In this document: piece by piece, positions 1 to 37,751 of the stretch | How the letters are laid out: each line of letters begins with the position of its first letter | Position numbering within the stretch: the first letter of the stretch is position 1 | NCBI GenBank assembly: GCA_003229115.1 | Contig: QIHT01000222.1 | Location: 1-37,751, forward strand | Source of the DNA: Gammaproteobacteria bacterium | GTDB taxonomy: Bacteria; Pseudomonadota; Gammaproteobacteria; SZUA-229 | DNA: 37,751 bases | Direction: 5' to 3' | Notes under the pieces: generated by a model | Database searches by the model: none | What the model was told of the DNA's origin: nothing | Seen by the model: the letters and a program-made list of their open reading frames with translations, nothing else | Program-made: the position numbers and the translations under genes

Positions 1-331
1 AGTGCTTATCTTCCGCCACCAACGCTAAAAATTCCTCTAATGAACCAACCTCTGGCATTGGATCGTAGCTATGCCATTTCATATCTGCTCGTTGCCAATA
101 TACCTTCCATAGCCCACTCTTTTTAACGTAGGTAGTTTTTGCAACCATTTCTTCGATTTTTTTCTGTGGATTATTCCATAGTGGGCGTATTTCGAATATT
201 TCGATACTTTGATCTTTTACCCTATAGCTCAGGTCTACTTCATTTCTTATATGCGGTGGTGGTCTGTGTTGTTCTACATAAGAACCCACCAATTTTTCAC
301 ACCGCTTGATTTCAAATTCACTTATTGCCAT
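1..331 (-). CDS. DUF3024 family protein, 3' end cut by window edge
   Basis: The minus-strand frame opens with ATG at 331 (protein begins MAISEFEIKRCEKLV) and stays open for 110 codons to the first base of the window without a stop, so the C-terminus is missing. The sequence matches my recollection of the DUF3024 family: an N-terminal helix, then a charged beta-rich part with IEIFEIRPLW and a GLWKVYWQRADMKW segment rich in Trp. Family members are small soluble proteins of about 110-125 residues with no established function, so probably only a few residues are lost. It lies downstream of, and on the same strand as, the nucleotidyltransferase and small ORF, separated by about 156 bases. No catalytic motif is visible. 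Family assignment is from memory of its sequence pattern; function is unknown. Confidence 0.75.
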   Translation of the reverse strand, partial: MAISEFEIKRCEKLVGSYVEQHRPPPHIRNEVDLSYRVKDQSIEIFEIRPLWNNPQKKIEEMVAKTTYVKKSGLWKVYWQRADMKWHSYDPMPEVGSLEEFLALVAEDKH

Positions 332-487
332 GTCTTTTGTTTTTTACTCATAAAGCTAAACTATAGGGCACGAGTCGTTTTTCGGTGAGAGCCCCACACC
401 AGTGACATCACAGTCGCTTATTATGTGATTTATTCAATTTGCCACCGTTGTTAAAAAAGGTGCCGGAGGGTTTATTTTTTAAACAAC

Positions 488-661
488 TCATAAATTCTTC
501 AGGCTCATCCGTCTGTATCTAGCCAGCGCACCTGTTTTATGGGCTATTCTCTGCGCCTCTTCAAGCCAGGCAAGGCGCTGCATGGGTGTGGCACTGAGCC
601 AGAGCTTTAAATGCTGGCGCTCATCTTCTGTCAGTTTATTGTCAGTGCTGTTTTTGCTCAT
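488..661 (-). CDS. Small 57-aa protein overlapping the nucleotidyltransferase gene
   Basis: ATG at 661 lies inside the last codons of the upstream nucleotidyltransferase gene (20-base overlap). The frame runs 57 codons to TGA at 488-490. The product is highly charged and predicted helical: a Lys/Asp/Glu-rich start, then LKLWLSATPMQRLAWLEEAQ and an Arg/Lys-rich tail (ARYRRMSLKNL). The long overlap suggests translational coupling with the nucleotidyltransferase, as in two-gene toxin-antitoxin or regulatory modules. I do not recognise a named family. The coding call rests on the clean start, the overlap and the amphipathic, Trp-containing sequence. It could be a small partner protein of the nucleotidyltransferase; that role is inference. 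Confidence 0.6.
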   Translation of the reverse strand: MSKNSTDNKLTEDERQHLKLWLSATPMQRLAWLEEAQRIAHKTGALARYRRMSLKNL

Positions 662-1142
662 CAAGTATTTCCTGAAGGAATTTAATATCTTCCAGATCCT
701 TGCCTCTTCCTGCTTTTAACTTCATCGCAATCAAGCTTTCAATATCGCAGACGGGAACTGGTTCACCATCCATATCTAGCATAATAGCCTTTCTGGATAG
801 CTCTGCGAAAGGAAACGGTTCTCGCACAAACACATCAACAATCAAAAGTGGATTTTCGGGATCATAAAAACTGAACACCAGCATGTTTTTTTCTTTTATC
901 CACGACTCCCGGATGGACTCAACCGTGAAATCCATTGGATCAACTGGCAGCCGAGCTTTTAAACCTGACGAGATAAGCTGCTTTATCGCTTTTTCAGCTT
1001 CTGCCTGCTCCAGATTAATGACTAGATCAATGTCGGCGGTAAACCTTGGATAACCATGTAAAACCGTTGCCATTCCTCCGACAACCACATATTCAACCTT
1101 TGCCTGATTAAGTGCTTTGAATAACGGAAGATAGATAGACAT
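642..1142 (-). CDS. MNT/AbiEii-type nucleotidyltransferase
   Basis: A 166-residue protein with the minimal nucleotidyltransferase signature: VVVGGMATVLHG (Gly22-Gly23) followed by ADIDLV, giving the metal-binding pair Asp37 and Asp39. A third acidic residue is likely in the later IVDVFV strand near residue 102. It ends with a helical segment (IAMKLKAGRGKDLEDIKFL) typical of AbiEii/DUF6036-like enzymes, where the Lys-rich part precedes a final helix. Such enzymes transfer a nucleotide to RNA, tRNA or protein, and many are toxins of two-gene modules. The ATG lies two bases after the thiC stop with no Shine-Dalgarno sequence, so it may be translated by re-initiation from thiC. The next gene overlaps its 3' end by 20 bases. 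The superfamily is clear; the substrate, and whether it is a toxin, cannot be told. Confidence 0.8.
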   Translation of the reverse strand: MSIYLPLFKALNQAKVEYVVVGGMATVLHGYPRFTADIDLVINLEQAEAEKAIKQLISSGLKARLPVDPMDFTVESIRESWIKEKNMLVFSFYDPENPLLIVDVFVREPFPFAELSRKAIMLDMDGEPVPVCDIESLIAMKLKAGRGKDLEDIKFLQEILDEQKQH

Positions 1143-1144
1143 TA

Positions 1145-3187
<2,043 letters not shown>

Positions 3188-3246
3188 TCACTAATAGAGT
3201 GTTTGCAGGTAAAATGCCGCCTTTCCCGACCAACCAGTGACATTCA

Positions 3247-3933
3247 ATGAACAGCCAGACCAACACCATGGATTTTGATAAAGCCCGCTTCAATATGGTT
3301 GAACAACAGGTTCGCCCCTGGGATGTGCTGGATAATCGCGTGCTTGAAGTCATTAGTGAAGTGCCAAGAGAAGCTTTTGCGCCTGATGCCTACAAAAAAC
3401 TGGCTTATGCCGACACCAGCATTCCACTGGGACAATATGAAGGCACAAACTGCGCCATGCTGCATCCCATTCTTGACGGCCGCCTGATACAGAGCCTCAA
3501 CATAACAGACGATGACATTGTGCTGGAAGTGGGCACCGGCAGCGGCTATCTAACTGCCTGCCTGGCAAAACTGGCGCGTCACGTTGATAGCGTGGACATC
3601 AATCCCGATATGACAGCACTGGCTGAAAAAAACCTGGCCGCTTTTGATCTGCAAAATATTATCCTGAGCACGGGCGATGCTTCAAAGGGCTGGGACCAGA
3701 AACGTTTTTATGACGCGATCGCCATTACCGGCTCGATGCCTGATATTCCCGGGGTTTATAAACAGTCTCTCAAGCAAGGCGGTCGCCTGTTTGTGGTCAC
3801 CGGTGAAGCACCGGCAATGAAAGCCTGTCTGGTCACACGTATTGGTGAAAATGAATGGACCACGGAAGACCTGTTTGAAACCAGCATTGAGCGCTTAATC
3901 AATACTAGTGAAACTGAAGCATTCGTTTTTTAA
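3247..3933 (+). CDS. Protein-L-isoaspartate O-methyltransferase family protein
   Basis: A class I SAM methyltransferase of the PIMT type, 228 residues. The SAM-binding glycine loop EVGTGSGYLTA lies at about residues 93-103, followed by an acidic strand end (SVDINPDM). The N-terminus carries FNMVEQQVRPWDVLD, characteristic of the Pcm-like subgroup encoded directly upstream of tolC in many gammaproteobacteria. True PIMT repairs isoaspartyl residues; this subgroup's substrate is less certain, so I give no symbol. An internal ATG at 3268 (MDFDKARFNM) is the start seen in many homologues as I recall them; neither start has a strong Shine-Dalgarno sequence. The rhodanese follows immediately. It diverges from thiC across about 210 bases. 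Confidence 0.88.
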   Translation: MNSQTNTMDFDKARFNMVEQQVRPWDVLDNRVLEVISEVPREAFAPDAYKKLAYADTSIPLGQYEGTNCAMLHPILDGRLIQSLNITDDDIVLEVGTGSGYLTACLAKLARHVDSVDINPDMTALAEKNLAAFDLQNIILSTGDASKGWDQKRFYDAIAITGSMPDIPGVYKQSLKQGGRLFVVTGEAPAMKACLVTRIGENEWTTEDLFETSIERLINTSETEAFVF

Positions 3934-3958
3934 TCTACCAACACTCTCAAATCCAGGC

Positions 3959-4273
3959 ATGCGTGAATTTGACGCGGAAGAACTCAAACAATATCTTGAG
4001 TCTCACTCCCCTTTTCTTTTAGACGTTCGACAAGCCTGGGAATATGATGTTTGCCGCCTTGAAAACAGCACGCTAATCCCGATGGGTCAGATACCCGCAC
4101 AGCTTGATGAACTTGATAAAGACCGCGAGACCGTGGTTATATGCCATCATGGTATTCGCAGCCGACAGGTTGCCCGCCATCTTGAGCAAGCCGGCTTTAA
4201 CAATGTCATTAATCTAAAAGGTGGCGTGAATGCCTGGGCAAAAACCGTTGATACAGAAATGGCGACTTATTAG
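3959..4273 (+). CDS. Single-domain rhodanese-like protein
   Basis: A 104-residue rhodanese domain. It starts MREFDAEELKQYLE, then LLDVRQAWEYDVCRL, and carries the active-site loop CHHGIRS with Cys62 as the presumed persulfide-forming residue, ending GGVNAWAKTVD. Rhodaneses of this size move sulfane sulfur from thiosulfate or persulfides to acceptors in the cytoplasm. The frame is open further upstream to a GTG at 3908 that would overlap the preceding gene by 26 bases. I prefer ATG 3959 because homologous single-domain rhodaneses begin near the M-x-E-(L/I)-x-A-x-E-L pattern. It sits between the Pcm-like gene and tolC, a conserved trio in many gammaproteobacteria. The physiological sulfur acceptor is unknown. 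Confidence 0.88.
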   Translation: MREFDAEELKQYLESHSPFLLDVRQAWEYDVCRLENSTLIPMGQIPAQLDELDKDRETVVICHHGIRSRQVARHLEQAGFNNVINLKGGVNAWAKTVDTEMATY

Positions 4274-4297
4274 TTGCTTCGCCAGCAGGAATAAATA

Positions 4298-5641
4298 ATG
4301 AAACTAACGCACTGGCTTAAAATACTTCTGTTTACCGTTGCAGTAAACCCGGCTGCGCATGCACTCGACCTGATCGAAGCTTTAACGCTGGCAGAACAAA
4401 ATGATGCGCAGATTGATGCCGCTTACTCAGCATACCTGAGTATTTTAGAACAACAAAATCAGAGCTCAGCAGCACTTTACCCGGAAATTTTTGTTGATGT
4501 TTTTGCCAGAGACTCAACCATTGATAAAAAATACACAGGTTCTACGACCATTTTACAGGATAGTAAAAATAGCTACAAAACCAAAGGCTATTCACTGAAA
4601 TTAAATCAACCGCTATACAATCAGGAGTTGTTTGACCTTGTCGCACAATCAGATGCATTAGCGTTGCAGTCACTCGCCGCATACGAAACTGCAAAACAAA
4701 ACCTCATCACGCGTACCGCTGCCGCTTATTTTCAGGTACTTGGTGCGATTGATAATCTGGAATTTGCCACTGCCGAAAAAAAAGCCAACGCCAAACTGCT
4801 TGAACAAAATCAGGAACGTTTTAATGTTGGCCTGATAGCCATTACCGACGTTAAAGAAACGCAAGCCACTTACGATACCTCTGTCGCACAGGAAATTGTA
4901 GCGATCAACACCTTATCTAACAACCGGGAAGCCTTGTGGGTAATCATCAATGCACCTGCTGAAAATTTAAGTTCGCTTCATGAAAAAATTCCTCTACTGT
5001 CACCTGACCCTGACGACATCAAGCAATGGCAAGACAAAGCAATAAAAAATAATATGGAATTACGCGCCACAAAATATGCTGTTGAAGCCGCCAAAAGCAA
5101 ATACGACAGCAGCAACGCCGGCCACTACCCCACTCTTAGCCTGAACGCATCGTATGGTTTCAGTGATGCGGATAACAGTCCTTTTGGTGATACATTTGGT
5201 GGTAGCAAAAGCACAGATAGCGTAATTGGAGTAAATCTTAATATGCCCATCTACAGAGGTGGTTTTACCAGCTCCAAAACCCGACAAAGCCTGTCTGAAC
5301 TCGATCAGGCGAAAGCAGTTCATGAACAACAAAGACGAGTGACTATTCAACAAACTCGCATCGCTTACCTGACAATTAAAGCCAGCATTTTACAGGTAAA
5401 AGCACTCAAGCAAGCTTTAATATCAACCGAATCGGCACTTGAAGCCACGCAGGCAGGCTATGAGGTTGGTACACGTACCAGTGTTGATGTGTTGATAACA
5501 CAAGGCAATCTTTTTAGGAGCGAAAGAGACTACGCAAAATCCAGATACGATTACATCCTCAACCTGCTTGAAATAAAACGCGCTGCAGGCTCATTATCGG
5601 CAGCTGATGTTCAGCAAATTAATCAGTGGCTGGTTAATTAA
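4298..5641 (+). CDS. tolC: TolC-type outer membrane efflux protein
   Basis: TolC trimers form an outer membrane and periplasmic channel serving tripartite pumps and type I secretion. The 447-residue product begins with a Lys-containing hydrophobic signal peptide ending near AHA|LD (residues 1-22). It has the internally duplicated outer-membrane-factor plan: long helical stretches (QSDALALQSLAAYETAKQN, then ATKYAVEAAKSKYDSSNAG) and strand regions (YPEIFVDVFARDS, YPTLSLNASYGFSD). The second half carries GYEVGTRTSVDVL, a hallmark of the family. An AGGA sequence seven bases before the ATG fits as ribosome binding site. It follows the rhodanese by 24 bases. No pump subunit is next to it, so the partner is probably encoded elsewhere, as is common for TolC. 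Confidence 0.95.
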   Translation: MKLTHWLKILLFTVAVNPAAHALDLIEALTLAEQNDAQIDAAYSAYLSILEQQNQSSAALYPEIFVDVFARDSTIDKKYTGSTTILQDSKNSYKTKGYSLKLNQPLYNQELFDLVAQSDALALQSLAAYETAKQNLITRTAAAYFQVLGAIDNLEFATAEKKANAKLLEQNQERFNVGLIAITDVKETQATYDTSVAQEIVAINTLSNNREALWVIINAPAENLSSLHEKIPLLSPDPDDIKQWQDKAIKNNMELRATKYAVEAAKSKYDSSNAGHYPTLSLNASYGFSDADNSPFGDTFGGSKSTDSVIGVNLNMPIYRGGFTSSKTRQSLSELDQAKAVHEQQRRVTIQQTRIAYLTIKASILQVKALKQALISTESALEATQAGYEVGTRTSVDVLITQGNLFRSERDYAKSRYDYILNLLEIKRAAGSLSAADVQQINQWLVN

Positions 5642-5665
5642 ACCCCCCAACAGCTCTTCCTCTTT

Positions 5666-6586
5666 ATGAGCGCAGCGAACAGTCTGAATATTACTAACTG
5701 GTTGATGCCCAAATACTGGGGCATGTGGCTATTTCTTGGTTTCCTGCGCCTGGCCACTCTGTTACCGCTGTCGTGGATTCAATTTTTAGGCAGCTTGCTT
5801 GGTTCATTACTATACCGACTGGTACCTTCTCGTCGCCGCATCGCTCGCATCAATATAAAACAGGCCTACCCGGATTATTCAGAAGAGCAGGTCGAGCAAT
5901 TAATAAAATCCAGCTTCAAAAACATGGGGATTTCTGTATTTGATATGGCCATTGCCTGGTGGGCCAGCCGTAATTACCTGCGCGCACGTTGCAGCGTTGA
6001 AGGTCTGGAACATCTTGAAACCGCCCTCGCTAAAGGCCATGGTGTTATTCTTTTGACCGGACATTTCTCGACACTTGAAATTGGCGGCATACTGATGGCG
6101 CTGTACACTCCTTTACAGGCAATTTACAAAAAAGCACACAACCCGATGTTTGATACCTTTATGCGCCATTACCGATCAAAACATCTTGAACGCGTTACCG
6201 TAAACAGCAATGTTCGTGGTTTTATAAAAGGCTTACACGATGGACTGGCAACATGGTACGCACCGGATCAGGATTTCAGTGTTCAGGATATTGTGTTTAC
6301 GCCCTTTCTCGGGGGTAGAGCCTCGACACTGACCTCGACTGCACGCATGGCTGAAATCACACATGCTCCTGTGGTGCCATTTTACCCAATACGTCTGGAG
6401 AACGGCAAAGGTTATAAACTGATGATTCTCCCAGCACTTGAAAACTTCCCCAACGGTGACAAACAAAATGACGGGGCACGAATAAATAAAGCCATCGAAG
6501 ATATGGTGTATACGAATCCAACACAATATGCCTGGATTCATAAACGTTTTAAAACACAGGCAGAAGGCAAACCTTCAATTTATTAG
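5666..6586 (+). CDS. lpxL: Lipid A acyltransferase of the LpxL/HtrB family
   Basis: This family transfers a secondary acyl chain from acyl-ACP to the Kdo-lipid A precursor at the inner membrane. The 306-residue protein has an N-terminal membrane segment (WLFLGFLRLATLLPLSW, about residues 18-45) and the catalytic motif H-X4-E as His133 to Glu138 in LTGHFSTLE. Later blocks match the family: WYAPDQDFS, FTPFLGGRASTLTSTARMA and VVPFYPIR. The C-terminal YAWIHKRFKTQ is also typical. The gene sits between tolC and waaA, so lipid A completion and Kdo addition are encoded side by side. Sequence alone cannot say whether it adds laurate, myristate or another chain (LpxL, LpxM or LpxP role); the symbol reflects the family. 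Confidence 0.9.
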   Translation: MSAANSLNITNWLMPKYWGMWLFLGFLRLATLLPLSWIQFLGSLLGSLLYRLVPSRRRIARINIKQAYPDYSEEQVEQLIKSSFKNMGISVFDMAIAWWASRNYLRARCSVEGLEHLETALAKGHGVILLTGHFSTLEIGGILMALYTPLQAIYKKAHNPMFDTFMRHYRSKHLERVTVNSNVRGFIKGLHDGLATWYAPDQDFSVQDIVFTPFLGGRASTLTSTARMAEITHAPVVPFYPIRLENGKGYKLMILPALENFPNGDKQNDGARINKAIEDMVYTNPTQYAWIHKRFKTQAEGKPSIY

Positions 6587-6601
6587 CAAGTCACTTATAA
6601 T

Positions 6602-7843
6602 ATGTTCCTTTATCGCCTGCTTACTATCGTTTTCTCACCGCTGATATTTAATCACCTGCTATGGAAAAGTCTGCGCTTCAAACAATCACGCTTTTTACTA
6701 CAGCGCCTGGGTTTTGGTTTAAATCACATACCACAGCAGTGTTTATGGTTTCACTGCGCTTCTGTTGGCGAGACAAACACAGCACTGCCCCTTATTTATG
6801 AATTACGCAAACGCAATCCATCACAAAAATTCTTAGTCACAACCAACACCACGACAGGTGCTGAAATTATTGCCAGACAGGAGCAAGCGTGGCTATTTCA
6901 TGCTTACCTGCCTATGGACTGGGTAAACACAACGCGTAGATTCACAAACCAGATAAAACCACTTGCTTTGTATATTATAGAAACCGAGCTGTGGCCCAAC
7001 CTGATAGATGTGTTTCACAAGCAGCATGTTCCAGTCACCATCATTAATGGTCGATTATCCGAAAAAACTACTGCAACTAACCGGTGGATAAAGTCAGTTT
7101 ACAAAAGCACACTAAAACACATTGAACATATTTACGTGCGTTCCAGGATTGATCGCGACCGTTATATACAACTTGGCGCCGACCAGAATAAAGTATCAAT
7201 TTTGGGTAACCTTAAATTCATACCACCCAATAAAAAGAACATAAAAACCCAAAAGACAACTGATCGTGATTATATTGTTGTAGCTTCCAGCCACGAAGGT
7301 GAAGAACTTGAAATTACTGAATGCTGGAACCAGCTGAACAGAAAAGAACTCCTGGTGATAGCACCTCGTCATCCTGAGCGTAGTGAGAAAATCATAAAAC
7401 AACTAGCCGGAAACAACATTGCTGTACGAAGTAAAAAAACCCCGGTTACTGAAGACACAAAAATTTATCTTCTCGACACCATCGGCGAATTAACCCGTTG
7501 GTTTGTAAATGCAAAAGTTATTATTGTTGCTGGTTCTTTCATTCATCGTGGCGGTCACAATATTCTTGAGCCTGCACACTTTGGCAAGGCCATTATTTTT
7601 GGCCCGCATATGGAAAGTTTTGAAGATGAGGTCGAGATATTGCTATCAGGTAGTGCCGCACTGCAGGTGACTTCAATCGAAGATTTAAAAAATATTTTAC
7701 CCAGCTTGCTTGACTCAAACACTGCGCGGGAACAATTACAAACTAATGCGACAAGAGCAGTCGAACCCTTTACCCGTATTCTTTCAGACTATGCGGATAT
7801 TGTAGAACATCAGCTTAAGCGTGTAGGTTCAAGCCCGATTTGA
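6602..7843 (+). CDS. waaA: 3-deoxy-D-manno-octulosonic acid (Kdo) transferase WaaA
   Basis: WaaA (KdtA) transfers Kdo from CMP-Kdo to lipid IVA on the cytoplasmic face of the inner membrane. The 413-residue protein has an N-terminal hydrophobic anchor (LLTIVFSPLIFNHLLW), then FHCASVGET with the conserved acid at Glu57. ETELWPNLI and NGRLSEK follow in the N-terminal GT-B half. The C-terminal half contains APRHPER and SFIHRGGHNILEPA, the donor-binding region. It starts 15 bases after the acyltransferase and is followed by a perfect inverted repeat in the gap to convergent kdkA. WaaA enzymes add one, two or more Kdo units; the Kdo kinase gene next door suggests a single-Kdo inner core, as in Haemophilus. 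That last point is inference. Confidence 0.96.
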   Translation: MFLYRLLTIVFSPLIFNHLLWKSLRFKQSRFLLQRLGFGLNHIPQQCLWFHCASVGETNTALPLIYELRKRNPSQKFLVTTNTTTGAEIIARQEQAWLFHAYLPMDWVNTTRRFTNQIKPLALYIIETELWPNLIDVFHKQHVPVTIINGRLSEKTTATNRWIKSVYKSTLKHIEHIYVRSRIDRDRYIQLGADQNKVSILGNLKFIPPNKKNIKTQKTTDRDYIVVASSHEGEELEITECWNQLNRKELLVIAPRHPERSEKIIKQLAGNNIAVRSKKTPVTEDTKIYLLDTIGELTRWFVNAKVIIVAGSFIHRGGHNILEPAHFGKAIIFGPHMESFEDEVEILLSGSAALQVTSIEDLKNILPSLLDSNTAREQLQTNATRAVEPFTRILSDYADIVEHQLKRVGSSPI

Positions 7844-7878
7844 CTAAAATACGACAACTAACTGACATTTAGTATTGG

Positions 7879-8022
7879 CCACAGAGGCACAGAGTACACA
7901 GAGAAAACCGTATTTATTTTATGCAATACCGATGCACTCGTAGGAGCAATTTTAGCCACTCCTACAAGTGCAAATTACACAACAAATTAAAGGTTTTCTC
8001 TGTGTACTCTGTGCCTCTGTGG
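7879..8022. repeat. Nested palindromic intergenic element, perfect 31-bp arms
   Basis: Outer arms at 7879-7909 and 7992-8022 are perfect reverse complements over 31 bases (left arm starts CCACAGAGGCACAGAG). Inside lies a second inverted repeat, 7933-7946 against 7959-7972 (TGCACTCGTAGGAG), matching 13 of 14 positions. The element fills the gap between convergent waaA and kdkA, so the transcript could fold into a long hairpin from either strand and may end both mRNAs. No ORF for a transposase is inside, so it resembles a non-autonomous or REP-like repeat. Related copies occur at five other places in the window. Confidence 0.9.
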
Positions 8023-8066
8023 TAAAAAAAGTCTTTTTACACGCACAAGTAAAATCAAGGCATAAA

Positions 8067-8792
8067 TTATTTAACACTGCCATAGCCCGCTAATAAACTT
8101 CGCCAACCTTCTTCTGAAAAATGAAACATTTCAGTTTTAGCTTCGAATTTCAACAACGATCGCTTTAATCGGGTGAGATTTGATGCTTTCCACGCATCAC
8201 CCAGATAACGTATGGCACCCTTGTCAAAATCAATTAAATGGATACCACTATCGCCTACAAGAATATTTCGCGCATTCAAGTCGGCGTGATATATATCGTG
8301 TTCATGAAAACGCCGTATACAGGCACCGATGGCCAGCCAGATATTTTTCTCCAACGCGCCTTCCAATAAAGCATCTGCCAGTGTTGTTACGTTAGTAATT
8401 TCTTTTGTGATCAAGTCAGCCTGGTAAAACAGGTTCGACTTGATGACGCTGGCTGCGACAGGAACAGGCGCAGGTAGATTTAAGTTCTGAAGACGACTTA
8501 ACAATTCCCACTCTTTGAAAGAGCGAGTGAAATCAAGTCGGCGGCGCAGGTAGCGATCATTACTTATCCGGGCCACCAAACCGCCACGATGGTAGTGCTT
8601 GAGCACCAGACTGAGCCCCTGATAGTCGTAAAACATGGCCTCACCGCGACCTTCCGCGGTTTTTAACCGGGTTTCCTGTAACTCTGGAGAAAACAGTGCT
8701 TCATCCGGATGTTCAATCAGCGCAGCATCATATAGGATATGCCGCTGACCAATCTTTAGTTTTCGAGCATTTTTTTCAGATGACCCTGTCAC
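8067..8792 (-). CDS. kdkA: 3-deoxy-D-manno-octulosonic acid kinase KdkA
   Basis: KdkA phosphorylates the first Kdo residue of the LPS inner core using ATP, at the cytoplasmic face of the membrane. The 241-residue product has the same length as I recall for the Haemophilus influenzae enzyme. It shows LVLKHYHRGGL (glycine-rich and lysine part), RSFKEWELLSRL with the conserved Glu, and the kinase catalytic loop YHADLNARNIL with Asp171. The metal-binding segment HLIDFDKGA comes next. The start is GTG at 8792; no nearer ATG would keep the N-terminal domain. Its start overlaps the divergent opsX start by 13 bases. opsX and kdkA are also neighbours in Haemophilus, which supports both calls. Confidence 0.93.
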   Translation of the reverse strand: MTGSSEKNARKLKIGQRHILYDAALIEHPDEALFSPELQETRLKTAEGRGEAMFYDYQGLSLVLKHYHRGGLVARISNDRYLRRRLDFTRSFKEWELLSRLQNLNLPAPVPVAASVIKSNLFYQADLITKEITNVTTLADALLEGALEKNIWLAIGACIRRFHEHDIYHADLNARNILVGDSGIHLIDFDKGAIRYLGDAWKASNLTRLKRSLLKFEAKTEMFHFSEEGWRSLLAGYGSVK

Positions 8793-9856
8793 GATTTACT
8801 CTATCGACCCCCCCGGAAAAACTTTGCATTTTGCGACTGTCAGCGTTGGGCGACATTACACACACGTTACCCGTTCTTAGAACCCTGCAAGCGCGTTGGC
8901 CCTCGACCAGCATTACATGGATTATCGGTAAAACCGAATATGAGCTGGTCAAAAATATTGATGGTGTCGAGTTTATCATCTTTGATAAATCACGTGGTTC
9001 AGGCGCATACTTTGATCTACGGTGCCAACTGAAAGGACGCCGTTTTGACATTTTGCTAGACATGCAGCTTTCCATCCGTGCATCAATTGCCAGCCTGTTC
9101 ATTCCTGCGCGAGTCAAGCTGGGCTTCGACAAAAAACGCGCAAAAGATTTGCAATGGCTTTTCACCAATCATAAGATCAAACCCTCTTCTACCCGGCAAC
9201 ACGTGGTTGACAGTTTTCTTGAATTCCCGAAGTATTTTGGTCTCGAACCGGTGATGGAATGGAATCTTCCAGTTGTTTCTACAGCCAGAAACGCCCTGTT
9301 TCACAACCTGCCTGACGACAAAGAGTTCGCTGTCATCAACCCCTGTGCCATGGCGAAATCTCGTGACTGGCGGGACTGGAGCAGCGAGGGCTACGCAGCA
9401 GTCGCTGACTATTTAGCCGGCCAACGAGGCATGACCGTGGTGCTCACGGGTGGCCCTTCCCGCCGTGAAAAAAACGTTGCTGATACGATTTTGTCTCTAT
9501 GCCAGGAAAAACCCGTGAACCTGGTAGGCAATACCAGCATTCCCGAACTGGTCGCCGTGCTTGATATGGCTCGTCTTGTCATCGCGCCTGATACCGGGCC
9601 AGCACACATAGCTAATGCTGTCGGCACTCCCGTCATTGGCCTCTACGCTTCCACCAATCCTGAAAGAGCCGGGCCCTACCGCTTCAGGAAATACTGGGTC
9701 AACAGGTACCCCGAGGCACTCGAAACCTGGCACCAGACCAGCGTAAGTGATGCTGCCTGGGGCAAGCGAGTTCAGCATGCTGAGGGCATGGCACTTATTA
9801 CGCCCGAAGAAGTCATCAACATGGCGGATAAATTGCTCTCTGATACAGCACTCTAA
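8780..9856 (+). CDS. opsX: ADP-heptose:LPS heptosyltransferase, OpsX-type (GT9)
   Basis: A glycosyltransferase family 9 enzyme expected to add the first heptose to Kdo-lipid A from ADP-L-glycero-D-manno-heptose. From ATG 8780 it has 358 residues. Features are the N-terminal ILRLSALGDITHTLPVLRTL, with the GD pair of this family, and the C-terminal donor site APDTGPAHIANAVGTPVIGLY followed by ASTNPERAGPY. The pattern and the Kdo kinase neighbour match OpsX of Haemophilus and relatives rather than enterobacterial WaaC. An in-frame ATG at 8696 would extend it by 28 residues into kdkA; the extension looks unrelated to the family, so I chose 8780, which lacks an obvious ribosome site. Start choice is the main uncertainty. 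Confidence 0.85.
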   Translation: MTLSRFTLSTPPEKLCILRLSALGDITHTLPVLRTLQARWPSTSITWIIGKTEYELVKNIDGVEFIIFDKSRGSGAYFDLRCQLKGRRFDILLDMQLSIRASIASLFIPARVKLGFDKKRAKDLQWLFTNHKIKPSSTRQHVVDSFLEFPKYFGLEPVMEWNLPVVSTARNALFHNLPDDKEFAVINPCAMAKSRDWRDWSSEGYAAVADYLAGQRGMTVVLTGGPSRREKNVADTILSLCQEKPVNLVGNTSIPELVAVLDMARLVIAPDTGPAHIANAVGTPVIGLYASTNPERAGPYRFRKYWVNRYPEALETWHQTSVSDAAWGKRVQHAEGMALITPEEVINMADKLLSDTAL

Positions 9857-10027
9857 ACTCAGCTAAACACCGACAGAACAACGAATTACGAACATATATG
9901 ATACAATCTGCGGCAATTAAAGAGCGGCAAATCCAGTCTTAGTGACGACAACACAATCAACACTTACACACTAACGAACTCAGGTCAGGTTAATGATCTG
10001 ATCAAGGCTTAAACGAACGGAAAAATT

Positions 10028-11371
10028 ATGAAGATATCAATTATTGGAACCGGCTACGTAGGACTGGTCACAGGTACTTGTTTCGCTGAAATGGGCAACT
10101 CTGTGACATGCGTAGATATTGATAAACGAAAAATCGAAAACCTGAAGAAAAATATCCTGCCCATTTATGAACCCGGGCTTGAAGAACTGGTTGCCAGCAA
10201 TGCTAAAACTGACAGGCTGACCTTCACTACCTCTATCGTAGAAGGCGCCAGTAAATCTTCCGTACATTTCATAGCCGTCGGCACACCACCCGATGCCGAT
10301 AGTGCCGCCGATCTTAAATTCGTGCTTGAAGTAGCTAAACAACTCGGTCAAACAATGACGCTGGATTACAATGTTATTGTTGATAAATCCACTGTGCCTG
10401 TCGGAACTGCTGACAAAGTCACCGCTGTTATTCAAAAGGAACTGGATAAGCGTGGCGTTAACATTGAATTTGACGTTGTCAGTAATCCTGAGTTTCTAAA
10501 AGAAGGTGCGGCCATAGATGATTTTATGCGCCCCGACAGAGTAGTTATAGGGGCCAGCACCGAGCGAGCACAAAAGACCATGCAGGATCTTTACAAACCT
10601 TTTATGGCCAGCCACGAGCGCATAATATGCATGGGAATTCGCGACGCAGAAATGACCAAGTACGCATCCAATGCCATGCTCGCCACAAAAATTTCTTTTA
10701 TGAATGAAGTCGCCGAATTGTGTGAACGTCTAAACGTTGATGTTGGCAATGTTAGATTGGGCATGGGGTCAGATAGCCGTATCGGCTACTCATTCATCTA
10801 TCCTGGTGCCGGTTATGGCGGATCATGCTTCCCCAAAGATGTGAAAGCACTGGTGGTAATGGCAAAAGATAATAGTGTGCCATCCAATATACTGGCGGCC
10901 GTAGAATCCAGAAACCAACGTCAAAAAGAACGTATTGCTATAAAAGTTAAACAACAATTTGACGGGGACATTGAAGGCAAAACATTCTGCGTATGGGGAC
11001 TCGCTTTCAAACCTGGCACTGATGACATGCGAGAAGCGCCTTCATTACAAATCATCAACGACCTGGTCAGTGCGGGTGCAAAAATTCGGGCCTATGACCC
11101 GGTGGCTACTGAAACAGCCACAGACGCTCTACCAAAAACGTGGCTGGACGCTGGCCTTGTAACTCTATTCGATAATCCTTACACCGCACTGGAAACTTGT
11201 GACGCTTTAATTTTGGCAACTGAATGGAAACAATTTAGACGACCGGACTTCGAAAAGATTAAAAACATGCTAACACAACCATTGATTTTTGACGGTCGTA
11301 ACCAATACGATCCAACAGCAATGAAAGAGCTAGGTATAATTCATATCGGCATAGGCAGAGGAAATCAATAA
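10028..11371 (+). CDS. ugd: UDP-glucose 6-dehydrogenase
   Basis: Oxidises UDP-glucose to UDP-glucuronate with two NAD+. The 447-residue length is usual for the bacterial enzyme. The N-terminal Rossmann motif is [17 protein letters not shown]; the catalytic cysteine is Cys267 in [10 protein letters not shown]; the third domain holds [17 protein letters not shown]. It is the first gene of a plus-strand run (ugd, uxs, GT2, GT4, GT9) with gaps of 2 and 23 bases and then overlaps. About 170 bases without a gene precede it, where the promoter should lie; an AT-rich TATGATACAAT stretch near 9896 is a possible -10 region but I see no convincing -35. UDP-glucuronate is the substrate of the next gene, which fixes its role here. 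Confidence 0.97.
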
Positions 11372-11373
11372 CA

Positions 11374-12312
11374 ATGGAAGCAAAGAAAATCCTTATTACT
11401 GGTGGAGGTGGTTTTCTTGGTTCTCATCTCTGTGAAAGGTTACTAAATGAAGGCAATGAAGTTATTTGTCTGGATAATTTTTTCACAGGAACGAAACAGA
11501 ATATCATTCACCTGATGGATAATCCGCGTTTTGAAGTGCTGCGCCATGACGTCACCATGCCTTTATTCATAGAGATAGACGAAATATACAATCTCGCCTG
11601 CCCTGCTTCGCCTGTTCACTACCAGCATGACCCGGTGCAAACCACTAAAACATGTGTTCATGGCGCTATTAATATGTTGGGTCTCGCAAAACGCACTGGC
11701 GCAAGAATAATGCAGGCATCAACCAGCGAAGTATATGGTGACCCGGAAGTACACCCGCAAGTTGAATCCTATTGGGGTCGAGTCAATCCAATTGGAATTC
11801 GTTCATGTTATGACGAAGGAAAACGTTGCGCTGAAACATTATTTATGGATTATCATCGGCAACATAATCTTGACATAAAAATTGCACGTATATTCAACAC
11901 CTACGGCCCAAGAATGCACGCCAATGATGGGCGCGTGGTCTCTAATTTTGTTGTGCAGGCACTCAAGGGCGAAGATATCACAATATACGGCGATGGCATG
12001 CAATCACGATCATTTTGTTATGTTGATGAGATGGTTGATGCTTTTATCCGCTTAATGACAACTGATCGCGATTTCATTGGCCCTGTCAATCTGGGTAATC
12101 CGGGAGAATTCACCATTAAGGAACTCGCCGAAAAAACAATCGCCATGACAGGATCAAAATCATCACTCAACAACCTGCCGTTACCCGAAGATGACCCGCG
12201 GCAACGACAACCAGATATAACCGTTGCTAAAGAAAAACTCGGCTGGGAACCGGTTGTCAATCTGGATGAAGGCCTTGCTAAAACTATCGAGTATTTTAAG
12301 TCTGTGGTCTAG
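11374..12312 (+). CDS. uxs: UDP-glucuronate decarboxylase (UDP-xylose synthase)
   Basis: An extended short-chain dehydrogenase that decarboxylates UDP-glucuronate to UDP-xylose through a 4-keto intermediate. The 312-residue protein has the NAD-binding [10 protein letters not shown] at its start, the family mark [10 protein letters not shown], the TSEVYGDP segment, and the catalytic pair Tyr146/Lys150 in [20 protein letters not shown] and [14 protein letters not shown] are also typical of UXS rather than of ArnA or UDP-glucose epimerases. The ATG is two bases after the ugd stop, so the two enzymes form a coupled UDP-xylose pathway. No aminotransferase for UDP-Ara4N follows, which argues against a lipid A aminoarabinose route. 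UDP-xylose is presumably used by one of the glycosyltransferases downstream. Confidence 0.95.
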
Positions 12313-12335
12313 TGTCCGGCCATACTTACTAAATA

Positions 12336-13094
12336 ATGGCAAAGATTAGCGCATGTATCATCTCTTATAATGAAGAGAGTAAAATTGAAGCTTGCCTAAA
12401 AAGCCTGCTGCCTGTCGCCGATGAAATTATTATTATTGACTCACTCAGCACCGACGACACTATAAAAATAGCAAAACAATACACCGACAAAATATTTTCT
12501 CAAAAATTTCTCGGCCACATTGAGCAAAAGAATCTCGCTATATCCCGGGCATCAAACGATTGGGTGATCAGCCTGGACTGCGATGAGCGATTAACAGAAG
12601 AACTGCAGCAATCCATTCTGGCAATTAAAGACAAGCTGGATCAGTCTGATGCTTACAGCATGCCAAGAAAAACATTTTACATATATCGGTGGCTTAATCA
12701 TTGCTGGTACCCAGACGTTAAAACACGCTTATTCAATAAAAATACCGCTAGATGGGGAGGCACAAACCCACACGATAGAATAATCACTGATGGGAAAAAG
12801 ATCAGACAGTTAAAAGGCGATATACAACACTACTCATTTGATAGTGTCTCGGCACATTTAAAGACAATTGATAAATTTACCGAAATCGGCGCTATTGAAC
12901 TCATAAAAAAGAAAAAGAAATTCTCGGTATTCAGCCCGTTAACACATTCAACCTGGATGTTTATCAAGATGTACTTCATCAAGCGCGGTTTTCTCGATGG
13001 TTTCGCAGGCCTGTTAGCATCAACTCTGTCTTTTGTGCATGTTTTTGTTAAATACAGCAAAGCCATTATTATGAAATATCAAAATAATTCATAA
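12336..13094 (+). CDS. Family 2 glycosyltransferase, WaaE/LgtF-like
   Basis: A 252-residue GT-A fold enzyme. It opens with ISACIISYNEESKIEACLKSL, has the donor-binding acids in IIIIDSLSTDDT and the metal site in VISLDCDERLT, and then YPDVKTRLFNKNTARWGG and NPHDRI. This pattern is that of the small GT2 enzymes (WaaE, KdtX, LgtF) that add a beta-linked glucose to heptose I of the LPS core. A hydrophobic C-terminal part (FLDGFAGLLASTLSFVHVF) probably contacts the membrane. It sits 23 bases after uxs and overlaps the next start by one base (TAATG). Because it follows UDP-xylose genes, the donor could be UDP-xylose instead of UDP-glucose; sequence does not decide. Confidence 0.87.
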   Translation: MAKISACIISYNEESKIEACLKSLLPVADEIIIIDSLSTDDTIKIAKQYTDKIFSQKFLGHIEQKNLAISRASNDWVISLDCDERLTEELQQSILAIKDKLDQSDAYSMPRKTFYIYRWLNHCWYPDVKTRLFNKNTARWGGTNPHDRIITDGKKIRQLKGDIQHYSFDSVSAHLKTIDKFTEIGAIELIKKKKKFSVFSPLTHSTWMFIKMYFIKRGFLDGFAGLLASTLSFVHVFVKYSKAIIMKYQNNS

Positions 13095-14209
13095 TGAATA
13101 TTCTTGAATTATGCCTGTCGCCGGGATTAGGTGGCCTTGAGCTATACACGTATCGAGCCAGCACAGCACTAAGCGCGAAACACCATGTCATCGTTGCTGT
13201 TGTTGAAAATAGCATGCTGGACAACTACTACAAAGAAAATTCAACACTTAAACGACTCCATATAAAAAGTAACCGAAACCCGTTACCGTTTATAAATGCC
13301 AAAAAACTTGCACGAATAATTGATGACAACAACATAGACGTTATTCACATGCACTGGGGGAGAGATCTTGCACTGGTCGCTTTCTCTAAATATTTTTCAA
13401 AAGCAAAACCCGCGATTATACATACACGCCATATGATGATTACACATGTTAAAAACGATTTTTATCATAATTTTCTATATAGTCAGATAAACCTTATGTT
13501 GACCATTACAAGAGAGCTGGAAAAATTAGCAAAATCATTTATTCACCGTTATGCCAGAAAAATAACCACTTTATACCACGGCGTAAAACAACCTGATAAA
13601 TTTCTGGGTGCAACTGACATCAAACAACAACGTGAGGCATTAGGATTTTCAGAAGATGATTTCATTGCTGGCCTGATTGGCCGACTCGAGGAAAGCAAAG
13701 GTCAGCACCTGCTAATCAATGCCATCCACACATGCAGGCAAAACGGCCATCGTGTCAATGCATTAATTGTTGGTCACGAAATGAATCCCGGATACAGGGA
13801 TAAGCTAAAAAGTCTGGCAACTGAACTTGGTGTTATTGAGCATATAAAGTTTCACGATTTCTCCAATAACCCGCAACAGCTGATGCAACTATGTGATTGC
13901 ATCGTTCTCGCCTCTGGCAATGAAACCTTTGGCCTCGTATTACCAGAAGCCATGCGCGCAGGCATTGCGATCATTGGTAGTAATAGTGGAGGTGTTCCAG
14001 AAATTATTGATCACGAAAAAACCGGACTTCTATTTGAGAGCGGAGATGCTGCCAGCCTTTATGAACAAATAGAGCGCCTCTACGTGGATACTGAACTCAG
14101 GAAAAACATTGCCTGCAACGGCAAGGAAAAAGCAGATGATATTTTCAATAATGAAGACCACTTTATTTCGCTTGAAAAACATTTTCTGGATCTTATAAAA
14201 CTACAATGA
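13094..14209 (+). CDS. Family 4 glycosyltransferase
   Basis: A 371-residue GT-B enzyme. The N-terminal glycine loop is SPGLGGLELYTYRASTAL, followed by IHMHWGRDLALVAF and IIHTRHMM. The C-terminal domain contains AGLIGRLEESKGQHLLINAI and the retaining-enzyme motif E-X7-E as Glu277 and Glu285 in ASGNETFGLVLPEAM, then GSNSGGVPEII and TGLLFESGD. These are standard for GT4 enzymes using nucleotide sugars on the cytoplasmic side. The start overlaps the preceding stop by one base and its stop overlaps the next start by four (ATGA), so it is translated as part of the ugd operon. The transferred sugar is unknown. Core-oligosaccharide or surface-glycan assembly is inferred from neighbours. Confidence 0.9.
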   Translation: MNILELCLSPGLGGLELYTYRASTALSAKHHVIVAVVENSMLDNYYKENSTLKRLHIKSNRNPLPFINAKKLARIIDDNNIDVIHMHWGRDLALVAFSKYFSKAKPAIIHTRHMMITHVKNDFYHNFLYSQINLMLTITRELEKLAKSFIHRYARKITTLYHGVKQPDKFLGATDIKQQREALGFSEDDFIAGLIGRLEESKGQHLLINAIHTCRQNGHRVNALIVGHEMNPGYRDKLKSLATELGVIEHIKFHDFSNNPQQLMQLCDCIVLASGNETFGLVLPEAMRAGIAIIGSNSGGVPEIIDHEKTGLLFESGDAASLYEQIERLYVDTELRKNIACNGKEKADDIFNNEDHFISLEKHFLDLIKLQ

Positions 14210-15225
14210 AATTCTGGTTCTCCAAGGGTGCCTGGGCATCAAAAAGCGCCCGTCAAAAAATCAACGGCCTGTCTTTTAACGACATTAAAAGTATTGCCGT
14301 GTTGAGGCATGCTGCACTTGGAGATATGGTACTCACTCGCAGCTTTCTGATCGAAGCCAGAAAAGCATTTCCGGATGCAAAAATCACCCTTAGCATTGTT
14401 AGCAATTACACACGTGGTGTGCCTGAAGATCTTGTCGACCGCATTCACATCGTGCACGGCTCTGATAATCGCGGCGTTTCTATTAGTGAACGCTATCAAA
14501 GAATAAAGCAACTCGGCCATCACGATTTCATCTTTGATCTGGCTTCAACCAATCGTTCCTACCTGACCTGTCTGCTGAATCCTGCGATATTGAAATTTGG
14601 CTTCCCTTACCGCTGGTCAAAAGCCAGGTTGTTTTATGATGTTGCCATCAATCGCAGTGACCTCGATTTCGAGGTATGCGACATGATAAAAATGCTCAAT
14701 ACATTGGGCATAAAAACAGCCTACCCGCATGTCTACAACATGCCGGGGTTGGCATTACAGCGTGATAAACCCTATATCGTCTATTTCATTGGTGCTTCAA
14801 CACCCGACAAGTGCTGGCCTGCCGATCGTTTCACACAATTATTAAAACTTATGTCGCAGGACTATCCTGACCATGACCACCTGGTTCTGGAAGGCATCAA
14901 GGAGTGGGAGAATGCTGACAGGATTCTGGATCCGGTCAGGAGCATAAAAAATACAGGTGTAATCCAGTCAGATAATATCAATGATACCGTATCACTACTG
15001 AAAGGCGCTGACCTGGTTGTTTCGAATGACACCGGTATCCGACACCTGGCCATCGTGTCAGAAACACCCACGGTTGGTATCTTCTACAAAGACCCGTTCC
15101 GCTACTGGCCGAGATACGACATACACGATGTGGCGATACCTGATGAATCCGGCACAGCCTCGGTTGAAGTTGTGAGAAATGCCTGCCTGAGATTACTAAA
15201 AGCAGGGGGGCGGAGCGGACATTGA
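14206..15225 (+). CDS. Family 9 glycosyltransferase (heptosyltransferase-like)
   Basis: A 339-residue GT9 protein, the second of four in the window. The N-terminal acceptor-side motif is AVLRHAALGDMVLTRSFL and the donor-side motif is VVSNDTGIRHLAIVSETPTVGIFY, both characteristic of the ADP-heptose transferase superfamily. Between them YIVYFIGASTPDKCWPADRF matches the usual GAS-x-x-KCWP block. A basic N-terminal tail of about 30 residues precedes the core domain. It overlaps the GT4 gene by four bases and ends the ugd operon; a 327-base non-coding gap with an inverted repeat follows. GT9 members mainly add heptoses to core LPS, but several subgroups use other donors, so I leave the substrate open. 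Confidence 0.88.
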   Translation: MKFWFSKGAWASKSARQKINGLSFNDIKSIAVLRHAALGDMVLTRSFLIEARKAFPDAKITLSIVSNYTRGVPEDLVDRIHIVHGSDNRGVSISERYQRIKQLGHHDFIFDLASTNRSYLTCLLNPAILKFGFPYRWSKARLFYDVAINRSDLDFEVCDMIKMLNTLGIKTAYPHVYNMPGLALQRDKPYIVYFIGASTPDKCWPADRFTQLLKLMSQDYPDHDHLVLEGIKEWENADRILDPVRSIKNTGVIQSDNINDTVSLLKGADLVVSNDTGIRHLAIVSETPTVGIFYKDPFRYWPRYDIHDVAIPDESGTASVEVVRNACLRLLKAGGRSGH

Positions 15226-15244
15226 AAAAGCTTAAAAACATCTT

Positions 15245-15442
15245 GCCGAATGGGCGAAAAAAAACGCGAAGAAAAACTTTTTCTGTTTACGTACCTGAAC
15301 AGCAGGACAGGACTTAGCCATTCCCAATGTTTATTGCATACTTGATGATTACGCCAACCAGTCCATCGCGTATGCTGGCCAACCTTAAAACAGCAGAAAA
15401 ATATATAACGTTTTTCTTCGCGTTTTTTGCGCCCTTTGCGGC
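15245..15442. repeat. Intergenic inverted repeat, 33-base arms, between convergent genes
   Basis: The arms 15245-15277 and 15410-15442 pair at about 26 of 33 positions, with the inner 19 perfect (right arm starts GTTTTTCTTCGCG and ends GCCCTTTGCGGC). The roughly 130-base interior has no convincing ORF. The element takes up most of the 327-base gap between the convergent GT9 and DUF6165 genes. The arm type GCCGCAAAGGGCGCAAAAA also appears near 23885-23945. The remaining 110 bases up to the DUF6165 stop are AT-rich and I see nothing else in them. Confidence 0.8.
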
Positions 15443-15552
15443 TAAAAATATTTTTTATAAATCATTACAAATAAACCGATACACAACAAGACGACAATTA
15501 ACAGAATAAAACGAAAGCCTGTTCCGTAAATAGATACAGATATAACTATTTT

Positions 15553-15939
15553 TTAATACGCTTCGTAGGATTTCTCTTCAACAAAATCCGAACCAAGTTT
15601 TAGATTTATTGCACGTTTGACTTCCGATCGCCTGTCGTTGGTAATATATACTGACCTGGCGAGCTCGACAAAATGATCATCAAAGGTTTTTTTAGCCTCT
15701 TTTTCCCGGATATCATCTTCAATTTCCCACAATTTTTCGTTTACTACCCGAAGTTCGTTAACTTCCTGCTCAACATCTTCCCGCATGAATGGCAAACCCT
15801 CCAGGTGAATATTCAATGCATTTAGCTCCACATTGATATTCTTAAGCTTGCCGGCATCGGTAATTCTTTTTTGCTTGATTTCGAGGATAGTGATTTTATC
15901 AAAAAACTCGCCAATAGAAATTTCACACTTCACATTCAT
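15553..15939 (-). CDS. DUF6165 family protein
   Basis: A 128-residue protein beginning MNVKCEISIGEFFDKITILEIK and ending GSDFVEEKSYEAY. The pattern ISxGEfxDKiTILEIK...NEKLWEIEDDIREKEAK...ARSVYITNDRRSEVKRAIN fits DUF6165 as I remember it, a small, strongly helical family often found inside glycan and LPS gene clusters. No catalytic motif is evident, and the dense Glu/Lys heptads suggest a helical bundle or coiled coil that may bind a partner protein. It is transcribed on the minus strand, against the plus-strand GT genes around it, and diverges from the GT32-like gene across about 260 bases. Function is unknown; a scaffold or regulator of glycan enzymes is only a guess. Confidence 0.8.
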   Translation of the reverse strand: MNVKCEISIGEFFDKITILEIKQKRITDAGKLKNINVELNALNIHLEGLPFMREDVEQEVNELRVVNEKLWEIEDDIREKEAKKTFDDHFVELARSVYITNDRRSEVKRAINLKLGSDFVEEKSYEAY

Positions 15940-16198
15940 AGTATACTAGCTCTCAAAATAATCCACGGTAATTATCCACTTATTACTGAAAATATGCGAA
16001 TTATAGCAGCACACCCTGTAAGTACAGACAAATACACCCTGATATATCCAGCCAGATCGCCAGTCATACAATATTGCCTGGATGCTACAATTGCCTGTCA
16101 ATCAATAGCCGCACACTCATGTGTAATCCTTCAATCTAAACTGTTTGTATTATAAGATTGGTTGTTATATAAAACCCTCTATTCTAAGGAATAAGCCA

Positions 16199-16978
16199 GT
16201 GAAGAATATTTTTATCTATATTGTTAGCCGTATCATAAAGTTATTGGCTAACCTGACGAAAATTTTATGTTATATTTTCCACTTTCTTTTTCCAAATAAG
16301 AGATTTACCATTCCAGCTAAATCCGCCCCACTGTATAAAAAAAGAACAGGCTTCAATATTCCCACCATATTGTGGCAAACAAACTTCACCAATCGTGTAA
16401 CCCTGGCCGTCTACATTAATTATTTATTTAATCGTTTGCTCGCCAACGACTTCGAATATCGCTTTATGATCACTAGCGACAGGGCAGATTTTATCAAATC
16501 CAGTTTTTCGTCGGAAATATACGATAATTATTCAAAACTACAAATAGGTGCAGCACAGGCGGATTTCTGGCGACTACTGGTACTTCAGAAACACGGTGGC
16601 GTTTATCTTGACATCGACGCGCACTTTGTATGGTTTTTGAGCTCTATTATTTGCCCGGGTGATAACGAGCTATATTTAGTAAAGAAAAATAATGAGATCA
16701 GCAATTATTTTATTGCCAGTAAAAATGATAATATCAATCTTGAAAAACTCATAAAGACTGTACTGGAAAACATAAAAAGCGCTACGTTAACCAACATATA
16801 CGAGCTGACAGGGCCGACTGTATTCAACCAGGTTCTCGACATAAACAAGGTAAACACCAAATCTTATCGCCACATTTGTAACCAGGGTAATTTTACCAAT
16901 GAATTTTTCCAGTACATCGACAAACCAGAGGGCAAATGGACCAGGGAACAGGAAAAAATCGATATTATAAAAAAATAA
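16199..16978 (+). CDS. GT32-like glycosyltransferase (DXD sugar-binding family)
   Basis: The 259-residue product has the sugar-binding DXD region typical of GT32/Gly_transf_sug enzymes: IPTILWQTN near residue 60, then GAAQADFWRLLVLQKHGG and VYLDIDAHF with Asp138 and Asp140. The N-terminus is hydrophobic (IFIYIVSRIIKLL...ILCYIFHFLF), suggesting a membrane anchor. I chose GTG 16199 because AAGGA lies eight bases upstream; the frame is open to a TTG at 16145 that has no ribosome site. These enzymes transfer a hexose or amino sugar to capsule, O-antigen or core acceptors. The gene is visibly richer in A and T than its neighbours, with many AAT, ATA and AAA codons, which suggests horizontal acquisition. 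The acceptor is unknown. Confidence 0.83.
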   Translation: MKNIFIYIVSRIIKLLANLTKILCYIFHFLFPNKRFTIPAKSAPLYKKRTGFNIPTILWQTNFTNRVTLAVYINYLFNRLLANDFEYRFMITSDRADFIKSSFSSEIYDNYSKLQIGAAQADFWRLLVLQKHGGVYLDIDAHFVWFLSSIICPGDNELYLVKKNNEISNYFIASKNDNINLEKLIKTVLENIKSATLTNIYELTGPTVFNQVLDINKVNTKSYRHICNQGNFTNEFFQYIDKPEGKWTREQEKIDIIKK

Positions 16979-17166
16979 CTGGCCGGTTTCCCCCAATGCG
17001 AAATACTTATCCGGCAGATTTCTGTTATAAATATCCAGCGCTACCACTTACGTTACGCCTGTATTTGAAACAAGCCCGCATACCGGCTGTCGGTTTTTTT
17101 TCTGAAATCAGTAGTATTCAATCCTGATGCCAATATTTCCCCTTATCCACAATATATCAAGCCAGC

Positions 17167-18225
17167 ATGGCTTCTTATATGTTAATACCGGGTAAACATT
17201 CAATGCTTAAGACCCCGGAAAAAATACTCGTTATTCGTAATGACAAACTGGGCGATTTTATGCTCGCTTATCCCACGTTTAATGCGGTCAAAAAATCATT
17301 TCCGGATTCAACCATCTATGCCCTCGTTCCTGAGTACACCCGTCCTATGGCAGATGTTTGTCCATGGATTGATGAAATTATTTTAGATGAGAAGTCACAT
17401 GGTCTGTCAGCCGCATTGCACCTGGCTAAATCACTAAAACACTACAAGCTTGATGCTGCCTTATGTCTGCACTCAGAGCCTTATGTTGCACTGGCTTTAT
17501 ACCTGGCAGGCATTCCTCATCGGTTTGCACCGGCCTCCAGAATAGATCAGATATTTTTCAATCACCGTGTTACACAAAGGCGATCAAAATCCATAAAACC
17601 CGAATATGAATATAACCTTGATCTGGCTAATTACATGGCTGAGTACTACAGCCTAAAACCCGTATCACCTGACAGCGCTCCCTACCTCAGCTTTCCAGCA
17701 GATACAACCAGCAGTTTAAAAAACACCTACCTTTCTTCCATGGATATCCCTGCTGAACATAAAATTGTAATTATTCATGCCGGCACGGGTGGTTCTGCCA
17801 TCAATCTCAATATCAATCAATACAGCGAACTTGTTCATTTATTGTCAAAAGACCCGTTAATACATTTTGTTCTGACTGCGGGTCCCTCTGAAAAGCAACT
17901 TGCAGAAAACCTGTCCCGGCTAATTTCCGACTGTAAACATACTATTTACCACTCAACTGATGGCCTGGAGGCATTTTCAAGATTTATTGCAATAGCCGAT
18001 CTATTCATCAGTGGCTCAACCGGGGTATTACATATTGCCGGAGCCATCAACGTACCAACCGTAGCATTTTATCCTGCCAGGCGCTCTGCAACATCAATTC
18101 GCTGGAGAACACTTAACAGTCAACAAAAATACCTGTCTTTCTCCGCTGATGACGACAACAGTGGCTTTGAATCTCTGGATATTAATTCAATACATCAGGC
18201 CATTATATCTTCACATATAATATAA
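17167..18225 (+). CDS. Family 9 glycosyltransferase (heptosyltransferase-like)
   Basis: The third GT9 protein of the window, up to 352 residues. The family core begins KILVIRNDKLGDFMLAYPTF and carries the donor motif FISGSTGVLHIAGAINVPTVAFY, where Ser-Gly-Ser-Thr-Gly replaces the more usual Asp-Thr-Gly. The start is uncertain: ATGs at 17167, 17179 and 17203 are all in frame and none has a good Shine-Dalgarno sequence; MLKTPEKILVIRND from 17203 would match most homologues best. About 190 bases without a recognisable gene separate it from the GT32-like gene. It converges with the methyltransferase gene across 70 bases. Changed donor-site residues suggest a donor other than ADP-heptose, but this is inference. 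Confidence 0.85.
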   Translation: MASYMLIPGKHSMLKTPEKILVIRNDKLGDFMLAYPTFNAVKKSFPDSTIYALVPEYTRPMADVCPWIDEIILDEKSHGLSAALHLAKSLKHYKLDAALCLHSEPYVALALYLAGIPHRFAPASRIDQIFFNHRVTQRRSKSIKPEYEYNLDLANYMAEYYSLKPVSPDSAPYLSFPADTTSSLKNTYLSSMDIPAEHKIVIIHAGTGGSAINLNINQYSELVHLLSKDPLIHFVLTAGPSEKQLAENLSRLISDCKHTIYHSTDGLEAFSRFIAIADLFISGSTGVLHIAGAINVPTVAFYPARRSATSIRWRTLNSQQKYLSFSADDDNSGFESLDINSIHQAIISSHII

Positions 18226-18295
18226 CCACCCTGAGCAATAGTAATTTTAAGGAAGCTCTGATTAATACACTACAACAAATGCAGTATACTCACGG

Positions 18296-19150
18296 TTATG
18301 TATCAAAATTTGTATCACCATACTTGTTAAACAAGTTTGTATTTTTTACAACCTCATCAAGTTCGCAATACTTCACAAATTCTACGAACAAGTGGCTGCC
18401 AATTAGTATTTTTGGGTTTATCTGTAGCATCAGATTTTCTTTAAATATTTTTTTTCTTATTTCTAACGGAATATTTTTATTTTTTCTAATTGCTCTTCGA
18501 TACGCCCTGTAGGTAAAAAACAATATTAACGGATATAGAATAACTAGAAGCAGAAACGATGTGATATTTACACGAGTATGGTGAATTTTTTTTATTTTCA
18601 GCCCCGATAACAATGCCATTAATTTCAATCGCTGAATACCAATAAGGTACATGTGTCCAAAATAAAAACGCATATCCTTGCTGTCTGATTTAGAAAACCA
18701 TATTGATTCAATTTGATTAGGTGGCATCAACTTATATTGCTCTGATTCATTAAGCATGTAGCTCAATTTTGCACGAAGATTTGAATAGTTGGGGGTCGTC
18801 AGCAATAACCGTCCTTCCGGCTTCAGAATTCTGTTCATTTCCTGCAACGCATGTAATTGGTCAGGTAAGTGTTCAATACCCTCCTGAAATAATACATAAT
18901 CTGCATGTGATGAATGCACAGGTAATTCACCACCAATGTCAGCAGCTTTACATTCCACGCCTTCAGTTTTGAAAAACTCGGGAAACAGGTCATACGCCTC
19001 AACTTTAGCGCCTGCATCTCTCAACAACCCTGATGAATACCCAGAACCCGCAGGGCAATCAACAACAATTTTTCCAGCCAACCGGTTCCAGTTATGCAGA
19101 ATGTATTGCCTGACGAAGTGTTTGATGTCTTTTGTACCACCTATCTTCAT
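18296..19150 (-). CDS. SAM-dependent methyltransferase with C-terminal membrane segment
   Basis: A 284-residue class I methyltransferase. Motif I is VVDCPAGSGYSSGLL near residues 28-42, the acidic strand end is EAYDLFPEF, and a post-I block reads YVLFQEGIEHLPDQLHALQEMNRILKPEGRLLLTTPN, typical of the Methyltransf_11 group. Unlike most soluble members it has a hydrophobic stretch (FLLLVILYPLILFFTY, roughly residues 200-215) followed by many Arg and Lys, so it is probably bound to the inner membrane. It overlaps waaF by four bases and is the last gene of the hldE-waaF operon, which suggests a lipid-linked or LPS sugar as acceptor. The 3' half is AT-rich. The acceptor is unknown. Confidence 0.85.
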   Translation of the reverse strand: MKIGGTKDIKHFVRQYILHNWNRLAGKIVVDCPAGSGYSSGLLRDAGAKVEAYDLFPEFFKTEGVECKAADIGGELPVHSSHADYVLFQEGIEHLPDQLHALQEMNRILKPEGRLLLTTPNYSNLRAKLSYMLNESEQYKLMPPNQIESIWFSKSDSKDMRFYFGHMYLIGIQRLKLMALLSGLKIKKIHHTRVNITSFLLLVILYPLILFFTYRAYRRAIRKNKNIPLEIRKKIFKENLMLQINPKILIGSHLFVEFVKYCELDEVVKNTNLFNKYGDTNFDT

Positions 19151-20181
19151 GCGCTGATTACCTTATTGTAAATCTCATCGACCGTAATACTTTTTAGACA
19201 ATCGGTATGACCCAATGGACAGACCCGTTTAAAACAGGGACTACATTCGAGATATTTATAATGGACATTGAGTTTTTCCTGCCCGGTTAATGGCGGTGTA
19301 TAGTCAGGTGTTGAAGAACCATAAATAACATGCACCGTTATGCCAACTGCAGCAGCCATGTGCATCAAACCCGAATCATTGGTAACCACGTGTTTTGCAC
19401 ATGACAGCAGGTCAACCACATCTACCAACTGCGTTTTTCCGCACAGATTAAATCCTGAATCACCTTTATCCCCGGCAATCTCCTCGCCCAGGGCTGATTC
19501 TTTTGCCGAGCCTAGCACCCAAACCTGGTACCCGCTGGCAATTAGCTTTTCAGCAAGCTCTGAATAATAACTAACCGGCCATTGCTTGGCAGGGCCGTAT
19601 TCCGCACCGGGCATCATACAGATAACAGGCCTGTCTAATGTGATATTCAATGTACCTAATAATGTATCCCGGTTGGCCGTGTTCGTATTTAATACGGGAA
19701 ACGGTATAGCTGGCGGATTATCAATTTTCCCGTCATACGCATGCGCAACATAACGCTGCACGGTTTGCTCTAACATCTGCTTATCCAGTTTCCGAATATC
19801 ATTGAGCAGGCCGTTACGCATTTCACCTCGATATCCGGTTCTAATTTTCGCCTGTGCAAAAAACGGAACCAGTGCTGACTTCCACGACCTCGGTAAAACA
19901 ATGGCATGCGAGTAATTATTATCCCGCAACATGCGGCCTTTTTTTATTCTTTTCAACAATGAAAACTCACCATGTGATACCGGCAATGAAATACCTTCAT
20001 GAACTTGCGGCATTCTCTCCAGCACCGGTAATGACCATTCAGGTGCAATAACATCAATGAGGCAATCTGGATAAAGGTTTTTTAGTGTAATAAACAGTGA
20101 CTGCGCCATCACCATGTCGCCAACCCATGAAGGGCCTACGATGAGGTATCGTCGTTGGTCATTTGTCATGGCTCGGTTCAA
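19147..20181 (-). CDS. waaF: ADP-heptose:LPS heptosyltransferase II WaaF
   Basis: WaaF adds the second heptose of the inner core. The 344-residue protein starts with the family acceptor motif IVGPSWVGDMVMAQSLF, contains MMPGAEYGPAKQWP with the KQWP block of WaaF, and the donor motif VTNDSGLMHMAAAVG followed by VIYGSSTPDYTPPL. The C-terminal Cys-rich CSPCFKRVCPLGHTDCL is also typical of WaaF. ATG at 20181 is used; a second ATG four codons later begins MTNDQRR, coded by a piece of the TTGGTCATT repeat seen upstream of thiC. It overlaps the aldo-keto reductase stop and the methyltransferase start by four bases each, so translation is coupled in the operon. Confidence 0.95.
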   Translation of the reverse strand: MNRAMTNDQRRYLIVGPSWVGDMVMAQSLFITLKNLYPDCLIDVIAPEWSLPVLERMPQVHEGISLPVSHGEFSLLKRIKKGRMLRDNNYSHAIVLPRSWKSALVPFFAQAKIRTGYRGEMRNGLLNDIRKLDKQMLEQTVQRYVAHAYDGKIDNPPAIPFPVLNTNTANRDTLLGTLNITLDRPVICMMPGAEYGPAKQWPVSYYSELAEKLIASGYQVWVLGSAKESALGEEIAGDKGDSGFNLCGKTQLVDVVDLLSCAKHVVTNDSGLMHMAAAVGITVHVIYGSSTPDYTPPLTGQEKLNVHYKYLECSPCFKRVCPLGHTDCLKSITVDEIYNKVISA

Positions 20182-20969
20182 CCTTTATTACTGGCATATA
20201 AATCTGCGATTTCTGTGTTGTGTCGTAGGTGATTCTGGTTAATCGTGCCTACGATCATGCTGCTCATGCCGGGTTGACCGAGTACGTGCCTAAATGCTTT
20301 CTCTATGCCTGAACCACCGGATGCTGTATCAGCATGACCGCTAAGCAAGCCCTTTTTTACAACGACACCTTTGTTTAATTCTTTCGCACGGTTAAAAACA
20401 GGCAGTTCATCGTTATATTCAAGATTGGAGGTCGCCATCACAACATCACAATGTTCAACAACCCACAAACCGCCCTCAACTGTTTTGCTGGACATACCAA
20501 AGGCCTTTATCAGCCCTTGCTGTTTCAGTTTTTCAAGTTCATCTAATGCTTCTTCATGATTAATGATCTCCATATCATCACCGCTTGAATGCACCAACAC
20601 TACATCAAGCACATCGCGTTGCAATGTTCTAAGGCTGTTTTCAACACTTTTACGTGTGTGAGCAGCAGAAAAATCAAAAGATGATTGTCCATTCTCGAAT
20701 ATTTCACCGACCTTGGTTTCTATGACCCAGTCGTGACGGTTTGGTAATAACTTTCCTAAACGTTGTTCACTACTTCCATAGGCAGGCGCCGTATCGATAA
20801 AGTTAATTCCCAACGACCAGGCCAGTTCCAGTATTTCAACCACTTGCCTGTCATCCGGGAGCTCGAAACCCGTCGGGTACTTCACCTGTTCGTTTCGGCC
20901 CAGCTTGACTGTACCCAGGCCGAGCACACTAACATCTATTCCTGTAGAACCTAGTGGCCTTAACTCCAT
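20178..20969 (-). CDS. Aldo/keto reductase
   Basis: A 263-residue NAD(P)H-dependent oxidoreductase of TIM-barrel type. It begins MELRPLGSTGIDVSVLGLGTVKLG, the usual family start, and has FIDTAPAYGSSEQRLGKLL with the catalytic Asp and Tyr, the lysine in VIETKVG, and DVVLVHSSG in place of the common LxHxP motif. The C-terminal cofactor part is short (PGMSSMIVGTINQNHLRHN). It belongs to the small AKRs near the L-fucose dehydrogenase and galactose dehydrogenase type rather than the 320-residue ones. It overlaps the FAD oxidoreductase by 10 bases and waaF by 4, so the three are made together. Its substrate is unknown; placement inside heptose and core genes makes a sugar or sugar-derived aldehyde plausible. 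Confidence 0.9.
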   Translation of the reverse strand: MELRPLGSTGIDVSVLGLGTVKLGRNEQVKYPTGFELPDDRQVVEILELAWSLGINFIDTAPAYGSSEQRLGKLLPNRHDWVIETKVGEIFENGQSSFDFSAAHTRKSVENSLRTLQRDVLDVVLVHSSGDDMEIINHEEALDELEKLKQQGLIKAFGMSSKTVEGGLWVVEHCDVVMATSNLEYNDELPVFNRAKELNKGVVVKKGLLSGHADTASGGSGIEKAFRHVLGQPGMSSMIVGTINQNHLRHNTEIADLYASNKG

Positions 20970-22162
20970 CGTGCTTCCTCTTGCCAGGGTAGCTCAGCGT
21001 AAGACGCTATTGGCCAGCACGGTAAAACATCATCCGGCGTGCGTGCTATGTTTGCAGCATCAATCATACTGATTACCTGCTCGGCCAACACGGGGGCTAA
21101 TGCCATCTTGGTCGGCCATGCAGTGATTACGTTATCACTTTCCTCGGCAAAAAACGTGTCGGGACGTTTACTGCCCTCCTTCCTGACTTCAGCGCGATCA
21201 ATATCCAGTACAGCCCATTGCGAACTGGATAGATCCAGCCACGGAATCAGTTCGGCCAGTTCTTTTTTTGCGACTTCTATTTGTTCGGTATTCGATCTGT
21301 TGACACCGTCTTCGGCTAACTGGCCACCTAGATACCAGACAATATCACCCTGTTTGTCAAAATGTGAAGTAATGGTAACTCTCGGGTTCACGCTTGCGCC
21401 CATGCAGTGCGCGTAAATCATGTCCTGCAAACCCCCTCGCACAATCACCATTTTCAAAGGACGAAGTTGCATTTCCGGTGTCTGAATATTCAGCGCTGAC
21501 AAAAGCGCTCGGTTTCCCTGACCCGCCATCAGTACCAGTTTCCGGTAATTGAAGGCGTAGCGCTGACCATCAAAACTTTCAACAGTCAGCGATTTTCCGC
21601 GATGCTGGAACTCATCTTTCCTGATAGCGAGAATCGATGGTATTAATGGCGCCGCAATAGCGCGCACCACGCTCAGGGTGTCAAACACGGGCTCATCGAG
21701 CGCATAGATCTGGCCCTTAAAATCGGCGTGGTCAAATAATTTTGGTCTGGATTTTTTTTCGACTTCATTCGTTCTGGCACGCATCACTTTACTGGCAAAA
21801 AATCCGGAAACACGTGATGTCAGGCTGGAAGTTGACCATAGATAGTGCGCATCAGAAAGTAAGGTAGCCTGCGACAGATCAATCTCACCCTTTCCCAGAA
21901 AGCATTCTCGCCACAGGGCAGGCATACCGGCCACCGCTTCAGAGGATGCGGTGAGCTTGCCAGTAAGTGCATACTTGGTACCACCGTGGATGATGCCTTG
22001 CGCATAGCGTGTCTGGCCCGCACCAAGCGCTTCGGATTCAAGCAGTACCGCCTTATAGCCAGCTTGCTTCAATCTCGCCAGCGCCCATAAACCAGCAATA
22101 CCACCACCAACGATTAACACATCAACATTCACGTCAATTGCTGAGTTATTCATATCTGCCAT
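20960..22162 (-). CDS. FAD-dependent oxidoreductase of the DAO (GlpA/DadA-like) superfamily
   Basis: A 400-residue flavoprotein. The dinucleotide-binding motif is DVLIVGGGIAGLWALARL, ending in an acidic residue in VLLESE, followed by GAGQTRYAQGIIHGGTKYAL, which resembles the flavin-contacting segment of DAO-type enzymes such as glycerol-3-phosphate dehydrogenase. A second binding region lies at KLVLMAGQGNRALL, and DIDRAEVRKEG and ITAWPTKMALAP occur in the C-terminal substrate domain. No signal peptide is seen; the first 11 residues are polar. The gene starts 38 bases after hldE and overlaps the aldo-keto reductase. Function within LPS synthesis is not established. The pair may oxidise and reduce the same carbon of an unknown sugar or polyol, but this is inference. 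Confidence 0.87.
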   Translation of the reverse strand: MADMNNSAIDVNVDVLIVGGGIAGLWALARLKQAGYKAVLLESEALGAGQTRYAQGIIHGGTKYALTGKLTASSEAVAGMPALWRECFLGKGEIDLSQATLLSDAHYLWSTSSLTSRVSGFFASKVMRARTNEVEKKSRPKLFDHADFKGQIYALDEPVFDTLSVVRAIAAPLIPSILAIRKDEFQHRGKSLTVESFDGQRYAFNYRKLVLMAGQGNRALLSALNIQTPEMQLRPLKMVIVRGGLQDMIYAHCMGASVNPRVTITSHFDKQGDIVWYLGGQLAEDGVNRSNTEQIEVAKKELAELIPWLDLSSSQWAVLDIDRAEVRKEGSKRPDTFFAEESDNVITAWPTKMALAPVLAEQVISMIDAANIARTPDDVLPCWPIASYAELPWQEEARWS

Positions 22163-22200
22163 TGATTATACTGCCGACTAATAACTGCCAACTGAAAACT

Positions 22201-23631
22201 TTATTTACCCTTGTTCCGGATGGAACCAATAATTTCTGTCGTAGAAACGCCATCGACATAAGTTAACACCTTAACTTCACCGCCGGCCTCTCTCACACAA
22301 TCGCCACCGGGTATTTCATCAGGGTTGTTATCGCCACCCTTCACCAGGATATCGGGCTGTAAGTCACAGATTAATCTTGTAGGTTTATCCTCAGTAAACG
22401 GCACGACCCAGTCAACACTTTCCAGCGCTGCCAGCATACGCATACGAAAATCAACTTTATTGACCGGTCGATCTTCGCCCTTAAGGCGCCTGACAGTTTC
22501 ATCAATATTCACTGCGACAATGAGTCGATCACCTAATTCGCGAGCCTGCTGCAAATAAGTCACATGGCCAGCATGCAAGATGTCAAAACAACCATTAGTC
22601 ATAACAATTTTCTCGCCATGTTCGCGACAGGCCTTTACAGAATTCAATAAAGTTTGTTCGTCAAGAACACCACGCTCAACACTAAAGTATTCTCGACTAG
22701 CCTGCCGCAACTCATCAACCGTCACGCTTGCAGTTCCTGATTTAGCCACAACAAGACCAGCTGCAAGATTGGCCAGGGCCGTGCTCGATGACAAAGTTTC
22801 ACCTGCGGCCAATGATGCGGCTAATGTCGAGATAACAGTGTCGCCAGCTCCGGTGACATCATAAACTTCACGTGCACGAGTCGGCATATGGCTGGTTTCT
22901 GTTTTTGTATCAACCAGCGTCATACCATGCTCACTGCGGGTAACCAGTAAAGCATCAAGCTGGTATTGCTTGCATAACTTTTCTGCCTTATCGGCCAGCG
23001 ACTCCTCATCACCGCATTCACCCACCACTGCTTCAAACTCGGAAAGGTTAGGTGTAATTAAACTCGCACCCGCATACCTGTCAAAATCACTGCCTTTGGG
23101 ATCGACCAGCACAGGGATATTTTTCTGTTTGCACATTGCAATTAATGTTTGCACGTTACGCAAACATCCCTTACCGTAATCTGAGCACACAACAACATCA
23201 TGCGTATCCAGCAATTTTTCAAACTCGGTTTCCATCGCCGTTAAATCCTGACCAACAAAACCATCCTCAAAATCCAGGCGAATCAGTTGCTGGTGGCGAC
23301 TCATGATCCTTAACTTGGTCACTGTCGCATTATTTTTAAATCTTATAAAACTTGTCTTAACACCGGCTGACTTCAGATTTTTCTCAAGCGCATTGGCTAC
23401 ATCATCATCACCGGTCAAACCCAGCACCGTACTTTGCGCACCCAACACAGCAATATTCAATGCGACATTACCTGCGCCACCCGGACGTTCTTCGATTTTA
23501 CTTACATGCACTACAGGAACGGGGGCTTCCGGAGATATACGCTCGGTTGGGCCATGCCAGTAACGGTCAAGCATGAGGTCGCCAACGACCAGGACTTTGG
23601 CATTTTCAAAAGAAGGGATCTGTATTTGCAT
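22201..23631 (-). CDS. hldE: Bifunctional heptose 7-phosphate kinase / heptose 1-phosphate adenylyltransferase HldE
   Basis: HldE carries out two steps to ADP-heptose: phosphorylation of D-glycero-D-manno-heptose 7-phosphate and, after dephosphorylation by GmhB, transfer of AMP to C1. The 476-residue length is that of the fused enzyme. The N-terminal ribokinase-type domain (about 1-320) has VVGDLMLDRYWHG, RPGGAGNVALN and the catalytic DVTGAGDT near residue 264. The C-terminal nucleotidyltransferase domain has TNGCFDILHAGHVTYL with the HxGH motif near residue 354 and KGEDRPVN. Gene order on the strand is zf-CHCC, hldE, FAD oxidoreductase, with gaps of 15 and 38 bases. gmhA, gmhB and hldD are not in the window. 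Confidence 0.97.
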   Translation of the reverse strand: MQIQIPSFENAKVLVVGDLMLDRYWHGPTERISPEAPVPVVHVSKIEERPGGAGNVALNIAVLGAQSTVLGLTGDDDVANALEKNLKSAGVKTSFIRFKNNATVTKLRIMSRHQQLIRLDFEDGFVGQDLTAMETEFEKLLDTHDVVVCSDYGKGCLRNVQTLIAMCKQKNIPVLVDPKGSDFDRYAGASLITPNLSEFEAVVGECGDEESLADKAEKLCKQYQLDALLVTRSEHGMTLVDTKTETSHMPTRAREVYDVTGAGDTVISTLAASLAAGETLSSSTALANLAAGLVVAKSGTASVTVDELRQASREYFSVERGVLDEQTLLNSVKACREHGEKIVMTNGCFDILHAGHVTYLQQARELGDRLIVAVNIDETVRRLKGEDRPVNKVDFRMRMLAALESVDWVVPFTEDKPTRLICDLQPDILVKGGDNNPDEIPGGDCVREAGGEVKVLTYVDGVSTTEIIGSIRNKGK

Positions 23632-23646
23632 GCTAAGGATAAAGAA

Positions 23647-23856
23647 CTAATCCGTCAGAATATACTTACAACCACAATAAGGACAACTGGCAGAGCCTGT
23701 TTCTTCTACCGGTATATAAACACGCGGATGCGAATTCCACAAACTGGAACCCGGCATTGGGCAGTGTATCGGCAAAATATCTCTGCTTACCTCATGCACT
23801 GTTTCATCATTTGGTGTGTCCAGATCTTCTTGTGTCGCTGTATGTGGGTTTGGCAT
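23647..23856 (-). CDS. Small zinc-finger protein (zf-CHCC, NDUFS6-like)
   Basis: A 69-residue protein whose C-terminal half fits the zf-CHCC pattern: Cys32-X10-His43-X14-Cys58-X2-Cys61, in HCPMPGSSLWNSHPRVYIP and SCPYCGCKYIL. This fold binds one zinc ion and is shared with the accessory complex I subunit NDUFS6 of mitochondria. Bacterial members are common beside ilvE and LPS genes in gamma- and betaproteobacteria, but their role is unproven. AGGA with a seven-base spacer precedes the ATG. The stop is 15 bases before hldE, so it leads this operon. The N-terminal 25 residues look disordered and acidic. Confidence 0.9.
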   Translation of the reverse strand: MPNPHTATQEDLDTPNDETVHEVSRDILPIHCPMPGSSLWNSHPRVYIPVEETGSASCPYCGCKYILTD

Positions 23857-23884
23857 TACTGTTCCTGTTCAAAGTTAATTTTTT

Positions 23885-23945
23885 AGCCGCGAAGCACGAA
23901 AAAACATATCTGCATTACTTTTGCGCTCTTTGCGTCTTTGGCGGC
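23885..23945. repeat. Degenerate inverted repeat between ilvE and the zf-CHCC gene
   Basis: The left end AGCCGCGAAGCACGAAAAAAC and the right end GCGTCTTTGGCGGC are poorly matched reverse complements of each other, in the GCCGC...GCGTCTTTG style seen better at 15245-15442. It takes up most of the 105-base gap between ilvE and the zinc-finger gene. I treat it as an eroded copy of the same repeat type. Confidence 0.45.
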
Positions 23946-23961
23946 AAATATATTTACATAT

Positions 23962-24891
23962 TTATTTTTTAACCAGAGTTAACCAATCTGGGTGCACATC
24001 CAGACGCCCATGTACTGCATCGAAATACATAGCCTGTATTTTTTCCGTTATCGGGCCACGACCACCATTACCGATAACTTTATCATCGACTTCACGAATC
24101 GGTGTAACTTCTGCTGCAGTTCCGGTAAAGAAAGCTTCATCAGCATTATAAATGTCTTCAATCTTTAGAACTTTCTCAACCACGTCATGGCCAGCTTCAT
24201 TCGCCAGGGTAAATATCGTATTTCGAGTAATACCGTTCAACGCCGCCGTTAGTTCTGGTGTATACAATACACCGTCTTTAATAATAAAAATATTCTCGCC
24301 ACTGCCTTCCGCCACATTGCCTTTACTGTCCAGCAGCAAAGCTTCATCATAACCTTTAGATAAAGCCTCACCCAAAGCCAACATGGAATTAATATAATTA
24401 CCGTTAGCTTTTGCTTTATACATGCTCGGGTGTAAATCATTTTTCACATAAGATGATTTTCGAATACGAATACCGTTCTCCATGTTTTCCTTGCCCAGAT
24501 AGGCACCCCACTCCCAGGCAGCGACGATTACATGGATTTTTAAATTATCTGCACGCAAACCCATGCCTTCCGAACCATAAAAACACATAGGGCGGATATA
24601 AGCGGATTCCAGATTGTTTTCACTGACCGCTCTGCACTGTGCGTCGTTAAGCGTGTCACTATCATACGGAATTTCCATATTCATGATATCTGCAGATTCA
24701 TACAAACGATCGGTATGTGCCTGTAATCTGAAAATAGCGGCACCCTGTTCGGTTTTATACGCGCGCACACCTTCAAACACACCCATGCCGTAATGCAGTG
24801 TGTGTGTTAAGACATGGATTTTGGCATCACGCCAGTCAACCATTTCACCGTCAAACCAGATGACCCCGTCGCGGTCTGCCATGGTTTGCAT
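23962..24891 (-). CDS. ilvE: Branched-chain amino acid aminotransferase
   Basis: IlvE is a PLP enzyme that exchanges the amino group between glutamate and the keto acids of leucine, isoleucine and valine. The 309-residue length is standard. Landmarks are IWFDGEMVDW at the start, LHYGMGVFEGVRAY, RLQAHTDRLYESA, the PLP lysine (Lys161) in YKAKANGNYINSM, and the phosphate-binding GITRNTIFTLANEAG. The EAFFTGTAAEVTPI segment near the C-terminus is also characteristic. GGAG eight bases before the ATG supports this start over the in-frame ATG three codons later. It follows glnE on the same strand across 113 bases that hold a repeat, and is upstream of the zf-CHCC/hldE operon. In Pseudomonas, as I recall, glnE and ilvE likewise lead into core LPS genes. 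Confidence 0.96.
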   Translation of the reverse strand: MQTMADRDGVIWFDGEMVDWRDAKIHVLTHTLHYGMGVFEGVRAYKTEQGAAIFRLQAHTDRLYESADIMNMEIPYDSDTLNDAQCRAVSENNLESAYIRPMCFYGSEGMGLRADNLKIHVIVAAWEWGAYLGKENMENGIRIRKSSYVKNDLHPSMYKAKANGNYINSMLALGEALSKGYDEALLLDSKGNVAEGSGENIFIIKDGVLYTPELTAALNGITRNTIFTLANEAGHDVVEKVLKIEDIYNADEAFFTGTAAEVTPIREVDDKVIGNGGRGPITEKIQAMYFDAVHGRLDVHPDWLTLVKK

Positions 24892-24927
24892 AATTCATCT
24901 CCAATAAAAACTTTAATTCAATTTTTC

Positions 24928-24993
24928 ACCACAAAGGTGCACAGAGAATATCGAGTTGTAACAACCATTACCTACTCTGTGAACCTCTGCGGT
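24928..24993. repeat. Short CACAGAG-type inverted repeat between glnE and ilvE
   Basis: The arms 24928-24946 (ACCACAAAGGTGCACAGAG) and 24975-24993 pair at 16 of 19 positions. The 28-base interior contains GTTGTAACAAC, a small palindrome. Arm sequence is a variant of the CCACAGAGGCACAGAG type at 7879 and 36495. The element lies between co-directional glnE and ilvE. Confidence 0.75.
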
Positions 24994-25004
24994 TCAATCT
25001 ACCA

Positions 25005-27899
25005 CTAGCCAGTAGGCATTAATCGTTTCCAAACGCGAACCACCTGTTCACGATGATCCTGCATTGCAGCATTCGTTTTTTCAGTCTGCTCAATTAATAG
25101 CGCCTTCCTGTTCGCTCGTTTGCGATATTCCTTATATGCCGCCCTCAAGTGCTCTGATTCATCAGCTTCAAGCCAACCACAGGCCACCAATCGTTCGAGA
25201 TAAACCAGCGTTGACGTGGTATCCAGTATGTCGGGACACTCTTTAGCGTTCAATAAAACACCGGCCTGAACAACAAATTCAATATCAACGATACCACCAG
25301 CATCCTGCTTGATATCAAAACCACCATTATCCTGATTCGCCAGGTGGTTGCGCATTTTCTCGCGCATATCAACCACTTCCTGACACAAACTGCTCTTATC
25401 CCGCTGCACAGCCAGTACTGTCTCGCGAATTCTACCAAATTCCTGCCTCAAGTGGTCATTACCGGCGACAATACGCGCTCTTATTAATGCCTGGTGTTCC
25501 CAGGTCCAGGCTTTTTCCTGTTGGTAGCACTCAAAGGCCGCAAGACTACTCACCATCATGCCCGAATTGCCGTCAGGCCGAAGACGTATATCCGGCTCAT
25601 ACAGCATGCCGGAATACATTCGTGTGCCGAGTATATGCAACACACGCTGTGCTACACGACTAAAAAAAAGCGAATTATCAATCACCTTATCGCCATTGGT
25701 ATACGCCTTTTCTGCCCCGCCGTTATGCAGGAAAACGATGTCCAGATCCGAGTCATAGCCCAGCTCAGCTCCACCCAGTTTGCCATACGCAACAATGCCC
25801 ATCGACGGGAAAAACTCGTCACCATCTATGATGCAGACGGGCTGACCGTATTTATTACACATGTCGTCCCACGCCAGTTGCAAACTGGTGACCAATACCA
25901 CTTCCGCGATATAGCTCAGCGTATCACCCACATCGGTCACTTGAAGTACATGACTAACATCCAGCACGGCGGCTTTCATCACCTGGGTATTTTTAAATTG
26001 CCGCAGACGATCCATGTACTGCTCGAGATCATTTTCCTTAACCGACGAAATTAGATAAACCAGCTCTTCAGTTAGTAGCCGATGGCTTTTGCTCTGATAA
26101 AGTTCGCGCACGTCCAGCAATTCATCAAGCAGTATTGGGTTCGCCATTAACTGTTTCACGAACCAGGAACTAACTGCGCACAGCGATAACATCTGTGCTC
26201 GTGCTACCGGATACTCAAGTAATAAATTTATATAGATTCGCCGACCGACGACAGCATTAATAATTTCAAGAATACGCTCCAGTAAAACCGTCGGTTCCGG
26301 GAAAGCGGTTATTTCCTGCAACAATTTTGCCAGCAAACTTCGCAACCGTTTGGACGCAACATCCGACAAGGTTTTTATACGGGCATTTTTTCTAAAACCA
26401 TCCAGTTTCTTCAACGCCTCAAAATGATCGGAAAACCCATGTTCTTCCAGCCATTTCAATAAACCCTCATTGGCTGAGGTATCAGCCCAGTAAACTTTTA
26501 ATGCAACGAGTTCATCACTGCCTGCTTCAGTTTCATCTTCATTAGAAACGATACTGTGGAAAACAGCATCTACATTTTCCGTATGCAACTCGAGTTGTTT
26601 ATTGAGTTCACCCCAACCATCACAGCCCATGGCAAAACTCATTTTCTGTCTACCCACTTCATCCCCGGGCAAAGTATGTGTTTGCTGATCACGGTCCATT
26701 TGAATTCTATTTTCAAGCCGTCTTAAAAAATGATAAGCCTGCTTCAGTTGATCGGCTTCATCGGGTGTAAGAATACTCATGCTTTCAAGAAGACCCAGCA
26801 CATCCATAATGCCTCGGGTCTGCAGCGCCACATCTCGCCCACCACGAAGCATCTGAAATGTTTGTCCGATAAACTCGATTTCGCGGATACCACCACGACC
26901 CAACTTCACATTATTATGAATACCTTTACGCTTCACATCGGCTTCAATCATCTGTTTCATTTCACGAATGGATTCAAATGCCGAGTAATCCAGATAACGC
27001 CTGTAAACAAACGGCCGTAACATCGACTGCAAAGTTTCAATGTCAGCTCCGGTGCCAGCAATCGCTCTGGCTTTAATCATCGCATAACGTTCCCAGTCAC
27101 GACCCTGGCTCTGGTAATACTGCTCCATCGCGGTAAACCCCATGACTAACGGGCCACTCTCGCCGTACGGCCGCAGGCGGGTATCAACCCTGAAGACAAA
27201 ACCCTCTTGCGTGGTTTCATTCAAGACTTTGACAAACTGCCGGGCCAGGCGAAGAAAAAATTCATGGTTAGTAAGACGACGCCCACCCTCGGTTTGACCT
27301 TCCTCGGCATAAGCGAAGATTAAATCAATATCGGATGAGAAATTTAACTCGTAACCACCTAACTTACCCATGGCAAGCACTAATAGTTTCTGTGGCACAC
27401 CAGCTTCGCTTGTTGGCGTGCCCATTACCTGTATGGCTTTACTGTAAAGGTGATCTAAAGTAACCGACACCACAGCTTCAGAAAAACCACTGAGCTCGCG
27501 AAGCACCTGACTCAAGCTGGCAATATCACCAAGGTCGCGCCATGCAATACGCAACATTTCCCTCTGGCGCAGCTGACGTAATGCCTCCATCAGGCTATCA
27601 TCAGACTCATCCGCACTACTAATCGCAAGCTGAACACGCGATTTAAAATCAGACAACCCGGAGTCGGCTTCAATATCTTGTTCGAGCAAAGCCTTCAATA
27701 AAAAAGGCTTGCGTATACACAAACGAGCAACAAACTCACTGCACGCCCAAATCTTACCCACACGTGAAGCATGAGCATGAAGTTCAGGGTCTATATCTGA
27801 AGACTCACACGATTGCAGCCAATCCTGCCAGTACAGGTCGACTGGATCCCGCAAAAGTTGCGGCAGTGATTCGATTAACTCGGGGGGTGTTGACGGCAT
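25005..27899 (-). CDS. glnE: Bifunctional glutamine synthetase adenylyltransferase / adenylyl-removing enzyme
   Basis: GlnE adds AMP to glutamine synthetase and removes it again, according to glutamine and PII status. The 964-residue protein has two related nucleotidyltransferase domains. The N-terminal adenylyl-removing domain has GKLGGYELNFSSDIDLIFAY near residue 186; the C-terminal adenylyltransferase domain has GKLGGAELGYDSDLDIVFLH near residue 718, each with the G-G...D-x-D catalytic pattern. Linker helices contain GRGGIREIEFIGQ and, in the second half, QDAGGIVDIEFVVQ. Length and both active sites are intact. It is the only nitrogen-control gene in the window. The start ATG at 27899 has only a weak TTAGAG ribosome site. 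Upstream is pit, 72 bases away on the same strand. Confidence 0.97.
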   Translation of the reverse strand: MPSTPPELIESLPQLLRDPVDLYWQDWLQSCESSDIDPELHAHASRVGKIWACSEFVARLCIRKPFLLKALLEQDIEADSGLSDFKSRVQLAISSADESDDSLMEALRQLRQREMLRIAWRDLGDIASLSQVLRELSGFSEAVVSVTLDHLYSKAIQVMGTPTSEAGVPQKLLVLAMGKLGGYELNFSSDIDLIFAYAEEGQTEGGRRLTNHEFFLRLARQFVKVLNETTQEGFVFRVDTRLRPYGESGPLVMGFTAMEQYYQSQGRDWERYAMIKARAIAGTGADIETLQSMLRPFVYRRYLDYSAFESIREMKQMIEADVKRKGIHNNVKLGRGGIREIEFIGQTFQMLRGGRDVALQTRGIMDVLGLLESMSILTPDEADQLKQAYHFLRRLENRIQMDRDQQTHTLPGDEVGRQKMSFAMGCDGWGELNKQLELHTENVDAVFHSIVSNEDETEAGSDELVALKVYWADTSANEGLLKWLEEHGFSDHFEALKKLDGFRKNARIKTLSDVASKRLRSLLAKLLQEITAFPEPTVLLERILEIINAVVGRRIYINLLLEYPVARAQMLSLCAVSSWFVKQLMANPILLDELLDVRELYQSKSHRLLTEELVYLISSVKENDLEQYMDRLRQFKNTQVMKAAVLDVSHVLQVTDVGDTLSYIAEVVLVTSLQLAWDDMCNKYGQPVCIIDGDEFFPSMGIVAYGKLGGAELGYDSDLDIVFLHNGGAEKAYTNGDKVIDNSLFFSRVAQRVLHILGTRMYSGMLYEPDIRLRPDGNSGMMVSSLAAFECYQQEKAWTWEHQALIRARIVAGNDHLRQEFGRIRETVLAVQRDKSSLCQEVVDMREKMRNHLANQDNGGFDIKQDAGGIVDIEFVVQAGVLLNAKECPDILDTTSTLVYLERLVACGWLEADESEHLRAAYKEYRKRANRKALLIEQTEKTNAAMQDHREQVVRVWKRLMPTG

Positions 27900-27971
27900 G
27901 CTCTAATCGGGTAAAAGACGATATCGGAAATATACGCCTTCTACCGAGATGAGCAACAACTGAAAGCAGTT

Positions 27972-29237
27972 CTAACTAAAAATACCTTTCAGCATAAAGA
28001 AGAACACGATGGACAAAATAGCTCCGGCAGGCAATGTCACTATCCACGACATGAAAATATTTCTGATAACAGTAACATTTAATGCTGCCATACCTCGTGC
28101 CAGCCCTACGCCGAGTACCGCTCCAACCAGCGTATGTGTGGTAGAAATCGGCAAGCCTGTACCTGACGCAAACACTACCGTTGTTGCCGCTGCCAGTGTT
28201 GCAGCAAAACCGCTGCTCGGTGTCAGTTCGGTAATATTATGCCCCACAGTGGCAATCACTCGTTTGCCGTACATCATCAAACCCAACACAATACCCACAC
28301 CACCTAATGCCAGCACCCAAATTGGCAATGCCGCATTAGCTGCAACTTCACCGCCACTGTTTACGATACTCACCACTGCGGCGACAGGCCCGATAGCATT
28401 AGCCACATCATTTGAACCATGAGCAAACGCCATGGCGCAGGCTGTCACTACCATCAACACACTAAAAACGCGCTCAACATTGGCGAAATGGAAGTCACGA
28501 TCAGCCTTCGGATCAAGCTTTATTCTGGAGACATAAAACTTACCCAACAACATAACAGCCAGACCCACGAGCAGCGCGTAAAAGTAATTCTCGCCCGCAG
28601 TATTTTCCAGCCCTACATGCTTTAAGCCTTTCATAAAAGTCACTAGCGCGATAATGAATCCCACCAGGAACATATACATGGGCACATATTTTTTGGCATT
28701 TTCGAACGGATGCTCTGTATTCAGGATCAGCTTTTGCACACTGCTAAACAAGACAAAGGAAATAAGACCGGAAAGCACGGGGGACACCACCCAGCTCGCC
28801 ACAATAAATCCAACTTTATCCCACTTCACCGCATCCATGCCGATGCCCACCATAGCAAAACCAACGATGGCACCCACGATGGAGTGCGTGGTTGATACCG
28901 GCCAACCATTCCTTGAGGCGATCAGTAACCAGATACCCGCTGCCAGTAGCGAAGCTAACATACCGTAGAGCAACAACTCGGGTGTTGCCGATAACATGTC
29001 AGCATCAACAATGCCTTTGCGAATAGTTTTGGTGACTTGACCACCAGCCAGAACGGCACCAGCGAATTCAAAAACGGCAGCAATAATGACCGCCTGTTTG
29101 ATAGTGAGCGCCCTGGAGCCCACTGAAGTTGCCATAGCATTGGCAACATCGTTGGCACCAATACCCCAGGCCATAAACAGGCCGAAAACAGCGGCCAGAA
29201 TCAAAAATACAGTACCGTACTCAGCAATAATTTCCAT
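27972..29237 (-). CDS. pit: Inorganic phosphate transporter, PiT family
   Basis: A low-affinity phosphate symporter of the inner membrane, 421 residues, almost entirely hydrophobic with about ten membrane segments. The duplicated family signature is present in both halves: GIGANDVANAMATSVGS near residue 25 and HGSNDVANAIGPVAAV near residue 273. PISTTHTLVGAVLGVG and PVSTTHSIVGAIVGF are the paired helix motifs. AGGAG lies about eight bases before the ATG and overlaps the end of the DUF47 gene, which ends 10 bases upstream. Pairing a PiT transporter with a DUF47 (PhoU-like) protein is a well-known arrangement; the latter is thought to control or assist the transporter. Confidence 0.95.
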   Translation of the reverse strand: MEIIAEYGTVFLILAAVFGLFMAWGIGANDVANAMATSVGSRALTIKQAVIIAAVFEFAGAVLAGGQVTKTIRKGIVDADMLSATPELLLYGMLASLLAAGIWLLIASRNGWPVSTTHSIVGAIVGFAMVGIGMDAVKWDKVGFIVASWVVSPVLSGLISFVLFSSVQKLILNTEHPFENAKKYVPMYMFLVGFIIALVTFMKGLKHVGLENTAGENYFYALLVGLAVMLLGKFYVSRIKLDPKADRDFHFANVERVFSVLMVVTACAMAFAHGSNDVANAIGPVAAVVSIVNSGGEVAANAALPIWVLALGGVGIVLGLMMYGKRVIATVGHNITELTPSSGFAATLAAATTVVFASGTGLPISTTHTLVGAVLGVGLARGMAALNVTVIRNIFMSWIVTLPAGAILSIVFFFMLKGIFS

Positions 29238-29247
29238 CGACTCTCTC

Positions 29248-29928
29248 CTAACGCGCCAACATCAACTGCAGGCGACTACCCACACGTTGAGAGAGATCAG
29301 CCACATCACCGGTCTTTTCAATAATCCGGTACAAAAACATAACATCGACGGGATGCAGATCTTTTTCTATAGCAAATAATTTGTAACGAATGGCTGACTG
29401 TAAATTGTCGGTATCGCTTTCAATATCATTCAGTTTGGTAATCATATCGGAAACAATTTTTATTTCCTGACCACTAAAACCGGTTTCAACCAGCTCATCG
29501 AATTCGTTAATCGCTTTTCTGGCTTGCTTACAGGCATCTACACAACGTTGAACGAAACGAATGTAATCTTCCTGAATAATATCCGGCAGCAACATTTTTC
29601 GACCAAGAATCGTGCCAGCAATATCCTTGGACATATTAGCGACCTTATCTTGTGTGAGTAACACATTAAGCAAATCATTTCTTGAAACAGGCATAAACAA
29701 ACCTTTCGGCAAATTTAAACGAAGTTTCTTTTTAAGAACATCAGCTTCTTTTTCAAGATTAGATATAAGCTGTTGACGATCCTTTACAGTATCCCAATCT
29801 TCATTGATAACAGCGTTAAATAAAGGAACTAACTCGGAAACACAGGCATAGACTTTCGCCATGTGTTCTTGCAGGGGACTGACAGGGGATCTGCCAAAAA
29901 TCCCGGACATATAACCACCCTTAGGCAT
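29248..29928 (-). CDS. PhoU-like DUF47 / TIGR00153 family protein
   Basis: A 226-residue, helix-rich soluble protein related to PhoU. It shows PLQEHMAKVYACVSELVPLF, EKEADVLKKKLRLNLPKGLFMPVSRNDLLNVL with the acidic metal-contact pattern of this family, and a C-terminal FLYRIIEKTGDVADLSQRVG. The start MPKGGYMSGIF at 29928 is supported by AAGGAG seven bases upstream; the internal ATG at 29910 would lack this site. It is the first gene of a two-gene unit with pit. A regulatory or accessory role in phosphate uptake is inferred from family and context. Upstream lie about 195 AT-rich bases with no gene, where the promoter of this unit should be; I see no clear Pho box. Confidence 0.93.
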   Translation of the reverse strand: MPKGGYMSGIFGRSPVSPLQEHMAKVYACVSELVPLFNAVINEDWDTVKDRQQLISNLEKEADVLKKKLRLNLPKGLFMPVSRNDLLNVLLTQDKVANMSKDIAGTILGRKMLLPDIIQEDYIRFVQRCVDACKQARKAINEFDELVETGFSGQEIKIVSDMITKLNDIESDTDNLQSAIRYKLFAIEKDLHPVDVMFLYRIIEKTGDVADLSQRVGSRLQLMLAR

Positions 29929-30123
29929 CTTACTTCTCCTTCCGGCACCATTGCACGGAAATATGATTTCTTTCGACTTTTTAATTTCCGCGCATTGTAA
30001 TCATTTCGCAACAAAAGGAAAGCTTTTTTTTAAGTTTTTTCTTATTTATTTTTTTCTCCCAATAACATATTGAAATAACAGTAAAAATTAATTTCTAAAA
30101 AACGCCCCCACGTTACCATCGTC

Positions 30124-32106
30124 TTATCTCTGCAACAAAACGTTATCTTTATTGATACTTTTAACCTTAAATTGTTTCACACAACGTACAAATTTTTGCT
30201 TGAGCTCCACATCACTTGCATCACCATAACGAAGATCCTGATAGTAACTGATAATCATTTCGGCTTTCTCGTCCACAACCGGAAACAACATTGTTATCCG
30301 GGCCAGGTACTCACGCGAGCCCTCATAAGGCTTTCTACCCAAACCGGCTTTTGCAAGTTTGTTGCAAAACATATCGTAGTAGTAACGCGTTCTATCTTTT
30401 GGCCCATCGGCACGTCGGCGAAAAACCCACAGCGCTACCAGGCCACCACAAACACTCATTGCAATTACCAGCCATGTCACCAGCGTTGAAGCATTAATAT
30501 CTTCTACACCTAAACGAGAAAAAAGTTCTTTTTGTTTTTTTTCATCAAAACCAACCACCCACTGATTCCATGAGTGATGGAAACTGTCCCAGTGATAACG
30601 TATCTTGAGGAAAACAAAGTTATTGGAACTTAAAATGGATGGCAGACGCGCCAGCTCAAGTCCTGCATTCTGAATACCCTGCTCAATCCGCTCGGGCGAC
30701 ACTGCGGCGGTGGGGTCTACCCGTACCCAGCCTCTGTCTTTTAACCAAACCTCAGTCCACGCATGTGCATCGGACTGGCGAATAATCATGTAATCGTCAA
30801 CAGGGTTAATCGTTCCACCCTGATAACCCACAACAACTCGTGCAGCAACACCACCCGCACGCATAAGATGCACGAATGCACTGGCATAGTGCTCACAAAA
30901 CCCCCGGCGCGTTTCAAACAAAAAATCATCCATCGCATGCCTGCCTAACAATGGCGGAGAAAGCGTATAGAAAAACTCCTGATTCCTGAAGTACTGCAAC
31001 ACCGTATCAATAAACTGAACATCATTCCCACCTGCTTTTAATTGTGTTGCCAGTTTTTTAGTGCGTTGATTAATATTGACCGGCAAAGCAAGATTTTTTC
31101 TCAGCTCAGGAAGAAACAGGCCATGATTAACTGCATGCAAATCTGATTGCATTTTGTAGATGATGACATCGTTGATTTTATTATCTGCAAATAACTGAAG
31201 CTCACGGGTAACTCTGTATTTTTGATCATAACCGATCATTTTCTCCAGAGAATAAAGCCAGCTACGACCATGTGACTCAAGTGTTACTGTATATTTTATA
31301 ATGTCTGATTTTTCATCTTCATAAACAACATCTGGGCGCGCCCGGGACGGCGCATCATCACGTGTCCATTTTTCTCCATCGTAATGCGATAACACCAAAC
31401 CACGCCAGTACAGATTTTCATGCGACGGCGGCTCAGCCTCGAACTGAACACGAAAAGCCACTGCACCTGAACTTATAAGACGATTAATACTACCTGGCGA
31501 CATTTCATCACTAATGCCTGTTTTCGCTGCCTGCGCATCATCAGGTAATGCCCAAAGCGGGCCATTGATACGCGGAAACAGGATAAACAGAATAAGCATG
31601 AGCGGTGTTGCCTGAAGAATCATCTTGCCCGAGACACGAAGCCTTGACTTGAAATCCATCGAACCCAGTCTGTCACTAAAAATAATTAATAATGAAGTCA
31701 GATAGATAACCACTGCAAAAACGTAGACTGCGACCCACGGATCCTGCGTGTGAAAAAAATTACTCGCTATTAAAAAATAACCCATGAAAACAACCACGAT
31801 GGCATCACGCTTACTTTTCATCTCGAACAATTTACTAAAAGACAGTAAAAGCAACATCGATGTACCGGGGCCCTGACCGAAGATACTGCCGTAAGACACT
31901 ATCAACAAAGACACGATGACAGCTGCCAGAAGGAGTCGAATAATTTGTTTCGGTTGAGATAGGCGACCTGAAATAATTAACACTGCCCACAACGTTAAGA
32001 TGGCTACCAGTAATAAGACAGGAACAGGCATGCGCGAATACAGGGGTAACGCGACCAGATGAATACCGATCAAGACAGGCATCAGTTTGTTTTTGTCATT
32101 CACCAT
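30124..32106 (-). CDS. tgpA: TgpA-type membrane transglutaminase (DUF3488, transglutaminase core, DUF4129)
   Basis: A 660-residue inner membrane protein. The N-terminal DUF3488 part has about six membrane segments (residues 10-180). A large periplasmic region carries the transglutaminase core with Cys404 (RRGFCEHYASA), His448 (SDAHAWTEVW) and Asp464 (VRVDPT), the full catalytic triad. A last membrane segment (TLVTWLVIAMSVCGG, near 550) leads to a cytoplasmic DUF4129 tail. These three residue numbers agree with those I recall for TgpA of Pseudomonas aeruginosa (PA2873), where the protein is important for viability; its natural substrate is unclear. It overlaps the DUF58 gene by 11 bases and ends the moxR operon. 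Confidence 0.95.
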   Translation of the reverse strand: MVNDKNKLMPVLIGIHLVALPLYSRMPVPVLLLVAILTLWAVLIISGRLSQPKQIIRLLLAAVIVSLLIVSYGSIFGQGPGTSMLLLLSFSKLFEMKSKRDAIVVVFMGYFLIASNFFHTQDPWVAVYVFAVVIYLTSLLIIFSDRLGSMDFKSRLRVSGKMILQATPLMLILFILFPRINGPLWALPDDAQAAKTGISDEMSPGSINRLISSGAVAFRVQFEAEPPSHENLYWRGLVLSHYDGEKWTRDDAPSRARPDVVYEDEKSDIIKYTVTLESHGRSWLYSLEKMIGYDQKYRVTRELQLFADNKINDVIIYKMQSDLHAVNHGLFLPELRKNLALPVNINQRTKKLATQLKAGGNDVQFIDTVLQYFRNQEFFYTLSPPLLGRHAMDDFLFETRRGFCEHYASAFVHLMRAGGVAARVVVGYQGGTINPVDDYMIIRQSDAHAWTEVWLKDRGWVRVDPTAAVSPERIEQGIQNAGLELARLPSILSSNNFVFLKIRYHWDSFHHSWNQWVVGFDEKKQKELFSRLGVEDINASTLVTWLVIAMSVCGGLVALWVFRRRADGPKDRTRYYYDMFCNKLAKAGLGRKPYEGSREYLARITMLFPVVDEKAEMIISYYQDLRYGDASDVELKQKFVRCVKQFKVKSINKDNVLLQR

Positions 32107-33082
32107 ACAAAGCCAGTACTTTTAAACAACGACCACAATGTGAATAGCCATGTGCTGGAGCGATTTCCAATGCCGGCAAACGTAAACCATATTGACATCC
32201 CGCCTCCTCAGCATCAATCACCAGGCGCGTCATCATCGACAAACGGTTTTCCATTCCTGACATCGCCAGCGCCTGCCACTCTATCCACTGTAGCTGCGGT
32301 TGTCCGCCGGCAAACTCCTTGGTGTATATCTCGCCCGAACGCGCCACCGCTTTCCAGGCAATGCGTCGCCAGGAATCCCCCGCCTGGTATTTTCTTAATC
32401 CGGTATATTCTTCCAGACCCGCTCCGCGGTAGTCATGTTCACCATCGTCAATCGTGGTTGAAAAAACCTCATCGGCTTTAGCCGCAGGTTTCGGATAAAC
32501 CAGGCACTGCATGGACAACTCGATCCATGTCCATGCCACAAACAGTCCAGTGGGAAACTCGGTATACAAACGAAAACGTCCCGCATTCAGCATGCCCCGT
32601 TTATTAGTAGTGACCTGAAAATGCAATAACGCAAGACCATCCGCTGGCACATCAACCACTTCGTATTCATGGCCGTCCTGTGAAATCGCTATGGAATATC
32701 GAATTTGAGGATCAAGATTTTCCAACTGCACTGCAAAGATTGCCTCGTCGCCAGCAAACACTGGCGTGCAACCACCAGCACGCAAACGCAGGCCAGCAAG
32801 ATTTCTCCAGCTGGCAAACATAACGATGTTGCCGAGGCCCGCCAGCAAAAACGTCAACATAAATCCCAGACTTTTACTGTAATTCACCGAACCTAAAAGC
32901 AATAACAGCAACAGCACACCAAAGATAATGCCAAATTTGGTGGGTAATATATAAACACGATTCTTATCCAGCACGACGGTGCCATCAAACGGCCCGATAC
33001 GTTTGGCGATAAACTTGAAGACCGGCCTTTTAGTAAAGTCCGGTAATCGGAAAAATGATTTTATTGCACCCGCGGCAAACAC
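32096..33082 (-). CDS. DUF58 domain protein
   Basis: A 328-residue protein with two N-terminal membrane segments (FGIIFGVLLLLLLLGSVNY and MLTFLLAGLGNIVMFA) and a C-terminal DUF58 domain. The signature GLEEYTGLRKYQAGDSWRRIAWKAVARSGEIYTKEF is intact. The start is GTG at 33082, three bases after the moxR stop; the stop overlaps tgpA. DUF58 proteins are almost always encoded between a MoxR ATPase and a transglutaminase or VWA protein. They are believed to work with the MoxR chaperone on envelope or periplasmic targets; the biochemical role is not known. Gene order here matches the Pseudomonas PA2875-PA2873 locus as I recall it. Confidence 0.93.
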   Translation of the reverse strand: MFAAGAIKSFFRLPDFTKRPVFKFIAKRIGPFDGTVVLDKNRVYILPTKFGIIFGVLLLLLLLGSVNYSKSLGFMLTFLLAGLGNIVMFASWRNLAGLRLRAGGCTPVFAGDEAIFAVQLENLDPQIRYSIAISQDGHEYEVVDVPADGLALLHFQVTTNKRGMLNAGRFRLYTEFPTGLFVAWTWIELSMQCLVYPKPAAKADEVFSTTIDDGEHDYRGAGLEEYTGLRKYQAGDSWRRIAWKAVARSGEIYTKEFAGGQPQLQWIEWQALAMSGMENRLSMMTRLVIDAEEAGCQYGLRLPALEIAPAHGYSHCGRCLKVLALYGE

Positions 33083-33085
33083 GAA

Positions 33086-34048
33086 TCAGGGTATAGGTAC
33101 AGATTCTGAAATATACGAAGCCGCCGTCTGATTTTTTTCTTTCAGCTCATCTGACGTCAGCACCAGACGGTGATTAACCACGGCAGCTATCACCTCCTTA
33201 ACATGTTCGGGTAATACATAGTCCTGGCCATCAATCAACGCCAGGGCTCTGGCCGAGTTCAACAAAGCCAGGCCACCGCGTGGTGACAAACCAAATTCGA
33301 ACATGGGCGAGCCACGGCTGAAATCAAGTATCGCCTGAATGTAGTCCATTAAAGCTTCAGAGACATGAAGTCGGGTGGCATGTTTCTGAATGGTGAGTAA
33401 TTTGCCGCTATCCAGCACCGGTTTGATGTGCTCGATCATGTCGCGCCTATCCTCTCCCTGCAACAACTCGCGCTCAGCCTCTCTGTCGGGAAAACCCAGG
33501 TGAAGTCGCATCAGGAAGCGGTCAAGCTGCGATTCCGGCAGCGGGTAGGTTCCCACCTGGTGCACCGGGTTCTGCGTTGCAATCACAAAAAATGGTTGCG
33601 GTAAATCACGCGTATCACCTTCCACCGTCACCTGGTGTTCTTCCATGGCTTCCAGCAGGGCGCTCTGCGTTTTTGGCGTGGCGCGATTGATCTCGTCTGC
33701 CAGTATGAAATTGGAAAAAATCGGCCCGGGGTGAAATTCAAAAGCTGCTCGATCACGGTCGTAAACCGAAACACCCAGCACATCCGCCGGTAACAGGTCA
33801 GAGGTAAACTGGATACGCTGAAAATCCAGTCCCATAACTTGAGCAATGGCGTGCGCCAGCGTGGTTTTACCCACCCCAGGCATATCCTCAATCAACAGAT
33901 GGCCTTTGGCGACAAGGCAGGTTAAAGCCAGTCGTATCTGCTCTGGTTTACCCAGAATAATCTGACCAATGCTTTCGGCTGCCTGCTTGAGCAGCAGGGT
34001 GGAAGCCTTGCCGATGTTGGTCGCGGGAGGCGTAGTGTTAATGCCCAT
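33086..34048 (-). CDS. MoxR family AAA+ ATPase
   Basis: A 320-residue AAA+ ATPase of the MoxR clade, cytoplasmic, expected to act as a chaperone for the DUF58/TgpA proteins encoded after it. Walker A is EDMPGVGKTTLAHAIA, Walker B is ILADEINRATPKTQSALLEAMEE, sensor 1 is FVIATQNP, and the arginine region follows in PLPESQLDRFLMRLHLGFP. The C-terminal lid has SPRGGLALLNSARALAL. AGGA lies ten bases before the ATG at 34048. It is the first gene of moxR-DUF58-tgpA and diverges from kdsA over a 415-base gap that contains a nested inverted repeat. MoxR substrates are unknown in most species. Confidence 0.95.
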   Translation of the reverse strand: MGINTTPPATNIGKASTLLLKQAAESIGQIILGKPEQIRLALTCLVAKGHLLIEDMPGVGKTTLAHAIAQVMGLDFQRIQFTSDLLPADVLGVSVYDRDRAAFEFHPGPIFSNFILADEINRATPKTQSALLEAMEEHQVTVEGDTRDLPQPFFVIATQNPVHQVGTYPLPESQLDRFLMRLHLGFPDREAERELLQGEDRRDMIEHIKPVLDSGKLLTIQKHATRLHVSEALMDYIQAILDFSRGSPMFEFGLSPRGGLALLNSARALALIDGQDYVLPEHVKEVIAAVVNHRLVLTSDELKEKNQTAASYISESVPIP

Positions 34049-34146
34049 AAGAATATTTTCCTGTTTGCCTCCAGAATAGCACTACCTGTCCTGTTCAGGG
34101 TTGATTTGAGCAATGATTTCCCCGTTAAAAATGTACATCATTTTTT

Positions 34147-34298
34147 GCCGCAGAGCACTAAAGAGGTTATTGTTACCGTCTGTCATCCCGAACGAATGTG
34201 AGGGATCTGTTGCATTGAAGCACAAGATCCCTCACATTCGTTCGGGATGACAAAACATTAATGAATTGGCCAGATTTTTCCTCTGTGTGCTCTTTGGC
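34147..34298. repeat. Two-level nested palindrome between moxR and kdsA
   Basis: Outer arms 34147-34166 (GCCGCAGAGCACTAAAGAGG) and 34280-34298 are imperfect reverse complements. Nested inside are perfect 27-base arms, 34182-34208 and 34225-34251 (left arm starts GTCATCCCGAACGAATG), with a 16-base loop. The inner unit resembles the widespread TCATCCCGAACG...TTCGGGATGA type of bacterial dispersed repeat, apparently inserted within the CAGAG-type element. The rest of the 415-base gap between moxR and kdsA holds a possible kdsA promoter and nothing else I can name. Confidence 0.9.
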
Positions 34299-34399
34299 AA
34301 ATAAAAAATCAGTCCGGCAACACGCAGAGTATCCACATTAACCGCTCAAAAACAAGGTTCATTGGCGCAGAAAAACAAGCATCAAAACCCGCCTAAACT

Positions 34400-34428
34400 T
34401 TGACTCCACGGGCTTTTCCCCGTAGCAT
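34400..34428 (+). promoter_or_regulatory. Possible sigma-70 promoter for the kds operon
   Basis: TTGACT at 34400-34405 and TAGCAT at 34423-34428 are separated by 17 bases, close to the sigma-70 consensus, and end 35 bases before the kdsA ATG. The spacer contains a small hairpin, ACGGGCTTTTCCCCGT. A second AT-rich TTTAGAATAATTTTAG stretch follows. This is a visual match only. Confidence 0.4.
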
Positions 34429-34463
34429 TGCGGCCTGCTTTAGAATAATTTTAGAGGCTGTAG

Positions 34464-35297
34464 ATGAATAACGTTAAGGTCAAAAATTTCACTGTCGGTA
34501 AAGGCGAAAAACTCTGTGTTATCGCCGGCCCCTGCCTGCTGGAAAATCAGGATCTGGGCATGCGGGTGGCTGAGCACATGGTCGGGTTATCTGAAAAGCT
34601 CGGCTTTAATTACGTCTTCAAATCCTCTTACGAAAAAGACAACCGCGGTGCTGCCGGCAACCACCGAGGTCTGGGCATTGATGAAGGTCTCAAAGCTCAT
34701 CAGGCCATTGGCAAAGAATTTAATATCCCTTTGGTCAGCGACGTTCACCGCGAAGCCGATTGTGCCGTCGCTGCCGAAGTACTGGATATTTTGCAGATAC
34801 CCGCTTACCTGTGCCAACAGACTTCGCTATTAATCGCCGCAGGCGAAACCGGTAAAGTGATTAACGTGAAAAAAGGACAGTTTCTGGCACCTGAAGATAT
34901 GGCCTCTGCCATCGACAAGCTTGAATCAGTCGGCAACAAAAACATTTTATTGTGCGAGCGTGGCGCAACCTTCGGTTATCACCGCCTGGTATCGGATATG
35001 CGCAGTATTCCTATCATGTCTGATCTCGGCTACCCGGTGGTTTTCGACGCGGGCCATCTGGTTCGTATTTACGGCATCAGCTCAAAAGATCCTCGTGGCG
35101 GCGAACCCCAGTTCATTCCTTCGCTATCGCGTGCCGGTATGGCCGCAGGTGCGCATGCTCTGTTCGTCGAAACCCATCCGAAACCGATGGAAGGATTGTG
35201 TGATGCGGCTTCCATGTACAAGCTGGACGAGATGGAAGGTCTGATAGGCAAAGCCGTCGCTATACACGACATGGTTCAATCCTGGGACATCAGCTAA
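34464..35297 (+). CDS. kdsA: Kdo-8-phosphate synthase (2-dehydro-3-deoxyphosphooctonate aldolase)
   Basis: KdsA condenses phosphoenolpyruvate with arabinose 5-phosphate to give Kdo 8-phosphate, the first committed step to Kdo. The 277-residue length is standard. Motifs in order are VIAGPCLLEN, FKSSYEKDNRG, SDVHREAD, LQIPAYLCQQTSLL, CERGATFGYHRLVSDMRS and FDAGHLVRIYG, all of which shape the PEP and arabinose 5-phosphate site. AGAGG six bases before the ATG is the ribosome site. It opens the plus-strand unit kdsA-kdsC-tal-kdsB, with three bases to kdsC. Arabinose 5-phosphate isomerase (kdsD) is not in the window. The NRG motif, rather than a Cys in the metal position, suggests a metal-independent enzyme, as in E. 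coli; not verified. Confidence 0.96.
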   Translation: MNNVKVKNFTVGKGEKLCVIAGPCLLENQDLGMRVAEHMVGLSEKLGFNYVFKSSYEKDNRGAAGNHRGLGIDEGLKAHQAIGKEFNIPLVSDVHREADCAVAAEVLDILQIPAYLCQQTSLLIAAGETGKVINVKKGQFLAPEDMASAIDKLESVGNKNILLCERGATFGYHRLVSDMRSIPIMSDLGYPVVFDAGHLVRIYGISSKDPRGGEPQFIPSLSRAGMAAGAHALFVETHPKPMEGLCDAASMYKLDEMEGLIGKAVAIHDMVQSWDIS

Positions 35298-35300
35298 TCA

Positions 35301-35846
35301 GTGAGCGATTTATCTGCTGAACTAAAACAAAAATTACAGGGCATCAAACTGATTGTACTGGATGTCGATGGTGTGCTCACCGATGGCGCGATTATCCTCG
35401 GTGGTAAAGATTCAGATACCAAACAGTTTCACGTACAGGATGGTTTTGGTGTGACGCTGGCAAAACAGGCCGGCATCAAATTTGGCATACTCACCGGCAG
35501 AACTTCCGACGCAGTTAAACGCCGCGTTGAAGAACTTAAAATCGATTTTTATGAGTGCGGACACTTCTACAAACAAGACGCCTTAAAGGAAATGATAAGT
35601 GGTGCAGGCTTAACACCCAGTCAGGTACTTTACATGGGCGATGACGTGCTTGATTTAGTCTGCAAACCTCACGTCGGAGTATTCGTCGCACCCGCCAATG
35701 CAACCACGCGTGTGCAACAGGAAGCTGACTGGACGACAAAAAGAAAAGGCGGCGATACCGCCGTTAGAGAAATGATAGACACTCTGCTTGATGTGCAGGG
35801 TTTACTTACCAACACAGAAGATTATTTTATCGGAGCTAAGCAATGA
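35301..35846 (+). CDS. kdsC: Kdo-8-phosphate phosphatase
   Basis: KdsC removes the phosphate of Kdo 8-phosphate. The 181-residue HAD-type protein has the nucleophile motif [14 protein letters not shown], motif [10 protein letters not shown], and the acidic motif MGDDVLDL, with no cap domain, as usual for this tetrameric family. The start is GTG at 35301, three bases after kdsA. The stop overlaps the next start by four bases (ATGA), so translation is coupled. In many gammaproteobacteria kdsC leads into the lptCAB genes; here it is followed by a transaldolase and kdsB instead. Isolated kdsC in other genomes can be absent when another phosphatase takes over, but here all key residues are present. 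Confidence 0.95.
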
Positions 35847-36487
35847 AAATTTACGTCGACAGTGCCGACATGGCAGAAATTGAAAACGGACTCGCATTAG
35901 GTCTCTGTGATGGTGTTACCACCAATCCCACCCTGATTGCAAAAACCGGAAAGTCCATGGACGCAGCCATCAAAGACATCTGCTCCGTGGTTGATGGCGA
36001 TGTTCACGCCGAAGTGTTATCACTGGATGCCGAAGGCATTTATAAAGAAGGCAAAGAGTTCGCAAAAGTTGCCGACAACATTGTGGTTAAGATTCCTATG
36101 TGTCACGAAGGCCTGAAAGCTGTAAAACGCTTCTCCGATGAAGGCATTAAAACCAACGTAACTTTAATCTTCTCTACCAGCCAGGCAATTCTTGCTGCCA
36201 AAGCCGGCGCATCGAATGTCTGCCCGTTTGTTGGACGTCTTGATGATATTTCAAGCCCCGGCAACGAGTTGATCAACGAAATTGTTACCGTGTTTGATAA
36301 CTATCCAACGATTGAGTCAGAAATCATTGTGGCCTCTATCCGCAACCCATTACACGTGGTAGAACCTGCACTGGCCGGCGCTCACATTTTCACCATACCC
36401 GGTGGCGTGCTGGCACAAATGGAAAAACACCCGCTGACTGATATTGGTATTGCCGCATTTCTGGAAGACGCGAAAAAATTCACTTAA
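35843..36487 (+). CDS. tal: Transaldolase, small TalC-type
   Basis: A 214-residue class I aldolase of the small transaldolase / fructose-6-phosphate aldolase family. The Schiff-base lysine is Lys83 in [20 protein letters not shown] and [11 protein letters not shown] are family blocks. At two positions that separate the two activities it has Glu57 (HAEVLS) and Phe129 (CPFVGRLDD), where E. coli FSA has Gln59 and Tyr131. This favours transaldolase: exchange of a dihydroxyacetone unit between sedoheptulose 7-phosphate and fructose 6-phosphate. It overlaps kdsC by four bases. In this setting it could provide sedoheptulose 7-phosphate for ADP-heptose or balance pentose phosphates for Kdo; this is inference. 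Confidence 0.9.
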
Positions 36488-36494
36488 AAGCTTT

Positions 36495-36625
36495 GCCACA
36501 GAGGCACAAAGCACGCAGAGGAAACCCATTTTGGAGTTAACATAAAGTCACTCCTACATAGAGTGTTTATGAGATACGTAAACAAATACAAGCGTTTTTC
36601 TCTGTGTACTCTGTGCCTCTGTGGT
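36495..36625. repeat. CCACAGAG-type inverted repeat between tal and kdsB
   Basis: Left arm 36495-36525 (starts GCCACAGAGGCACAAAG) and right arm 36594-36625 (ends CTGTGCCTCTGTGGT) are imperfect reverse complements; the outer 16 bases match at 15. The right arm is nearly the same as that of the element at 7879-8022. The interior holds CACTCCTACATAGAGTG, similar to the inner CACTCCTACAAGTG of that element, so the two are related throughout. It fills most of the 183-base gap between tal and kdsB. Confidence 0.82.
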
Positions 36626-36670
36626 ATTAATTTGAATAATCACCCATTCGACCAGGGGAAGAACTAAACA

Positions 36671-37402
36671 ATGAAAGTCATTGGCTGCATTCCCAGCCGT
36701 TACGCATCGACACGCTTACCCGGTAAACCACTGTGCGACATTGGCGGCAAGCCAATGGTCATCCGTGTGATAGAAAAAGCTCTGCAAGCCAAACGTCTTG
36801 ACGATGTTATCGTGCTCACGGATGATGAGCGTATCCTCAAAGTCATCAACGCTGCCGGCCTCAAAGCTGTGATGACTTCTGATCAATGCTCCTCAGGCAC
36901 AGACCGACTCGCTGAATACATGCAAAACGATTCATCCACAGACATTTTTGTGAATATTCAGGGTGACGAGATACTGCTTAACCCCGAGCACATTGATCAA
37001 CTGGTGGGTGAATTTATCGAACATGCCAATGCGGAAATGGGCACCCTGGCTCACTGGGAATCGCGAGCAGAAGTATTAAATGACCCGACCACCGCCAAAG
37101 TGGTGACTCGACAGGACAATAAAGCACTCTATTTTTCAAGAAACTGCATCCCGGTCCAGCAAAACGGTGATCTGCCGGAAAAAGCCCTGGTGCAGATCGG
37201 TGTCTATATCTATACACGTGACGCACTGAAAAAACTCAGCCAGCTTGAACACACACCGCTGGAAGGAACGGAAAAACTTGAGCAACTAAGGGCACTGGAA
37301 CACGGCATGAATATCAGTATTACCGTTGTTGATGACTTTCAGGGCCTGTCAGTAGACACCCAACAAGACCTGGAAAAAGCCCGTCAGCTTTTTCAACCCT
37401 GA
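36671..37402 (+). CDS. kdsB: CMP-Kdo synthetase
   Basis: KdsB activates Kdo with CTP to CMP-Kdo, the donor for WaaA. The 243-residue length is normal. The N-terminal nucleotide-binding motif is IPSRYASTRLPGKPL, followed by VLTDDERI, TSDQCSSGTDRLAEY and NIQGDEILL, the metal-binding region. YFSRNCIPVQ and GVYIYTRDALKKL lie in the second half, and TPLEGTEKLEQLRALEHG is the usual C-terminal block. AGGGGA precedes the ATG. It is separated from tal by an inverted repeat, so it may have its own transcript or be read through. About 350 bases without a gene follow to the window edge. Confidence 0.97.
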   Translation: MKVIGCIPSRYASTRLPGKPLCDIGGKPMVIRVIEKALQAKRLDDVIVLTDDERILKVINAAGLKAVMTSDQCSSGTDRLAEYMQNDSSTDIFVNIQGDEILLNPEHIDQLVGEFIEHANAEMGTLAHWESRAEVLNDPTTAKVVTRQDNKALYFSRNCIPVQQNGDLPEKALVQIGVYIYTRDALKKLSQLEHTPLEGTEKLEQLRALEHGMNISITVVDDFQGLSVDTQQDLEKARQLFQP

Positions 37403-37751
37403 ACCAAATAGCACTTACTTCTACATCATTGCTGTATGTGTTACCTAATTCATCGATAGAAATAGAAGTAGGCCTGCATAAGGAACGTTGCAGGCATGGC
37501 TACAATGCAGCACAACGCCGGGAACGACAAAACCTTATCCCGGCCTACGTGGTATCGATTTCCCATCTGCGGGCTTTACCAATGGAATAAAGAGAGGTAC
37601 CGCCGGTGGCCTTATATTTCAGGAAGGTGAACCGGGGAACTGTTAGTGATTTCAAGGGATTTTATTAATCACTGTGGGTGTAATACCCCGTGGTTTGCCA
37701 GGTAATCTGTAGGTGCGAATTTATTCGCACAAAACGACCAGATAGTGACGC
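37403..37751. other. Non-coding tail with several small hairpins
   Basis: No convincing gene is seen in these 349 bases. They contain a run of stem-loops: TACTTCTA at 37416-37423 paired with 37463-37470; GCCTGC at 37472-37477 with 37490-37495; GCCGGGA at 37517-37523 with TCCCGGC at 37538-37544; and GTGCGAAT at 37713-37720 with ATTCGCAC at 37723-37730. The last resembles the TAGG(A/T)GCGAATTTATTCGC dispersed repeats of proteobacteria. The region could hold repeats, a terminator for kdsB or an RNA. Confidence 0.55.

Follow-up and report, generated by a model that had tools for sequence, protein, structure and literature searches.

The feature lies in the 37,751-nucleotide stretch of DNA that was analysed, hereafter the window, between waaA (Kdo transferase) and kdkA (Kdo kinase), which converge on it and were correctly named and oriented in the original prediction. 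It is a palindrome whose arms match at 31 of 31 positions across an 82-nucleotide loop, and the loop holds a second, smaller inverted repeat; both the perfect arms and the inner palindrome had been predicted. In an inverted-repeat search, the arm pair could be extended to 49 nucleotides at 84%. The parts of the element, its neighbours and two further family members in the window are as follows.

6602-7843, plus strand: waaA (PF04413), the upstream neighbour, with its stop 35 nt before the left arm.
7868-7878, no strand: outer left flank, with a weak outward consensus AAAAnnTTTyA|CC over 87 elements, fading at about -12.
7879-7909, plus strand: left arm, CCACAGAGG CACAGAGTA CACAGAGAAAACC, three tandem CACAGAG units, with 56 genome matches at up to 3 mismatches and 0 in the control.
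7910-7933, plus strand: loop segment GTATTTATTTTATGCAATACCGAT, common to a composite subfamily (C140, C42, C95 and C39).
7934-7971, no strand: inner hairpin (7934-7946 / 7959-7971), GCACTCGTAGGAG...CTCCTACAAGTGC, by alignment a collapsed GTAG-type REPIN.
7992-8022, minus strand: right arm, the exact inverted copy of the left arm.
8023-8034, no strand: outer right flank, TAAAAAAAGTCT, with the same weak outward consensus, fading about 12 nt outside.
8067-8792, minus strand: kdkA (NF002475), the convergent neighbour.
34149-34299, no strand: third element, decayed, whose nested palindrome is another one, TGTCATCCCGAACGAATGTGAGGGATCT (arms of 33 nt, 34181-34213/34220-34252).
36496-36624, no strand: second element, in the tandem gap that separates a fructose-6-phosphate aldolase gene from kdsB, with 29-nt arms at 86%.

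Since the consensus outside the arms fades about 12 nt out, the exact end of the element is not fixed. Its single strand folds at -83 kcal/mol, compared with a mean of -31.7 for shuffled sequences (z = -14.2), and as none of 200 shuffles was as good, the palindrome is far beyond chance. A search of the element against Rfam gave no match. The proposal of a bidirectional terminator did not hold up: a scan of 7700-8200 found no terminator-like site, no T-run comes after the stem on either strand, and the element is not a canonical intrinsic terminator. The waaA-kdkA gap is 223 nt here. Of two relatives that keep the gene order, one (G008) has a gap of 9 nt and in the other (G017) the genes overlap by 4 nt, and this comparison of junctions shows the window copy as an insertion relative to these two.

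Judged by its sequence, the palindrome belongs to a small dispersed repeat with about a hundred copies; we defined the family by arms in which three C[A/G]C[A/G][A/G]AG units stand in tandem. In a column profile of 87 elements, the three CACAGAG units are preceded by ACC or GCC and spaced 8-9 nt apart. We found 152 exact copies of the three-unit core (71 + 81) in the 2.3-Mb, 82%-complete draft genome and none of the reversed pattern; 1.29 Mb yielded 87 paired inverted-arm elements of 73-256 bp, except one of 502 bp, besides 38 single arms. The search for the full 31-base arm that had been proposed as a check agrees, as its 56 matches, with none in the reversed control, show that the arm is not unique. 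Family members have sequence in common but not flanks, which were unrelated in 566 of 574 full-length element pairs, the best pairs being 96-97% identical. In relatives of the same taxonomic family the number of exact cores lies between 0 and 14, which marks the amplification as lineage-specific. A genome from another class (G152) has 193 arms in 2.9 Mb under a two-unit pattern, more than the window's genome, and is a better place to study recent arm activity. The flank comparison that had been suggested gave no convincing target-site duplication, as direct repeats were not in convincing excess at any offset, symmetric or asymmetric, among 79 elements.

The original prediction took the perfect arms as a sign of recent spread or ongoing selection. 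The dispersal of the arms and paired elements supports spread, but arm perfection is not simply a sign of recency, because paired positions change in concert between elements. Both spacers were equal in 14 of 42 elements, where 4.9 were expected and the maximum of 5,000 shuffles was 12, and both-sided changes keep the pairing at the two spacer columns; arm matching is maintained. Two loci of the data set (L023, 1163-1220; L051, 1599-1650) have arms grown to four to six tandem CACAGAG units, which suggests unit slippage inside the arms.

The loops host other palindromes. The closest members of the family (C140, C42, C95 and C39) align over a common loop segment, GTATTTATTTTATGCAATA, followed by GTAGGAGCGGC...GCCGCTCCTAC; at the same place C95 retains a full REPIN of two inverted REPs, whereas in the window copy and the others it has collapsed to a single hairpin. 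The inner hairpin carries GTAG and a REP stem in common with the dispersed REPs of the genome, and by this alignment the inner palindrome is a collapsed GTAG-type REPIN, a known kind. We found the arm-REPIN-arm composite at about five loci, a recurrence which indicates spread as a unit; most simply, a REPIN would have been nested once and the composite then dispersed, and this speaks for the outer palindrome travelling as a whole. Nesting inside CACAGAG elements was seen at 10 of 30 sampled loci for this REPIN (REP1; P = 6e-6) and at 8 of 17 for a third palindrome, TCATCCCGAACGAATGTGAGGGATCT (P = 2e-6), in both cases even with intergenic space only, though composite copying makes these counts not fully independent. 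REP2-type palindromes showed no enrichment in the elements (3/43, P = 0.48). The palindrome TGTCATCCCGAACGAATGTGAGGGATCT of the decayed element at 34149-34299, the one to which the 8 of 17 sampled loci belong, has 46 arm copies in the genome.

The exceptional 502-bp element (locus L096, 1278-1779) encloses a GxxExxY gene precisely between its arms (ORF 1304-1672). The encoded protein is a clear member of TIGR04256 (149 bits; cut-off 35) and PF13366 (PDDEXK_3), a family that already has a name and a fold assignment, and the gene is the only GxxExxY gene found in this incomplete draft. The reading frame opens within the left arm (TTEDTEV..). The 3' end of the coding element (1690-1779) is itself a complete short palindrome of arm, loop and arm, so that the arm is doubled at one end. 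The arms of this element, CCACAGAGGACACGGAGGTCCACAGAG, belong to a sister subfamily and are not of the exact CACAGAGGCACAGAGTACACAGAG type of the window copy; a matching enzyme, a GxxExxY protein with TACACAGAG arms, may lie in the missing ~18% of the genome or may have been lost. No enzyme adjoins the window copy, in keeping with the earlier expectation that a mobile form would need help from elsewhere.

In relatives, GxxExxY genes are bracketed by CACAGAG/CGCAGAG arms or by other tandem 8-10-mers (CGCAAAG, CGCAAATGAA, CAGATGAA), and the window element has its arm architecture in common with these. A bracketing inverted repeat scoring at least 13 was present at 33 of 41 GxxExxY loci in a sample of the phylum. 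Among loci of named genomes, fetched by the pattern LGPGLLES and thus limited to one large GxxExxY subfamily, such arms bracketed the gene at 60 of 80, compared with 2 of 282 control windows placed at shifted positions in these loci. The 80 loci come from Pseudomonadota, Desulfobacterota, Planctomycetota, Chloroflexota, Acidobacteriota, Cyanobacteriota, Bacteroidota, Verrucomicrobiota, Gemmatimonadota, Spirochaetota, Myxococcota, Methanosarcinales and others, about a dozen phyla in all. A paper on reverse transcriptases reports GxxExxY in place of a cas4 gene. The literature searched, which excluded bioRxiv and most subscription papers, described no repeat association of GxxExxY and contained the arm sequences only in unrelated contexts; as far as checked, the association of GxxExxY with the arms is undescribed.

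Genes for four-helix-bundle proteins (23S IVP family) were considered as a second cargo of the CACAGAG arms and rejected, as none of 15 such loci was bracketed by them. PF05635 genes of this kind in relatives (L217, L218, L221, L222, L229 and L230, at about 1500-1810) are bracketed by other tandem-unit inverted arms, with units AGTTATCAGT.., GTTAGTC.., AGTTACGAGGG and AGTGAAAA, and with their own arms they are a possible third gene-plus-arms class.

The structure model of the GxxExxY protein has a pLDDT of 96.3 and a pTM of 0.89, and its nearest solved folds in Foldseek are Cas4 SSO0001 (probability 0.96, E-value 7e-3) and lambda exonuclease (probability 0.93), with E-values above 0.001. In an alignment of 63 sequences, D67, E77-x-K79 and Q91xxxY95 are invariant, and G24, E27 and Y30 of the GxxExxY motif are kept. 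The D...ExK and QxxxY motifs together with the modelled fold indicate a PD-(D/E)XK fold of the Cas4/lambda-exonuclease type and a putative nuclease. In six genomes of Nostocales (Nostoc and relatives) the gene stands at one conserved locus, vertically inherited and single-copy. We found no near-identical GxxExxY copies within one genome, no match in phages and only eight plasmid records.

The number of arms follows the presence of the gene. Across 399 genomes of the phylum, with kinship ignored, 40 of the 52 with at least five arms had a GxxExxY gene, compared with 25 of the 347 with fewer; within the most represented family, again ignoring kinship, at least five arms were found in 37 of 45 gene-bearing and 9 of 29 gene-less genomes (P = 1.7e-5). 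The 12 of 52 arm-rich genomes without a detected gene include many incomplete ones, and 25 of 65 gene-bearing genomes had fewer than five arms of the type scanned for. Loci with more similar proteins also have more similar arms (Mantel rho 0.35, higher than in any of 2,000 permutations, 36 loci under 65% identity), a covariation that could come from shared descent only. Three GxxExxY paralogues in one genome each have a different arm type (L374-L383; G243, G267), so several gene-arm pairs coexist. The dispersed arms follow the resident type, ACCACGAAG making up 46 of 74 in genomes with a ACCACGAAG resident and 4 of 39 in those with ACCGC residents; one genome (G240) is a partial exception, its dispersed arms, ACCGCAGAG, differing in part from the resident arms, ACCACAGAG. 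These data show an association of the arms with GxxExxY genes.

The feature is a member of a large repeat class that has no name, and its association with the nuclease gene places it in the "dispersed palindrome plus single-copy gene" kind. Because its arms also bracket GxxExxY genes in at least a dozen phyla, the palindrome looks like the non-coding part of a nuclease-plus-palindrome system, one that resembles REPINs and their RAYT transposases but does not appear to belong to them. On balance we favour the reading that the element is a non-autonomous dispersed palindrome, the partner of a single-copy GxxExxY nuclease that copies it in trans, as RAYTs would REPINs, with an unrelated enzyme. 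GxxExxY would bind the arms, most likely when they form a hairpin in single-stranded DNA (the lagging strand or a cruciform), and cut or trim there; the cutting would allow copies of the palindrome to be made in trans at sites that lie downstream of genes. Arm matching could be kept by correction templated on the hairpin, or because a palindrome must be able to fold to serve as a substrate.

The placement of the elements bears on a different explanation, in which a long hairpin at gene 3' ends protects or ends the mRNA, or is an RNase III site, and the link with GxxExxY is secondary. Among 78 elements, 34 lay in convergent, 42 in tandem and 2 in divergent gaps, with a median of 30 nt after the stop in tandem pairs; convergent gaps were favoured (P = 9e-7) and divergent gaps avoided (P = 5e-5). 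The automatic gene calling labelled the window element as tandem on account of a spurious GTG ORF; its actual setting is convergent. This pattern, the concerted change of paired positions and the strong fold would suit an RNA role, but the same placement is expected from selection against promoter and gene insertions, as for REPs, and fits the purging of harmful insertions and a 3'-end function alike. With no terminator-like site around the element and an orthologous waaA-kdkA junction that lacks it in two relatives, we consider such a role unlikely.

An HuH tyrosine transposase (RAYT or TIRYT) might instead move the palindromes, with GxxExxY genes as passengers inside. This genome has five Y1 transposase genes, and the REP1 loci inside elements show that the two systems interact. 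On the other hand, none of the 30 RAYT loci examined was bracketed by CACAGAG-type arms, for which reason we rejected RAYT as mobiliser of the outer arms; where RAYT loci do have inverted arms, these are mostly TIRs of the GGGGTCAG type, which is the GGGGWSAS consensus that known TIRtrons show (PMC3733652), the outer arms are without the GTAG tag, and arm number follows GxxExxY. The passenger explanation is therefore doubtful as well. Spread of a simple repeat by replication slippage and template switching, with no enzyme of its own, would account for arms of tandem 8-9-nt units that match within elements and for the varying unit number in the C11 and C17 arrays. It would not explain, however, why the arms go with a single gene family in different phyla, and complete elements with loop sequence in common are found at unrelated loci; we regard it as very improbable.

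A palindrome copied in trans by the GxxExxY nuclease has its closest parallel in the REPIN-RAYT system or REPtron (PMC8049555, PMC8266576), with which it has in common a single-copy, vertically inherited gene bracketed by its associated repeats, many short dispersed inverted pairs in extragenic places, and multiple gene-repeat pairs per genome, each of its own type. Unlike there, the enzyme is a Cas4/lambda-exonuclease-like PD-(D/E)XK protein and not an HuH tyrosine transposase, the arms are tandem CACAGAG-like units ending in ACC/GCC, with GTAG only in the nested inner hairpin and not at the foot of the outer stem, and the occurrence extends to archaea and to about a dozen phyla of bacteria. 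RAYTs have been called domesticated for their single-copy, vertical behaviour (PMC8049555), and the GxxExxY gene, with its conserved locus, no near-identical copies, no phage match and few plasmid records, behaves like them. TIRtrons (PMC3733652) similarly have a gene between long inverted repeats, which occur as dispersed families too, but TIRYTs are HuH enzymes and their TIRs are of another sequence (GGGGWSAS motif), one that we recovered around RAYT genes of relatives. Y1 transposase (RAYT-like) genes of the family (L108-L136) are often bracketed by GGGGTCAGA inverted repeats that match this TIRtron consensus. Classical MITEs are likewise short and non-coding, with terminal inverted repeats, dispersed with unrelated flanks and having arms in common with a coding element; in contrast to them, we found no target duplication, no DDE transposase and no near-identical multiple copies of coding elements.

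More broadly, and with confidence a little short of even, GxxExxY with tandem-unit inverted arms may constitute a class of domesticated palindrome-copying systems that crosses domains, in which hairpins are spread by a Cas4-like nuclease and not by an HuH transposase, convergent with REPIN-RAYT and with loops hosting other palindromes. Some annotated N-termini reading TTEDTE... are translated arm DNA. The unexplained, widespread "GxxExxY protein" genes gain a candidate substrate and the widespread CACAGAGG-type intergenic repeats a candidate enzyme, and the idea is directly testable, as each gene carries its own predicted substrate beside it. If the nuclease does copy palindromes, it would be a second, chemically unrelated solution to REPIN-like spread, in bacteria and archaea.
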